Assembly (NCBI GenBank): GCA_007121555.1
Contig: SKKH01000080.1
Location: 1-64,000 of the forward strand
From: Gemmatimonadota bacterium
Lineage (GTDB): Bacteria > Gemmatimonadota > Gemmatimonadetes > Longimicrobiales > Gaopeijiaceae
Length of the DNA stretch: 64,000 bases
Reading direction: 5' to 3'
Shown here: piece after piece, positions 1 through 64,000 of the stretch
How the letters are laid out: the number at the start of each line of letters is the position of its first letter
Position numbering within the stretch: position 1 is the stretch's first letter
Notes under the pieces: generated by a model
What the model was told of the DNA's origin: nothing
Database searches by the model: none
Seen by the model: the letters and a program-made list of their open reading frames with translations, nothing else
Translations under genes and position numbers: made by a program

Positions 1-2
1 AT

Positions 3-170
3 GGGGGCGCCATCGCCCTGACCCATCCTCTGGCGGCTTCCGGAGCCCGGATCAGCATCCATCTGCTGCATGAGCTGAGGCGACGGGGGGGGCGATTCGC
101 GGTGGGATCAGCCTGCATCGGCGGAGGCCAGGGCGGAGCCGTGGTCGTGGAGGCGTTCGCCGGCGAGTAG
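3..170 (+). CDS. Thiolase (acetyl-CoA acetyltransferase type), C-terminal end only
   Basis: Only the last 55 codons lie in the window; the gene runs off the left edge. The reading frame gives the C-terminal thiolase signature: a GGAIALTHP stretch with the catalytic-region histidine, then SGARI, and a CIGGGQGGA stretch carrying the second active-site cysteine, followed by TAG. Thiolases condense two acyl-CoA units or cleave 3-ketoacyl-CoA. The family usually reads GHPxGASG at the histidine; here it is THPLAASG, a modest deviation. The next gene, 65 bp downstream on the same strand, is a 3-hydroxybutyryl-CoA dehydrogenase, so the pair probably serves short-chain acyl-CoA metabolism (acetoacetyl-CoA to 3-hydroxybutyryl-CoA) in the cytoplasm. 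Substrate length cannot be told from this fragment. Confidence 0.85.
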
Positions 171-235
171 TTCTGGGAGGTGATGAGAAGGCAGCGGTTT
201 CAGGATCGAACTCAATTGAACCGGAGGCGTGGAGC

Positions 236-1114
236 GTGAGTGTTCAGAAGGTAGGAGTGGCCGGTTGCGGCCTCATGGGGAGTGGGATCGCCGAGGTGGC
301 GGCCCGGGCGGGGAAGGACGTCGTCGTGCGGGAGGTGTCGAAGGAGGCGGTGGAGGCCGGGCGAGGCCGGATCGAGGCCTCCCTGACTCGGGCCCTCAAG
401 AGGGAGAAGATTTCGTCTGAAGAACGAGACGAGGTCCTGGAACGAATCTCCTTCACACAGGATCTCGCCGACCTGGCCGATCGGGACCTGGTCATTGAAG
501 CGATCATCGAGGAACTCGAGGCGAAGAACGAACTCTTCGGTACCCTGGATGAGCTCTGTGGCCCGGAGACCATCTTTGCGTCGAACACCTCGTCCCTCAC
601 CATCACGGAGATGGCGGCGGCTGTGAATCGGCCCGACCGGGTGGTGGGCCTTCACTTCTTCAATCCGGTCCCAGTCATGAAGCTGGTGGAGGTGGTCCGC
701 ACCATCGCGACCTCCGAGGAGGCCTTCGACCGCACCTTCGCGTTCGCACGTTCCCTGGGGAAGGAGCCCATTGCCGCCAAGGACAACTCGGGCTTCGTGG
801 TCAACCTCCTCCTGGTGCCCTACATGCTGGATGCCATCCGGCAGCTCGAGCGGGGCGTAGCGTCCATGCGTGACATGGATACCGCCATGGTGCTGGGGTG
901 TGGATATCCCATGGGGCCCTTTACCCTCTGTGACTTCGTGGGCAACGATACGACACTCCGGATCGCCGAGATCATGTTCGAGGAGTACCGGGAGGAGCGA
1001 TATGCGCCGCCCCCGCTACTCAAGCGTCTCGTGGCCATGGGTCGATACGGGAGGAAGTCCGGGAAGGGGTTCTACGACTACTCCGGAGACGAGCCGACGC
1101 CTCTGCCCGTCTGA
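236..1114 (+). CDS. 3-hydroxybutyryl-CoA dehydrogenase
   Basis: This 292-residue cytoplasmic enzyme should interconvert 3-hydroxyacyl-CoA and 3-ketoacyl-CoA with NAD(P). The N-terminal Rossmann motif is GCGLMGSG (residues about 10-17). The catalytic histidine is in GLHFFNPVP (about residue 140). The C-terminal helical domain starts at DNSGFVVN and ends with the family's RKSGKGFYDY. The length matches the stand-alone Hbd/PaaH family rather than the multifunctional FadB. The GTG start at 236 is favoured by GGAGG at 223-227. It follows a thiolase gene and ends at a strong terminator. It could serve butyryl/polyhydroxybutyrate metabolism or beta-oxidation; the sequence does not decide between them. 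Confidence 0.9.
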   Translation: MSVQKVGVAGCGLMGSGIAEVAARAGKDVVVREVSKEAVEAGRGRIEASLTRALKREKISSEERDEVLERISFTQDLADLADRDLVIEAIIEELEAKNELFGTLDELCGPETIFASNTSSLTITEMAAAVNRPDRVVGLHFFNPVPVMKLVEVVRTIATSEEAFDRTFAFARSLGKEPIAAKDNSGFVVNLLLVPYMLDAIRQLERGVASMRDMDTAMVLGCGYPMGPFTLCDFVGNDTTLRIAEIMFEEYREERYAPPPLLKRLVAMGRYGRKSGKGFYDYSGDEPTPLPV

Positions 1115-1137
1115 TCCGGCGTGGGGTCTCGGCCACG

Positions 1138-1185
1138 AAAAAAACGACGACCCCCCGTTTGAATCGGGGGGTCGTCGTTTTTTTT
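1138..1185. terminator. Strong bidirectional intrinsic terminator
   Basis: A perfect 17-bp stem (1141-1157 with 1165-1181) encloses a 7-nt loop. It is flanked by A residues on the left and a T run on the right, so it can stop transcription from both sides. It serves the dehydrogenase gene on the plus strand and the rpsU gene on the minus strand. Confidence 0.9.
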
Positions 1186-1236
1186 CACGGACGCCCCTAG
1201 GACGGCAGGATCTTCACCGCCAGGGGGGGCGAGATG

Positions 1237-1449
1237 TCAGCGCCGCGGCCGCGTGTCCTTCCGCTGGCGCCGGCGTTCACGCCGGATGGCGGCTTCCTTC
1301 TTGCGCTTTCTCTGCGCGCTTGGCTTCTCGTAGAACCGACGCTTCCGAAGCTCAGAATAAAGTCCGGAGCGCTGGACTTTCCGCTTGAACTTGCGAAGGG
1401 CCCGCTCGAGGTTGTCGCCTTCCTGAACGATTACTTCCAAGACAATCAC
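1237..1449 (-). CDS. rpsU: 30S ribosomal protein bS21
   Basis: A 70-residue, very basic protein. It carries the bS21 core ERALRKFKRKVQRSG, then the RKRRFYEKPS segment and an Arg/Lys-rich tail (RKRKKEAAIRRERRRQRK). bS21 sits on the small ribosomal subunit near the anti-Shine-Dalgarno end and helps initiation. The annotated start is GTG at 1449, but AAGGAG lies only 1 nt upstream of it. A TTG at 1440 has better spacing (10 nt) and gives an N-terminus (MEVIVQEGDNLERAL) closer to the family's usual one, so the true start may be three codons downstream. It is monocistronic and ends at the strong terminator at 1138-1185. Confidence 0.92.
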   Translation of the reverse strand: MIVLEVIVQEGDNLERALRKFKRKVQRSGLYSELRKRRFYEKPSAQRKRKKEAAIRRERRRQRKDTRPRR

Positions 1450-1527
1450 TCTCCTTGAACTGCTGCATTGACTCAGGCAACTGGATACTAACCTAGACGG
1501 TAAAGATACCAGCCAGCAGGTCTGGGA

Positions 1528-2373
1528 TCAAGCCTCGGTGGGGTCGGGGAAGAAGCTTCCCTGGACCGCTCCCACCCCTGGCGTCCCCCCTTCGGACCGA
1601 GGCGCCGTCTCTCGATGGAGTGCATGGGTGTAGAGCCGGTACGCTTCCTCGTGCGCCAGGTAATCCTGGGCCCAGATCTCGAAGGTCGGCAGAGGCAGCA
1701 AGGCTTCGATTCGTTCGACCACCATCATGGCGAACTGGAGGCGGTCCCTGGCACCGAAATCGAAGCTCTGTCCATCCAGGATCCGGGTCACGGCGTGCTG
1801 GAAGTCCTCCGGGTCCACGAGGGTGATGAAATGGGCCACCTGGTCGATTCGATAGGAAGCATAGATCGAGCGGAGTTCTCGCAAGGTCCGCCCTTCCACC
1901 GCCTGTTCTTCCGACTCCCATTCTCCGGCCAGCTCCCTCGAGTTCGTTCGGAGCATCTCGTGGAACCACAACCGGAGCCGGGGGGGATCCCGGTCTTCTC
2001 GCTCCCGGGTGTGCAGGGCGGAAGAAAGTAGGCCGGAAAGAAGGGGGCGTCCCAGCCCCCTGGCCTTGCGGTCGATCTCTGCCTCCGAGGCCTCCAGGAA
2101 GATGTCGGCGGTTCGGATCTCCTCTGTTTCCGGGGATCCGTCTCCATCGCTGGGCCGGAAGGAGAAATATCCCTTCCACCGACCTCCGTCACCCTGAAAC
2201 GTGACGAGAAAACAGGCCCAGGACTCTCCGTTGCGGTCGAGAAAGCCAACGGAGCGGCGATGATGTCGATCGGAGGTCACAGAAGATCCGAAGCTGGCGG
2301 CGAGGGTTGGGTCCGGCCACCGGTGAGACGAGGCCTTTGGGAGAAAGATGTCCGGCCCGAACGGAGGAGGCAA
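1528..2373 (-). CDS. Uncharacterised two-domain protein (order B-A), paralogue of the 3682 and 5067 genes
   Basis: I do not recognise a family for this 281-residue, probably cytoplasmic protein: no signal peptide or membrane segment. It can be divided by comparison with two neighbours. Domain B (about residues 52-120) contains RWKGYFSF and an EEIRTADIFLE stretch. Domain A (about 165-250) contains LRSIYASY, a helical middle, and the hallmark LLPLPTFEIWAQDY. The gene at 3682 has the same two domains in the opposite order and the gene at 5067 has only domain A. The start is uncertain: the frame opens with TTG at 2373 without a clear ribosome site. Function is unknown; the local clustering of paralogues is the only clue. 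Confidence 0.6.
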   Translation of the reverse strand: MPPPFGPDIFLPKASSHRWPDPTLAASFGSSVTSDRHHRRSVGFLDRNGESWACFLVTFQGDGGRWKGYFSFRPSDGDGSPETEEIRTADIFLEASEAEIDRKARGLGRPLLSGLLSSALHTREREDRDPPRLRLWFHEMLRTNSRELAGEWESEEQAVEGRTLRELRSIYASYRIDQVAHFITLVDPEDFQHAVTRILDGQSFDFGARDRLQFAMMVVERIEALLPLPTFEIWAQDYLAHEEAYRLYTHALHRETAPRSEGGTPGVGAVQGSFFPDPTEA

Positions 2374-2725
2374 GGAAGGAATCTCTCTTGCGATCCCTGG
2401 AATCCCTGGGTTATGCTGGTCGTCCTCCCGTGCGGGGTGGCACCCGGTCGGGAGGATGGAAGTGACAAGTCAAACAAGAAAGAGCCCCCGGCTGGCAACC
2501 GGAGGCTCTCCTGAATGACGCGGACCTGACGAGCCCGGGACATTCCTCAATTGGCGTTGAGGGAAGTTTACGGTGCGTTCGATCCGGGTGTCAAGGGGAG
2601 CGTGTATCCGGGAGTGACTCTCCGGGGCTCCACCTCGACGCTCCGGTTCCTCTCCCGGGAGGGCCGGATCCGTCATACGGGGGAGTCGGTTGTCCGGCCT
2701 CCGGGCCTGAAACGGAGGTGGACGG
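2374..2725. other. Intergenic region with an imperfect hairpin
   Basis: This 352-bp gap separates two divergently oriented uncharacterised genes. It contains one hairpin at 2482-2508 (GAGCCCCCGG paired with CCGGAGGCTC, one mismatch, 7-nt loop) with only a weak T-rich stretch on the minus-strand side. No gene is known to end there, so a terminator role is doubtful. A clear ribosome site for the downstream gene is GGAGG at 2714-2718. I see no RNA gene or repeat. Confidence 0.4.
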
Positions 2726-3682
2726 ATGCACCCTGTCACCCGGTCGGACCTCGATCTGCGGACTGAGCCGATCCTGAGTCCGTCCTCCCAGATTGAGCTC
2801 ACTCGTGCGATCGTGCGCTACGAGCCGAGCGGAGTCAGGAGTGGTCCCGGAGGCCTCCTCGAGGATCTCGGCCTGGGTGTGGTTCTCTCCGAGACCTCCG
2901 ACGGTTCCCGGGAAATGCTGGACCTGGGCAGCGGTCGCCGTTCGACCATGGTCCTCCAGGGACCTCTCGTGATCCTGGGGTGGGTCTTCTCCGCAACGCT
3001 CTCAAGACTCCTCCGCCACGGGATCGAAGAGGAGGAGGTGCTTCGGCGCATCACCGTTCCCATGGCCACCAGGGTCCTGGGGGAGGCCGGCTTCAATTCC
3101 CACACGCGCCCCCTCCTCCTCCGGCTCGGTTTCCGGGACCTGGCCCGGGATCTGGATCCCCACGAGGGCGCGGCCATTCGGTTCCTTCTCCCTGGTGGTG
3201 GGATCGCTCGGCTCCACCTGGACTACGACCACGCCGTGGTGGGCGTCGGAATCCCGGACGTCCGATTCACCGACGTTCTTGTGGACTCGCTCGAGGCGGC
3301 CTTTCCTGATGTGGGGATCCTCCATGAGCAGGCCATCGAGGGGTCCGGAGTTCGTACCTGTCGCCTTCCTTTCCGACTTCCGGAGAACCTGAGGGCGGCG
3401 CGCGCTCTGCTGGCCCGGATTCGGAGGGGAAGCCTTCACCTCCTGGCTCGCTTCGAACCGGAACGCCATCGAGCCGTGCAGGATCAACTCGAGGTGTTCG
3501 GCGCGCGCGACTCCCTGGCTCGCCTCGCGGAGAGTGTCGGACCGGTCGACCTTGCCCGTGCGGCCTCGTCTTCCGGCTTACGTCGGCCCCATCCCCTCGA
3601 GTCGAGCTCGGGCGCGTCTTCGGGCTCTCAGACCGATGGAGCCTGGCCACCCGCCGCTCTGACGAGCCAGAGGGTCCACTGA
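2726..3682 (+). CDS. Uncharacterised protein, first gene of a two-gene operon
   Basis: A 318-residue protein with no family I can name. It looks globular and cytoplasmic: no signal peptide, no credible membrane span. It has a mixed alpha/beta middle (for example the LDYDHAVVGVGIPDVRF stretch around residues 165-185) and a disordered Ser/Pro-rich C-terminal 40 residues. The ATG at 2726 is well supported by GGAGG 7 nt upstream. The stop codon shares one base with the start of the next gene (TGATG at 3680-3684), so the two are translationally coupled and probably work together. The partner carries the A and B domains described for the 1528 gene, which links this protein to that local family. Confidence 0.6.
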   Translation: MHPVTRSDLDLRTEPILSPSSQIELTRAIVRYEPSGVRSGPGGLLEDLGLGVVLSETSDGSREMLDLGSGRRSTMVLQGPLVILGWVFSATLSRLLRHGIEEEEVLRRITVPMATRVLGEAGFNSHTRPLLLRLGFRDLARDLDPHEGAAIRFLLPGGGIARLHLDYDHAVVGVGIPDVRFTDVLVDSLEAAFPDVGILHEQAIEGSGVRTCRLPFRLPENLRAARALLARIRRGSLHLLARFEPERHRAVQDQLEVFGARDSLARLAESVGPVDLARAASSSGLRRPHPLESSSGASSGSQTDGAWPPAALTSQRVH

Positions 3683-4323
3683 TGTCCCCTGACCAGCAGG
3701 CCAGCATCGATCCAGCTTCTCCGACCGACCTGTCCCGCTCGACGGGCCGGAGAGGGCGCGGACTGTCTCCGAATCATCCGCCACCTTCTCCTCCCGGCCT
3801 CGTGGGTCTCGAGAGCTTGTACGAGAGGTACTGCGACCGACAGGCGAGAGAGCTCCTGCAATTGATCCCCAGGGAAGGGTTGAGGGCCCTGGCTCAGCGG
3901 GCGCGGCGTGAATGGGCCCCCGAGGAGGATCCAGAGAACGGGATTGCCGACCCTCTGGCTCGGGCCGTCCGGATGGCTCGGCGTCTCCTGCCTCTCCCTC
4001 CCTACCCGGTCTGGATACGGGCGTACGTGGAGGACCGTGCGCCCTTTCTGGAGGCTCTGGGGATCGAGGACTCGCCTGTGAGACGGGAGCCGGTCCTGGT
4101 CGAAGTTCGGTCACTTCCCGGCGGCTGGACCTCGGGCCTTCATCTCTACAAGCGAGAGGGTGAGTGGAGGGGCTTCCTTCAATTCACCCGAGGGTTTGGG
4201 AGGGGTGAGGTGCACCGGACTGCCGAAATCTTCCGGGGAGGGGCACCGAGGGAGATCCGACAGAGATTCAGGGAGTACCGTCCGGCCACCCTGGAGGCCT
4301 TCCTCCGGTCAATTCGTCCTTGA
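3682..4323 (+). CDS. Uncharacterised two-domain protein (order A-B), paralogue of the 1528 and 5067 genes
   Basis: A 213-residue protein of unknown function. After a disordered Ser/Pro-rich leader (residues 1-40) comes domain A (about 43-118: LESLYERYC, then LLPLPPYPVWIRAY). Domain B follows (about 155-210: EWRGFLQF, then HRTAEIF and an EIRQRF helix). The same two domains occur in reverse order in the protein encoded at 1528-2373, and domain A alone in the one at 5067-5435. The start overlaps the preceding gene's stop by one base, with AGAGGG as a ribosome site just upstream. No membrane segment or catalytic motif is obvious. Confidence 0.6.
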   Translation: MSPDQQASIDPASPTDLSRSTGRRGRGLSPNHPPPSPPGLVGLESLYERYCDRQARELLQLIPREGLRALAQRARREWAPEEDPENGIADPLARAVRMARRLLPLPPYPVWIRAYVEDRAPFLEALGIEDSPVRREPVLVEVRSLPGGWTSGLHLYKREGEWRGFLQFTRGFGRGEVHRTAEIFRGGAPREIRQRFREYRPATLEAFLRSIRP

Positions 4324-4686
4324 GTCGGGATGGATCCGTTTTTTTGAATTCTGCATCCAGACCGAGGCCGTGCTTTTCATAAACTGGTGGCCGGAAGAGG
4401 GTGTGGCTACTGGTATTCTCCGATGAAAATTTGAAAAAAAATCCCAGGTAACAATTCCGGAACACCTGATTTCGGTTTTTCGTGGGCATCCTAAGTCTCT
4501 GAGGCACAATGGCTTAGGGGATCGCAAGTGGTGGGGCGGATATGGAGACTCAGCCTTGCGTCCGATGAAATCGAGGCGTATCATCGTGATCACCTCATGA
4601 CGGGGGGCAACGTGTTGAGGGTCTGACTGGACGCCCTGGAACCCATTGCTCGCCTACCCCACGTACACACCCAACCCTCCCCGACA
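4324..4686. other. AT-richer intergenic region with two inverted repeats
   Basis: This 363-bp gap has no convincing gene. Roughly 4420-4500 is much richer in A and T than its surroundings, with an A8 run. It contains two inverted repeats: CAGGT/ACCTG arms around 4444-4468, and CCTAAG/CTTAGG arms around 4490-4518. It could be a promoter with a structured leader, or a small RNA; nothing in the sequence decides this. Confidence 0.35.
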
Positions 4687-4905
4687 TTGCCTGAATCGCC
4701 CCATTGGGAGACCTGCTCCGTCCAACTGAACGTGCGGCTACCGCGAGAGCTGGCGGCCCGGGCGGAGAAGGTCCAGGAAACAGACCCGGAGTTCCTCAGC
4801 CGTATCGTGCTATACGGGCTGACTCGCCAATCCATCTATCAGCAGCTTCAGGAGCAGCGCGCCGGAGCTGAGGGCGCCTCCGTTGACCATCCCGTGACTC
4901 GCTGA
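4687..4905 (+). CDS. Possible ribbon-helix-helix (CopG-like) DNA-binding protein
   Basis: A 72-residue frame whose residues 12-55 resemble the ribbon-helix-helix fold. There is a short beta strand (VQLNVRLP), a first amphipathic helix (RELAARAEKVQE), a turn, then a second helix (EFLSRIVLYGLTRQSIYQQL). Such proteins usually dimerise and bind operators, often as autoregulators. The frame opens with TTG and I see no good ribosome site, so both the start and the reality of the gene are uncertain. It lies between two members of the local A-domain family and could regulate them; that is inference from position only. Confidence 0.4.
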   Translation: MPESPHWETCSVQLNVRLPRELAARAEKVQETDPEFLSRIVLYGLTRQSIYQQLQEQRAGAEGASVDHPVTR

Positions 4906-5066
4906 AACCCTGGGTCGGGAGGCTGTGGACCCTGACGCGTCCGGTTCTCCTCTGCACCCCTGCCTCTTGACGTAGCCTGGGCGGGGAGAAAGGTTCGAGA
5001 GAATATCGCCCTCCCGGGTCGAAAAGGGCTCTGGAGGGAAAAGACCGTCTTTCCCCGGGGTGGGAC

Positions 5067-5435
5067 TTGAGTCAATCCGGATCCACCGGTGGCCATGGCC
5101 AACCGGCGGTGTCCCAGTCGGCCGTCCTCCGAGCCAAGTACCTCGACTACTGCTCGGCCAGGGTGGCCGAGGTCCTCCTTGGCCTGACCGCCGACGAGAT
5201 CTACCTGCTGGCCCAGGAGGCGGCTCGCACCGCCTCCGGCCCTCTGGAGTCCTTCTCGTACGATGAAGTCGTTCGTCTGGCCACCGCACGCCTCTCCGAA
5301 AAGCTGTCCCTTCCGGCCTTCGAGACCTGGGCTGAGGCGTACCGGGAAGATCCGGAGCGATTCGACCGGGAACTGATCGGACTCTGGGAGTCGGAGCTCC
5401 GCGCCTCTCCCGATTCAGGGGGGTCCGGGGGATAG
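5067..5435 (+). CDS. Uncharacterised single-domain (A) protein, paralogue of the 1528 and 3682 genes
   Basis: A 122-residue protein containing only domain A of the local family. LRAKYLDYC is at residues 21-29, an acidic helical middle follows (TADEIYLLAQEAA), and the hallmark KLSLPAFETWAEAY is at 79-92. This matches LLPLPTFEIWAQDY and LLPLPPYPVWIRAY in the two neighbours. N- and C-terminal tails are Gly/Ser-rich. The frame opens with TTG at 5067 after a G-rich stretch; a GTG at 5109 is an alternative. The domain is predicted mainly helical and cytoplasmic. Function unknown. Confidence 0.6.
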   Translation: MSQSGSTGGHGQPAVSQSAVLRAKYLDYCSARVAEVLLGLTADEIYLLAQEAARTASGPLESFSYDEVVRLATARLSEKLSLPAFETWAEAYREDPERFDRELIGLWESELRASPDSGGSGG

Positions 5436-5642
5436 GATCGCTACGACCAGGGAACTGAGGCCTCCACTCCTCGCCGAAGAGACCTCTTGCCGCTGTGGTG
5501 GCGTGATCACCGTTCCTCGAGCGCCTGGACAGGGCGGCTGGGGTCAGGTTCGGTCACTGGTTTCACGGCCCGGACCGCCACGAAGGCGGCACCGAGTGAA
5601 GTTTTCCCTGTGCGTAGGAGCGCGCTTCTCCCAGGCTTTCGC

Positions 5643-5993
5643 TCAGAATACGAGCACCTTCTCGGCCCAGATGGTCCAGTCGGCCAGCTCGTCCAGCGTG
5701 CTTCGTTCGAGTCCCTCGGCCAGCTCCCCGTCGGAGAGTCCCCGGGCGTCCATGCAGGTGCTGCACACGCCCACCTCGACGTCCCGCGACCGAGCGATCT
5801 TGAGCATCCGTTCCAGATTGTAGTAGCCCTTGGGAACGTCCTGGCCACGCTTGGCGCAGAGGGCCGCGTCACCCTGGAGGAAGAGCCTCACCTCCTGATC
5901 GTCCTTGCCGCTCAGTGCGTTCGCGAGTCGCAGGGCGTTGAAGGCGTGCTCGGTGCCGTACGGAGGGTGATTCACGATGAAGAGGGTTTTCAC
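5643..5993 (-). CDS. DsrE/DsrF-like sulfur-relay family protein
   Basis: A 116-residue protein of the DsrE/YchN fold. It has an N-terminal beta strand (TLFIVNHPPYG), FNALRLANAL, then VRLFLQGDAALCAKRG and a C-terminal GVCSTCMDARGL segment. Cysteines at about 46, 77 and 80 are placed where this family carries persulfide-accepting or structural cysteines. Members relay sulfane sulfur or act in small-molecule sulfur handling in the cytoplasm. The GTG start at 5993 overlaps the transporter stop upstream (GTGA), with AAAGGA in front, so it is the last gene of a three-gene operon led by an ArsR-rhodanese regulator. The operon context supports a sulfur or persulfide role; the substrate is unknown. 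Confidence 0.75.
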   Translation of the reverse strand: MKTLFIVNHPPYGTEHAFNALRLANALSGKDDQEVRLFLQGDAALCAKRGQDVPKGYYNLERMLKIARSRDVEVGVCSTCMDARGLSDGELAEGLERSTLDELADWTIWAEKVLVF

Positions 5994-7327
5994 GGGTGGT
6001 TCCTTTCGGTTGGAGTGGTGCCACGTTCTTCGACGGTGGGGCGGGAGTCCGGGGGGCTGGCACTGCCGTTCGATCCGTCCTTTCCTGGAAGGGTTTCGGG
6101 CATCCGCATCCAGACGAGAGCAGTGGAGAGCAGGGCCAGGAGTCCCCCGGCCAGAATGGCCGGAGCGATCCCGAGAAGGTCCGCCAGGATGCCGGCCACA
6201 ATGGCGCCGAACGCGTAGCCGGAGTCCCGCCAGAGTCGGTACACCCCCACCGCCGACCCCCGCCAGGCGGGGTGGGCCACATCGGCTACGGAGGCGAGCA
6301 GCGTGGGATAGACCAGGGCGGTTCCGGCTCCCAGGAGGGCGCTGCCCGCGAACCAGACCCAGAACCCACCGCCGGCGGCCACGATGAAGAGCGCCAACGC
6401 CTGAAGGAGCATTCCCGCCACAATGAGTGGCTTGCGACCCAGGCGATCCGAGAGGCCCCCGGTCCAGAGCTGAAGGATCCCCCACAACGCCGGATAGATG
6501 AAGGTGAGGATTCCGATCTTGCTCACCGGGAGTCCCCCCGCGGCGAAGAAGAGGGGGAAAAGACCCCAGGCGAGGCCGTCCTTGAAGTTCGTCACCAACC
6601 CCGCCTGGCTGGCCCCGAAGAGGGCGGGGTGGCGCCAGCTCGCCATGGCGAAGATCTCGCGTCCGCTCAGGGTGCCCCCCATCGTGGAATCCTCCGAACT
6701 CTGACCGTGGTCCCGGATCTCGAGGGCCACGTGTTCGCTGGTCTCACGCACGAAGAGCACGGTGAGCCCCAGGCCCAGAGCCACGAAGGCGATCCCCATG
6801 TAGAAGGGTTCGGGGCGAAGGCCGAAGGCTTCGGCCACGTACCCCGTGCCCAGGGCGGCCAGGGCCACCGCCAGGTACCCCGCGAACTCGTTCAGGCCCA
6901 TGGCGAGCCCGCGAGCCCTGGGGCCCACCAGGTCGATCTTCATGATCACCGTCGTGGACCAGGCGAGGCCCTGGTTCACGCCCAGCAGCACGTTGGCGAA
7001 GACGATCCAGGACCATGACGGTGCCCACATGAGGAGGAAGGGCACGGGGATCCCGAAGAGCCATCCGGCCAGAAGCACCTTCTTTCGACCGAACAGGTCC
7101 CCCAGGCGACCCGCGAAGAAGTTCGTGCCCGCCTTCACGAACCCGAAGGTCACGATGAAGGAGAGGATGGCCCCCCGGGCCACCATCCCGAAGTCTTCTT
7201 CGGCGATGAGTGGAAGGACCGTCCTCTCGAGCCCCACCATGGCGCCCACGAAGGCGTTGACGAGGACGAGCAGCCAGAACTGCTTCCAGTTCTCCCGCAG
7301 ACCGAGGCGGACGCCCGTCTCGCTCAC
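5990..7327 (-). CDS. Major facilitator superfamily transporter
   Basis: A 445-residue inner-membrane protein with about 12 hydrophobic segments. The loop after the second helix reads GRLGDLFGRKK and the equivalent loop in the second half reads GGLSDRLGRKP, both typical of MFS drug/metabolite transporters. A hydrophilic central loop (about 205-235) splits the halves, and the C-terminal 35 residues are hydrophilic. The GTG start overlaps the stop of the upstream ArsR-rhodanese gene by 4 bp, and its own stop overlaps the DsrE-like gene by 4 bp. The substrate is not evident. Its neighbours suggest export or import of a sulfur or metalloid compound, but that is inferred. Confidence 0.8.
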   Translation of the reverse strand: MSETGVRLGLRENWKQFWLLVLVNAFVGAMVGLERTVLPLIAEEDFGMVARGAILSFIVTFGFVKAGTNFFAGRLGDLFGRKKVLLAGWLFGIPVPFLLMWAPSWSWIVFANVLLGVNQGLAWSTTVIMKIDLVGPRARGLAMGLNEFAGYLAVALAALGTGYVAEAFGLRPEPFYMGIAFVALGLGLTVLFVRETSEHVALEIRDHGQSSEDSTMGGTLSGREIFAMASWRHPALFGASQAGLVTNFKDGLAWGLFPLFFAAGGLPVSKIGILTFIYPALWGILQLWTGGLSDRLGRKPLIVAGMLLQALALFIVAAGGGFWVWFAGSALLGAGTALVYPTLLASVADVAHPAWRGSAVGVYRLWRDSGYAFGAIVAGILADLLGIAPAILAGGLLALLSTALVWMRMPETLPGKDGSNGSASPPDSRPTVEERGTTPTERNHP

Positions 7328-8010
7328 TCCAGACTCCGCGAAGACTCGCCGGCGGCCACCGGGAATCCCCGGTCTTCCCAGTCCGCCACTCCCTCTTCCA
7401 TCCGGCAGGCCCGAAGACCATGGCTGCGGAGCCGTTCCACCGCCTGGCGGGAGAAGAGGCAGTAGGGCCCTCGGCAGTACGCCACGATCTCCTGGCCTGC
7501 GGGCAGCTCCTGGAGTCGCTGTTCCAGCTCCCCGATGGGGATGGAAACGGCCCCTGGGATGTGCCCTGCGGCGTACTCATCCGGGGGACGGACGTCCAGA
7601 ACGATCACTTCTCCTTCCTGGACTCGCCGGTTCAGGGTCTCCATGCCCACTGCCTCAAGGGCATCCGGATCCTGGTAGAAGTCGCTGACCAGCTCGCGAA
7701 CCTCCGCCAGGCTCTCGTGCGCGACGTCCTGAAGGGAACGGACCAGCTTACGGACGCGAGGGCTGGCCAGACGGTAGTAGATCTGCTGGCCATCACGCCG
7801 GGTCCGGACGAGGGATGTGGCCCGGAGCTCTCGGAGGTGGTTGCTGGCGTTGGGCACGCTGAGCCCCGCCTGCTCGGCGAGGGTCTCCACCGGCTTCTCT
7901 CCCTGCGAGAGGAGGTCCAGCAGGAGCAGGCGGGAGCGGCTCGCCAGCACCTTCCCGATGCGGGCGAATCCGTCGAAGAGCTCGATCTTGGGGTTGGTCA
8001 TCAGAGGCAC
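7324..8010 (-). CDS. ArsR-family regulator fused to a rhodanese domain
   Basis: A 228-residue fusion. Residues 12-95 form an ArsR-type winged helix (LLLLDLLSQGEKPVETLAEQ, then SVPNASNHLRELR as recognition helix). Residues about 125-218 form a rhodanese domain with the CDC25/rhodanese active loop CRGPYC (Cys179 nucleophile) after a DVRPPDEYAAGHIPGA stretch. Related fusions are known as sulfur- or redox-responsive repressors whose rhodanese part accepts sulfane sulfur. It heads an operon with an MFS transporter and a DsrE-like protein, presumably its target. A palindromic AT-rich element lies just upstream at 8022-8041. Start either GTG at 8010 or ATG at 8001; neither has a clear ribosome site. 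Confidence 0.85.
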   Translation of the reverse strand: MPLMTNPKIELFDGFARIGKVLASRSRLLLLDLLSQGEKPVETLAEQAGLSVPNASNHLRELRATSLVRTRRDGQQIYYRLASPRVRKLVRSLQDVAHESLAEVRELVSDFYQDPDALEAVGMETLNRRVQEGEVIVLDVRPPDEYAAGHIPGAVSIPIGELEQRLQELPAGQEIVAYCRGPYCLFSRQAVERLRSHGLRACRMEEGVADWEDRGFPVAAGESSRSLE

Positions 8011-8021
8011 GCGACGCTGAG

Positions 8022-8041
8022 TACATACATTAATTCATGAT
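8022..8041 (-). promoter_or_regulatory. Candidate operator/promoter of the ArsR-rhodanese operon
   Basis: CAT-N2-ATTAAT-N2-ATG forms an interrupted palindrome (8024-8039) in an otherwise GC-rich sequence, immediately upstream of the arsR-type gene. ArsR proteins usually bind imperfect AT-rich palindromes overlapping their own promoter. The 13-mer TGAATTAATGTAT inside it (8025-8037, minus strand) recurs exactly at 25867-25879. Confidence 0.5.
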
Positions 8042-8305
8042 ATACTGAAATAATGATCCGGAGCCGCAGTCCCATCAAGACCCCTCAGGTCCTTCGGCAC
8101 GCTGGGCCGGGAATGCCCCTGGTGCCCGGGGTCGTGGCGGGCGTTTCCGTAGGGGGCCGGCCTGGCTGGTGGGGTTACTCCTCAGGACGGCGGTCGCGGC
8201 GGCCGGCGCCGTGGAGTGCGCTGTGCGGCCGCTGGGGCACGGCATCGGAACCGGCCGTGGCGTCCTGTCGTACCACGACCGGACGCTTCCCGCCTGCACA
8301 AGGTC

Positions 8306-9247
8306 ATGTCGATGTTCTGGAAACCGATCGCCACCCGCCCACTCGTCACCCTCGCGGCGTTCTTCTTCACCGCGTCCGCTTCACTCGAGGCGCAGGAGCG
8401 GCTCGATCACCGGAACGACCTCCTGATGAACTCGATCTCAGAAGGCGACTTTCGCGACTACATCTCCGACCACATCCGGGAGGACGACCGCTGGGGACAC
8501 GCGATGCGCATGTTCGGGACCTTCCACAACCACATGCACGAGATGATGATCGTTCTCGCCCGGTACAGGTCCGAGCAGCTCGGTGACGGCCACCGGATCC
8601 CGCAGTTCGACAACCGGATCTCGGGTGGGGAGTGGGGGGACTACAGTTGGAACCTCGAGGCGGACGGCGTGGAGTCACCGTGGAAGGACTTCGTGCAGAT
8701 CACGGAGATCATGCACGACCGGGTGCACCACGCGATGTACAAGTCCGTCGTCTACGACCGGGTGAGCCGGGCCCGGGACGCCGATCTGGACAGGTACGTG
8801 GGCGAGGGCCGTGCGCCCCATGCGTCGGCCGAGGCCGTTCTGCGGACCCACGAGGTGGATACCGGATACGCACCCACGGATCGCTTTCGAGAATTCGTCT
8901 GGCAGTTCACCTTCGAGGACCGGCATTTCCACGCCGCCATGCAGGCGATGATGGTCTTCGACGAGATGCTACACGTCCTGATGTCGGACTGGGCGGCCCA
9001 TGGGGCGGAGAAGGGGGAGGCGGAGTGCCGGCCCCCGGAGTTCGGCGCCCGGATCACGCGGGCAGAGTTCCATGCTTACGCCACCAGCGTCGGATCGTGG
9101 AGCCAGCCGGAGTGGCGGCACCTGGTGCAGGTCGCCGCACTCGTGCACGATCGCATTCACGACATGATCTACCGCGTCATGCTCTACGACGGGGCCGCCC
9201 ACGACCGCGAGGACGAGATCCGCGAGCTTCTGGCCCGGCAGGACTGA
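8306..9247 (+). CDS. Exported histidine-rich protein with four helical repeats
   Basis: A 313-residue protein that starts with a signal peptide (basic start, hydrophobic LVTLAAFFFTASASL, cleavage probably after SLEAQ near residue 30). The mature part holds four related units, each a short strand-like opening followed by an aromatic/His/Met-rich helix: FHNHMHEMM (about 74-81), MHDRVHHAM (136-144), FDEMLHVLM (218-226) and VHDRIHDMI (280-288). Spacing suggests two larger units of about 145 residues, each of two repeats. The HxxxH and H/M-rich helices could bind metal or haem in the periplasm, but I know no family to confirm this. The start is ATG 8306 or ATG 8312; AAGG at 8300-8303 fits the second better. 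It appears monocistronic. Confidence 0.7.
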   Translation: MSMFWKPIATRPLVTLAAFFFTASASLEAQERLDHRNDLLMNSISEGDFRDYISDHIREDDRWGHAMRMFGTFHNHMHEMMIVLARYRSEQLGDGHRIPQFDNRISGGEWGDYSWNLEADGVESPWKDFVQITEIMHDRVHHAMYKSVVYDRVSRARDADLDRYVGEGRAPHASAEAVLRTHEVDTGYAPTDRFREFVWQFTFEDRHFHAAMQAMMVFDEMLHVLMSDWAAHGAEKGEAECRPPEFGARITRAEFHAYATSVGSWSQPEWRHLVQVAALVHDRIHDMIYRVMLYDGAAHDREDEIRELLARQD

Positions 9248-9302
9248 GCCGACCGGGACGGGGACTCGGCGGCGTCATGTCCGCCGCCGAGTCACACCTC
9301 GA

Positions 9303-9758
9303 TCAGAACGGGAGATCGTCGTCGGGCTCGGAGATGTCCGGAGCTCCACTGGAGCCACCCCCGAAGTCGCTCCCGCCACTCCTGCCCATGCCTCCGCCAG
9401 GTCCACCTGAGCCGCCCATGGGGCCGCCCTGGCCCATCATGATCATCTCCAGGACGATGATGTCGGTCCAGTACCGCGTATTCCCCTGGGGGTCCTGACT
9501 TTCGGAGTATTCGATCCGGCCTTCGGCGTAGAGTCGGTCCCCCTTCGTGACGTATTGCTCCACGATATCGGCCAAGCGCCCGAAGAAGGTGAGCCGGTGC
9601 CATTCCGTGCGCTCCTGGAGCTGTCCTGAACGATCCTTGAACTTCTCGTTCGTGGCCAGGGATACCTTCCCCACCTTCGTGCCCGAAGGTGTGGTTCGAA
9701 TTTCCGGATCGGACCCGACGTTTCCAATCAACATGACCTTGTTCAGGGAACGGCTCAT
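9303..9758 (-). CDS. ssb: Single-stranded DNA-binding protein
   Basis: A 151-residue SSB. It has an OB-fold of about 110 residues beginning SLNKVMLIGNVGSDPEIR and including WHRLTFFGRLADI and YAEGRIEYSE, then a Gly-rich flexible linker, then the acidic tip DDDLPF that recruits repair and replication partners. It binds ssDNA as a homotetramer during replication, recombination and repair. The ATG start has AGGAG 9 nt upstream. It is divergent from the enoyl-CoA hydratase gene across about 290 bp in which I see no other gene. Confidence 0.95.
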   Translation of the reverse strand: MSRSLNKVMLIGNVGSDPEIRTTPSGTKVGKVSLATNEKFKDRSGQLQERTEWHRLTFFGRLADIVEQYVTKGDRLYAEGRIEYSESQDPQGNTRYWTDIIVLEMIMMGQGGPMGGSGGPGGGMGRSGGSDFGGGSSGAPDISEPDDDLPF

Positions 9759-10046
9759 TTCAAGGATCTCCTCTACTCGTTCAGGTGCGGACGTGCCGCC
9801 CGGGGACCTCCGGGAAGGAACGATGGGGAAGAAGGTATAGAGGCGAAGGAGGCGATGCCATGGGCGGCTGGGAACCCGGCAGACTGAACCGTCGCATCCG
9901 TCGGAGTCCGAAGTGGTTGGCCCGGTCCGGGAGACGAGGTACCATTAGAAGGTTGTTGAAGAACAGGGCCGCCGGCCGACCGGAGAACGATTTCGGCAGC
10001 TTCAATTGTCCCTTGATCCATGATCCTCCAAACGCCCGAGCAGAAG

Positions 10047-10832
10047 ATGACCGACCCTACTCTCGTTCGCGTCTCCCACGATGGACCTGTGGCCACCGTG
10101 ACCATCGATCGTCAGAAGAAGTTGAACGCCCTGAACCCCGATGTGATCCGGGAACTCGGCCATGCCTTCGAAGGCCTCAGGAGTGACGACGAGATCCGGG
10201 GAGTGATTCTCACCGGAGCTGGAGACAAGGCCTTCGTGGCGGGGGCCGATATCGGAGTGCTGGCCAGGATGGAGCCCATCGAGGGCGTTGAAGTCAGTCG
10301 GCAGGGGCAGTCGGTCCTGCGCGCCATCGAGACCTTCCCCAAGCCCGTGCTGGCGGCGGTGGGTGGCTATGCGCTGGGAGGGGGATGTGAGCTGGCCATC
10401 GCATGCCACCTGCGAATCGCTTCGGAGAACGCCCGCTTCGGTCTTCCCGAGGTGGGTCTCGGGATCATTCCCGGCTACGGAGGTACGGTCCGGATGGCAC
10501 GCCTGGTGGGACTGGGCCGTGCGCTGGAGCTCACCCTCACCGGGGAAATGATCGATGCCCAGCGGGCCGAGGCGCTGGGCCTCGTGAACGGCGTGGTGCC
10601 CCGGGACGAACTCATGGAGCGGGCCAGAGAGCTCATGGATAAGATCGTGAAGAACGGTCCGGTGGCCATCAACAAGGCCCTGGAGTCGGTCTATCATGCC
10701 CTGGACGCCGGCACGGAGGACGCCCTCCGCCACGAATCCTCCCTCTTCGGCCTTCTGGCCGCCACGGACGACATGAAAGAGGGGATGACCGCGTTCATGG
10801 ACAAGCGGAAGCCGGAATTCAAAGGGAAGTGA
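10047..10832 (+). CDS. Enoyl-CoA hydratase (crotonase family)
   Basis: About 261 residues of the crotonase fold, hydrating trans-2-enoyl-CoA to 3-hydroxyacyl-CoA. Oxyanion-hole segments are FVAGADIGVLA and GYALGGGCELA. Both catalytic glutamates expected for a true hydratase are present: GGCELAIAC and GLPEVGLGIIPG. The C-terminus ends FMDKRKPEFKGK, typical of the family. An upstream in-frame ATG at 10020 would add nine residues; the internal ATG gives the more usual N-terminus (MTDPTLVRVSHDG). With the thiolase and dehydrogenase at the left edge it could complete a short-chain acyl-CoA pathway, although it is 9 kb away and next to recF. Confidence 0.9.
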   Translation: MTDPTLVRVSHDGPVATVTIDRQKKLNALNPDVIRELGHAFEGLRSDDEIRGVILTGAGDKAFVAGADIGVLARMEPIEGVEVSRQGQSVLRAIETFPKPVLAAVGGYALGGGCELAIACHLRIASENARFGLPEVGLGIIPGYGGTVRMARLVGLGRALELTLTGEMIDAQRAEALGLVNGVVPRDELMERARELMDKIVKNGPVAINKALESVYHALDAGTEDALRHESSLFGLLAATDDMKEGMTAFMDKRKPEFKGK

Positions 10833-10853
10833 TGAGCTTCCAGGTCCCATCCA

Positions 10854-12002
10854 GTGTACCTGGCTGAGCTGCGCACCCGGTGTTTCCGGAATCTCGTCGA
10901 CACCGATCTCAGCTTCCCCCCCGAGGGGATTGCGCTCGTGGGGGCCAATGCCCAGGGAAAATCCAACCTCCTGGAGGCGATCTACTACCTGGAGATCCTG
11001 CGATCCTTCCGGGGCGCAGCGGATCGAGAGCTGGTTCGGTTCGGGGAGGAAGTGTTTCGCGTTTCCGGCCGAGTGCGGACCGGGAGGGATGACGAGCCGT
11101 TCGAGGGGGATCGGATCGAGAGGACCGTGGCGGCGGCATGGCAACGGACCGGGTCCCGGAAGAAGGTGACCCTGGACGACCAGGAGCCGGGGCGATTGGC
11201 CGACGGGGTGGGCCATGTGGGTGCGGTCCTCTTCACCCCCTCCGACCTGGCCCTCGTGAACGAGGGACCCAGCGAGAGACGCCGGTTCCTCAACATTCTG
11301 CTATCGTTGAATGAGGAGGGATATCTGGCGGCCCTGCAGCGCTACCGGCAGGTGCTCTCTCAGCGCAACGCCGCGTTGCGGGAGGGTCGGGATCCGGCCC
11401 TGGCCCGGGCCTGGGATCCCCTGTTGGTGCGGGAGGGTGCGCGGATCCTTGCGTGCAGGGGCCGCTGGATCGAGAGCTTCGCGTCGGAGTTCACCCGGAT
11501 TCACGGCTTGATCTCGGGTGGGGGGGAGGCGGCGATGACCTTCGAGCCCAGCCTGGGCGAGATCCCGGCGCCTCCCTGGGAGGAGTCTCGGGTGGCCGAG
11601 GCCTATGCCGCAGCGCTGGAGGCATCACGCGACCGGGAGGAGCGTCAGCGGACCACCGTCGTAGGTCCCCACCGGGACGAGTTGGCCCTCTCCCTGGCAG
11701 GGAGCGACGGGGACATGGAGGCCCGAAGCTACGGATCCGGAGGTCAGCGGCGAAGCCTGGCCCTGACCCTTCGTCTCCTGGAAGCCGAGACCATTCGGCG
11801 CCGAAAGGATCGAGAACCCCTGCTTCTCATGGATGACGTCTTCGCCGAACTCGACGAGGATCGTTCCGATCGACTCATGGCCTTTCTCGATCGCACGGCG
11901 GTGGGTCAGGTGATCCTGACCGCTCCCAGGAAGGGGGAAGTGCGCATGCGACGAGGGGAGCTGGAAGTATGGGGGATCGAAGAGGGGAAGGTTCGGAGAT
12001 GA
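10854..12002 (+). CDS. recF: DNA replication and repair protein RecF
   Basis: A 382-residue SMC-like ATPase that binds gapped DNA and helps load RecA with RecO and RecR. The Walker A is GANAQGKSNLLEA (about residues 31-43). The ABC-type signature is YGSGGQRRSLAL and Walker B is PLLLMDDVFAELDEDR near the C-terminus. The start is GTG at 10854. Its stop overlaps the start of the following DUF721/DciA-like gene (ATGA), and gyrB lies next, giving the common recF-dciA-gyrB order. The dnaA and dnaN genes that often precede recF are not here; an enoyl-CoA hydratase gene takes that place. Confidence 0.95.
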   Translation: MYLAELRTRCFRNLVDTDLSFPPEGIALVGANAQGKSNLLEAIYYLEILRSFRGAADRELVRFGEEVFRVSGRVRTGRDDEPFEGDRIERTVAAAWQRTGSRKKVTLDDQEPGRLADGVGHVGAVLFTPSDLALVNEGPSERRRFLNILLSLNEEGYLAALQRYRQVLSQRNAALREGRDPALARAWDPLLVREGARILACRGRWIESFASEFTRIHGLISGGGEAAMTFEPSLGEIPAPPWEESRVAEAYAAALEASRDREERQRTTVVGPHRDELALSLAGSDGDMEARSYGSGGQRRSLALTLRLLEAETIRRRKDREPLLLMDDVFAELDEDRSDRLMAFLDRTAVGQVILTAPRKGEVRMRRGELEVWGIEEGKVRR

Positions 12003-12328
12003 GTGGAAGCGGGCGAGAGGAGGGTCCGACCCCCCTGGCGGATGCCCTGGGTGCCTTCCTCCGAAAGAAGGGGTTGGACCGCGAACTCAAGGGTCAGGAA
12101 CTCCTGGGACGGTGGAACGAGGTGGTGGGTGAGCGCATCGCCGGAGTGGCCCAGCCGTCCGGAGTCGCCCGAGGGGTGCTCTATGTGGAGGTGCGCTCCA
12201 GCGCCTGGATGAGCGAGCTCAACCTGATGAAGTCGGAGCTTCTTCGACGACTGAACGCCGGAGCCGGGGAGGGAAGAGTCGAGCGCATCGTCTTTCGGCT
12301 GGCCGAAGATCCCGGGGCCTCCCCCTGA
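11999..12328 (+). CDS. DUF721 / DciA-like protein (putative replicative helicase loader)
   Basis: A 109-residue protein. LADALGAFLRKKGLDRELK, then LGRWNEVVGERIAGVAQP, and VLYVEVRSSAWMSELNLMKSELLRRLN match the DUF721 domain of DciA. DciA proteins interact with the DnaB helicase and help load it at the origin in bacteria lacking DnaC or DnaI. The ATG at 11999 overlaps the recF stop by 4 bp. An earlier in-frame ATG at 11969 would overlap recF by 34 bp and is less likely. Position between recF and gyrB is typical. The role is inferred from family and place. Confidence 0.8.
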   Translation: MSGSGREEGPTPLADALGAFLRKKGLDRELKGQELLGRWNEVVGERIAGVAQPSGVARGVLYVEVRSSAWMSELNLMKSELLRRLNAGAGEGRVERIVFRLAEDPGASP

Positions 12329-12553
12329 AACTGGTGGCGCCGGCCTGATGTGCGCCTTCACCGCGGATCCGGTTCCGGCCCTCGGCCCCCCTGGCCTTCG
12401 CCCCCCTGCCACGGGGCCGCTCCCTTCCCCCTCGGCGCTCCTGGTGTGACCCTCCACCCCGACCTCCGGACGAGGAATGGAAAAAACGCCGCAAAAGCGC
12501 TAAATTTCAATGTCTGCAGTTGATCCATCCGACCGTCCCAAGAGGGCCCCTTG

Positions 12554-14497
12554 ATGCCCGAAACGCCGAAGAATCCACCCGCTTCCCAGTACAACTCCGG
12601 CCAGATCCAGGTTCTGAAGGGTCTGGAAGCCGTGCGAAAGCGTCCGGGAATGTACATCGGCTCTACCTCGAGCCGTGGTCTTCACCACCTGGTCTATGAG
12701 GTGGTGGACAACTCCATCGACGAGGCCATGGCCGGGTACTGCACCCAGGTCGACATCACGATCCACGAGGACAACTCGGTCACCGTCGTAGACGATGGTC
12801 GAGGCATCCCGGTGGATATCCACCCCACCGAGAAGCTACCGGGGGTGGAGTTGGCCATGACCGTCCTGCACGCCGGCGGGAAGTTCGACAAATCGAACTA
12901 CAAGGTCTCAGGAGGGCTCCACGGCGTCGGGGTCAGCGTCGTCAACGCCCTTTCCGACTGGCTCGAGGTCGAGGTTCGACGCTCCGGTCGAGTCTGGCAC
13001 CAGCGCTACCACCGGGGGATCAAGCAGAAGGAGCTTGAGGACATGGGCCCGGCCGAGGGCACGGGGACCCGGGTCTCCTTCCGGCCTGACAACGAGATCT
13101 TCACCGAGACGGTGTTCAACCTGGAGACCCTCACCTCCCGGCTCCGGGAGATGGCGTTCCTGAACAAGGGACTCCGGATCAGGATCCTGGACGAGCGTCC
13201 CGAGGAGCCCATTGAAGAGACCTTCCAGTACGAGGGCGGGCTGGCGGAGTACGTGAACTACCTGCGGGGGAGCCGCACCCCCCTCCATGAGCCGCCCCTT
13301 TACTTCGAGACGGAGAAGCCCGAGGCGGAGATCGAGTTGGCCATGCAGTACGACGACGGCTTCTCCGAGAACACCCACACCTTCGTGAACAACATCAACA
13401 CTCACGAGGGCGGGACCCACCTGACGGGGTTGAAGGCGGCGTTGACCCGAACCATCAACGACTACGCCAAGAAGAACAATCTTCTGAAGAAGGCCGACCA
13501 GAGCCTGTCGGGGGATGACGTCCGGGAAGGGATGACGTGCGTGCTCTCGGTCCGGGTGATGGAGCCCCAGTTCGAGGGACAGACCAAGACGAAGCTGGGG
13601 AACTCGGAGGTGCGGGGGGCGGTGGAGACCGCCGTCAACGAGCAGCTGGCGATCTGGCTGGATGAAAACCCCAAGGCCGCAAAGGCCATCATCGAGAAGT
13701 CGCTCCAGGCCGCTCGGGCCCGGGAGGCCGCTCGCAAGGCTCGGGATCTCGCCCGGAAGAAGAATGCGCTGGAGGGGGGAGTCCTTCCAGGGAAGCTGGC
13801 GGACTGCTCCCTCAGCGACGCCTCCATGACCGAAATCTTCATCGTGGAGGGGGACTCCGCCGGTGGCTCCGCCAAGCAGGGTCGGGACCGATCGTTCCAG
13901 GCCATCCTTCCCATCAAGGGGAAGATCCTGAATGTGGAGCGGGCACGGATCGATCGGATCCTGAACAACACGGAAGTCCGGGCCATGATCACGGCCATCG
14001 GAGCGGGAATCCGCGAGGACTTCGATCTGGACAATGCGCGCTACGGAAAGATCATCATCATGACGGACGCCGACGTGGACGGGGCGCACATCCGGACTCT
14101 CCTGCTGACCTTCTTCTTCCGCCAGATGCGGGAACTCATCGAGGCCGGAGCCGTCTACATCGCTCAGCCGCCGCTGTACCGCGTGGGGAAGGGGAAGGAG
14201 GAGTACTACGCCTACTCCGAGGATCAGCGCCAGGAAATCGTGAAGCGCATCACCAACGGAAAGGGCGACGAAGCCCGGGGGCTGAACATCCAGCGCTACA
14301 AGGGGCTGGGTGAGATGAATCCGGACCAGCTCTGGAACACCACCATGGACCCCTCTTCACGCACGATCCTCCAGGTCACGATGGAGAGTGCCGCCGAGGC
14401 CGACTCCATCTTCAGTCGCCTCATGGGTGACGATGTGGAGCCCCGACGGCAGTTCATCGAGAAGAACGCCCGCTACGTCAAGAATCTGGACATCTGA
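12554..14497 (+). CDS. gyrB: DNA gyrase subunit B
   Basis: A 647-residue type IIA topoisomerase ATPase subunit that introduces negative supercoils together with GyrA. GHKL ATPase motifs: [27 protein letters not shown], and [15 protein letters not shown]. The TOPRIM domain has [16 protein letters not shown] and [13 protein letters not shown] with the metal-binding DxD. The C-terminal region has [20 protein letters not shown]. It has the normal short-form length without insertions. The ATG at 12554 lies 225 bp after the DciA-like gene, so it probably has its own promoter. A strong terminator follows at 14531-14575. Confidence 0.97.
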
Positions 14498-14530
14498 CCG
14501 CGCAGCAGGCCCGAATCAACTCGACAACCG

Positions 14531-14575
14531 AAAAACCCCCGACCCGGAAGTTCTCCCGGGTCGGGGGTTTGGTCG
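14531..14575. terminator. Bidirectional terminator between gyrB and the amidohydrolase gene
   Basis: A perfect 15-bp stem (14533-14547 with 14556-14570) has an 8-nt loop and is flanked by A residues on the left and T residues on the right. It lies between the convergent 3' ends of gyrB and the amidohydrolase lipoprotein gene. Confidence 0.9.
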
Positions 14576-14591
14576 TTTCCCGATCAGACTG

Positions 14592-16355
14592 CTAGCGCCG
14601 GTAGCGGACCTCGCCGTTCAGGATGGTCATATCCACCCTGGTCTCCGGAATGAGATCTTCCTCGATGGTCAGGATGTCCTGGTCGAGGATTACGATGTCG
14701 GCCAGCTTTCCGGGTGTGAGACTTCCCAGATCATTCTCGTGGAACGCGGCGTAGGCACAGTTGATCGTGTAGCTCTCGAGTGCCTCCATCCGGTCCATCG
14801 CCTGGTCGGGATAGAACCGCCACCCTTCCCGGGTCATGCGGGAAACCGACGCGTAGTAGGAGTCGATGGCCGAGATCGGCTCCACCGGCACATCCGTACC
14901 ATTGCAGATCGTGGCGCCCGTATCCATCAGGTCCCGCCACACGTAGGCACCCCACTCGGCCCGGGTTTGGCCCAGGCGAGGCTCCACCCAGGGGCCGTCC
15001 GACGTGGCGTGGATGCCCTGCATGGAAGCGATGACTCCCAGCTCCCCGAACCGGGGGATGTCGTCGGGGTGCAGGTGCTGAGCGTGTTCGATGCGCCAGC
15101 GATGGTCTTCGACCATGGACCCGTTCTCCGAAAGAACCTCCTCGTAGACGTTCAGCGCCTCCCGATTCCCCCGGTCACCGATGGCGTGGGTGTTGAGCTG
15201 GAATCCGTGGTCCAGAACCAGTTCGGCCAGCGCGCGAAGGTCTTCGGGGTCCGTCTGCGGCAGGCCCGAGGTCTCGGGGTTGTCGCTGTAGGGCTCGAGG
15301 AGCCAGGCGCCGTGGGTCCCCAGCGCCCCGTCGATGGCCCGCTTCACAGCACGGACCGTGAGGAAGTGATTGGCGTGGTCGATGAAGCGATAGTTGGCGA
15401 GAGATGCCTCCATGGAGTCCATGGATTCACCCCGAACGGCCACGTAGAGTCTGACCGGCAGCTCTCCACCTTCGGCGAGTTCCCTGAAGAGATCGATGGT
15501 GGCGAAGTCCGAGCCCGCATCGTGGAAGGAGGTGACCCCGTGCTCCAGCGCCTCAGCTCCGGCCAGCTCCACCTGCTGCAGAGAGCGGTTCCGGCGCTCC
15601 TCCTCGCTCATCCCCTCCTCGAAGCGGGCCAGCGCCTCCCGGGCTGGTCCCTGGGCCGCCTGCCGGAGGAAGCCGGTGGGCTGACCCTCCGAGTCCCGGA
15701 TGATGGTCCCACCCGAGGGGTCGGGGGTCTCTGCGGTAATCCCCGCCTCTTCCATGGCGCGGGCGTTGGCGAAGGATGCGTGTCCACTGGCATGGGTCAG
15801 AAGCACCGGGTTCTCCGGGCTGACCTCACTCATGTCGTGGTGGGTTGGTACGCCATCGTAGGTGTTCTCCGGTGCGGGATCCCAGCGCTCCTGGTGCCAG
15901 CCCCGACCCGTGATCCAGGTGCCCTCTGGAGTGGTCTCGGCGGCTTCAGCGACCAGCTCCACGATCTCGTTCCAGCTGGTCGTGCCCGAGAGGTCCAGGG
16001 TGAGACGGGCGTTTCCCAGTCCCATGAAATGCCCGTGCCCCTCGATGAATCCAGGGATGGCCAGTCGGCCGTTCAGCTCGAGGACTTCGGTGTCGGGGCC
16101 CACCAGCTCTCGAATTTCCTCGGAGGATCCGACAGCCAGGATCCGGTCTCCTCGGATGGCCACCGCCTCCGCCTCACCGAGCTCGGGATCGACCGTGACC
16201 ACCTTTCCGTCCAGCAGGACCATATCGGCCGTGTCCGGTAGCGAGGGATCCGGGATGTCCGGATCCTCGCAGCCGACAGTGAAGATCGCGAGGAGAACGC
16301 TGGCGAGGATCACCAGGGAGCCCTGGGAACGGGGTCGAGTCGTCCGTGCTGTCAT
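14592..16355 (-). CDS. Amidohydrolase-family lipoprotein (YtcJ-like)
   Basis: A 587-residue metal-dependent hydrolase of the amidohydrolase-3/YtcJ type. An N-terminal lipoprotein signal (LVILASVLLAIFTVGC, lipobox at about residues 27-30) places it on the outside of the inner membrane or on the outer membrane. The metal site begins with GHGHFMGLG, the central part has HAIGDRGNREALN, and the C-terminal part has the PGKLADIVILD stretch that closes the composite beta sandwich. Substrates of this family are mostly unknown N-acyl or cyclic amide compounds. The ATG at 16355 is chosen because GGAG lies 8 nt upstream and the signal peptide then begins properly; a longer frame extends 17 codons further. 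Confidence 0.8.
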   Translation of the reverse strand: MTARTTRPRSQGSLVILASVLLAIFTVGCEDPDIPDPSLPDTADMVLLDGKVVTVDPELGEAEAVAIRGDRILAVGSSEEIRELVGPDTEVLELNGRLAIPGFIEGHGHFMGLGNARLTLDLSGTTSWNEIVELVAEAAETTPEGTWITGRGWHQERWDPAPENTYDGVPTHHDMSEVSPENPVLLTHASGHASFANARAMEEAGITAETPDPSGGTIIRDSEGQPTGFLRQAAQGPAREALARFEEGMSEEERRNRSLQQVELAGAEALEHGVTSFHDAGSDFATIDLFRELAEGGELPVRLYVAVRGESMDSMEASLANYRFIDHANHFLTVRAVKRAIDGALGTHGAWLLEPYSDNPETSGLPQTDPEDLRALAELVLDHGFQLNTHAIGDRGNREALNVYEEVLSENGSMVEDHRWRIEHAQHLHPDDIPRFGELGVIASMQGIHATSDGPWVEPRLGQTRAEWGAYVWRDLMDTGATICNGTDVPVEPISAIDSYYASVSRMTREGWRFYPDQAMDRMEALESYTINCAYAAFHENDLGSLTPGKLADIVILDQDILTIEEDLIPETRVDMTILNGEVRYRR

Positions 16356-16628
16356 ACGAGTACTCCGGTGCAGGTCGGGTGCGGGGAAGTTCGGCGAGGT
16401 GTCCATGAGTCATCCAGGACCGTCCGGCCTCCCCATCTCTGATAATCTCCTGGAAGCCGCTCCAATTCTTCTGCAGCCTCGGCTGTCTAAAGGTGCCCAT
16501 CACTCCGTTCGGGCGCCAGAGGTCGGGGAGAGGCGGGAACCGGGCCCGTCGCCTGGCGTACCCCTCACTGTCGAGTTGCTGGGTGGTCGCCCTTCCTTCC
16601 CATCCCCCTCCGTTGGAATTCGCTCATC

Positions 16629-18293
16629 ATGTCCCGAGTCACCCACATCTTTGGCCATCGGAACCCCGACGCCGACGCGATCTGCTCGGCCCTGGCCTAC
16701 GCCGATTTCAAGCGGAGGACGGAAGAAGGGGAGTTCCAGGCCGCCCGCTGCGGAAACTCCAACGCTCGCATCGACGCGATCCTGGACCACTTCAGGGTTG
16801 GGCTGCCTCCCTTCATCGGCGATGTGACCCCGCGGCTTCGGGAGGCCATGAGTCAGGATCTGGTCACGATCCATCCTGAGAGCACCTGCGCGGAGGCCCT
16901 GGAGCTCATCGAGCGCAACGACATCCAGGTGGTTCCCGTAATCGAGGACGGCGACCACCTTCTGGGCCAGGTCTCCATCTTCCAACTGGGACGCTACTTC
17001 GTGCCCCGACTGGGCCGGGCGCGGGAAATGCGGCGCGTGGACACCTCCATCGGATCCATCGTGGATGCGCTCAAGGCCACCGTCCTGCACGTCGAGGATC
17101 CGGACAGATTGGAGGAACTCCATGTGCGGGTCGGAGCGATGGACATCCGCTCCTTCGACCGATTCACCGAAGAGGAGTACATCGAGCCCTCCCGGAGTGT
17201 GATCGTGGTGGGCGACCGCTGGGACATCCAACAGCGCTCCATCCAACTCGGCATCCGCCTCCTGGTCATCACTGGAAACCTGGAGGTCGAGGAGGAGGTC
17301 ATCGAACGGGCCCGATCCGAAGGGGTCAGCCTCATCGTGAGTCCCTACGATTCGGCCACTACGGCCTGGACCATTCGGGCAGCCACCCGCGTGAGTCAGG
17401 TCATGTCGGACGAGATCGTGGAGTTCTCCCCCGAGGAGACGGTCTCGGAAGTGCTCAGAAGGACCGCGACCATGGGACCCGCTGTGTTCATGGTGACCGC
17501 CGACGATGGCCGCCTGCTCGGGATCTTCACCCGCAGGGACCTGCTTCGTCCCAGCTCGACCCGGATCATTCTGGTGGACCACAATGAGTTGAGCCAGGCG
17601 GTTCCGGGCGCCGAGGCGGTGGAGATCGTCGAGGTGGTGGATCATCACCGCCTCGGGGACCTTCGGACGATGGATCCCATCCTCTTCATCAACCGTCCGG
17701 TGGGCTCGACCTGCACGATCGTGGCCGATCTCTATCGACAGGCCGGGATCTCGCCATCCAGGGAGATGGCGGGGGTCATGATGGGAGGGCTCGTTTCGGA
17801 CACCCTGAACCTGAGGAGTCCCACTTCGACTGAAATGGACCGAAGCATCCTGGCCTGGCTAGAGGAGCTGTCCGGGGTTACCGGGAGCGAGTTGGCCGAG
17901 ATCATCTTCTCGTCGGGGTCAGTGGTCGGTCGCAATACACCGGACCACGTGATCACCCTGGACCGGAAGGTCTACGAAGAGGAGGGATTCCGCTTCGCCA
18001 TCTCGCAGGTGGAGGAGATCGGCTTCGGGGAATTCTGGGAACGGGCCGACGACCTCATGGAGGCGCTGGATCGCTGCCGCCGCGCCGAGGGCCTCGAATT
18101 CGGCGCCCTCATGGTGACGGATATCAAGGAACAGGACTCGCTGCTCCTGGTGAGTGGATCCGAGCGCGTGACCCAGGCCATCACCTACCCGGCGGTGGAA
18201 GAGGGGGAGGTCTACGAGTTGAAGGGGGTCGTGAGTCGGAAGAAGCAGCTTCTCCCCTTCATCACCGGTATCCTGAGGAATGGGGTGGGGTAG
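16629..18293 (+). CDS. Manganese-dependent inorganic pyrophosphatase with CBS and DRTGG domains
   Basis: A 554-residue family II pyrophosphatase. The DHH phosphoesterase core opens with GHRNPDADAICSALAY. A regulatory insert follows: CBS (about 66-126), DRTGG-like (about 128-245), then a second CBS (about 255-310). The core resumes with VDHNELSQAVPG and VEVVDHHRLGD, the metal-binding DHH motif, and ends with the DHHA2 domain. It hydrolyses pyrophosphate in the cytoplasm. In related enzymes the CBS pair binds adenine nucleotides (AMP or ADP inhibit, ATP or diadenosine polyphosphates activate). It is divergent from the amidohydrolase gene over 273 bp that should hold both promoters. Confidence 0.88.
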   Translation: MSRVTHIFGHRNPDADAICSALAYADFKRRTEEGEFQAARCGNSNARIDAILDHFRVGLPPFIGDVTPRLREAMSQDLVTIHPESTCAEALELIERNDIQVVPVIEDGDHLLGQVSIFQLGRYFVPRLGRAREMRRVDTSIGSIVDALKATVLHVEDPDRLEELHVRVGAMDIRSFDRFTEEEYIEPSRSVIVVGDRWDIQQRSIQLGIRLLVITGNLEVEEEVIERARSEGVSLIVSPYDSATTAWTIRAATRVSQVMSDEIVEFSPEETVSEVLRRTATMGPAVFMVTADDGRLLGIFTRRDLLRPSSTRIILVDHNELSQAVPGAEAVEIVEVVDHHRLGDLRTMDPILFINRPVGSTCTIVADLYRQAGISPSREMAGVMMGGLVSDTLNLRSPTSTEMDRSILAWLEELSGVTGSELAEIIFSSGSVVGRNTPDHVITLDRKVYEEEGFRFAISQVEEIGFGEFWERADDLMEALDRCRRAEGLEFGALMVTDIKEQDSLLLVSGSERVTQAITYPAVEEGEVYELKGVVSRKKQLLPFITGILRNGVG

Positions 18294-18328
18294 GAGAAGC
18301 ACACCGGCCCGAGCCACGGGTCCCGGCC

Positions 18329-19834
18329 ATGGACATCACGACCAGGGGAGGGCAGCTCAGACCGATGCAGATTCTCGTCACCGGCGCCACCGGCTACATC
18401 GGCGGCCGCCTGGTCCCACGGCTCCTCTCCCGGGGTCACCAGGTTCGAGTTCTGGTCCGGGACCCTCGCAGGCTGCGGGGGAGGGAGTGGGAGGCCCAGG
18501 TGGAGGTCGTTCAGGGAGATCTCTCGGAACCCGAGACCCTGGAGGGTCTGGCCGAGGGCATGGATGCGGCCTACTACCTCGTCCACTCCATGTACGCGGG
18601 AACCGACTTCGCGGACCGGGACCGCCAGGCGGCGGAGAACTTCACGAGGGCCTGTCCCGACCTTCCCCTCCTGGTGTACCTGGGCGGGATCCTGCCGGAC
18701 ACGGAGGAGCGAACTCGATCCGAGCATCTGAGAAGCCGTGCGGAGGTGGGGCGCGTGTTGGCCGAACACCTTCCCACCGCCGAGCTTCGGGCCGGTCCCA
18801 TCATCGGCTCCGGTTCGGCGTCCTTCGAGATGGTCCGGTATCTCACCGAGCGACTCCCCGCCATGACGGCCCCCCGCTGGATCAGGAATCAGGTCCGTCC
18901 CATCGCCGTGCGCGACATCCTGGCCTATCTGGTGGAGTCGGGGGAAAGGGGGGAGCCCCTGGGGGTGCTGGAGGTAGGGACCGAGCTCCTCACCTTCAAG
19001 GGGATGATGGAGGGGTACGCCAAGGTCCGGGGTCTGCGCCGGCTCATCATTCCGGTTCCGGTACTTGCGCCCCGGCTGGCCGCCCTCTGGGTGGGGTTGG
19101 TCACGCCGATTCCCCACGCTATCGCCGGTCCCCTGGTCGAAGGAGTGGTCCAGCCCGTCATCGGCGATCCGACCCGAGCCCTGGAGCTCTTCCCGGAGAT
19201 CGAACCCATCTCCTACCAGAGGGCGGTCGAGCTGGCGCTCGCCCGGATCGAGACCGGAGCCGTGGCCACCCGATGGAGCGGTGCCCTGGGCGCCGGAGAC
19301 ACCTTCGAGCTGGAGGACCGGGAGGGGGTGCTCAGAGAGGTCCGAACGCGAAGGGTCGAAGCCCCTCCAGAGGCCGTATTCCAGGCGTTCTCATCGCTGG
19401 GGGGCGAACGGGGTTGGCTCGTGTGGGAGTGGCTTTGGAAGCTCCGCGGTGTGGGCGATCAGCTCGTGGGGGGGCCCGGTCTGCGTCGAGGACGGCGCGA
19501 TCCCCTCAAGCTGGCGGCCGGAGAGGCCGTGGACTTCTGGAGGGTGGAGGCGTGGGATCCACCCAGGCGTCTCAGGCTCCGGGCGGAGATGAAGGTGCCG
19601 GGTCGAGCCTGGCTCGAGTATGAGGCGATCCCCGAAGAGGGGGGAACCCGACTCGTCCAGCGGGCACTCTTCGCCCCTTCCGGACTCCCCGGTCTGATCT
19701 ACTGGTACATGCTATATCCAGCCCACGGCTTCATCTTCTCGGACCTGGCCGATGCGGTGGCTCGCCTGGCGATGGAGGAGTTCTCCTCGTCCACGACCGA
19801 CCCGGTGGGTATGGAGCCGACCCCGGTCCTCTGA
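18329..19834 (+). CDS. SDR-type NAD(P)-binding protein with C-terminal DUF2867-like domain
   Basis: About 490-500 residues in two domains. Residues 13-320 form an atypical short-chain dehydrogenase/epimerase-like Rossmann domain with glycine motif VTGATGYIGGRLVPRLL. Residues about 335-490 form a START-like DUF2867 domain (RRVEAPPEAVFQAFSSLGG, DFWRVEAWDPPRRLRLRAEM). Proteins with this pairing are common but mostly uncharacterised; the second domain may hold a hydrophobic ligand. The ATG at 18329 lacks a clear ribosome site. The ATG at 18365 follows GGGGAGGG by 12 nt and begins right at the Rossmann domain, so it may be the real start. It lies 35 bp after the pyrophosphatase gene and may be co-transcribed. 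Confidence 0.75.
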   Translation: MDITTRGGQLRPMQILVTGATGYIGGRLVPRLLSRGHQVRVLVRDPRRLRGREWEAQVEVVQGDLSEPETLEGLAEGMDAAYYLVHSMYAGTDFADRDRQAAENFTRACPDLPLLVYLGGILPDTEERTRSEHLRSRAEVGRVLAEHLPTAELRAGPIIGSGSASFEMVRYLTERLPAMTAPRWIRNQVRPIAVRDILAYLVESGERGEPLGVLEVGTELLTFKGMMEGYAKVRGLRRLIIPVPVLAPRLAALWVGLVTPIPHAIAGPLVEGVVQPVIGDPTRALELFPEIEPISYQRAVELALARIETGAVATRWSGALGAGDTFELEDREGVLREVRTRRVEAPPEAVFQAFSSLGGERGWLVWEWLWKLRGVGDQLVGGPGLRRGRRDPLKLAAGEAVDFWRVEAWDPPRRLRLRAEMKVPGRAWLEYEAIPEEGGTRLVQRALFAPSGLPGLIYWYMLYPAHGFIFSDLADAVARLAMEEFSSSTTDPVGMEPTPVL

Positions 19835-19852
19835 AGCGTCTTCAACAGCCTT

Positions 19853-20536
19853 CTACGGGCGGACCGGGATCTCCACCACCTGACCTTCACCGATGGCGAA
19901 GATCCGGTCCTCGTCCTTCGGGTCGAATGGTGCGCCCCCTGTGAAGGTCCCGAAGGCCGGAAGCACGATCCTGCGGGACCCCACGACGAAGCAGCGAAGT
20001 CGCATCCGGTCTCCCGGTCCGCGAAGCCGGACCACCGGGTGCAGGTGGCCCATGAGTACGGAATCCGCCGAGTCGGACACCGGTTCATGATGCAGGGCCA
20101 ACGGACCGAGCTTCCACCCCTCCTCCCGAACCTGGATTCCCAGAGACGATGGAGGGTCTCCGGCCATCCTGTCGTGATTTCCGCGGATGAGGATGGCCTC
20201 CGGGTGGGGATCGCCCAGGGTTCGACTCCAACGCCGCTTCCACTCGACGAGGAGCTCCCGGACTTCCGGGGTCCACCCCTCCGGGCCATGGATGAGATCG
20301 CCGAGGATTACGAGTCGGGAGGCCCCCGTCTGGGCCAGATCGACCTCCAGGCGGTGGAGGGTGTCGGTTCCCGGACCCTCCGGAATCGGAAGGCCTCGGG
20401 CCCGGAAGACGGCCTCCTTGCCGAGATGGAGGTCGGCCACGAGGACCGTGTTCACTCGAGGCCAGTGAAGCGCCCCGCTGCCCAGAAGGACCAGCTCCTC
20501 GCCGGCCCAGTTCAGGACGCGTCGGGCGTGCTTCAT
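19853..20536 (-). CDS. PdeM-type phosphoesterase (ligase-associated DNA repair)
   Basis: A 227-residue calcineurin-like metallophosphoesterase. Metal-binding motifs are in order: VLVADLHLGKE, ILGDLIHGPEG, IRGNHDR and LMGHLHPV. Proteins of this type (PdeM) are encoded with a DEXH helicase, ATP-dependent ligase and MBL exonuclease in a known repair cluster, and that is the arrangement here. The ATG at 20536 overlaps the helicase stop by 4 bp and is the natural start; a longer frame simply runs into the helicase gene. It is the last gene of the operon and is convergent with the SDR gene, 18 bp away, with no visible terminator. Confidence 0.88.
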   Translation of the reverse strand: MKHARRVLNWAGEELVLLGSGALHWPRVNTVLVADLHLGKEAVFRARGLPIPEGPGTDTLHRLEVDLAQTGASRLVILGDLIHGPEGWTPEVRELLVEWKRRWSRTLGDPHPEAILIRGNHDRMAGDPPSSLGIQVREEGWKLGPLALHHEPVSDSADSVLMGHLHPVVRLRGPGDRMRLRCFVVGSRRIVLPAFGTFTGGAPFDPKDEDRIFAIGEGQVVEIPVRP

Positions 20537-23073
20537 CTGGTCGACTCTCCAGCGGGAGCTCCTGCCCTCGTCCCCATGTCCCCTCTCTCCTCCGGGGGTG
20601 CCTCCGACTGGACTGGACCGGCGGCCCGCTCCAGTCGGTCGGCCATGCGCCGCACCCGGTCCACCCAGGCTTCTGAGGACACCCTGGCGTGGAGTCGATC
20701 GGCCCAGAGGGGGAAGGCCAGGGGGGTGAGCCGCTCCGTGCGCTGCATACGCAGGGGCCGCTGGGAGATCTCGGCCAGACCCGCCCGCATTCGACGCACG
20801 TTCAGTTCCCGCTCCAGAACCTCGCGGCGGGCCTGATCGAGGAGGAGGTTCTCCGGATCGTACCGGAGGAGGACATCGAAGACCAGGCCGCTGGAGGCCT
20901 GTAGTTGCCGGGCCGACTTCCCCTTCCCGGGATAGCCGGGGAAGATGAGTCCGGCGATCCGTGCCACCTCCCGGAACTGCCGCCGGGCCAGTTCGACCGC
21001 GTTCATGCACTCCAGGAGTTCCTCCTCGACCCCGTCGGGGGTGAGCAGTCGGCTCCAGTCTTCGATCTCCAGCTCCTCAGGCGACAGGAGTTCCATCCCG
21101 TAGTCGTTTACGGAGAACTCGATGGACCGGGGCGCCTGCAGGGAGAGGCGCCAGGCCAGGAGTGCGGCCAGCCCCTCGTGGGCGAGTCGCCCCAGGAAAG
21201 GATAGAGAAAGAGGTGGTGGCCCTCCCGTGAGCGTGTCCGCTCGACGAGGAGCTCGTTCGGTCCGGGGAGGTGGGACCAGCGGGCCTGGATGTCGAGGAG
21301 GTGCCTCAACGCCTCTCGTTCCGCCTCTTCCACCTCGTCGACCTCTCCGGTCCCCCAACGATGGAGCGCCGCCAGGAGTGCGCCGGAGAGTTCGGTGGAG
21401 AGGGGCATCCGGCCCCCCATCCATCGAGGCACCTGTCCCCGTCCCCGTGAAGCGAGCCGCACCCAGGCGGTCATCTCGCGGATCCGGACCAGCTTCAGCC
21501 GACGTCCCGCGAAGAGAAAGGTGTCGCCGGGACGAAGCCGGCCCAGGAACGATTCCTCCACCGTGCCCAGCGACCGCCCCTTGAGGAAGCGGACCCTGAG
21601 GGCGGTGTCGGAGGAGATCGTCCCGATCCCCATTCGGTGGCGGCGGGCCAGCTCGGGGTCGGTTCCTCGGTAGATTCCCGCCTCGTCCGGCTGGATCCGA
21701 TGGTAGCGCGGATAGGCCGCCAGGGCTCCGCCTCGGGTCACGAACTCCAGGACCCACTGCCATTCCCGCTCCGTGAGGTCTCGATAGGCCCAGCTGGTCC
21801 GGACTTCATCCAGAAGCTCTTCCTTCCGGAACCCTCCTCCCAGCGCCACGGTGACCAGGTGCTGCGCCAGGACGTCAAGGGGACGTTCCAGGGGGTGACG
21901 ACCCTCGATCCGGCCCTCCTCCAGGGCACGGCGCGCCGCAGCGAATTCGGCGATCTCGAAGGCATGGGTGGGGACGCCCAGGAGCCGGCTGCGGCGGTCC
22001 GGTTCGTGGCCGCTCCGTCCCGCCCGTTGGAGGAGTCGGCCCACCCCCTTGGGCGAACCGACCTGGATCACCCGATCCACCGCGGGGAAATCCACGCCAA
22101 GGTCCAGCGACGAGGTGCAGACCACGCATCTCAGGGTGCCGTCCTGAAGTCCGGTCTCGACCTCTTCTCGGAGCTGGCGCTGGAGCGATCCGTGGTGGAG
22201 CGTTACCTGGCCGGCCCACTCGGGACGGGCCTTCAAGATGGCGTCGTGCCAGAGCTCGGCCTGGGAGCGGGTGTTGGTGAAGAGAAGCGTCGACCCCTCC
22301 CCCTCAAGGTGCGGGAGGCACGACTCCAGGAGATGCAGACCCAGGTGCCCACCCCAGGGAAATCTGCCCATGGACGAGGGAAGGAGGGTGGTGAACTCAA
22401 GGGCGGAGGCGTTCGCGCGGGCGCGGACGATCGTGGTGGGACGAGGAGCTCCTTCCCCCTTCAGCACCTCCATGGCCTGGTCCACATTCTTCAGGGTCGC
22501 CGAAAGGCCCCAGCTCCGGAGCTCGGGATTCCAGCCCCGAAGCCTGGCCAGGGCCAGCTCGGTCTGCACCCCCCGCTTCGTCCCCATGAGTTCGTGCCAC
22601 TCGTCCACGACCACCCCTTGGAGCCCACGGAGCTGAGAGGCGGTCTCCTCCCAGGACAGAAGCAGGGAGAGGGACTCGGGTGTCGTGACGAGGACGGTGG
22701 GGAGGCGGCGGCGCTGCCGGGCCTTACGGGATGAGGGGGTGTCCCCGGTCCGGAGCTCCACCTCCCAGCTCAGTCCCAGCGCCTCGACGGGCTCCCGAAG
22801 CTGGTCCACCGTCGTGCGTGCCAGGGCCCGGAGCGGAGTGATCCAGATGTGGCGGATGCTGTGAGGCATGTCCGGCTCGTCCCCCTCCAGGGCCGTCGAG
22901 AGGGGCCCGCCCCAGACCGCCAGCGTCTTCCCGACACCGGTGGGGGCATGGAGAAGTCCGTCGGAACCGGAGCGCCAGGCCTCCCAGGTCTCTTCCTGGA
23001 ACGGGAAGGGAGTCCAACCCTTCTCCGCCATCCAATCCCGGATGCGGTCCAGGCCCCGACCTTGTGGAATCAC
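20533..23073 (-). CDS. Ligase-associated DEXH-box helicase (Lhr-like)
   Basis: An 846-residue superfamily 2 helicase. Motif I is APTGVGKTLAVW, motif II is VVVDEWHELMG (DEWH), and motif VI is QRAGRSGHEPDRRSR. An Lhr-type C-terminal region follows. The length fits the ligase-associated subfamily rather than full-size Lhr (about 1500). The GTG at 23073 overlaps the ligase stop (GTGA) and lies at the start of recognisable homology (IPQGRGLDRIRDWM); the upstream 75 codons of the open frame lie inside the ligase gene and are not counted. It probably unwinds DNA or RNA-DNA hybrids during repair with the operon's ligase and nuclease. Confidence 0.9.
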   Translation of the reverse strand: MIPQGRGLDRIRDWMAEKGWTPFPFQEETWEAWRSGSDGLLHAPTGVGKTLAVWGGPLSTALEGDEPDMPHSIRHIWITPLRALARTTVDQLREPVEALGLSWEVELRTGDTPSSRKARQRRRLPTVLVTTPESLSLLLSWEETASQLRGLQGVVVDEWHELMGTKRGVQTELALARLRGWNPELRSWGLSATLKNVDQAMEVLKGEGAPRPTTIVRARANASALEFTTLLPSSMGRFPWGGHLGLHLLESCLPHLEGEGSTLLFTNTRSQAELWHDAILKARPEWAGQVTLHHGSLQRQLREEVETGLQDGTLRCVVCTSSLDLGVDFPAVDRVIQVGSPKGVGRLLQRAGRSGHEPDRRSRLLGVPTHAFEIAEFAAARRALEEGRIEGRHPLERPLDVLAQHLVTVALGGGFRKEELLDEVRTSWAYRDLTEREWQWVLEFVTRGGALAAYPRYHRIQPDEAGIYRGTDPELARRHRMGIGTISSDTALRVRFLKGRSLGTVEESFLGRLRPGDTFLFAGRRLKLVRIREMTAWVRLASRGRGQVPRWMGGRMPLSTELSGALLAALHRWGTGEVDEVEEAEREALRHLLDIQARWSHLPGPNELLVERTRSREGHHLFLYPFLGRLAHEGLAALLAWRLSLQAPRSIEFSVNDYGMELLSPEELEIEDWSRLLTPDGVEEELLECMNAVELARRQFREVARIAGLIFPGYPGKGKSARQLQASSGLVFDVLLRYDPENLLLDQARREVLERELNVRRMRAGLAEISQRPLRMQRTERLTPLAFPLWADRLHARVSSEAWVDRVRRMADRLERAAGPVQSEAPPEERGDMGTRAGAPAGESTR

Positions 23074-24725
23074 CCGTCCCGCTCCATCCGCTGAAGGAGG
23101 CCGAGCACCCCAGCAAGGGTATCCGCCTCCGAAGGGGGCTTGTCCCGCCTCCAACGGGCCATCCGGGGGAACCGGAGCGCCACGCCCGACCGGTGACGAC
23201 TCGAAGGGCGGATGCCATCGAAGGCGAGTTCGAATACCAGCCCCGGCTCCACCGCTCTCACCGGACCGAAGCGGTCGACCACATGACCTCGGATCCACCG
23301 GTCCACCTCGCGGATCTCTGCGTCCGAGAGCCCCGAATACGCCTTCCCCACCGGCACGAGGTCGTCACCGTCCCACACGCCGAAGGTGTAGTCCGTGAAG
23401 AGGGAAGCTCGGCGGCCATGCCCCCGCTGCGCGTAGATGAGCACGCCGTCCAGGGAGAGGGGATCGACCTTCCACTTCCACCACGGACCTCTGATTCGCC
23501 CGACGCCGTAGGCCGACTCCCGGTCCTTGAGCATCAGTCCTTCCCGACGGAGCTCCCGGGAACGGCCCCGGAGCTCGGCCGCGGCAGCCCAGCTCTCCAC
23601 CCTCACGAGGGGCGAGAGTGCCAGGGGAAGACCTGCGCGGGACTCTCCCGGCGGATCCACCTTCGTGGGGGACTCCAGGTTCCTTTGGGAGAAGAGGGCT
23701 TCCAGACGACGGCGACGTTCCTTCAGGGGCTTCTCCCGGAGATCCTCGCCTCCCTGCTCCAGAAGGTCGTAGGCCAGAAACGTCACCGGAACTTCATCGA
23801 GGAGCTTGCGTCCCACCCGCTTCCGTCCCAGGCGCCGCTGCAGTTGATGAAAGGGAAGAGGGCCCTCGCCCTTCCAGGCCAGAAGCTCACCGTCGAGGAC
23901 GGTTCCGGACGGAAGGATGCGGGCGCCCTCCGCCACCTCGGGAAAGGTGGGGGTGACGAGCTCCTCGCCCCGGGACCAGATCAGGACCTCACCATCCCGG
24001 AGGATGAGTTGCCCCCGGATCCCGTCCCACTTCCACTCCACCTGCCAGCACTCCGGGGGCCCGGGCAACTCCGCGGGACCGTTCTCCAGGGGATTCGCCA
24101 GGAGAAAGGGATACGGCTGGCCGGGGTCGGGTAGATCGGCATCGGGCGAGGTGATCAGGAGAAAATCCCGGGCGGTGGGTTCCCACCTACCGGTCGTCCG
24201 GTGGGCCAGGACCGCAGGCTCCATTCCCACCACGGAGGCCAACGCCCGGGTCACCAGCTTCCGTCCGACCCCGACCCTGAAGCCCCCCGTGATGAGCTTG
24301 TGGAAGACCAGGCGTTCCTGAGGCTCCAGGCGGTCCCAGGCTTCCTGGAGGAGTTCCTTCTTCTCCGGATCCGAACGCCGGCGCAGGGGAAGAATCCAGT
24401 CGTCCATGACCTGGTGGAGGGCGGGAGGATCCCTGTCCGCCTTCGGCGGCTCCGGAAGGAGGAGCGCCAGCGTCTCGGCCAGATCTCCCACCGCATCGTA
24501 GGACTCCTCCAGCAGCCAGAGGGGGATCTGCGCCGCTTCGGCCACCCACTCCCTCAGCCGTCCGGTGTGGACCGATCGCTTGACCCTGGCCCCGCTGAGG
24601 ACCCAGAGGGCCCAGGCGGAGTCCGCTGGCGGGGCGGCGCGGAAGTAGTCCTCCAGCGCCTCCACCTTCAGTGAGGTCCGGGTGGTTCGATCCAGTCGTG
24701 TGAAGAGTCGGGTGAAGGCCTTCAT
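23070..24725 (-). CDS. ATP-dependent DNA ligase
   Basis: A 551-residue ligase. An N-terminal DNA-binding domain (about 1-200) is followed by the adenylation domain with the nucleotidyl-transfer motif EWKWDGIRGQL (active-site lysine in KWDG), the LDGELLAWK motif, and GLMLKDRESAYGVGR. The OB-fold domain ends with FPRMARWRRDKPP. It seals nicks using ATP and acts beside the usual NAD-dependent LigA in bacteria that carry this cluster. The ATG at 24725 overlaps the exonuclease stop by 4 bp and its own stop overlaps the helicase by 4 bp, so expression is coupled throughout the four-gene operon. Confidence 0.92.
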   Translation of the reverse strand: MKAFTRLFTRLDRTTRTSLKVEALEDYFRAAPPADSAWALWVLSGARVKRSVHTGRLREWVAEAAQIPLWLLEESYDAVGDLAETLALLLPEPPKADRDPPALHQVMDDWILPLRRRSDPEKKELLQEAWDRLEPQERLVFHKLITGGFRVGVGRKLVTRALASVVGMEPAVLAHRTTGRWEPTARDFLLITSPDADLPDPGQPYPFLLANPLENGPAELPGPPECWQVEWKWDGIRGQLILRDGEVLIWSRGEELVTPTFPEVAEGARILPSGTVLDGELLAWKGEGPLPFHQLQRRLGRKRVGRKLLDEVPVTFLAYDLLEQGGEDLREKPLKERRRRLEALFSQRNLESPTKVDPPGESRAGLPLALSPLVRVESWAAAAELRGRSRELRREGLMLKDRESAYGVGRIRGPWWKWKVDPLSLDGVLIYAQRGHGRRASLFTDYTFGVWDGDDLVPVGKAYSGLSDAEIREVDRWIRGHVVDRFGPVRAVEPGLVFELAFDGIRPSSRHRSGVALRFPRMARWRRDKPPSEADTLAGVLGLLQRMERDG

Positions 24726-25822
24726 GTCGCCGCTCCTCCCTTCGGCGACGAGTCGTCGGTTCGAGGGGTGTCTCCGCCGTCATCCGCTTCGGGATCGTCC
24801 GTTTCGGCGCCCGCCTCGCCCTGGAATCGGGTGGGCAGCGCCCAGCTGTCGATCGCCCGGTCCTCCCGCAAATAACGAGCGGCCGCCGCGGTGTTGCCAT
24901 GGGTCAGACCGACCCGTTGGGCGCCCGTCGCCTCCACGGCGTTGAGAAGCCCATCCCAGTCGACATGATCGGAGAGCACGAACCCCCGGTCTCCTCCCCT
25001 TCTCCGGCGGGTTCCTCGAAGGCGCATCCAGCCCGAGGCGAAGGCGGTGGAGGACGGGGAGAAGGCCCGGATCCAGGACGTCCCCCCTGCGGACGGAGGT
25101 GCCACGACCAGCGCCCGTCCTCCGGCCTGCTCCGCCGAACTCCGGTTGGCCATTTCGACCTCCGGGAGGGCAATCCCGGCTTCGCGGTATGGCGCCAGAA
25201 GGCGATGGACCGCTCCGTGGACCAGGATCGGACCGGGAGCTCCGTGCCGGCCGGTGCGCTCATGAATGCCTGCGAGAAGGCGTTGGGCCTTGCCGAGCGA
25301 GTAGCCGAAGAGCACCGAGGTGCGCTGCGAGGCTGCGTTCTCCTCCCACCATTCCAAGATGGACTCGAACACCTCTTTCGGGTCGGGCCACCGGTAGACC
25401 GGGAGGCCGAAGGTGCACTCGGAGATGAAAACGTGGCAGCCCACGGGTTCGAAGGGGGTGGTCGTGGGGTCGCTCGTGAGCTTGTAGTCGCCGGAGACCA
25501 CCCACACCTCACCGCCCACCTCGATCCTCACCTGGGCCGATCCCAGGATGTGCCCGGCGGGATGGAGCGAGAGGATCGCGTCACCGACCCGAAGCCTCTC
25601 ACCCCAGTCCAGCGTCTCGATCCTGGCGTCGGTCCCCATCCGGGCACGAAGCACCCCCTGGCCTCTTCGGGAGGTGAGATACTGTCGGGATCCTCGTCTG
25701 GCATGATCCCCATGGGCGTGGGTGATGACCGCCCGCTCCACGGGACGCCAGGGATCCACGTGGATGTCTGCGGCCGGAACGTACAGGCCACAGGGATCAA
25801 GTCGGATCAGATCGGTGCTCAA
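24722..25822 (-). CDS. Ligase-associated DNA exonuclease (metallo-beta-lactamase fold)
   Basis: A 366-residue nuclease of the beta-CASP/metallo-beta-lactamase class, first gene of the repair operon. Metal motifs: THAHGDHARRG near residue 35-45, then HPAGHILGSAQV and VVSGDYKLTSDP. The C-terminal region has LSDHVDWDGLL and LTHGNTAA. A hydrophilic, acidic tail of about 35 residues follows. It presumably trims DNA ends before ligation. The start is TTG at 25822 without a strong ribosome site, so the exact N-terminus is uncertain. The promoter must lie in the 147-bp AT-rich region shared with the divergent carH gene. Confidence 0.85.
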   Translation of the reverse strand: MSTDLIRLDPCGLYVPAADIHVDPWRPVERAVITHAHGDHARRGSRQYLTSRRGQGVLRARMGTDARIETLDWGERLRVGDAILSLHPAGHILGSAQVRIEVGGEVWVVSGDYKLTSDPTTTPFEPVGCHVFISECTFGLPVYRWPDPKEVFESILEWWEENAASQRTSVLFGYSLGKAQRLLAGIHERTGRHGAPGPILVHGAVHRLLAPYREAGIALPEVEMANRSSAEQAGGRALVVAPPSAGGTSWIRAFSPSSTAFASGWMRLRGTRRRRGGDRGFVLSDHVDWDGLLNAVEATGAQRVGLTHGNTAAAARYLREDRAIDSWALPTRFQGEAGAETDDPEADDGGDTPRTDDSSPKGGAAT

Positions 25823-25861
25823 CGCCGTGCCTGTCGAGGAGGTTCCGAAGGGTGTAGAATC

Positions 25862-25918
25862 GATGTTGAATTAATGTATAGAAAATATTGACAAACGTTC
25901 CGAACCGTGCAAACTTGC
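25862..25918 (+). promoter_or_regulatory. Candidate control region of the carH-carotenoid operon
   Basis: An AT-rich island lies between the divergent exonuclease and carH genes. It contains TTGACA at 25888-25893 (good -35 box; the -10 is poor) and the 13-mer TGAATTAATGTAT at 25867-25879. The latter is identical to the element in front of the ArsR-rhodanese gene. CarH-type repressors normally bind their own promoter in the dark, so this is the expected operator position. Confidence 0.45.
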
Positions 25919-25969
25919 CTTCCGGGTCGGAACGCCCGGACCGCAGCGCCGCCTCAGACGGGGATTCCC

Positions 25970-26938
25970 ATGCAGCCGTATAACTCCGAACTGTTTCTCA
26001 CGACGTCGGAAGTGGCCGACCTCTTCGACGTGCATCCCTCCACGGTCAAGCGATGGTCGGATACCGAGGGGTTGGAGGTCGACAAGACCGAAGGAGGTCA
26101 TCGGCGGATCTACCTCCGGAACGCCCTCACCTTCGCGGAAGAACGTGGAATCGAGACCTTTCTCGCGCCCTTTGCCCCCTTCGAGTCCCACGTGTGGCTG
26201 GCGGTGCGCGATGCGAAGGACCATCATGACTTCAAGCGGGCGCGATCGTTGGCGATGGGGTGGCTCCTGCGGGGGTATCCCCGACGGGTGACGGCTCTCT
26301 TCCACCAGCTGGTGATCCGACCGGAGCTTCCCCTGGAGCTCGTATGTGACCGGGCCATTCAGCCCTTCATGGCGGAAATCGGAACGGCGTGGCGGGAAGG
26401 TCGACTTCGCATCGGTGAGGAGCACATGGCGAGCCAGGCAGTCCTGGAGGCCCTGATCCGGCTGAGTCCGCGACAGGCGCTGGAGGATCCGGACGAGGAG
26501 AGGGGAGGCTCGACGCGGCCACCAGTGGCGGTGGTGGGTGCGGCGGAGGGCGACCAGCATCAGATCGGCTCCATGTGTATCCGGGTGCTTCTGGAGCGAG
26601 AGGGGTGGCAGGTCCTGTACCCCGGGGCGAACACCCCTGCAGAGGAGTTCGCGGCGCTTCAGCGGACCCGGCGGGCCGATCTCATCTGCGTGTCGGTCTC
26701 GCCTCCGGCCACTGAGGCGCACATCCGTCGAGCTTTCGACGTGTTGAGGGAATTCTACCGGGCGGGCACTCCCTACCACCTCGTCTTCGGCGGAAGCGAG
26801 ATCGGTGAAATCCCGGAGCTGGCCGGTCCTTCTCCCTTCCAGTCCGTCGAGGTGTTCCGGTCGGCGGTAGCCTTCATCGATTGGGTTCGCAACCATGGAC
26901 AGGAGATGGAGAGCGAGGCATGGGCCGAGACGGCATGA
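25970..26938 (+). CDS. carH: CarH-type cobalamin-dependent photoreceptor and repressor
   Basis: A 322-residue regulator. A MerR-type HTH is at residues 8-55 (LTTSEVADLFDVHPSTVKRW, GGHRRIY). A helical cap domain (about 75-170) contains W141-x9-E151-H152, the signature that packs against adenosylcobalamin in CarH. The B12-binding domain (about 185-315) has D195-x-H-x-x-G200, with His197 as lower cobalt ligand. In known CarH proteins the adenosylcobalamin-bound tetramer represses carotenoid genes in the dark and light breaks the cobalt-carbon bond, releasing DNA. Here the gene heads an operon with two carotenoid genes, the expected target. The ATG at 25970 is preferred, with a G-rich site upstream; a longer frame starts at 25907. 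Confidence 0.88.
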   Translation: MQPYNSELFLTTSEVADLFDVHPSTVKRWSDTEGLEVDKTEGGHRRIYLRNALTFAEERGIETFLAPFAPFESHVWLAVRDAKDHHDFKRARSLAMGWLLRGYPRRVTALFHQLVIRPELPLELVCDRAIQPFMAEIGTAWREGRLRIGEEHMASQAVLEALIRLSPRQALEDPDEERGGSTRPPVAVVGAAEGDQHQIGSMCIRVLLEREGWQVLYPGANTPAEEFAALQRTRRADLICVSVSPPATEAHIRRAFDVLREFYRAGTPYHLVFGGSEIGEIPELAGPSPFQSVEVFRSAVAFIDWVRNHGQEMESEAWAETA

Positions 26939-27810
26939 GCGCGACGGCAAGCGGTGGAGCCCGGTCGCCGGAGGGGATCGCCCTGATCTCCCTTCTCGTC
27001 TTCACCGTCCTGGCGCTCCTTGGCTACGGTCTCTTTGGACTTCGGCCTCATCAGCTTCCGGATATCGACGCCGTCGTGGCCTTCTGGCGTGTGTCTTTCC
27101 GGTTCTTCGCCCAGCTTCACATCATCCTGGGCGCCGTCGTACTGGGGGTCCTGCTCGTTCGATATGCTGGATTCCGGTGGTTTCCAGCTTTCCTTGCTGT
27201 ATACGTCTTCTCGTTCCTGAGCGAGTATCTTGGTACGGGGTACGGGATTCCCTTCGGCAACTATGACTACACGAGTCTTCTGGGCTGGAAGATCGACGGC
27301 CGCGTCCCGTGGGTCATTCCCCTGAGTTGGTTTCTCATGGCGGTTCCGTCCTACGCCCTGGCCCGCGTGACCTTTCCAGGCCGAGGGGGACGGTGGCCTC
27401 GGATCATCTTCGCGGCGGTGATCCTGACGCTTTGGGACCTGGCCCTGGATCCGGCCATGAGTTACCAGAGCCCCTACTATTGGCGTTGGAGCGACATGGG
27501 ACCCTACTACGGGATGCCGTGGGTGAATCTAGCCGGGTGGGTCGGTACCGGACTCGTGCTCATGGCCGCCATCGAGTTCCTGGGTGGAGAGGGGTGGATA
27601 GCTCCTCTCTCCGTGCCGTGGTTGACCGGGTATTATGGGGTCACCTTGCTCATGCCTTTCGGAATGCTCATTCTCGAGGGCCTCTGGCTGGCCGTGGTCG
27701 TCACCGTGATCGGGTACGCCCTGGCGCTGGCGTTCCATGCCTGGGTGGTGGGTCGGCGCCGTGTCCCCGCCGAACAGGTGGTGGGTGAGCCGGTTCGGGA
27801 GGGTGCGTGA
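26935..27810 (+). CDS. CruF-like carotenoid biosynthesis membrane protein (DUF422)
   Basis: A 291-residue integral membrane protein with about seven to eight hydrophobic segments. The conserved core reads SFLSEYLGTGYGIPFGNYDYT, TLWDLALDPAM and YYGMPWVNLAGW. These acidic and aromatic residues in membrane helices mark the family of carotenoid 1',2'-hydratases (CruF) and bisanhydrobacterioruberin hydratase. The likely reaction is hydration of an end-group double bond on an acyclic or monocyclic carotenoid, giving a tertiary hydroxyl that can be glycosylated. The ATG at 26935 overlaps the carH stop by 4 bp and the stop overlaps the next gene's GTG by 4 bp. Exact substrate is unknown. Confidence 0.78.
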   Translation: MSATASGGARSPEGIALISLLVFTVLALLGYGLFGLRPHQLPDIDAVVAFWRVSFRFFAQLHIILGAVVLGVLLVRYAGFRWFPAFLAVYVFSFLSEYLGTGYGIPFGNYDYTSLLGWKIDGRVPWVIPLSWFLMAVPSYALARVTFPGRGGRWPRIIFAAVILTLWDLALDPAMSYQSPYYWRWSDMGPYYGMPWVNLAGWVGTGLVLMAAIEFLGGEGWIAPLSVPWLTGYYGVTLLMPFGMLILEGLWLAVVVTVIGYALALAFHAWVVGRRRVPAEQVVGEPVREGA

Positions 27811-29780
27811 CCTCCGGAGCCGCCGTGTCCGGACTCTTCCGGGAGCAGCTTCGTGAGGCCGCCGACGAACTCGTGGAGGAGTTGGGCATTCCGTCGCCCC
27901 GCCTGGAGGGGAAGCTGCTCCGCCCAGTCCTGGCCCGTGCCGCCGCGCCCGACGGGCTTTGGGAGGGCCGCCCGTTCCTCGCCGGCGCCCTCGCCGTTCA
28001 GGTGGTCCACGAGGCCTCCCTCCTCCATGACGACATTCTGGATGCATCCGAGACCCGACGCGGGAAACCTTCCATCATGGCGCGGAAGGGGATCGGAGCG
28101 GCGCTGGTGGAGGGAGACCACCTTCTCACTGCCGCCTACCGGCTGGCCCACGCCACGGGCTCTGATGCCTTTCTCGGGCTGTTCATCCGGGCGGTGGAGC
28201 GAACCGTGGCCGGGGAGCGTCGTCAGTGTGGGGCCATGGGCCGAAGTCTGTCCGAGGCTGAGTACCAGGAGATCATCGCAGCGAAGTCCGGAGAGCTCTT
28301 CGGCTGCGCGGTGGCGCTCCCTGCTTGTCTCACCCCGGGTGCCGATATCCACCGACCCTTCGCCCTCGGAGTCCAGATCGGTCAGCTGTATCAGATGGTG
28401 GACGACTTCCTGGACCTCTGCCCCGGAGCGGACCTCGGCAAGCGCCCGTTTCAGGACTATCGGCAGCGGAAGTGGACCTGGCCCCTGGCGGAAGCCGGGT
28501 TGGACGACTTCGAGCGGGATGAGGAGGAGCTGGCCCGGCTCCTCTTCCATTCCGGAGGAAGCGGTCCGTCTCCCATGCGAAGCGCGCTGCGCCGGTTGGA
28601 GCTGAAGGTGGCACGTGTCCAGTCCGAGTGGGTGGCCGAATTCCCGACCGATTCCGTCCTTCCCGAGCTCCTGGACCGATGGACCCGGATCGCCAACGCG
28701 ACCCTGGTCCGAGAGGAGGCGTCGGACCGGCGGAGTCCCGGAGCCGGCGGCCGGGAAGCTGACTTCGGCGTGGTGGGGTTCTCGGAGCCGGATGTGGAGG
28801 CAGCCATCCGGAGTGTGCGGGCTCAGGCCCGAGCGCTGAGCGAGGAGGGCGGCTGGCTCACCTATTTCGCTCGCCACTCCCGGTCCTTCCGTTTCTCAGC
28901 CCGATTGTTTCCGGCCGAGGAAGGGCGTCTCGTGGCGGGCGTGTACGCCTTCTGCCGGTTCACGGACGATCTGGTGGATGACGCTCCCGGCCTGTCCCCG
29001 ACAGAGTTGGGGTGCAGGCTGGAGGCCTGGCGTCGGCTGGTCCGTCAGGCCTACGCCGCCGCGGACTCCGGGGTCGTCCTCCTGGACGAGATCCTGGGAG
29101 AGACCGCCCGGAGGGACGTGCCTTCCCTCTACGCGGAAGAGCTGATCCGAGGGGTGGCCATGGACCTGGAACCAGGGGAGTTCACGGACCTGACGTCTCT
29201 ACGTCGCTACTCGTATCGCGTGGCGTCGGTGGTGGGTCTCTGGCTCACCGAGCTCTTCGGGACCACAACTCCACGGGTGCTCAGCCGGGCCGAGGCCATG
29301 GGCCACGCCATGCAGTTGACGAACATCCTCCGGGATGTGGGCGAGGACCTGCGGCGGGGTCGACTCTACCTCCCCCTGGACCATCTGGAGCGCCATGGGA
29401 TCACTCGCCAGGAGTTGGAGGCGGCGGCCATGGACAGACATCCCCTCCCGTCCGGATATCCCGACCTCATGGAGGAACTCATGGAGGTGGCCGAGGCCGA
29501 CTATGCGGCCGCCGCCGAGGCCATTCCAGCCCTCCCCATCTTCTTCCAGCGTCCCGTGGCCGTGGCGGGCCGGGTCTATCAGGGGATCCATGGGGAGATC
29601 CGGAAGAACGGCTACGACAACCTGAGCCTTCGGGCCTACACCTCCTTCTCCCGGAAGGTGGTGTTGGGTGGGCGGGGACTCTGGGATTTGCGGTCGGCCC
29701 GGCGGCGTTACGCGTCGTCGGAGGGAGGACTGGCCGCATTCTCCTCTTCGGCTTTGCGGACGGCCTCTCGAACGCGGTAG
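27807..29780 (+). CDS. Fusion of isoprenyl diphosphate synthase and phytoene synthase
   Basis: A 657-residue single frame covering two enzymes. Residues 1-300 are a trans-prenyl diphosphate synthase: GKLLRP, first Asp-rich motif DDILD (75-79), and second DDFLD (199-203). Residues about 330-640 are a squalene/phytoene synthase (CrtB): HSRSFRFSARLFP, CRFTDDLVDD (383-392) and QLTNILRDVGEDLRRGR. Both active sites look intact, so the protein could make geranylgeranyl diphosphate and condense two of them to phytoene. The GTG start overlaps the CruF-like gene (GTGA). A linker of about 30 residues joins the halves. The 3' end overlaps the convergent ppsA gene by 73 bp. I rate the fusion as real because there is no stop or frame change between the domains. 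Confidence 0.88.
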   Translation: MTSGAAVSGLFREQLREAADELVEELGIPSPRLEGKLLRPVLARAAAPDGLWEGRPFLAGALAVQVVHEASLLHDDILDASETRRGKPSIMARKGIGAALVEGDHLLTAAYRLAHATGSDAFLGLFIRAVERTVAGERRQCGAMGRSLSEAEYQEIIAAKSGELFGCAVALPACLTPGADIHRPFALGVQIGQLYQMVDDFLDLCPGADLGKRPFQDYRQRKWTWPLAEAGLDDFERDEEELARLLFHSGGSGPSPMRSALRRLELKVARVQSEWVAEFPTDSVLPELLDRWTRIANATLVREEASDRRSPGAGGREADFGVVGFSEPDVEAAIRSVRAQARALSEEGGWLTYFARHSRSFRFSARLFPAEEGRLVAGVYAFCRFTDDLVDDAPGLSPTELGCRLEAWRRLVRQAYAAADSGVVLLDEILGETARRDVPSLYAEELIRGVAMDLEPGEFTDLTSLRRYSYRVASVVGLWLTELFGTTTPRVLSRAEAMGHAMQLTNILRDVGEDLRRGRLYLPLDHLERHGITRQELEAAAMDRHPLPSGYPDLMEELMEVAEADYAAAAEAIPALPIFFQRPVAVAGRVYQGIHGEIRKNGYDNLSLRAYTSFSRKVVLGGRGLWDLRSARRRYASSEGGLAAFSSSALRTASRTR

Positions 29781-32428
29781 AAGGTGTCGGGGGTCACTGA
29801 GATCGAAGTGATCCCGGCGTCGACCAGAAAGGGAGGGATCTCCTCGGGGTGATCGGAGGGCGCCTGTCCACAGATTCCGATCTCGACCCCCTGGCTGGAG
29901 AACTCCTCCACCGCTTGGCGCACCAGGGTCTTCACAGCGGGAGAGCGAGCGTCGACCGGGTGCTGGTAGCCCTCCAGATCGTCCCGGGACACGGCGTAGA
30001 CCGTCTGCACCAGATCGTTGGAACCGATGGAGCCCCCGCTCAACCGCATCTCTTTGATGAAGGTCCGGGCCTCGAGAACGTTGGAGGGGATTTCGACCAT
30101 CAGGAACACCGGGACCCCCGAGTTCCGCCCCAGCTCCGCGGCCTCCAGGTACTCCACGATGGCTCGACCCTCGGCCGGGCTGCGACAGAACGGAATCATG
30201 ATCTGGAGGTTGTCCAGTCCGAAGTCTTCCCGGACGCCTCGGAGGGCGCGGATCTCCAGCTCGAACGCCGGGGTGAATCGGGGATCCAGATAGCGGGCCG
30301 CTCCTCGCCACCCGATCATCGGGTTCTCCTCTCGCGGTTCGAAGAGGCGACCTCCGAGGAGGTCTCGGTACTCGTTGGACTTCAGATCCGAGAGTCGCAC
30401 GAGGACGGGACGGGGGTGGAAGGCCGCGCAGATCAGGGCGATCCCGGACCGGAGGCGATCCACGAAGAAGTCGGCGGGTTCGTCGTACGCAGGGGTCCGT
30501 CGTTCGATGGCTCGCAGGATTCCCTTTAGCTCGGACGGGTCTTCGGCTTCCAGGTGCTGTTCGAAGGGCTGGAGGGTCGGGGACATCTCCCCGGTCTCGG
30601 CATACCTCGTCAGCGGATGGAAGTGGCGCAGGGCGAGGGGGTGGACCCCTACCTGTGCGGTGAGGATGAATTCGATCCGGGCCAGCCCGACCCCGTCACA
30701 GGGGAGGAGGGCGTCCTTGAGCGACTTTCCGGGGAACCCCACGTTCAGCTTGATGGCCGTTCGAAGAGGACCGGTGTCGGCGAGGGGGATCTCCTCCACC
30801 TCCCAGGGATGGATGCCCTGGAAGACCTTGGCCTCGTCGCCCTCGGCACAGCTGCCGGTCACCTCTTCAAGTGGGGTGAGGCGGGTGGTGGCTCCGGCGG
30901 CTCCCACCACTGCGGGGATCCCGAATTCCCGGGCTACGATGGCGGCGTGAGAGGTTCGGCCGCCCCTCTCGGTCACGATGACCGAAGCCTCACGCATGAG
31001 GGGCTCCCAATCGGGAGTGGTCATCTCGGTCACCAGCACGTCGCCGGGATCGAAGACTCGCTCGATGGGAGGGATGTCGGAGAGCTCCTCGCCGGAAGCG
31101 AGGCGCTCCCGAAGCTCCCGTTTTCGGACGATGACCTCCTCGTAGTGGTGGTAAACTCGGACCTTCCCCGCTCCGATCCCGGTCCCGACGGCGAGACCGG
31201 TGAGGAGCAGACGCCCGTCCTCCTGGAGGCGGGACACGAGGCCCGGGTCCATGCGGAAGTTTCGCAGGACCCCGGTTCCGTCCTCGGGCGCGTGCACCGT
31301 CTCGGGACGACTCTGCACCACGAAGAGTTCACCGGTGATCCCGTCCTTGGCCCATTCGATGTCCATGGGCCGGCCGTAGTGGTCTTCGATCGTCAGCGCC
31401 ATCCGACCCAGCTCCAGGACCTCCTCGGTCGCCAGCGACCAGTCCCGCTGGGCGCTGGCGTCCACATCGACGCTCTCCGTGGCGGTACCTCCCTGGATCG
31501 AATAGATCATCTTCCGATCCTTGGCCCCCAGCTTCTGGTGGATCAGCGCCGGACGACCTCGCCGGAGTCCCTCCTTCCAGAGGAGGAAACTGTCGGGGGT
31601 CACCGTCCCCTGCACCACCAGCTCTCCCAGGCCGTAGGACGAGGAGATGTGGATGACGTTCCGATTGCCCGAGTCCGGATCCAGGGTGAAGATGACCCCG
31701 GAGGTGGCCAGGTCCGACCGGACCATCTTCATGACCACGACGCAGACCTCTCCCGCCAAGGGATCCATGCCTCGGGACAGCTGATAGTTCACCGCCCGCT
31801 CGGTGAAGGCCGAGGCCACGCACTTTCGCCACGAGCGATTCACCTCTTCGAGGCCGCGAACGTTCAGGTGGGACTCGTACTGCCCGGCAAAGGAGGCCAG
31901 CTCGGAATCCTCTACGGTGGCCGAGGACCGAACCGCGCAGTCGGTGTCCGGGCCGTAGCGTTCCTCGAGCTTCCGATGCCCCTCTGCGAGGGCGCCCTGA
32001 AGTTCGGCCGGAAGCGGGGTGGCCAGCACGAGGGTCCGCGCGGCGGTGATCAGCGAGGAGAGGTGAAGGGACGCGTTGTCATCCCCACCGTCCGAGGCGG
32101 AGCCCAGGAGGGCCCGGATGCCCTGTCTCAGAGAGCGCGTACCGGCGAGGAGTTCGAGGATGGGTTCGCGGTCCGGGAGATCGACCGCGTCGAATCCCAC
32201 CGTCGCTACCTCCACCTCGCTTTCGAGGAAGAGCTGGAAGGCCGCCTGTGTCGTCACGAATCCGCCCGGCACCCGGATGCCGGCGTCGGAAAGCTCCCGG
32301 ATCATCTCGCCCAGAGAGGCTGCCTTTCCTCCGACCAGGCCGCGGTCGTCTCCTGACACCTCCTGCAGAGGGAGCGCGAGGGGGGGAGAGTCTCCGGTTC
32401 CACCCTTCGACGCCCCGACGGATGTCAT
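29708..32428 (-). CDS. ppsA: Phosphoenolpyruvate synthase
   Basis: A 906-residue enzyme making PEP from pyruvate and ATP. The N-terminal nucleotide-binding domain begins VGGKAASLGEMIREL and includes CAVRSSATVEDSELASFAGQ. The central swivelling domain carries the phosphorylated histidine in TERGGRTSHAAIVAREFGIP. The C-terminal PEP/pyruvate barrel includes GVGLARIEFIL, VRLSDLKSNEY, and GICGQAPSDHPE. It is the last gene of the operon bchG-bch2-bciB-bchP-crtE-hemA-hemF-ppsA, its ATG overlapping the hemF stop by 4 bp. Its 3' end overlaps the fused crtE-crtB gene on the other strand. PEP supply for anaplerosis or gluconeogenesis would suit photoheterotrophic growth; that link is inferred. Confidence 0.93.
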   Translation of the reverse strand: MTSVGASKGGTGDSPPLALPLQEVSGDDRGLVGGKAASLGEMIRELSDAGIRVPGGFVTTQAAFQLFLESEVEVATVGFDAVDLPDREPILELLAGTRSLRQGIRALLGSASDGGDDNASLHLSSLITAARTLVLATPLPAELQGALAEGHRKLEERYGPDTDCAVRSSATVEDSELASFAGQYESHLNVRGLEEVNRSWRKCVASAFTERAVNYQLSRGMDPLAGEVCVVVMKMVRSDLATSGVIFTLDPDSGNRNVIHISSSYGLGELVVQGTVTPDSFLLWKEGLRRGRPALIHQKLGAKDRKMIYSIQGGTATESVDVDASAQRDWSLATEEVLELGRMALTIEDHYGRPMDIEWAKDGITGELFVVQSRPETVHAPEDGTGVLRNFRMDPGLVSRLQEDGRLLLTGLAVGTGIGAGKVRVYHHYEEVIVRKRELRERLASGEELSDIPPIERVFDPGDVLVTEMTTPDWEPLMREASVIVTERGGRTSHAAIVAREFGIPAVVGAAGATTRLTPLEEVTGSCAEGDEAKVFQGIHPWEVEEIPLADTGPLRTAIKLNVGFPGKSLKDALLPCDGVGLARIEFILTAQVGVHPLALRHFHPLTRYAETGEMSPTLQPFEQHLEAEDPSELKGILRAIERRTPAYDEPADFFVDRLRSGIALICAAFHPRPVLVRLSDLKSNEYRDLLGGRLFEPREENPMIGWRGAARYLDPRFTPAFELEIRALRGVREDFGLDNLQIMIPFCRSPAEGRAIVEYLEAAELGRNSGVPVFLMVEIPSNVLEARTFIKEMRLSGGSIGSNDLVQTVYAVSRDDLEGYQHPVDARSPAVKTLVRQAVEEFSSQGVEIGICGQAPSDHPEEIPPFLVDAGITSISVTPDTFYRVREAVRKAEEENAASPPSDDA

Positions 32429-33507
32429 CCCCGGTCCTCCGCGAATTCGGCGGGAAGGCCGGCAGCCCAGTTCCGGGGCTGGAGCATGGCCTCGAGACGG
32501 CTCTCGAAGGTGCCCACGTCGTAGCTCAGATTGTATCCCCAGCGAGCCATGGGGGGCATGCTCATGAGCACGCTCTCGATCCGGGCGTTGGTCTGCAGCC
32601 CGAAGCGGGTACCCCGGTCGTGTACGAGGTTGAACTCCACGTATCGGCCGCGACGGACCATCTGAAGGGTCTTTTCCCGGTCTCCCCAGGGAAGGGAGCG
32701 CCGCCGCTCCACGATGGGCCCGTAGGCGGTCCGAAGGGAGAGGCCCACGTCACGCACGAAGCTGAAGAGGCCCTCCTGGCCCAGGCCGCCCTCGTCCTCA
32801 CCCCGGAGGTTGTCGAAGAAGATGCCTCCCACGCCCCGCATCTCTCCGCCCCGATGGTGGTTCACGAAATACTCGTCGCACCACTTCTTGAAGCGGGAGT
32901 AGTATTCGGGGTGATGCTTGAGGCAGACCCGGCGGAGGGTCCGGTGGAAGTGGACCGCATCGTCGGGGAAGGGATAGGTGGGCGTGAGGTCGAGTCCCCC
33001 GCCGAACCAGTGGTCGAGCCGCTCCCCTTTCTCGTTCTCCAGCTCGAAGTACCGGACGTTCATGTGAACGATGGGGACGAGGGGACTCACCGGATGGCAG
33101 ACGACGCTCACCCCGGTGGCGAAGAACCGCACCGGTCCGGTGCTGGCCCGGGTGGAGCCGAGTCGGGTCGCCAGCTCAGCGGGGATGGGACCTCCCCCGG
33201 TGTAGCGGTTCACACCCACCTTTTCGAAGGTCTCGCCATCGATGAGCACCCGGGAAAGCCCCGCTCCTCCTCCAGGACGGAGCCAGGCGTCTTCCGCGAA
33301 GCGGCCTCCTCCATCCTTGTCCTCGAAGAAGTCGGTCAGCGTCTCCTGGAGGAGCTGCATCCACTGGGAAACCCGAGCGCGAAGAGGAGCGCTCTCGACC
33401 GCCTCCTGGAGTCGACCGGGAGTGCTCCGAAGAGCCAGCCGGGTGCCCGCGGCGGGGTATGCCCGAGGGGGCTCTGGTGAATCCGTATTGCTCTGGAGGC
33501 CTGGCAT
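32425..33507 (-). CDS. hemF: Oxygen-dependent coproporphyrinogen III oxidase
   Basis: A 360-residue HemF, converting coproporphyrinogen III to protoporphyrinogen IX with O2. Family motifs: WFGGGLDLTPTYPF, FVNHHRGGEMRGVGGIFFDNL, and RRGRYVEFNLVHDRGTRFGL. The oxygen requirement matches AcsF elsewhere in the cluster. The ATG at 33507 is preferred because CAGGAG stands in front of it; the open frame extends 16 codons further without a ribosome site. It lies 50 bp after hemA and overlaps ppsA by 4 bp, within the photosynthesis operon, which ties tetrapyrrole supply to bacteriochlorophyll demand. Confidence 0.95.
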   Translation of the reverse strand: MPGLQSNTDSPEPPRAYPAAGTRLALRSTPGRLQEAVESAPLRARVSQWMQLLQETLTDFFEDKDGGGRFAEDAWLRPGGGAGLSRVLIDGETFEKVGVNRYTGGGPIPAELATRLGSTRASTGPVRFFATGVSVVCHPVSPLVPIVHMNVRYFELENEKGERLDHWFGGGLDLTPTYPFPDDAVHFHRTLRRVCLKHHPEYYSRFKKWCDEYFVNHHRGGEMRGVGGIFFDNLRGEDEGGLGQEGLFSFVRDVGLSLRTAYGPIVERRRSLPWGDREKTLQMVRRGRYVEFNLVHDRGTRFGLQTNARIESVLMSMPPMARWGYNLSYDVGTFESRLEAMLQPRNWAAGLPAEFAEDRG

Positions 33508-33557
33508 GGGGATCTCCTGGTCAGAGGGTGGGTCCGCGAGGACCCGAGAGTTCAACT

Positions 33558-34829
33558 TTATGAGTGACCGTTCGAGGGATAGGCCGGCGCCACGCCGTTC
33601 CCATTCCTCGGGCCCTCTCCGAAGAGACGATGGAGCGTCTGCGTCACAACGCGGACTTCCTCGTCACCGAGTCCTGATTCCCGCAGGGCGATCATGGGGC
33701 GGGCCATGACCTTGGCGGCCACTCGTCGGGCCACACGATCCACCTCGTCCTCTTCGCGGGCGGTATAGCCGACTTCACGACGGGTGACCTCGAGGAGGAG
33801 CTCCCGAAGGGGCCGAAGCGCCTCACTGGCCCCCATCCCCGCCAACCACTCCTGGAATCCTGCGAGTTCCTGCCGGATCACCTCTTCGGCGGCCGGGATG
33901 GCTTCGCGGCGCGCCTCCTCCACCTGATTCGCCTCGGGGTGGACATCGTCCAGGTCCCGAAGGGTCACCCCCGGAAGCGCTCCCACGTCGGGAGCCACGT
34001 TCCGCGGAAGAGCGACGTCCAGTATCACGAGTTCATCCGCCCGACTCGAAAGAGCGGTGAGATCTCTGGCGTGGAGGATGGGAGAGGAGGCCCCGGTGGC
34101 CACTACAACTCCGGAGACCTGCTCGAGGAGCCGGCCCAGCTCTTCGTAGGGAGCCGCTTCCACCTGGCAGTCCCGGGCCAGGGTCTCGGCCCTGGAGAAG
34201 GTCCGGTTCACCAGGACCACGCGGTGGTGCTTGGACTGGGCCAGGGTGCGAGCGGCGTGGGAGCCCACCTTTCCACACCCCACGACCATGACGGTGCTGT
34301 CCCGGGGAACCCGGTTCAGAAGATCTCTGGCCGCCTCGGAGCCCACCGAACTGCGTCCGGCCATGAGTTCGGTCTCAGTGCGCACCCGCTTTCCGGCGCG
34401 AAGGGCTGAATCGAAGAGTCGGCGGAGGTGGGTTCCCACGCCTTCGTGCTCCACAGCCTCTCGGTAGGCGTTCCGGATCTGTCCCAGGATGTGGATGTCT
34501 CCCAGAACCTGGGATTCCAGTCCGGAACTGACCCGACAGAGGTGTTCGCCTGCCGCGGTCTCACGACGGACCACCACCTGGCTTCGGGGGAGCTCCCCGG
34601 CCGAGACGACCCGTGCCCAGAGGGAGAGCAGCGCTCCCGCATCGGGTTCGCGGTCGTCGTCCCAGGCGTACAGCTCGGTCCGGTTGCACGTCCGCACGGC
34701 TACGAGTTCCTTCACGCCCGCCCGTTGGAGGCTGCGGTAGAGGCGGGGGAGATCCTCATCGCGGATCACCCACCGTTCCCGTTCGGCTACCGTCGTTGAT
34801 CGGAAGTCCAGTCCTACGGAGATCAGCAC
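33558..34829 (-). CDS. hemA: Glutamyl-tRNA reductase
   Basis: A 423-residue NADPH-dependent reductase, first enzyme of the C5 route to 5-aminolevulinate. The catalytic cysteine is in VRTCNRTELYAW and the NADPH site is VVGCGKVGSHAARTL. The C-terminal dimerisation helix contains LTHRLFGEG-type residues (read here as TQTLHRLFGEG). Its presence shows that 5-aminolevulinate is made from glutamate, unlike alphaproteobacterial phototrophs that use glycine and succinyl-CoA; the gene name is shared but the enzymes differ. The GTG start at 34829 overlaps the end of the polyprenyl synthase gene by 7 bp, inside the bchG-to-ppsA operon. Confidence 0.95.
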   Translation of the reverse strand: MLISVGLDFRSTTVAERERWVIRDEDLPRLYRSLQRAGVKELVAVRTCNRTELYAWDDDREPDAGALLSLWARVVSAGELPRSQVVVRRETAAGEHLCRVSSGLESQVLGDIHILGQIRNAYREAVEHEGVGTHLRRLFDSALRAGKRVRTETELMAGRSSVGSEAARDLLNRVPRDSTVMVVGCGKVGSHAARTLAQSKHHRVVLVNRTFSRAETLARDCQVEAAPYEELGRLLEQVSGVVVATGASSPILHARDLTALSSRADELVILDVALPRNVAPDVGALPGVTLRDLDDVHPEANQVEEARREAIPAAEEVIRQELAGFQEWLAGMGASEALRPLRELLLEVTRREVGYTAREEDEVDRVARRVAAKVMARPMIALRESGLGDEEVRVVTQTLHRLFGEGPRNGNGVAPAYPSNGHS

Positions 34830-35755
34830 GTCGAGTCTCCCTGGTTCCAGTCTCTGGTCGGGGAGGGCTCACCTACGATCTGCCCTCCCAGTTCGTCGAG
34901 GAGTTGCCTTCCCTCGGTCGTCAGTCCGGGGGCCTCCCGGAGTCGGCGCCGAGCCCGCCCGAGAAGGCGGTAGGCCTGTTCTTGAGGCCGCCGCCCTCCG
35001 GGACCTCGCCCCAGCGCCGAATCTTCCTCGAGATCCCGGGCGTCGTCGGCCAGTTGATAGGCCCAGCCCAGGTCCCGGCCAAAACGATAGAGCGCTTGCC
35101 GGGTGCGGTCGCCGGCGCCGGCTGCCGTGGCACCGGCCCAGACCGCAAAGGAGGAGAGGTCCGTCGTCTTCTTGCGGTGGAGGCGTCGAGCATGTCCGCC
35201 GGTCTGGAAGGCGCCCGTCACATCGACCGCCTGGCCTCCAGCCATTCCGGAGAGCCCGAAGGATCGACCCCAGGCTCCGGCCAGGTCCGCTCCGCCCCGC
35301 GGAGCGGTGGCCAGCAGCTCTGCGCTTCGAGCCAGGAGACCGATGGCCAGAAGGATGGCTCCCGCACTGCCCACCCGACGGTGTGTGGCCTGAAGACCCC
35401 GACGCTCTCCAGCGTCGTCCATGCAGGGAAGGTCATCGAGGACCAGCGAGGCCGTGTGGGTCAACTCCACCGCCACGGCCACACTCAGGATCTCGTGGAT
35501 CTCACGTCCGCAGGCTCGGGCGGTGGCCAGGGTCAGAAGGGGACGCCACCTGCGACCGCCGCCGCCGGGGACTCCCACCGCGCGACGGAGCGCGTCCTCC
35601 AGGCCGGCCGGGAGCCCTGGATCGTTCACCGTGGCACGGGTCAATTCCCGCTCCAGGGCGGGGAACACCTGCTCGGAGAAGTCCCGGGTCAGGTCGCCCG
35701 AACGCAGGGGTTCGACCTGGGACGCCGATAGGGGTCGGGCCGGGAGTGAACTCAT
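34823..35755 (-). CDS. crtE: Polyprenyl diphosphate synthase (probable geranylgeranyl diphosphate synthase)
   Basis: A 310-residue trans-prenyl synthase. The first Asp-rich motif is in LVLDDLPCMDDAGERRG (DDxxxxD form) and the second in YQLADDARDLEED. The GGGRRWRPLLTLA segment is the GKxxRP-like substrate site. It lies between bchP and hemA in a bacteriochlorophyll operon, so it probably supplies geranylgeranyl diphosphate to BchG. It is a second such synthase beside the one fused to phytoene synthase at 27.8 kb. The product chain length cannot be proved from sequence. Overlaps: 4 bp with bchP upstream, 7 bp with hemA downstream. Confidence 0.85.
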   Translation of the reverse strand: MSSLPARPLSASQVEPLRSGDLTRDFSEQVFPALERELTRATVNDPGLPAGLEDALRRAVGVPGGGGRRWRPLLTLATARACGREIHEILSVAVAVELTHTASLVLDDLPCMDDAGERRGLQATHRRVGSAGAILLAIGLLARSAELLATAPRGGADLAGAWGRSFGLSGMAGGQAVDVTGAFQTGGHARRLHRKKTTDLSSFAVWAGATAAGAGDRTRQALYRFGRDLGWAYQLADDARDLEEDSALGRGPGGRRPQEQAYRLLGRARRRLREAPGLTTEGRQLLDELGGQIVGEPSPTRDWNQGDSTC

Positions 35756-36939
35756 GCCGATACCAGTCCGGTCAGGTGTCCGATGTTCTTGAAGAAGATC
35801 CGTGCGTGGGCCAGGGGACGGGCCTTGACGAGCTCCTTCTGCATGTAGCCTTCGAAGGTGAGCTCCTGGACGTCCCGATCCTCGCAGATCCGCACGAAGC
35901 GCTCCCGGCGCTGGTCTGTGGTGTACCAGTAGCGCTGCATGATTCCCAGGATCCAGAAGACCTGGCCGTGGGTCCGCAGGAAACGACGTCGGGCCCGGGC
36001 CAGCACCTTTCCCTTCCCGCTCTCCAGGGCTTCGTGCCCCGCCTGGGCGGCCAGTCGACCACCGGTCATGGCGTAGAAGATTCCCTCACCCGAGGAGGGA
36101 GCCACGACTCCGGCGGCGTCTCCGGCCAGGATCACGTCCTTGCCGTTGTCCCACTTGGGCAGGGGCTGAAGCGGAATTGGGGCCCCCTCCTTCTTGATCG
36201 TCGCGGCGTCGGCCAACCCCGTGCTCTCGCGGAGCTGGCTGATGGCCCCACGCATGTCGAAGCCCCGGATCGAGGAGCCGGTCCCCACAGAGGTGGTGTC
36301 TCCGTGGGGGAAGACCCAGGCGTAGAAGTCCGGGGATAGGGTGGAGCGGTAGTAGACATCGCAGCGTTCGGGACCGAAGGTCTCGGATGCCTCGGCGGGG
36401 GACTCGATGATCTCGTGGTAGGCAAAGACGAAGGCGCCCCGGCCGGAATCGGGGATGGCCTGGCGCGCCACCTGGGAGAGGGCCCCATCGGCTCCAACCA
36501 CCAGGCGGGCCTCCATGGATCGCTCTTCCCCATGTCGGCTGGAGCCCTCGGTGTAGTGGATGCGGGCGGTCCCGTCCGGGGATCGTTCGATGGACTTGAA
36601 GGTGCCCGTGAGCCGGGTGACCCCGGCGGACACGGCCCTCTGCCGGAGCCATTCATCGAAGGGTCCTCGATCCACCATCCCCACGAAGCCGTCGCCCACC
36701 GGAATGTCCACCGAGTTCCCCCTCGGTGCGAGGATCCGGGCCGTGTCCACTCGATTCACCAGGAGGGACTCCGGGACGTCGAAGGCCTCGAGGAGGCGAG
36801 GGGGCACGGCACCGCCGCAGGGTTTCGTACGGCCGGCCCGGTCCAGCAGGACCACCTCGTAGCCCTCCAGCGCCAATTCGTGAGCCGCTGTGGCCCCGGC
36901 GGGCCCTCCGCCTACGACGATCGCGTCTACCTTCTTCAT
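35752..36939 (-). CDS. bchP: Geranylgeranyl reductase
   Basis: A 395-residue flavoprotein that reduces the geranylgeranyl tail (on bacteriochlorophyll or on the diphosphate) to phytyl. The FAD motif is VVGGGPAGATAAHELA at residues 8-23. RTKPCGGAVPPRLLE follows, and the second FAD motif is ILAGDAAGVVAPSSGEGIFYAM. The ATG at 36939 has GGAGGA just upstream and overlaps the bciB stop by 4 bp; the longer open frame lies inside bciB and is disregarded. Its stop overlaps crtE by 4 bp. Confidence 0.95.
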   Translation of the reverse strand: MKKVDAIVVGGGPAGATAAHELALEGYEVVLLDRAGRTKPCGGAVPPRLLEAFDVPESLLVNRVDTARILAPRGNSVDIPVGDGFVGMVDRGPFDEWLRQRAVSAGVTRLTGTFKSIERSPDGTARIHYTEGSSRHGEERSMEARLVVGADGALSQVARQAIPDSGRGAFVFAYHEIIESPAEASETFGPERCDVYYRSTLSPDFYAWVFPHGDTTSVGTGSSIRGFDMRGAISQLRESTGLADAATIKKEGAPIPLQPLPKWDNGKDVILAGDAAGVVAPSSGEGIFYAMTGGRLAAQAGHEALESGKGKVLARARRRFLRTHGQVFWILGIMQRYWYTTDQRRERFVRICEDRDVQELTFEGYMQKELVKARPLAHARIFFKNIGHLTGLVSA

Positions 36940-38204
36940 CTCGGTTCCTCCTTCGCTTCTGGCTGTAGTCCATACGGGTTGGCCAGCTCCCAGACGTGGG
37001 GAGGGACCATGCGCTTCACTCTTCTGGGATGGTGCCGCCGGAGCTGGATGATGGCTTCCACGGCCTTCATCTCGAGGCGAGCTCGGGCGAATTCGGTGCC
37101 CCGAGGACCCAGGAGAGGCATCAGGCGAGCCACGATGGGACGGGCCCACTGAGGCGTCTTCCTGAGCGGGAGGCCGTCGGCGCTGCGCTGTACGGCCTTC
37201 ATGAATCCCTTGACCGGGCCCTTGCGGCGTCCCTTGCTCATCGGTGCTTCCAGTTCGATCTCATCGCCCAGGAGCTCCAGCATCTCCTGGCCTCGCTCGT
37301 TTCGGACCAGGATCCACTGGTCGCCGTCTCCGCCCATGTAGCCCACGGTTAGGTCCGAGAGGACGTTCACGTAGTCGACGCAGCTCTTGCACGTCATGGG
37401 GAAGAAGTTGTCCGGGAGGTCCGAAAGGGGGAGTTGGAGAAAGGGGATCTGCCTCACCTGGCCCTCCTTGAAGCGGATCTCCACGTGATAGTCGGCGCGA
37501 AACTCTAGATAGGTGATCTCGTCGGGCCGCTCGGAGAGCCGATTCAGGAAGGCGTGGAAGTTTTCGGTGGTGGTGTTGTCGCTGCAGGGAGTCCCGAGTA
37601 CGTAGAGCGCGTCCAGCCCCAGTTCCTTCTCCATGGCACGGAGGGCATGGATCTGACAGGGGATTCCCACGACGGCGAGGCGGGTGAACCCCATCTCGCG
37701 TGCGTCGTCCAGGAGGGCCAGAAGGGGAGAATAGCCCATCTTCATCCCCCGGCAGGCCGCCATTCCACTGGCCTCGGTGACGAGGACGGGGCGGGGCCGC
37801 CACCGGTCGTCCTCATGGGAGGCTGTGGCCAGGACGGCGTCGACCCGTCCCTCCTCCAGAAGACGTTCGGCCAGACGGGTGGTGATCCCCGTCCACTGGG
37901 CCCCCTCCAGGGGCGGGGTCAGTCGGGCCCGCGCCATCTGGAGGAAGGGGCCGAAGTGGAGCTCGTCGGGCCGGGAACGGTCCCGGGTCCTGCCATGGAC
38001 CTGGGCCTCTAGCTCGGCGTACCGGGGACGGATGAACTGGCAGACACTGCCGCACCGGTGGGGATCGGAGCTCCGGGAGACGCCACAGTCCGTGCAGAGA
38101 TCTCGATACTCGGGTTCCCGGAGTTCCGGCGTCATGACCCCGTTCCGACCCAGGACCGGGAGCCTGGTGGCCCCCGAGGCGCGCGTCCTCGCCGTGGTGC
38201 TCAT
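36936..38204 (-). CDS. bciB: 3,8-divinyl chlorophyllide 8-vinyl reductase, ferredoxin type (BciB)
   Basis: A 422-residue iron-sulfur flavoprotein related to the F420-reducing hydrogenase beta subunit. The N-terminal cluster ligands are in CTDCGVSRSSDPHRCGSVC and a second set in MTCKSCVDYVNV, with YMGGDGDQW following. SGMAACRGMKMGYSPLL and VVGIPCQIHALRAME are family hallmarks. BciB reduces the 8-vinyl group of divinyl chlorophyllide using reduced ferredoxin, unlike NADPH-dependent BciA. The ATG at 38204 has GGAG in front and overlaps the upstream bch2 stop by 4 bp; it overlaps bchP by 4 bp downstream. The much longer open frame extends through bch2 in another frame and is not real. Confidence 0.9.
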   Translation of the reverse strand: MSTTARTRASGATRLPVLGRNGVMTPELREPEYRDLCTDCGVSRSSDPHRCGSVCQFIRPRYAELEAQVHGRTRDRSRPDELHFGPFLQMARARLTPPLEGAQWTGITTRLAERLLEEGRVDAVLATASHEDDRWRPRPVLVTEASGMAACRGMKMGYSPLLALLDDAREMGFTRLAVVGIPCQIHALRAMEKELGLDALYVLGTPCSDNTTTENFHAFLNRLSERPDEITYLEFRADYHVEIRFKEGQVRQIPFLQLPLSDLPDNFFPMTCKSCVDYVNVLSDLTVGYMGGDGDQWILVRNERGQEMLELLGDEIELEAPMSKGRRKGPVKGFMKAVQRSADGLPLRKTPQWARPIVARLMPLLGPRGTEFARARLEMKAVEAIIQLRRHHPRRVKRMVPPHVWELANPYGLQPEAKEEPR

Positions 38205-39571
38205 CGGCCGGACTCCGAGAGGGTAAGACCCCCGACCAGAGCGGGCTCCTGGGTGGACAGGGCTGGAGGTCCGGTGGCGCGCCGGGCCGAGCTCGCGACG
38301 CCGACGATGATCCAGGCGGCGACCACGAAGAGCACACCCTCGAGGAGGAACACCAGAACGTACCCGGCGGTGGGAGAGCCCAGGACGGTTCGGGCGATGT
38401 CGGAGAGGACGGCCCCCATGAGGCCGCCGAGTCCGTAGGCCATGGCCTGGGCCGCTCCCCAGAATCCCATCCTCAGACCCGCGCCTCCGACCTTTCCTTT
38501 CACCGTGAGTCCCATCATGGCTCCGATGGCGGCCACGGCGAAGACGCCGTTGGCCACACCGAGAGCGAAGACGGCGATCTTCATGCCTTCCACCCAGCCA
38601 AGCAGGGGCATGGCGGCCAGGGCCACCAGCGCCACCGCCGATCCGATGCATCCCGCCGCGGACCAGCGTTCGAGGGTGCTGAACCGCGAAGCCCCGTAGG
38701 CTCCCAGAGCCATCCCCAGGAGCGCCCCGCCATGCTGCATCCCGGCCACCCGGGTGGACTCCCCGGGGGTCATCCCGAAGATGGCTCCGGCGAAGGGCTC
38801 CAGAATGATCTCCTGGGCAGAGTAGGCCAGCATCGCCACGAAGATGAAGGTGGCGAATCGCCGGGACTGGGGATCCTCCCACATGGCCGAGAACGCCTCC
38901 CGGAAGGAGACGTCGTGCGGGCTCGTTCCATGGGTGCCCCGGAAGGCGTCGACCACGATGCCGTCTCGTCGCCCCCAGACCGCGACGAGGGTGAAGAGCA
39001 TGGCCACCGCACAGACCCCTGCCGTGACGGCCACCATCCGGCCGTATGAGAAGGGGTCCAGGAGAAAGCCTCCGATTCCGGCGGTGGCGATCATTCCGGC
39101 GATCATCATGATCCAGGTCAGGGCGGCGGCTCCCGCCATCCTCCGCTCGTCGACCCGCTCCGCCAGGTAGGCGAGGAAGGGAGTGGACGAGGCGCTGATC
39201 CCGGCGCCGAGGAAGAAGAAGGCCAGCGCCGCCGCGGCGATCCCCAGGACGGCGTTCGTCTCCATGAGCGCGGTGGCGGCCGCAGCGCCGACACCCGCGA
39301 GGACGACGATGCCCATCCCGCCCACGATCCAGGTGATCCGGCGACCATCGGTATCCGAGTGGAAGCCCATGCGTGGACGCAGGAGCTGAACGGCGAAGTG
39401 CAGGGCCACGAGGGCGCCGGGTACGGCGGCTGCGAGCCCGAGCTCCACCACCATGACCCGATTCAGAGTAGAGGTCATGATGACCATCACGGCCCCGATG
39501 GCCACCTGGACCAACGCCAGGCGAGCGATGCTGGCCCAACTCAGGCCCCGGACAGGTGTCGCCGAGTTCAC
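38201..39571 (-). CDS. PucC/LhaA-family membrane protein (Bch2 type)
   Basis: A 456-residue, about 12-helix major facilitator of the PucC family. The family features are the TSTLNRVMVVELGLAAAVPG opening, the first-half loop LRPRMGFHSD, and the QEIILEPFAGAIFGMTPGEST stretch in the second half. Members assist pigment delivery or light-harvesting complex assembly; the copy next to bchG is usually called bch2 or orf428. The second PucC-family gene here is lhaA at 52332. The GTG start overlaps the bchG stop (GTGA) and the stop overlaps bciB, so its product is made together with the last pigment-synthesis enzymes. Confidence 0.88.
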   Translation of the reverse strand: MNSATPVRGLSWASIARLALVQVAIGAVMVIMTSTLNRVMVVELGLAAAVPGALVALHFAVQLLRPRMGFHSDTDGRRITWIVGGMGIVVLAGVGAAAATALMETNAVLGIAAAALAFFFLGAGISASSTPFLAYLAERVDERRMAGAAALTWIMMIAGMIATAGIGGFLLDPFSYGRMVAVTAGVCAVAMLFTLVAVWGRRDGIVVDAFRGTHGTSPHDVSFREAFSAMWEDPQSRRFATFIFVAMLAYSAQEIILEPFAGAIFGMTPGESTRVAGMQHGGALLGMALGAYGASRFSTLERWSAAGCIGSAVALVALAAMPLLGWVEGMKIAVFALGVANGVFAVAAIGAMMGLTVKGKVGGAGLRMGFWGAAQAMAYGLGGLMGAVLSDIARTVLGSPTAGYVLVFLLEGVLFVVAAWIIVGVASSARRATGPPALSTQEPALVGGLTLSESGR

Positions 39572-40452
39572 AGGCCACCTCGGAGGGCAAAGGCCGTGAC
39601 CATCATCCCGGACACGTAGAGGGGCACACCCAGCGCGCTGTACCAGAGCGCCCGGTCACGAGGCTGGCCCAGGAACCGGATCATCATGAGGAGCTGGACC
39701 GTCAAGAGGCCGATGATGGCGATGGCGAAGACCGGACGACCCCACCAGAGCAGGAGACCGACGACCACGATCTGGGCTGCCGTCATGACCGCGACGGCCA
39801 CCCGGGCCGCCCCCTGGGCTCCAAGCATGGCCGGGAGGGAGCGAATCCCCATGGCCCGGTCGCCTTCAATGGCCTTGAAGTCGTTCAGGGTCATGATCCC
39901 GTGGGCTCCGAGGCTATAGAGGAGCGCGACGAGAAGGATCTCTCCGCTGGGGAGAGCCCCTCCGAGCAGGACCGCGGCGCCTGTGACCCAGGCGAGTCCC
40001 TCGTAGGAGATTCCGACGGCCAGATTTCCCACCCAGCCATTCTGTTTGAACCGGAGTGGCGGGGCGGAGTAGCCCCAGGCCAGGGCAAGGGCCAGAAGGG
40101 TCGCAACGAAGCCCCAGGTCCCGAGAAGGTATCCTGCGGCGGCCGATACGGCGGTCCAGCCGATGGCCAGCCCGAGTCCCCAGCGTCCAGGGATACGACC
40201 GGAGGGAATGGGTCGGTCCGGTTCATTGATCCCATCCACCTCCCGATCAAACCAGTCGTTCACTGCTTGGCTGCTTGCGCAGACCAGGGGACCGGCGACC
40301 AGGATCCCCAGGAGGGTCACGGGCCACCGCGAGTCCAGCGGCACCCCCGAGGAGATCGCTCCGCAGAGGAACGCCCACATGGGGGGGAACCAGGTGACGG
40401 GCTTGAAGAGCTCCAGCACCGCACCGGGCTCCGGGAGCCGCCGGCGACTCAC
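39568..40452 (-). CDS. bchG: Bacteriochlorophyll synthase (prenyltransferase)
   Basis: A UbiA-type membrane prenyltransferase of about 294 residues that esterifies bacteriochlorophyllide a with geranylgeranyl diphosphate. The first Asp-rich motif is NDWFDREVDGINEPDRPIPSG and the second is TLNDFKAIEGDRAMGIRSLP. About eight to nine membrane helices follow the FKPVTWFPPMWAF opening. I place the start at GTG 40452; a TTG at 40485 would add 11 residues but overlaps the operator-like element. It is the first gene of the operon ending in ppsA and has a perfect TGT-N12-ACA site just upstream. Confidence 0.93.
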   Translation of the reverse strand: MSRRRLPEPGAVLELFKPVTWFPPMWAFLCGAISSGVPLDSRWPVTLLGILVAGPLVCASSQAVNDWFDREVDGINEPDRPIPSGRIPGRWGLGLAIGWTAVSAAAGYLLGTWGFVATLLALALAWGYSAPPLRFKQNGWVGNLAVGISYEGLAWVTGAAVLLGGALPSGEILLVALLYSLGAHGIMTLNDFKAIEGDRAMGIRSLPAMLGAQGAARVAVAVMTAAQIVVVGLLLWWGRPVFAIAIIGLLTVQLLMMIRFLGQPRDRALWYSALGVPLYVSGMMVTAFALRGGL

Positions 40453-40479
40453 GTGTAATCTTGAGATGACGGAATGGTC

Positions 40480-40497
40480 TGTCAAGAAAATTAGACA
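40480..40497 (-). promoter_or_regulatory. Candidate PpsR/CrtJ operator upstream of bchG
   Basis: TGTCAAGAAAATTAGACA fits the TGT-N12-ACA consensus of PpsR/CrtJ exactly and has inverted symmetry (TGTC...GACA). It lies 28 bp before the chosen bchG start. A ppsR gene is next door. The site would allow repression of the whole bchG-to-ppsA operon. Confidence 0.65.
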
Positions 40498-40507
40498 CTC
40501 AGGGCCG

Positions 40508-40547
40508 AAAAAAAACCTCCGCGGCCGGCGTTGCTGGCGCCACGGAG
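40508..40547 (-). terminator. Intrinsic terminator after ppsR
   Basis: Read on the minus strand, CTCCG...CGGAG outer arms and GGCG/CGCC inner arms form a GC-rich hairpin followed by eight T residues. It lies 12 bp beyond the ppsR stop and just before the bchG operator, so it separates ppsR from the bchG operon. Confidence 0.7.
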
Positions 40548-40558
40548 AAGCATTCTTC

Positions 40559-41971
40559 CTAATTCCGGTCCCGGCTCGGTCCCTCCAGGTTGTAGCGTCG
40601 CAGCTTGGTATAGAGGCTCTGGCGGCTTACGCCCAGGAGTTCGGCGGCGGCGGTTCGGTTGTCGTCGGTCAGCTCCAGAGCGGCCTCGATGAAGTGCGCT
40701 TCCACCACGGCGGTGGTGTTCTGCACCAACTCCTTCAGCGAGACCTTGCCGACCTGATGGGTCAGCTCATCCATGGTGCTGGTCAGGTTTCGCCGAGCCC
40801 CTCGATCCACAGCCAGTCGGCGACTCACGTTTCGGACCACGATGCCCACCACCGGGGGATCCACCTCTTCCAGCAGGATCCCCGAGAGCTCCACCTCGGT
40901 GTCCATGTCCAACTCCCCGAGAAGTGTCGTCGGAAAGAGTCTCACGACTCCGAACTTCTGGAGGTTGGCGAGGAGCACGGTCAGGTCGGCGCCCGGACGA
41001 CCGAGCCACTTCCCCAGGCTCTGACCCAGGGCCTCCTCCTCTGAGGAGAGCTGGACGAGATCCAGGAAGGCTCGGTTCACGGCGACGACCCGGGCGTCCA
41101 TATCGGTGACGACCCATCCATCGGGAGCGTTCTCCAGAAGCTGTACCCAACGCTTCTCGCGCTCGTCGACGCTATCGGGGACACTGCCGGTGGGGCTCAG
41201 GTGAGCAAGGAAGATCTGATCCCGGTCTTCTCGCACCAGGGACGCATGGAAGTCCCAGACCGCTCCGTCGCTCAGCGTGAGGGTGATGGGCTCCGCCTTT
41301 CCGGATGTGGCCACAGCGGCGAGGTGACTTCGAAGCTTCTCCGTCTCCTCGGGCTCCAGGTCCAGACCCTCGGGGATTCGGAGGTCCATCAGCTCCCGGA
41401 GGGGGAGTCCGAAGGCCCTGCCCGCCGCCTCGTTGGCGTCGACCACCCGACGGCTGCCCGCCTCCAGGAAGAGCACCGCCTCCGATGACTTCTGGAAGAG
41501 CAGTCGGTAGCGGGTCTCGACCTGACGAAGGCGCCAGTAGTCCCGCTCCAGGGCCTGCTGCGCGTCGACGAGTTGCTTCTGGAGATCCGAGAGGGCTCGA
41601 AGGTCACGGCCCAGGGCCAGAACGCGTCCCTTCCCATCGAACTGGAGGACCGTGAAGCTGACCGGGATCTCGATGCCGTCGGCGAACACCTGGTTCACCT
41701 GTCGGAACCGGGAGATCTCTACGTCCTTCACCTCGTCGAGGAGCGAGCGGATCTTGCTGCGTGTGTCCGATGTGACGGTGTCGACCCAGCTTCGGCCGAG
41801 CCACCCGTCGGCGCGCTCCCGCGCGAAGGCCTTGCCCAGGTGCACCTCTTCGATGGTGCCGTCACCGGCGATGAGGATGGCCAGGTCGGAGGACGCCTGA
41901 ATCAGTCGGTCGACGATCGAGGACGTGCCCCCTTCCGGGGTCCGGGCCGATGCCTGGAAGATTCTGTTCAC
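40559..41971 (-). CDS. ppsR: PpsR/CrtJ-type PAS-domain transcriptional repressor of photosynthesis genes
   Basis: A 470-residue regulator of the usual PpsR length. An N-terminal PAS-like domain is followed by a coiled-coil Q-linker (KQLVDAQQALERDYWRLRQ, about residues 130-150), two PAS domains, and a C-terminal Fis-type HTH (DDNRTAAAELLGVSRQSLYTKLRRY). PpsR/CrtJ represses bch, crt and puc genes by binding TGT-N12-ACA. I find no cysteine anywhere in the protein, so the usual redox-active HTH cysteine is absent: the helix reads HFIEAALELT where family members commonly have HCIEAALE. The GTG start at 41971 follows AAGGGG; the much longer open frame overlaps aerR. It lies 103 bp downstream of aerR. 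Confidence 0.92.
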   Translation of the reverse strand: MNRIFQASARTPEGGTSSIVDRLIQASSDLAILIAGDGTIEEVHLGKAFARERADGWLGRSWVDTVTSDTRSKIRSLLDEVKDVEISRFRQVNQVFADGIEIPVSFTVLQFDGKGRVLALGRDLRALSDLQKQLVDAQQALERDYWRLRQVETRYRLLFQKSSEAVLFLEAGSRRVVDANEAAGRAFGLPLRELMDLRIPEGLDLEPEETEKLRSHLAAVATSGKAEPITLTLSDGAVWDFHASLVREDRDQIFLAHLSPTGSVPDSVDEREKRWVQLLENAPDGWVVTDMDARVVAVNRAFLDLVQLSSEEEALGQSLGKWLGRPGADLTVLLANLQKFGVVRLFPTTLLGELDMDTEVELSGILLEEVDPPVVGIVVRNVSRRLAVDRGARRNLTSTMDELTHQVGKVSLKELVQNTTAVVEAHFIEAALELTDDNRTAAAELLGVSRQSLYTKLRRYNLEGPSRDRN

Positions 41972-42035
41972 GGCGAACCCCTTCTCCGGAGGCCACGGAG
42001 GAGGACTCCGCATGCCCGGACGAGGCGATGAATTT

Positions 42036-42066
42036 ATGTAATGACCAAGCACGAAAACTGAGTCAA
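42036..42066 (-). promoter_or_regulatory. Candidate ppsR promoter
   Basis: On the minus strand a TTGACT (-35 like, 42061-42066) stands 18-19 bp before ATTACA/TTACAT (42036-42042) in the AT-rich aerR-ppsR gap. The overlapping plus-strand TGAATTTATGTAA (42029-42041) matches the 13-mer of the carH and arsR promoters at 11 of 13 positions. Confidence 0.4.
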
Positions 42067-42074
42067 TTCGAGAC

Positions 42075-42929
42075 TTAGATAAAGGCCCTGGCCACCACCG
42101 GGGCGAGTCTGGCCTCCGGAGCCGACGCATCGGCACCGACCCTTTCGACCAGATCCGGAACCCGCGAAAGGGCGCTCCCCCCCACCAGGATCCCCACCCC
42201 CCGGTTCCGGGATTTCCGCCGCACCTGGCGGATCTCCCGAGCCACATCGTCCAGCGCCGATGAGGTGGCGACGGAGAAGGCCACCACGTCGAAATGCATG
42301 TGGGCCACCCGGTCCGCCGTGGATCCGTCGAGAAACGGGGGACCCATCTCCACGCCCCAGCCCTCAAGGCGAAAGAAGTGTGAGGTGATGAGCAGCCCCA
42401 GGGTGTGCTGCTGTCCCGGGAGTGCAGTGAGCAGGATCTGGTGTCGATGGGTCGGGCCCACGGATCCCGCGGATGCCGGGATCTTGCGAAGTGTGGACCG
42501 GACGAGTCGCTGGAGTCGTCCCAGGACCAGGGTGACCTCGACGAAGTCGCAGTTGTCGTCCTCCCACCGTTCACCCATGTCGCGGGCCGTGGGTGGGATC
42601 AGGGACGTCAGAATGCTCTCCGGGGTCACCCCCCGCCGAATGAGCCCCGCCACGAAGCGATCCACCGCATCATTGTCGCGTGTGCGGATCACCTCGAAGA
42701 AGTCATCCAGATCCTTCTCGTCGACCTCCTGGCTCAGGAGTGGACGGGTCCCGTCCATTGCCGGCGTCCAGAGCAGCGGCAGCGCTCCCAGCTCGATCTC
42801 CACCGGGCCGAGAGCGATCCGGTTCACGCGCTCCGCCTCACGCACCGCAAGGTCCGACTCACGGATGAAGCTGGCGTTGCGCCGGCGGAGGGTGCGAGGG
42901 GTGAGAGTGGGCGAGGGGTCAGAGCGCAT
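42075..42929 (-). CDS. aerR: AerR/PpaA-type antirepressor with atypical B12-binding (SCHIC) domain
   Basis: A 284-residue regulator. Residues about 70-150 form a cap-like helical domain (GERWEDDNCDFVEVTLVLGRLQRLV). Residues about 163-284 form a Rossmann-like cobalamin-binding fold with GQQHTLGLLITSHFFRLEGW. The DxHxxG motif of methyl- and adenosylcobalamin proteins has lost its aspartate but keeps His175 and Gly178, as in AerR/PpaA antirepressors. In purple bacteria this protein binds cobalamin (or haem) and counters PpsR/CrtJ, modulating photosynthesis genes by light and oxygen. Here it directly precedes ppsR, as in Rhodobacter. It is divergent from bchF across a shared 270-bp regulatory region. 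Confidence 0.88.
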   Translation of the reverse strand: MRSDPSPTLTPRTLRRRNASFIRESDLAVREAERVNRIALGPVEIELGALPLLWTPAMDGTRPLLSQEVDEKDLDDFFEVIRTRDNDAVDRFVAGLIRRGVTPESILTSLIPPTARDMGERWEDDNCDFVEVTLVLGRLQRLVRSTLRKIPASAGSVGPTHRHQILLTALPGQQHTLGLLITSHFFRLEGWGVEMGPPFLDGSTADRVAHMHFDVVAFSVATSSALDDVAREIRQVRRKSRNRGVGILVGGSALSRVPDLVERVGADASAPEARLAPVVARAFI

Positions 42930-43070
42930 GACCGGTCCCTCCTTCGAAGCCGGGTGTCAATATGGACGCTGCCAGGGGCTCGGCAGGAACTCCATGCTAG
43001 GTGTCGTCGCGAAGGCATGCAAGCACTCGATTTCGGGACGATTCGAACGTGACCCCTACCTCTTCAATAA

Positions 43071-43128
43071 TGTCCAGTCTGCTCGACGTCAATAATTCTT
43101 GACATCTCCCTCGGGCCAGGCTTACTAT
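43071..43128. promoter_or_regulatory. Divergent aerR / bchF promoter with PpsR-like palindromes
   Basis: The core is the perfect inverted repeat GTCAA-N6-TTGAC (43088-43103), which with flanking bases is CGT-N12-ACA, one mismatch from the PpsR consensus. A weaker TGT-N12-ACG overlaps its left edge (43071-43088). The right arm TTGACA (43099-43104) can act as -35 with TACTAT (43123-43128) as -10 for bchF. On the minus strand TTGACG with TATTGA 17 bp away can serve aerR. A repressor bound here would block both. Confidence 0.6.
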
Positions 43129-43199
43129 CTGGCCAGATCGTCGGCCGCCCCGTCAGGAACCGGGTGCGCGGGACCGAAACCCTCTGACCGGAGCCCCAC

Positions 43200-44992
<1,793 letters not shown>

Positions 44993-44996
44993 GACC

Positions 44997-46688
44997 ATGG
45001 ATCTGACCATCTGGACATACGAGGGCCCGCCCCACGTGGGGGCCATGAGGGTCGCCACGGGGATGAAGGGGATCCACTACGTACTGCACGCTCCCCAGGG
45101 GGACACCTACGCCGATCTGCTTTTCACCATGATCGAGCGCAGGAACCACCGGCCGCCGGTCACCTACACCACCTTCCAGGCCCAGGACCTGGGCGGCGAT
45201 ACGGCGGGGTTGGTCAAGCAGGCCACTCGGGACGCCTACGAGAGGTTCAAGCCCGACGCCCTCCTGGTGGGCGCTTCGTGCACGGCGGAGCTCATTCAGG
45301 ACGATCCGGGCAATCTGGCCGCCAGTCTGGGGTTGCCGGTTCCGGTGATCCCCCTGGAGTTGCCGGCCTACCAGCGAAAGGAGAACTGGGGGGCGTCGGA
45401 GACCTTCTACCAGCTCGTCCGAGCGCTCTGCCTCCCTCACGCTCCCGAGCCGGCGTGGCAGCGGCCCCCCATCGAGGGACGTCGGCCCCGTTGCAACCTC
45501 CTCGGCCCTTCGGCCCTGGGGTTCCGACACCGGGACGATGTGAAGGAGATCACCCGGCTCCTGGACCAGGTGGGTGTCGACGTGGATGTGGTGGCGCCGC
45601 TGGGCGCGACCGCCCACGACGTGGCGCGACTTGGTGAGGCGGACTTCAACGTCGTCCTGTATCCCGAGGTGGGAAGGGCGGCGGCGAGTTGGCTGAAGCG
45701 GACCTTCAAGCAGCCCATGGTTGAAACGGTTCCCATCGGTGTCGGGGCCACCCGGGACTTCCTTCGGGAGGTCGCCCGGGTCGCCGGCCTGGATGAGGAG
45801 GAGGCCGTATCGGTCGTCTCGACCGAACTGCCCTGGTACTCCCGTTCCGTCGATTCCAACTACCTGACCGACAAGAGGGTCTTCATTTTCGGCGATGCCA
45901 CACACGCGGTGGCCGCAGCCCGGGTGGCCAGTGAAGAGATCGGGTTCAAGGTCGTGGGGCTGGGCGCCTACAATCGGGAGTTCGCCCGGGAGGTCCGGGC
46001 CGCGGCGAAGAAGCTGGATCTGGAGCCGCTGATCACCGATGACTATCTGGAGGTGGAGGAGGCCATCCAGGAGGCGGCGCCCGAGATGGTGCTGGGCACG
46101 CAGATGGAGCGTCACATCGCCAAGCGTCTCGGAATCTTCTGTTCGGTGATCTCGGCGCCGGTCCACGTCGAGGACTTCCCAGCCCGGTATTCCCCCCAGA
46201 TGGGGCCCGAGGGAGCCAACGTCCTCTTCGACACCTGGGTCCACCCCCTGATGATGGGTCTGGAAGAACATCTTCTGGGCATGTTCCAGGACGACTTCGA
46301 GTTCTCCAACGACCGGACTCCCTCGCACCTGGTGGCCGCCAAGCCCGAGGGATCTGGCAGCGACGAGCTCGCTCCGGCGACTTCGGCCGCACCCGACTCG
46401 GCGAACGGAGCCCCCACCCGGAATGGAAACGGTTCCCACGGGGATGCCGAGATCCCTGCGGAAACGCGCGGGTCTGGGAGAGACGGGTCCACCCCCTCGA
46501 CCGCGGAAGGACCTGGCCCGTCAGACCCCCAATGGGGTGACGAGGCGGCAGCCGAGCTCAAGAAGATCCCCTTCTTCGTACGAAAGAAGGCTCGGCGTAA
46601 CACCGAGGCCTACGCCCGGCAGCAGGGCATTCACGAGATCTCCGTCGACACCCTCTATGAGGCCAAGGCCCATTTCGGGTCCCGGTGA
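44997..46688 (+). CDS. bchB: Light-independent protochlorophyllide reductase subunit B
   Basis: A 563-residue partner of BchN. The N-terminus [20 protein letters not shown] is typical, and [18 protein letters not shown] and [17 protein letters not shown] mark the nitrogenase-like core. The C-terminal PCP_red domain (about 515-560: [18 protein letters not shown] and [11 protein letters not shown]) is intact. Between core and PCP_red lies a linker of about 65 residues rich in Gly, Ser, Pro, Asn and acidic residues (about 445-510), longer than in most BchB proteins, which explains the extra length over the usual 510-530. The start ATG is 4 bp after bchN. Confidence 0.97.
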
Positions 46689-46746
46689 AGATGAAGAATG
46701 CCCTGTCCCCTCGCACGATGAACGTTCCCAGCAGGAGAGGTGGAGG

Positions 46747-51535
<4,789 letters not shown>

Positions 51536-51536
<1 letters not shown>

Positions 51537-52330
51537 TGGCCCCAGGCGCCCGCGAAGCCTCCCGCCTCGATGAGGCCGTCAAGCCCGGCCTCCCACTCTC
51601 CTCCTCGGATGCGTCCGAGGAGGTCTCGAGTCGGTGGGTCCGACGGCGAAGTGCGGTCCGCAGCTACTTCGAGGAGCGAGCCGAGAACTGGGTCCAGATC
51701 ACCTCCGACGCGCCTCTGAGCGGGATCCGACGAACGGTGCGGGAAGGGCGGGGCCAGATGCGGGATGCTCTGGCGGCGTGGCTCCTGGGAGAGACGCTGG
51801 AGGGGGACGTGACGGTGCTGGATGCCGGCTGTGGCCCAGGAGAGTTGAGCCTCCAACTGGCCGCAGCCGGAGCTCGAGTCACCGGTGTGGACCTGTCCCG
51901 GGCCCTCATCGAGGCGGGAGAACTCCGTGCCCGGGAGGCTGGGCTCACGGATCGGGTGACCCTCCATACTGGCGACATGCTGGATCCTCCCGGAGGCCCG
52001 TGGCAGCGAGTCGTGGCCATGGATTCCTTTCTCTACTACGACGAGGACGAGGCTTCGGAAGGGGTGGCGCGACTCGCCTCACTGGCCCGGGAACAGATGA
52101 TTTTCACCGTGGCGCCCCGCACCTTCCTGCTGGGCGCCATGCACCGACTGGGGAGCCTCTTTCCCCGCCGAGACCGGGCCCCGGGAATTCAACCCATCCG
52201 GGTCGAGTCCTTCCTGGGCCGGGTCCTCGACGACCCGCGGATGGCCGGATGGGAGGCGGGCCGCCAGTTCAGCGTCCGTTCCGGCTTCTATTTCTCCCAT
52301 GCGGTGGAGCTCCTCCGAGGGAGAGGATGA
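51536..52330 (+). CDS. bchM: Magnesium-protoporphyrin IX O-methyltransferase
   Basis: A 264-residue SAM-dependent methyltransferase that methylates the C13 propionate of Mg-protoporphyrin IX. The SAM-binding motif is VLDAGCGPGELSLQLAAAG (about residues 96-114), followed by VTGVDLSRALIE, and VVAMDSFLYYDEDEA further on. The conserved opening is RRRSAVRSYFEERAENWVQI. Its product is the substrate of AcsF, encoded later in the same operon. The start shares one base with the bchL stop. Confidence 0.95.
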
Positions 52331-52331
52331 G

Positions 52332-53762
52332 ATGAAGGGAGGCGGACTCGCAGGCATGCTGGCCCGGGCCGGGACCCGTTGGCTCCCCTTCGCCGACGCG
52401 GCGTCGGAGGAGCTCCCTCTCGGCCGTCTGCTCCGTCTGGCCCTCTTTCAGGTCTCGGTCGGGATGGCGCTCACCCTCCTCCTGGGTGTGTTGAACCGGG
52501 TCATGATCGTGGAGCTGGGTGTGGGGGCCGCGCTGGTGGCCACCATGGTGGCGATCCCCCTCCTCTTCGCGCCCTTCCGGGCGCTCATCGGCTTCCGCTC
52601 GGACGTCCACCGCTCGGCCTTTGGATGGCGAAGGGTGCCCTACCTCTGGTTCGGAACCCTCCTCCAGTTCGGTGGCTTCGCCCTCATGCCGTTCGCCCTG
52701 CTGGTGCTGGGTGGCGCCGAGGTGGGTCCGCAGTGGGTCGGGTACCTGGGAGGCGGGCTCGCCTTCCTCCTGGTGGGGGCCGGGGCGCACACGGTTCAGA
52801 CCGCCGGCCTGGCGCTGGCCACCGACCTCTCGGCCGAAGAGCAGCGGCCCCGGGTCGTGGCCCTCCTCTACCTCTTCCTCCTCGGGGGGATGCTGATCTC
52901 GGCGGTGGTCTACGCCCAGATCCTGTCCAACTTCACCCCGATCCTCCTCATCCAGGTGGTGCAGGCGGCGGCGGTGATCACCCTGGTCCTGAACGCCGTC
53001 GCTCTCTGGAAGCAGGAGGCCCGAGATCCCGAGCGGGCCAGAGCGCCCAGAGAACCCACCCGGTTCACGGAGGCATGGGGTCAGTTCACCCAGGGAGGTC
53101 GGGCCACCCGCCTCCTCGTGGCTGTGGGGCTGGGGGCGGCGGGCTTCTCCATGCAGGAGGTCCTCCTCGAACCCTTCGGCGGTGAGGTGCTGGGCATGAG
53201 CGTGTCCGCCACGTCCTTCCTGACGGCCATCACCGCCTTCGGGGCGATTCTGGCGTTCGCCTGGAGCGCGCGGGTTCTGGAGCGGGGCATGGATGCGTGT
53301 CGCCTGGCCGCGATCGGGACCCTGATCGGCGTCTTCGCATTCGGGTTCATCCTCATGTCCGGGCCCATGGAGTCGCCCTTCCTCCTTCAGGTAGGGTCGG
53401 GATTCCTGGGGGTGGGCGGAGGCCTCTTCCTCGTCGGCACCCTCACCGCGGCCATGGACCTCCAGGATACGGAGGGCAACGGCCTGGCCATGGGTGCCTG
53501 GGGTGCCGTGCAGGCCTCAGCCATGGGACTGGCGGTGCTGGGGGGCGGCTTCATTCGAGATGTGACGACCGGGCTGGCCGAATCCGGGGCCCTCGGCCCC
53601 GGCGTGACCGGTGCCGGTGCTGGATACATGGTGGTCTTTCAATTGGAAATCATTGCGCTCTTTCTTGCCATGGCGGCACTGGGGCCGCTCGTGGCGGCGG
53701 GCCGCGGAATCTCCGCGGGATCCCGTCGGTCCAGCTTTGGCCTGGCAGAGCTCCCGGGGTAA
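52332..53762 (+). CDS. lhaA: Light-harvesting 1 assembly protein (PucC/LhaA family)
   Basis: A 476-residue membrane protein with about 12 helices. It has the family's GVLNRVMIVELGVGAALVATM, IGFRSDVHRSAFGWRRVPYLWFG (first loop), and MQEVLLEPFGGEVLGMSV. LhaA helps LH1 subunits assemble around the reaction centre, possibly by handing over bacteriochlorophyll. Its place right before puhA is conserved in purple-type clusters. It differs from the Bch2-type paralogue at 38201. The ATG at 52332 lies one base after the bchM stop. Confidence 0.92.
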   Translation: MKGGGLAGMLARAGTRWLPFADAASEELPLGRLLRLALFQVSVGMALTLLLGVLNRVMIVELGVGAALVATMVAIPLLFAPFRALIGFRSDVHRSAFGWRRVPYLWFGTLLQFGGFALMPFALLVLGGAEVGPQWVGYLGGGLAFLLVGAGAHTVQTAGLALATDLSAEEQRPRVVALLYLFLLGGMLISAVVYAQILSNFTPILLIQVVQAAAVITLVLNAVALWKQEARDPERARAPREPTRFTEAWGQFTQGGRATRLLVAVGLGAAGFSMQEVLLEPFGGEVLGMSVSATSFLTAITAFGAILAFAWSARVLERGMDACRLAAIGTLIGVFAFGFILMSGPMESPFLLQVGSGFLGVGGGLFLVGTLTAAMDLQDTEGNGLAMGAWGAVQASAMGLAVLGGGFIRDVTTGLAESGALGPGVTGAGAGYMVVFQLEIIALFLAMAALGPLVAAGRGISAGSRRSSFGLAELPG

Positions 53763-53783
53763 CCCCCAACACGGAGGTGCAGG

Positions 53784-54134
53784 ATGGAATACATCGACTT
53801 CGCCCAGATCAGCATCTATCTTTTCTGGTTCTTCTTCGCCGGGCTGATCATCTACCTGAGACGCGAGGACAAACGGGAGGGGTATCCCCTGGAGTCGGAT
53901 CGAAAAGGTGTGACGGTGCAGGGCTGGCCCGCCGTTCCTCCGGCAAAGCCTTCCCGTCCCCGGCACCCTGCCCTCGTGGGCGCGGACGGCCGGGAGCTGG
54001 AGCGGGCCCTCGGTGACGAGCCCCCGGCTTCGGCTCGGGCCTCCAGCGCACCAGCCGCTCCTCCGGCGTCCGAGGCTCCTCCGGCCGCTCCCGACGAGCC
54101 CACCGCTTCTTCTGACGACGAGAATGACCGATGA
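53784..54134 (+). CDS. puhA: Reaction centre H subunit, N-terminal (membrane) part of a split puhA
   Basis: A 116-residue protein matching only the N-terminal third of PuhA. A short lumenal segment is followed by one membrane helix ([17 protein letters not shown], about residues 9-25) and the conserved [11 protein letters not shown]. After about residue 65 it leaves the family and ends in a low-complexity Ala/Pro/acidic tail. Normal PuhA is about 250-260 residues in one chain. The remaining cytoplasmic part is encoded by the next gene, whose ATG overlaps this stop by 4 bp. GGAGG stands 7 nt before the ATG. The helix should anchor the H subunit against the L and M subunits. Confidence 0.85.
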
Positions 54135-54664
54135 CTCTGCCTGGAAAGCCACACGGAAAACACCCCGGCGCCGCCCTCACGCCCACCGGGAACCCCATGA
54201 AGGACGGGATGGGACCGGCTGCATGGAACCCGGACCGGGCGGATCGTCCCGACTACACCCACGACGGACGTCCCCGGATGCAGCCCATGAGCAAGCTGAC
54301 CGGATGGTCCATCGAGGCCCGTGACCCTGATCCCCACGGGATGACGGTCATCGGAGCCGACGGCGTGGCCGCCGGTACGGTGGTGGACGTCTGGGTGGAC
54401 CTGGCGGAACCGCAGCTCCGATATCTCCAGGTCGAGCTCCCTGTCGAGGACCAGACCGACATACTTCTCCCCATGGGCTATTGCCGGATTCGCAGGCGAG
54501 ATCGTACCGTGCGGGTGAAGGCCATCAAGAGTCATCACTTCCCGGACGTACCCCGGACCCGAGCCCCCGACAAGATCACCTTGTTGGAGGAAGACAAGAT
54601 CGTGGCCTACTACGCGGGCGGATACATGTACGCAGATCCGTCCCGGTCCGAGCCCCTCTTCTAG
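54131..54664 (+). CDS. puhA: Reaction centre H subunit, C-terminal (cytoplasmic) part of a split puhA
   Basis: A 177-residue soluble protein matching the PuhA cytoplasmic domain. It has [19 protein letters not shown], then [32 protein letters not shown], and the family's C-terminal [22 protein letters not shown]. This domain shields the quinone sites and guides protons to the secondary quinone. The ATG at 54131 overlaps the stop of the membrane part (ATGA). In-frame TGA at 54125-54127 closes the frame just upstream, so it cannot be a simple continuation. Whether the two chains assemble as separate polypeptides is inferred from the genes. Confidence 0.88.
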
Positions 54665-54677
54665 ACAGGACGAACCC

Positions 54678-55463
54678 ATGGCACCCTCTGCGGATCACGA
54701 CCCGGTCCCCGACCATCACGCTGGTGGGTCCGCGCCCCAGCAGGGCACCGGCTCCAGCGATCAGGAGGATGGGTCCGTCTACATCCAGGGCATCGACGAG
54801 CCCCTCCCGCCCGGTGAAAAGCTCCTCTGGGAAGGGCGACCCAGCCTGGTCCCCCTGGCGCTGCGTGCGCTTCACCTTCGTGTCTTTCTCTTCTACTGGG
54901 GCTTGGTGGGGGTGGGGTGGATCGGTCACGGTCTGGCGACGGGCCGGGCCGGTACGGACCTGATGGCCGACCTGACCTGGCTCCTGGTCGTCGGCGCGCT
55001 GGGATCGGCCATGGTCTTCGGTCTGGCCTGGGCCGTTCAGCGCAGCACCACCTACGCCCTCACGAACCGCAGGGTGGTGATGCGGATCGGCGTGGCCCTC
55101 CCAGCAGTCCTGAACCTCCCCCTCGAGAAGGTCGAAGCCGCTGGATACCAGGCCCACCGCGACGGGACGGGTGAGGTCAGCTTTCAGCTGCCGAAGGCGG
55201 AGCAGGTGGGGGTCTTCTTTCTCTGGCCCCATCATCGTCCCTGGAGATGGGGCTCGCCCGAGCCTGCCTTCCGGGCCCTCCCGGACGTGAAGGAGGTGGC
55301 GGAGCTGGTCCGGAAGGCGGCCGCGGCCGCGCTCCCGGAGGCGTCCCTGGGAGAAGCGGCGCAGGAGTCCTCCCGGAAGGAGAGCCTGGACCAGAGGCGC
55401 AGGGAGCCTCGCGCGCCGGGACGTGGAGCCGGCAGACTTCCGGCGACGGAGGTGGGATCATGA
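54678..55463 (+). CDS. puhB: Photosynthetic complex assembly protein PuhB
   Basis: A 261-residue membrane protein. After a hydrophilic N-terminal leader comes the family core PLPPGEKLLWEGRPS, two membrane segments (about 60-115), and the bacterial PH-like domain opening TYALTNRRVVMRIGVALPAVLNLPLEKV. PuhB is a dimeric assembly factor for the reaction centre in Rhodobacter. The C-terminal 45 residues are charged and variable. AGGA lies before the ATG; the stop overlaps puhC by 4 bp. Directly after the split puhA, as usual for the puh group. Confidence 0.92.
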   Translation: MAPSADHDPVPDHHAGGSAPQQGTGSSDQEDGSVYIQGIDEPLPPGEKLLWEGRPSLVPLALRALHLRVFLFYWGLVGVGWIGHGLATGRAGTDLMADLTWLLVVGALGSAMVFGLAWAVQRSTTYALTNRRVVMRIGVALPAVLNLPLEKVEAAGYQAHRDGTGEVSFQLPKAEQVGVFFLWPHHRPWRWGSPEPAFRALPDVKEVAELVRKAAAAALPEASLGEAAQESSRKESLDQRRREPRAPGRGAGRLPATEVGS

Positions 55464-55993
55464 TCCGATTCGAAGAGGGAGAGCTGGAGAAGGAACTGGT
55501 GCCTCCCGCTGCGCTGTGGGCCATTGCGGCCCTCCTCGTGACGGTCCTCATCATCGCGTTCGTGGCCAGGACGACCGGCGTGGGTGTGGTGACCCTGGCC
55601 GGGAGCACCGGAGCCGATGTGGAGCCGGTCGTGGAGCGAATGATCTCGTTCGGAGTGGAGGACCGGGCCGGAGGCGGAGAGATTCCGATCCTGGACGGCC
55701 GGACCGGCGAGGTTCTGGTCGTCCTGGCCCCGGGAGAAGGCGGCTTTCTTCGGGGGGCCGTGCGCCCACTCACCCGGGAGCGTACCATTAGGAGCGCCGA
55801 CCCGTCGGAGCCCTACCTGCTGACCCGCTGGTCCGACGGACGGCTGACTCTCATGGATCCGGTCTCGGAGATCCAGATGGATCTGGGCGCCTTCGGGCCG
55901 GACAATGCTGCCGCTTTCGCCGAACTGCTTCCCCGTGGGGAGACCTCGGCGGAGACGGCATCGACTCACCTCGCCGAAGAAGGGAAGGAATAG
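55460..55993 (+). CDS. puhC: Photosynthetic complex assembly protein PuhC
   Basis: A 177-residue protein with one N-terminal membrane helix (ALWAIAALLVTVLIIAFVA, about residues 17-35) and a periplasmic domain (IPILDGRTGEVLVVLAPGEGGFLRGAVRPLTRER). PuhC promotes assembly of the reaction centre-LH1 complex. The ATG at 55460 overlaps the puhB stop by 4 bp; the longer frame within puhB is not counted. It is followed 3 bp later by a small membrane protein gene. Confidence 0.92.
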   Translation: MIRFEEGELEKELVPPAALWAIAALLVTVLIIAFVARTTGVGVVTLAGSTGADVEPVVERMISFGVEDRAGGGEIPILDGRTGEVLVVLAPGEGGFLRGAVRPLTRERTIRSADPSEPYLLTRWSDGRLTLMDPVSEIQMDLGAFGPDNAAAFAELLPRGETSAETASTHLAEEGKE

Positions 55994-55996
55994 GAG

Positions 55997-56326
55997 ATGG
56001 CAGTTTTCGTCATCGGGGGCCTCGTGGCCCTCGTCATCGTCGGCTTCGTCTGGTTCAACTGGCGGCAGCAGGTCACCGTCCCCTGCACCATCGACGTAGA
56101 GCGGACCCACGAACATTTTCACGCGCACGTGGACATGGAGGGCATCTTCCCCGAAGCCGGGGATGCCGTTCTGGTGGAGGGAGCCCCAGACTCCATCGAA
56201 TATGGAAAGCAGGAGACTCGGACCGGAAAGGCCACCGTCCGGCGGGCCAGTCGGCTTCGCCAATGGTGGGTTCGACTCGTCGGCCCCTTCGAGATCTGGG
56301 AGCTGTTCGAGGTGGGCTTCGAGTAA
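55997..56326 (+). CDS. Small conserved membrane protein of the puhC-acsF interval
   Basis: A 109-residue protein with one N-terminal membrane helix (VFVIGGLVALVIVGFVWF). A cytoplasmic part follows with a striking histidine cluster (THEHFHAHVDMEG), PEAGDAVLVEGAP, and a C-terminal ATVRRASRLRQWWVRLVGPFEIWELFEVGFE pattern interrupted here for length. I recall small proteins of similar shape between puhC and acsF in purple bacteria, mostly unnamed; their function is unknown. A purine-rich AGGAATAGGAG precedes the ATG, 3 bp after puhC. A role in reaction-centre or cyclase assembly is guessed from position. Confidence 0.7.
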   Translation: MAVFVIGGLVALVIVGFVWFNWRQQVTVPCTIDVERTHEHFHAHVDMEGIFPEAGDAVLVEGAPDSIEYGKQETRTGKATVRRASRLRQWWVRLVGPFEIWELFEVGFE

Positions 56327-56444
56327 CCGTTCGTTTGTCAGGATGTCGCCGAACAGTCCTTGGACGGCGGCCTCCCCGGAGGCTCGCCCTCAGGATTCGT
56401 CCGTCGTTTGGCATGACCCCTCAGTGTCAGGAGCTTGATCCAGC

Positions 56445-57503
56445 ATGTACCCCGCTACGACCTCAGCACCGGTCAACGAGACCACGAGGAAGGCCCAGGA
56501 GAACGCGGCCCTTTCGCCCCGATTCTACACCACCGACTTTGAAGCACTCGACCGACTCAACGTGGACGCCGTCCGGGAGGAGTGGGATGCCCTCCTCCAG
56601 GAGTTCCGGGACGATCCGAACAAGGGCCACTTCAAACGAAACGAGCGGTTCGAGGGAGACTGGTCCGACCTCCCCAACAGAGACCAGTTCGTGGATTTCC
56701 TGGTGAGTTCGATCACCGCGGAGTTCTCCGGCTGCATCCTCTACGCCGAGATCAAGAAGCGGGTGAAGAACCCGGACATCAAGGAGCTCTTCGGGCACAT
56801 GAGCCGCGACGAGGGTCGCCACGCCGGTTTCATCAACGGGACCCTCAAGGACCTGGGGATGGGGGTGGACCTCTCCTTTCTGACCAAGGAGAAGAAGTAC
56901 ACCTTCTTCAAGCCGAAATTCGTCTTCTACGCCACCTATCTGTCGGAGAAGATCGGTTACGCCCGTTACATCACCATCTATCGGCAACTCGAGGCGAACC
57001 CGGAGCTCCAGTTTCACCCCATCTTCGACTGGTTCCGGGACTGGTGCAACGATGAGTTCCGCCACGGCGAGGCCTTCGCGGCGCTCATGCACTCGAATCC
57101 CGAGTACATCACCGGACGAAACAAGCTCTGGATCCGCTTCTTCCTCCTGGCCGTGTTCTGCACGATGTGGGTTCGGGACCACATCCGTCGGGACTTCTAT
57201 ACCCAGATGGGCTTCGACGTGAGCGAGTACGATCTGGAGGTATTCCGCAAGACCTCGGAGATCTCTCGCCAGTGCTTTCCGGTGGTGCTGGACTTTGAGA
57301 ACCCGAAGTTCGTCGCGAGGATGAACAAGATGGTCGAGAACACCCGGAAGATCGAAGAAACCCGGAGGAAGGGAGGTCCGTTCCAGGCCATCCGTCGGGG
57401 CGCCCTTCTCCTGTCGAACGCACTCACATTCGGCCGTCTCTACATCATGAAGGCCCACAAGAACGAGGTGCCTGCCGACTTCCAGCTCACGCCGGCCTAC
57501 TGA
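56445..57503 (+). CDS. acsF: Magnesium-protoporphyrin IX monomethyl ester oxidative cyclase
   Basis: A 352-residue di-iron enzyme that forms the isocyclic ring E using O2. Iron ligands are in ITAEFSGCILYAEI, MSRDEGRHAGFIN (ExxH) and DEFRHGEAFAALM (second ExxH). FFLLAVFCTMWVRDHIRRDFY and the QCFPVVLDFENPKF stretch follow. Its presence shows that the oxygen-dependent route is used; no anaerobic BchE is in the window. AGGAG lies before the ATG at 56445. A gap of 118 bp separates it from the preceding small gene, so it might have its own promoter as well. It ends the bchF operon and is convergent with puhE. Confidence 0.96.
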   Translation: MYPATTSAPVNETTRKAQENAALSPRFYTTDFEALDRLNVDAVREEWDALLQEFRDDPNKGHFKRNERFEGDWSDLPNRDQFVDFLVSSITAEFSGCILYAEIKKRVKNPDIKELFGHMSRDEGRHAGFINGTLKDLGMGVDLSFLTKEKKYTFFKPKFVFYATYLSEKIGYARYITIYRQLEANPELQFHPIFDWFRDWCNDEFRHGEAFAALMHSNPEYITGRNKLWIRFFLLAVFCTMWVRDHIRRDFYTQMGFDVSEYDLEVFRKTSEISRQCFPVVLDFENPKFVARMNKMVENTRKIEETRRKGGPFQAIRRGALLLSNALTFGRLYIMKAHKNEVPADFQLTPAY

Positions 57504-57519
57504 GGCGAGGCGGGTTCCA

Positions 57520-57542
57520 GGACCGCGCTCCTGAGCGGGTCC
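57520..57542. terminator. Possible hairpin terminator between acsF and puhE
   Basis: A GC-rich hairpin with arms GGACC/GGTCC and CGCTC/GAGCG and one bulged base lies between the convergent acsF and puhE stops. There is no T run, so it may be a factor-dependent end or an mRNA-stabilising structure. Confidence 0.35.
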
Positions 57543-57564
57543 GGCGTGGTTTGTGGCGGGCCTT

Positions 57565-58515
57565 CTACCCGTGGCTGGCTGAAGGTCGGGCCTGTGGGGC
57601 CGGGGAGGGAGCCTGGGAGCAACTCCTTCTGACTCCCGTGGGCACGACGAGGGGCCCCCGGCCCTTGCTGACGTTGTCAGGGCCCCCTCGCAGCCTCTCG
57701 GGAGCGCCCGCACCGTCTCCTGCGTCGCCTCCGGGGCGGTCCCCGTCGACAGGGGCATCGAGCACCTCCGCGTCCTCCTCCCACCGCCAGAGCCCTTCCA
57801 GGGGGAAGTGGAAGAGGAAGGCTAGATGCTCCAGGGCGCCCAGGGCGGTGAGTCCACTCAGGAGGAAGAATGCGGTGGACGTCCCCGGCGCCTCGTTCCC
57901 GAGACCCTGAAGGAAGAGCCAGGTGGCCAGGCCCGCCCATCCGACCAGGCTGACCAGGAGGAAACTGCTTCGACGCGGGCGGCCGAGGAAGGACGCCAGG
58001 TGACGGACCCGGGGAGGGAAGAGGTGGCCGTTGGGGTAGGGGACCCCGTAGAAGAGGTTCAGCTTGGCTGAGAGTCTCATGGCCCAGAGCAGCCCGAAGG
58101 TGAGGAGGGCGACGGGCAGCGTGGCGCCCCAGGCCAGTACTCCGAGCACGCCCAGGACCGCGAAGAGCCAGAGTTCGTGGTGGGCGATGGCCTCGACGGC
58201 TTCCTGGACGCGCGCGAGTCCTTCCCGGTCCGGGCGCGAAGGCGTGCGCCGAGGTCCGATGGCGACGCCCTGAAGGAAGAGGAGTTCCTGCCAGCCCCAG
58301 AGGACCAGCCCCGTCGCGAAGCCGAGGTAGACCGCACCCACCGAGTCCATGGGTCGAAGGAGAAGGAGCAGGGGCAGGACGAGAAGCGCCACCGCCCAAC
58401 TGCCGACCAGGGCGAGCCGTCGCGCTCTCCCTCGCGTGCGGGCGAGCAGAAGGACGGCGAGGGTGCCGGCCCACCACGCGAAGAGGGCCGCAAGGAGCGG
58501 AAGACCCCAGCTCAC
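57565..58515 (-). CDS. puhE: Photosynthetic complex assembly protein 2, PuhE
   Basis: A 316-residue membrane protein with seven to eight hydrophobic helices. It carries the family's MRLSAKLNLFYGVPYPNGHLFPPRVRHLASFLGRP core and HELWLFAVLGVL earlier, both broken here as motifs rather than exact family text. PuhE affects reaction centre and bacteriochlorophyll production in purple bacteria. The C-terminal 70 residues are hydrophilic and low in complexity. Unlike the classical puhABC-puhE arrangement on one strand, here it lies on the opposite strand, convergent with acsF. The GTG start overlaps the stop of the Nfu gene (GTGA), so it is transcribed behind puf and nfu. Confidence 0.85.
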   Translation of the reverse strand: MSWGLPLLAALFAWWAGTLAVLLLARTRGRARRLALVGSWAVALLVLPLLLLLRPMDSVGAVYLGFATGLVLWGWQELLFLQGVAIGPRRTPSRPDREGLARVQEAVEAIAHHELWLFAVLGVLGVLAWGATLPVALLTFGLLWAMRLSAKLNLFYGVPYPNGHLFPPRVRHLASFLGRPRRSSFLLVSLVGWAGLATWLFLQGLGNEAPGTSTAFFLLSGLTALGALEHLAFLFHFPLEGLWRWEEDAEVLDAPVDGDRPGGDAGDGAGAPERLRGGPDNVSKGRGPLVVPTGVRRSCSQAPSPAPQARPSASHG

Positions 58516-59162
58516 GACGCAGCCCCACGACCCATGGTCAGGGGCACGAAGAAGGGGTTCTCTCCCGCGTCATGGTCCGTGACATCTTCGACCGCGGAGA
58601 GTTCGGGGACATCCTTCAGCAGGATCCGGCTCACGAGGTCGTTCAGGGTCTCTCGTGCAGCGGAGCAGCCCTGACATCCACCTCGCATCTCGACCAGCGC
58701 CCGACCCTCGTCATCCACCTCGAGGAGGTGGATCTGGCCTCCATGGCTCTCCACGAGCGGATTGACGCGCCGATCCAGGGAAGCCTGGACCCGATCCTCG
58801 ATCGTTCCCTCGGGAGGACCCTCGACGGGGCGAAGCTGGAAGCCGACGAACTCCCCTTCGTGGATGTAGTCCATCTCGAAGGGCGAGAGGCGCACCAGGG
58901 ATGCACGATCGATGCGTACCGGCAGGGGAAAGGGGTCCCCGGAGAACTCCCGCTCGTCCCCGCCGGGGGGCTGTGATTGCTCCACGAGCTGAAGGTGTAG
59001 ATCCGGGGGGGCCCCCTCCCCCTCGGGCGCGATGGCCCGGATCAGGAGTGCGGGATTCCCCCCATCCCAGGCCCCGGCGAACCGCGTCAGAGCGCGCCCC
59101 GCAGCCGGGGTCAGGGACGGGGGGGATACATCCACGTCGACTGGAAACGTTGGAGTACTCAT
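58512..59162 (-). CDS. Nfu-type iron-sulfur carrier protein
   Basis: A 216-residue protein. An N-terminal degenerate A-type (HesB-like) domain (about residues 8-120) is followed by an Nfu domain (about 125-200) with RVNPLVESHGGQIHLLEV and the cluster-binding CxxC in MRGGCQGCSAARETL. This is the NfuA architecture, which delivers 4Fe-4S clusters to target proteins. The ATG at 59162 lies 10 bp after the pufC stop and its stop overlaps puhE by 4 bp, so it is read with the puf operon. Likely clients are the cluster's Fe-S enzymes (BchL, BchNB, BciB), inferred from location. Confidence 0.85.
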   Translation of the reverse strand: MSTPTFPVDVDVSPPSLTPAAGRALTRFAGAWDGGNPALLIRAIAPEGEGAPPDLHLQLVEQSQPPGGDEREFSGDPFPLPVRIDRASLVRLSPFEMDYIHEGEFVGFQLRPVEGPPEGTIEDRVQASLDRRVNPLVESHGGQIHLLEVDDEGRALVEMRGGCQGCSAARETLNDLVSRILLKDVPELSAVEDVTDHDAGENPFFVPLTMGRGAAS

Positions 59163-59172
59163 CGATCCGGGC

Positions 59173-60267
59173 TCAGGGGTTCTCCGACACCTCGCCGGAG
59201 TCGGACTCCTCGTCCTCATCGGAGTCCTCCATCGCCGCGGAGGTCGTTTCGCCGGCCCCATGGGCAACCCCGATCTGGTTCAGCGCCGGCCAGTCCACAG
59301 CGTGACTCGCAGTCGAGCCGTACTGGGGGATGTAGGCTCCGGCATGACAGGTGGCGCAGTTCACCTTCGCACCATCTCCCTCGGGCCCGAGCCGATCGGA
59401 CGGCCACTCATCCTGGAGAGGCACGATGTACTCCATGTTCATGTGCCGCACCATGTCCAGTCCGCGGAAGGCGGTGACCCGCTGGGGCGGGCTCTCGTCC
59501 CAATCGCCCCAGCGTGCCGAGGTGTGGCAGTAGGTGCAGTTCACGCCCAGGCTCTCCGACATCTGGATCATGAGCCAGTAGGTGTACTCGGTCTGCTGCA
59601 GGGAGGCCCGATTGTCGGTGTCACCGGAGAGGGCTTCGCTGGACTGGATCCGCACGTCGTTCCGATCCAGATAGTGGCGCTCCCATTGGGGACGCTCGAT
59701 CATGGAACCGGCGGCCGGGGGATCGGGCCGATCGCCGAAATACCACCGATTGACCGGCTGTACCTGACCCTGATGGCAGGTCCAGCAGTTCACACCGGCC
59801 TCCCCCACGTGGGCTGCATACTCGGTGTTGAGCGTCTGGGTCATGGAAATCATGTCCCGGGACACCCGCTTCTGGTACTTGTCGTCCGAGGCGAAGTTGA
59901 CCTGCCCGTCGTCCTCGATGACGTGGCAGTAGTTGCAACCCTCTCCGGTTTCCGCCGCCACCCAGGTGGTCATGGCGAGCTTGAAGCGGTTGAACTCGCT
60001 TTCGCTGAGATGGCCCAGGACCTGGACGTTTTCCCAGGTGCCGTCGGGAGCCGGATCACCGAACTCCTCGGGAGGACTCGCCAACTGCGGAACCCGCTGG
60101 GCCACGGCCCGGACCGAGTCCTCGAGGGTCCTGGGATTCTGGACGTGCTCCATCCCCACCCCTCGAAAGCCCGATTGGACCGTGTCCACGGGTGGGAGTT
60201 CGCATCCACTCACAGCGATGAGGAGGCCCCCGGCCAGAGCGGTGGCCGTCCGGCGAAGGGTCTTCAT
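59173..60267 (-). CDS. pufC: Reaction centre tetrahaem cytochrome c subunit
   Basis: A 364-residue lipoprotein. The lipobox AVSGC (Cys22) anchors it to the outside of the membrane. Four CxxCH haem motifs are visible: CNYCH (111), CWTCH (161), CTYCH (244) and CATCH (304). It rereduces the photo-oxidised special pair, taking electrons from soluble carriers. The C-terminal 35 residues are very acidic (Asp/Glu/Ser). The ATG overlaps the pufM stop by 4 bp. The nfu gene follows 10 bp later. Confidence 0.97.
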
Positions 60268-61361
60268 GGCGTAACCTCCAGGTTCTGAGCAAAGCTGACG
60301 TGGGCTGCGGTACCCGGGAGGATGAAACCGTTACCCGCCTCCATGTAGCTCACCCCGGGCATACCTTCCGGAGGCGGACCCTGCAGTGGACCGTCCAGTT
60401 CACCGGGCTCCACCGCCGGCACCGGATCACCCCAGACCTCGGGGTAGTCCGGGACCAGACCGTGCTTCTGGCCCCAGAGATACCAGTTGTCCACCGCGGT
60501 GCCCGTGAGGACGATCCCGATCCCACCGGTGATCACGGTGAGTGCGGCGAACCACCACGCCCAGCGGTGAATGGATTCCATGGTGGCGTTGAAGCCCATG
60601 GTCCACCGCCAGAAGAGCTGGCTGCGTTCGGCCGCCGTGCCCCGGTCGGTGATCTGGTCGATCTCCCGCTCTCCTCCCATCTTGCCTACCGCCAGAATCG
60701 TTGCGGCGTGCATGGCGAAGAGAAGCGCCGACCCGTAGAGGAAGGCGATGGAGAGCATGTGGAAGGGATTGTAGAAGAGATTCCCGTACCGGATGGAGAA
60801 GGCCGCTGTCCAGTCCAGGTGGGGGAAGATACCGAAGGGCACCGCCTGCGCCCACTCTCCCATCAGAAGGGGCCGGATGAAGCCCAGCACCAGATAGAGC
60901 CAGATAGCCGCAGCGAACGACCAGGCCACGTGGGTCCCCATGCCCAGAGCCCGGGCCCGGGTGTACATCCGGAACCACCAGAGGATGATGGCGGTGGTCA
61001 GGAGGAAGCCGCAGAGCAGCCACCAGCCCCCTTCAGCCAGGGGAGGAATGGAGAGTCCATACTCCGGCGCCGGGGGCTCCACCGCGAGCCAGGGCAGGAG
61101 GCGGACGAACTGGATTGGGTCCCAGCCCACCGACGCCCACATGACGAGCCCCATGAGGACGATGGAGAGTCCTCCGGTGATGAGTGAGAGGACGCCCAGC
61201 CATCCCAGGTAGACCGGACCGAGCTGAGCGTCTCCGATCTTTCCGAGCCAGTATGAAAATCCCGAGTCCGGGATCCGATTCTCCGGGTCCGGGACCCCGA
61301 CGCCCGGATCCGGCGCGTGCCGGACCTGCACCTGGGAGAAGAGGTTTTGGTATTCAGCCAT
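60264..61361 (-). CDS. pufM: Photosynthetic reaction centre M subunit
   Basis: A 365-residue five-helix subunit that binds pigments, the primary quinone and, with L, the iron. The opening [11 protein letters not shown] and the [18 protein letters not shown] stretch are typical. Chlorophyll and iron histidines are in [23 protein letters not shown] and [19 protein letters not shown], broken here as shorter motifs. It is longer than most M subunits (usually 305-330): about 35 extra C-terminal residues rich in Pro, Gly and Glu follow the last helix. Ten bp separate it from pufL; its stop overlaps pufC by 4 bp. Confidence 0.97.
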
Positions 61362-61371
61362 GATGATCTCC

Positions 61372-62214
61372 TCAGGCCCAGATGGGAAGGTTCAGCCACC
61401 AGCTCCACCATTCCGGCCAGCCCCGTGTCCAGAAGGGCCCGCTGATGACGATGCAGATGGCGCTCCAGATTCCGGCGTTGAGGGCCAGGAAGAGGCCCAG
61501 CCGGTGAATGCCCACGGCGCCGATGGAGTAGCCCAGTGTGTCACGGAAGTAGGTGTTCTCGTGCTCGCTGGTCTTGACCGAGGGCTCGTTCTTCGGCGGG
61601 TTCGTCACCGAGAGGATGAGCGAACCGTGGAGGCCCAGGGCGAACGTGGTCACGAAGAAGAAGCTGACCGCGATCATGTGGGCCGGGTTGTAGTGGAAGT
61701 GCAGGTACTGGTACCCCACGTTGGACACCCAGTCCAGGTGGGAGATGATGCCGTAGGGGAAGCCGTGTCCCCAGGCTCCCATCAGGACGGGCCGGATCAC
61801 CACCAGGGTGATGTAGGCGGCGATGGCCACTGAGTAGGCCACCGGCACGTGAAAGCCCATCCCGAGTTTCTTCGAGATTTCCGCCTGGCGGGCCGCCCAG
61901 GACACGAACGCGCCAATGGCGCAGACGGTGATCGCCTGCCAGAGGCCGCCTTCGGTCATGGGAGCCAGCCCCAACCCGTATTCCAGGGGTGGGGGCGCGA
62001 TACTGATCTGCCAGAGATTCCAGGTCTGGCTGGCCAGTCCTTCACCGATGGCGGCCCCGTACACGCAGAGCGCGGTCCCGAGGGCGGCGAAGAAGATTGT
62101 CAGTACGCCGAAGAACCCGACATAGAAGGGGCCGATCCAGAAATCGAAGAGGTCCCCTCCGATGATCGTTCCTCCGCGTACACGGTATTTCTGTTCGAAT
62201 GAAAGCATCGCCAT
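61372..62214 (-). CDS. pufL: Photosynthetic reaction centre L subunit
   Basis: A 280-residue five-helix subunit, usual length. It begins [23 protein letters not shown], a hallmark of L. Pigment and iron histidines are seen in [18 protein letters not shown] and the [21 protein letters not shown] region. With M it forms the core of the type II reaction centre and binds the secondary quinone. A 196-bp leader with several hairpins separates it from pufA, matching the decay-control arrangement of puf mRNAs. Confidence 0.97.
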
Positions 62215-62279
62215 CGTCGTTCTCCCGATGAGGGCGGGCCGGAGACCGGAAGCTCCCCGGATCCTGGGTCCCTGGTTCA

Positions 62280-62386
62280 GTCCGGAAACCGGACCGGGGC
62301 GGATTACCGCCCGATGTAGTGGGCCCTGACGCGGGCTGCGCGATGGGGCCCGGAGTGCGGCCCGGGGAGGGGAAGCCCTCCCCGGG
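62280..62386 (-). other. Intercistronic hairpin array between pufA and pufL
   Basis: Three perfect hairpins lie in the 196-bp pufA-pufL gap: GTCCGG-AAA-CCGGAC (62280-62294), GGGCGG-N4-CCGCCC (62297-62312), and an 11-bp stem CCCGGGGAGGG with a 4-base loop (62361-62386), closest to pufA. In Rhodobacter a hairpin at this place protects the pufBA segment from 3' decay so that more antenna than reaction-centre protein is made. None has a T run, so they look like stabilisers rather than terminators. Confidence 0.7.
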
Positions 62387-62410
62387 ACCGCGATTCCGCG
62401 CTGCGACCAG

Positions 62411-62608
62411 CTAGTAGCCGGGCGGAAGCGGGGTCATGTCCGTGACATCGGCCATGGCACCCGCAGTGGGTCCGTCGTCAACCTCGAGCCAGTTGAACCG
62501 GTCGGTGCTGAGAAGGATGAAGTGAATGGTGAACGCCAGTACGCCCAGGAATGAGAACAGGGCAATCAACGTCCGCCTGGGATCAAAAATCAGCCAGATA
62601 CGGTACAT
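62411..62608 (-). CDS. pufA: Light-harvesting 1 alpha polypeptide
   Basis: A 65-residue antenna peptide. The N-terminus [14 protein letters not shown] and the single helix with the bacteriochlorophyll-ligating histidine ([18 protein letters not shown]) are typical of LH1 alpha. The 20-residue C-terminal tail ends PLPPGY. AGGAGG stands just before the ATG. It follows pufB after 23 bp and precedes the hairpin-rich gap to pufL. Confidence 0.96.
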
Positions 62609-62631
62609 GTCTTCCTCCTATAAGGAAGGTG

Positions 62632-62784
62632 TTAGATGCCCCAAGGGCGCCACATCCACGCGAGGACGTGGGCGACTGCTGCGACCGCGGTGAAGAGGAT
62701 GAACGAGCTCACAAATACCTTGTTGAACTCTTTCGCCTCGTTCTCCGTCAGTCCCGTCATGCTCCCCGAGCTGTCATGCTGCAT
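62632..62784 (-). CDS. pufB: Light-harvesting 1 beta polypeptide
   Basis: A 50-residue antenna peptide that I translated directly from the minus strand. It has the LH1 beta pattern: GLTENEAKEFNKVFVSSF, a hydrophobic helix with the ligand histidine (VAAVAHVLAW), and the C-terminal MWRPWGI. A strong ribosome site AAAGGAGG precedes the ATG at 62784. It is the first gene of pufBALMC. Each beta chain pairs with an alpha chain and binds bacteriochlorophyll a in the ring around the reaction centre. Confidence 0.95.
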   Translation of the reverse strand: MQHDSSGSMTGLTENEAKEFNKVFVSSFILFTAVAAVAHVLAWMWRPWGI

Positions 62785-62943
62785 AGTGAACCTCCTTTAT
62801 GAGGGTCAGGTGAACGTTCCGGAACGGCCTCGACGCATTACTCGGGGGAATGATGCGCCGGTCTTTCCCCGTATCCGGCAGGGGGTCCGCCTCGGGGTGG
62901 ATCTCGCGACATTGGTCGCAGGATCGACACCCAGGAGAGTCCA
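62785..62943. promoter_or_regulatory. puf / bchO divergent control region
   Basis: This 159-bp gap must hold the puf and bchO promoters, but I see no clear -35/-10 pair and no TGT-N12-ACA site. It contains a perfect 12-bp palindrome CGTTCCGGAACG at 62815-62826, about 30 bp upstream of pufB, which could be an operator or lie in the 5' leader. Confidence 0.45.
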
Positions 62944-63879
62944 TTGACCGCCAACTCTCCCAACCCGGGTTGGAACGACCCGCTGTGGCCATTCCAGGGG
63001 GCGGGACGGTATGTCCAGGCTGGAGGTGCCAGATGGCACCTGGTCCAGCTGGGTTCCGGTCCGCCCGTCCTTCTTCTCCATGGCAGCGCGTCGTCGGCCC
63101 ACCAGTGGGCCGGAGTCGCGGCACTGCTCCAATCTCGTTTTTCCCTCGTCATTCCCGATCTCCCGGGACACGGGTACTCGTCTTCACTTCCACCCGGAGC
63201 CTCGGGTCTCGATGGGATGGCCGCCGCACTCGGGGCCCTCCTCGAGACGGAGGGGATCCGTCCCCTCCTCTCCGTCGGCCATTCGGCCGGTGCCTGCATC
63301 GCGGTCCGGGCGTCCAGTCGGGGATGGGTCGTTCCCCGTGCCCTGGTGGGTCTGGCTCCCGCACTCGGGAGCCGTTCCACCTACCTGCCGCGTCTCATGG
63401 ATCGTCCCATGACGGCCCTGACCCGGTCGGGCCTGCTGGCCCGGGGCGCGGCCCGTCTCGTCCGGCATCTTCCGATGGCGGAGCAGCTGCTCGAATCCAC
63501 CGGGTCCCGCGTGTCCCCGGAGGTCCAGGCCCGATACCGGGCACTGCTCTCCGATCCCGAGCGGATGGCCGGCGTCCTTTCTCTCTTCGCGGACTGGGAC
63601 CCCCACGGGATCGCTCTGGAGGCGGCCCGTCTCGGGGTGCCGGTCACATTCCTTGCCGGAGAGAACGACCGCTGGGTCCCTCCCGAGCTTCTCCGTTCCC
63701 AGGTCGCGGACGCGCTCGCGGCCCATCCTCCGGGCCGCGCCTGGCTGGAGCTCCGGTTCCTCCCGTCTCGGGGCCACCTGCTCCCCGAAGAGGATCCCGG
63801 CGCCGTGGCCGAAGCCATCGTCAGGCAGTCGGAGCGAGTGGACTCCCTCACGCAGCCACCCGGGCCCGGGCCAGCTTGA
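62944..63879 (+). CDS. bchO: BchO, alpha/beta-hydrolase (putative magnesium chelatase accessory protein)
   Basis: A 311-residue alpha/beta-hydrolase. The oxyanion HGSASSAHQW motif is near residue 45, the nucleophile elbow is GHSAGACIAV, and the acid/His region is AGENDRWVPP with PSRGHLLPEEDP near the end. BchO is found in most purple-type photosynthesis clusters, often with bchID, and is thought to assist Mg chelation; its reaction is unproven. The TTG start at 62944 is supported by CAGGAG 7 nt upstream. The 3' end overlaps the convergent bchZ-like gene by 32 bp. Confidence 0.88.
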   Translation: MTANSPNPGWNDPLWPFQGAGRYVQAGGARWHLVQLGSGPPVLLLHGSASSAHQWAGVAALLQSRFSLVIPDLPGHGYSSSLPPGASGLDGMAAALGALLETEGIRPLLSVGHSAGACIAVRASSRGWVVPRALVGLAPALGSRSTYLPRLMDRPMTALTRSGLLARGAARLVRHLPMAEQLLESTGSRVSPEVQARYRALLSDPERMAGVLSLFADWDPHGIALEAARLGVPVTFLAGENDRWVPPELLRSQVADALAAHPPGRAWLELRFLPSRGHLLPEEDPGAVAEAIVRQSERVDSLTQPPGPGPA

Positions 63880-64000
63880 CCCGTTCAGGGGTGACCATCT
63901 CCTCGTTGGCGGCCATGGCCGACTTCTCCGCCGCGTCCCGAACCCGCTTCGCCATGGAGATCCGGACCAGGGGAGCGAACTCCCTCAGCAGCTCGTCCAG
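63848..64000 (-). CDS. bchZ: Probable chlorophyllide a reductase subunit Z, C-terminal end
   Basis: The last 50 codons of a minus-strand gene that enters from the right edge; I translated them directly. The residues include LVRISMAKRVRDAAEKSA and EMVTPERVKLARARVAA. This resembles the C-terminal RISAAKRLRDAAE region of BchZ, the nitrogenase-like subunit that with BchX and BchY reduces ring B of chlorophyllide a. Since bchZ often lies beside puf genes, the position fits, though here bchO is in between. The piece is short, so the identification is tentative. Confidence 0.55.
   Translation of the reverse strand: MDELLREFAPLVRISMAKRVRDAAEKSAMAANEEMVTPERVKLARARVAA

Follow-up and report, generated by a model that had tools for sequence, protein, structure and literature searches.

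Five genes lie between positions 1528 and 5435 of the window, the 64,000-nucleotide stretch of a contig from an uncultured Gemmatimonadota bacterium analysed here. BA is transcribed divergently from P2, and P2 and AB overlap by one base. The three open frames singled out in a preliminary description of this DNA (BA, AB and A) are present where it placed them; its gene list had missed the small gene X. The genes, their domains and the predicted control elements are as follows.

1528..2280, minus strand: BA gene, 250 aa, domain order B then A (open frame; orthologues in most f1 relatives and in f2)
1600..1887, minus strand: domain A of BA, five helices (hhalign to A of AB and A-alone; AF2 model)
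1996..2265, minus strand: domain B of BA, beta-beta-beta-beta-alpha-alpha (hhalign to B of AB; AF2 model)
2345..2374, minus strand: promoter-like pair TTGC / CATCTT before BA (AAGATG and GCAAG conserved on the plus strand in the BA–P2 gap alignment)
2388..2417, plus strand: promoter-like TTGCGA ... TATGCT before P2 (alignment of 62 BA–P2 gaps; relatives keep CTTGC ... GTTATcgT)
2726..3682, plus strand: P2 gene, 318 aa (orthologues in 30/57 relatives; AF2 mean pLDDT 84.5)
3674..3679, plus strand: codons of the C-terminal Val-His of P2 (V/I/A-His end in 74/75 distinct P2 proteins)
3682..4323, plus strand: AB gene, 213 aa, domain order A then B (open frame; orthologues)
3793..4053, plus strand: domain A of AB (hhalign)
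4081..4320, plus strand: domain B of AB, reaching the C terminus (F-L-R-S-x; hhalign and alignment with free-standing B genes)
4492..4516, no strand: 25-bp palindrome TAAGTCTCTG-AGGCA-CAATGGCTTA, the likely operator of the X–A operon (consensus match in X-upstream regions)
4556..4584, plus strand: predicted sigma-70-type promoter TTGCGT-N17-TATCAT for X–A (strict pattern; spacing from the palindrome)
4687..4905, plus strand: X gene, 72 aa, ribbon-helix-helix-like protein (directly upstream of A; hhalign to RHH_1)
5067..5435, plus strand: A gene, domain A alone, 122 aa (open frame; alignment of 33 orthologues)
5118..5402, plus strand: domain A of the A gene (hhalign)

The most likely start of BA is GTG 2280 rather than TTG 2373, because in the alignment the orthologues begin there.

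Domain profiles, each built from about 20–30 orthologues per gene, were compared by hhalign. The assignment of domain A to three genes and of domain B to two was borne out, with E-values of 1e-12 to 1e-17 for A (1.8e-17 for BA against AB, 8e-14 for AB against A-alone and 2.3e-12 for BA against A-alone) and 3e-14 for B (3.2e-14 for BA against AB). The A segments are thus homologous to one another, as are the B segments. Pairings of A with B, and of A or B with X, reached at best E 0.09; outside the families the lowest value was E 0.004 (probability 3%), for A of BA with P2. Domain A of BA conserves Y-x-x-Y, D-Q-x-x-H and LPLP-x-[FY], and the signature originally given for A is present, its better form being Y-x-x-Y ... 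L-x-LP-x-[FY]-x-x-[WF]-x-x-x-[YF]. The orders B-A, A-B and A alone are as described, and their conservation in many genomes excludes both a chance match and an artefact of assembly.

The AF2 model of BA (mean pLDDT 79, pTM 0.48) builds B from strands at residues 7–16, 19–29, 35–43 and 61–63 and helices at 66–74 and 78–95, and A from helices between residues 133 and 224. The linker between the two domains is of low confidence, and with a pTM of 0.48 the model is therefore silent on contact between A and B. That the domains fall in no known family agrees with the database searches. The locus proteins gave nothing above cut-off in Pfam or NCBIfam, nor did the X and P2 alignments or the free B and A genes in Pfam; the best PDB match by sequence had E 0.1; and Foldseek returned no match at E 0.001, whether for BA or P2 in PDB or for P2 among viral models. 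Foldseek matches to dsRNA-binding, Rad52 and YbjN-like structures were too weak to use. Rfam found nothing credible over 1100–5700, and no report on these genes was found in the open-access literature. The protein families appear to be new to the literature; a regulatory operon of small proteins with partner domains is, in general, a familiar kind of system.

Aligned by hhalign with the RHH_1 proteins of relatives, X scored E 2.6e-4 (probability 42%, 22 columns), as good a score being reached by none of 200 column shuffles. Like the ribbon-helix-helix (RHH) regulators (PF01402 RHH_1 and PF03869 Arc), X is small and stands first in an operon with a palindrome before it, and its strand and the helix that follows are in register (CSVQLNVRLPRELAARAEKVQ). 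Unlike them, it has a second helix that does not align, a conserved W-E-T-C-type start and a palindrome placed upstream of the promoter, and it scores below the Pfam cut-offs: X gave no Pfam match above cut-off, and the single match to Arc among 33 members (E 0.0087) falls below it. No member of PF01402 was found in the window's genome. Judged by its sequence, X may be described as RHH-like, a term we prefer to RHH, and it probably binds DNA.

The region upstream of X is itself conserved. The palindrome consensus TAAGTCGTTG-N5-CAACGACTTA, scored with up to 6 mismatches in 20, was matched in 65 of 68 X-upstream regions and in 2 of 340 shuffles; none was found in the BA–P2 or X–A gaps. A strict promoter pattern (TTGxx, 16–18 bases, TAxxxT) occurs upstream of X in 28 of 68 loci (shuffles, 9/340), and the palindrome stands 39–40 bp from the -35 box in 26 of the 27 loci where both were scored. 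Lying upstream of the promoter, the palindrome has the position of an activator site rather than that of a repressor. Many of these genomes carry it elsewhere as well, 1–4 times (e.g. L213, L214, L222 and L223), in copies that lack the X-type promoter spacing; several adjoin sequence reading as tRNA genes and two are next to an MnmG-like gene. The protein that binds the palindrome therefore need not be X: its reader may be a wider or general regulator, or the palindrome may be a repeated element.

The modular nature of A and B is supported by their occurrence outside the five-gene locus. Searching the whole class showed that B also stands as a gene by itself, about 95–110 aa long; the window's own genome has one, at the end of a contig. 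In family f7 B directly follows A in an X>A>B operon (L177, L178 and L187). An A homologue forms the N-terminal part of proteins with a methyltransferase-like domain in families f4–f6 (L224–L229). Pfam PF13649 exceeds its cut-off in L228 (28.5 bits against 27) and matches the other members weakly or not at all, and the glycine motif, as read from the sequence, looks degenerate or unclear in several of them. These proteins share an A homologue with the window's genes; unlike those, they join it to a methyltransferase-like domain, with no adjoining X and no B fusion.

Across 149 genomes of the class, 88 carry both A and B, 10 A only, 12 B only and 39 neither, counts that are not independent of phylogeny and whose significance is inflated by relatedness. 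BA forms one clade and AB one clade in both the A and the B domain trees. The two fused kinds group together against all others in the A tree (99/97); in the B tree, B of AB lies apart from B of BA, and their union is not rejected (AU test, p 0.36). Either one ancestral pair with permuted order or two fusions is therefore possible. Circular permutation and independent fusions could each account for the proposed shuffling of domain order.

Several neighbourhoods of these genes were observed in passing. From a reading of conserved neighbours, free-standing B of the window's family (L181, L183, L184, L186, L190 and L196) adjoins an ABC-type ATP-binding protein and a permease and is near molybdopterin/cytochrome genes. 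In family f4 (L224, L225 and L229) the neighbours of free B, named by reading, are a Rho-like gene and one for a conserved protein some 370 aa long; the A-methyltransferase gene is about 7 kb away. In one genome of family f9, genes reading as LigD and Ku adjoin the X–A pair (L180:6394-9877).

By the established gene-fusion argument, proteins that are encoded separately and also occur fused are taken to associate. Because A and B are fused in both orders, are separate genes of one operon in f7 and co-occur, we infer that they are partner domains. The earlier suggestion that each of the two acts on the other, or both on a shared partner, gains support, at this inferential level, from the fusion in both orders and the co-occurrence. 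Taken with X, which has a control region of its own, they look like parts of a regulatory module. The reading we favour, at somewhat less than even chances, is of a vertically inherited, Gemmatimonadota-specific regulatory module of partner domains A and B run with X, of which BA and AB would be covalent versions. Its core would be the X>A operon, in which the small, RHH-like and probably DNA-binding X is accompanied by A as its obligate partner gene, and free B would be the second partner of A. A and B would bind each other. The window's family would have made this pairing covalent too, in the divergent BA and in AB, the latter on the same transcript as P2, and the fusions would then be built-in or competing versions of the A–B pair. 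X would tie the module to transcription, possibly via the palindrome at its own promoter. The occurrence of the pair free, adjacent and fused both ways lets one ask, as in a natural experiment, if a domain–domain contact depends on order. The cell biology of the Gemmatimonadota, a phylum abundant in soils and sediments of which few members have been cultured, could well be approached through this core locus of five genes, with its three orphan families and a control region that is both rigid and conserved.

The fusions might instead only fix stoichiometry, with A and B making no mutual contact and each serving as an adaptor for a common third partner such as X, P2 or a core machine. Domain order and linker would then not matter, and the pairing of A with a methyltransferase-like domain in f4–f6 suits a generic adaptor, as do the other chromosomal contexts of free B. 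The X>A>B operon and the co-occurrence of A and B are, however, more simply read as partnership, and we consider the adaptor explanation possible but doubtful.

What had been called a local family is in fact spread class-wide. Our survey covered 86 distinct Gemmatimonadota loci. All five genes stand in the arrangement BA< >P2>AB>X>A in 46 of them; 14 further loci have the same arrangement minus AB, and 6, mostly of family f2, have BA< >X>A. Most of the remainder are cut by contig ends or are without BA. X lies directly before A in 74/74 loci and BA is divergent from P2 in 66/66; the operon sought in relatives for the gene at 2726 was found, P2 being followed by AB in 56/56 loci. Records titled Gammaproteobacteria and Gemmatimonas phototrophica (L101 and L143) also carry the locus; for L101 above all, a contig out of place or a wrongly labelled MAG is the probable cause.

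The 46 five-gene loci are nearly always found between rpsU and ssb/recF/gyrB, the order in the window's family being HADH> <S21 [BA P2 AB X A] <SSB ECH> RecF> DciA-like> GyrB>. In most relatives ssb closely follows A; the window has an insertion of about 3.9 kb here (5435–9303), with open frames that include 5990–7327 and 7324–8010, both on the minus strand. The fixed neighbourhood of S21, SSB, RecF, DciA-like and GyrB genes would suit a role in replication, repair or the nucleoid, with X and A acting on DNA alongside the products of ssb, recF, dciA-like and gyrB. Yet the search around X–A in families f7 and f9 found none of them, and slow rearrangement alone may explain why they stay together in the window's family. 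Proximity to the replication origin was rejected, dnaA lying about 0.7 and 0.5 Mb from the locus in two closed genomes. We judge a replication or repair role unlikely.

Of 75 distinct P2 proteins, 74 end in His, the residue before it being V (61), I (11) or A (2). This terminal motif sits 8–39 residues past the conserved core; the P2 model is confident to about residue 266, after which the tail is disordered. The V/I/A-His end is present with or without AB downstream, which points to its being kept by selection on the protein and not by the overlap with AB, and the terminus looks like a C-terminal docking motif. Within the regulatory module that we favour, P2 would be a client or effector docking by its disordered tail with the terminal Val-His, a sharp and testable prediction. 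We put forward more tentatively still the elaboration that A and B form a circuit whose free, adjacent, B-A and A-B versions compete around the RHH-like protein, and to which P2 might be recruited via a previously undescribed kind of C-terminal Val-His motif.

P2 could also be an enzyme, with the A and B proteins as its regulatory subunits. Residues D138, D142 and D144 are invariant and H146 and E147 nearly so (GFRD...RDxDxHE), an acidic and His cluster that is accompanied by invariant Arg residues, and A is fused elsewhere to a methyltransferase-like domain. Nonetheless P2 matched no enzyme family or fold, its searches comprising Pfam, including a scan of the alignment, PDB by sequence, and Foldseek against PDB and viral models, and it is absent from nearly all relatives outside the window's family although X–A is found there; an enzymatic P2 regulated by A and B thus seems improbable. 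A weak resemblance was seen to the YbjN or type III secretion chaperone-like fold (best Foldseek E 0.056, probability 0.66, rmsd 8 Å), with YbjN chains at ranks 5, 10, 15 and 21. The C-terminal part of the P2 model shares its order alpha-beta-beta-beta-alpha-beta-beta-alpha; in contrast to YbjN proteins, P2 has a TM-score of 0.32 to the target and no sequence similarity, and we make no claim of membership.

That X–A is a type II toxin–antitoxin pair, with BA and AB as toxin relatives, is very improbable: such operons do share with the locus a small RHH-like gene directly upstream of a second small gene, but the X–A genes are spaced (a gap of mostly about 50–200 bp, 161 bp in the window, without overlap), the locus keeps a core chromosomal place with synteny over 86 loci rather than a mobile or patchy one, the partner domain is fused to others, BA was found in no phages, plasmids or viral contigs and A in no viral contigs, and no defence library was matched. 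A known anti-phage defence system was rejected likewise, none of the five window proteins matching a PADLOC model, and on the evidence of synteny, gene spacing, distribution and library searches the toxin–antitoxin, defence and mobile-element readings all fail.

Finally, the leader of P2 was examined for terminators. The window's P2 leader folds no better than shuffles, and no terminator faces BA in the BA–P2 gaps of 68 loci. An intrinsic terminator facing P2 is present in 19 of 68 relatives (e.g. L061, L073, L086 and L104) and in 1 of 340 shuffles, which suggests transcription attenuation of the P2–AB operon in that part of the family, the window not included.
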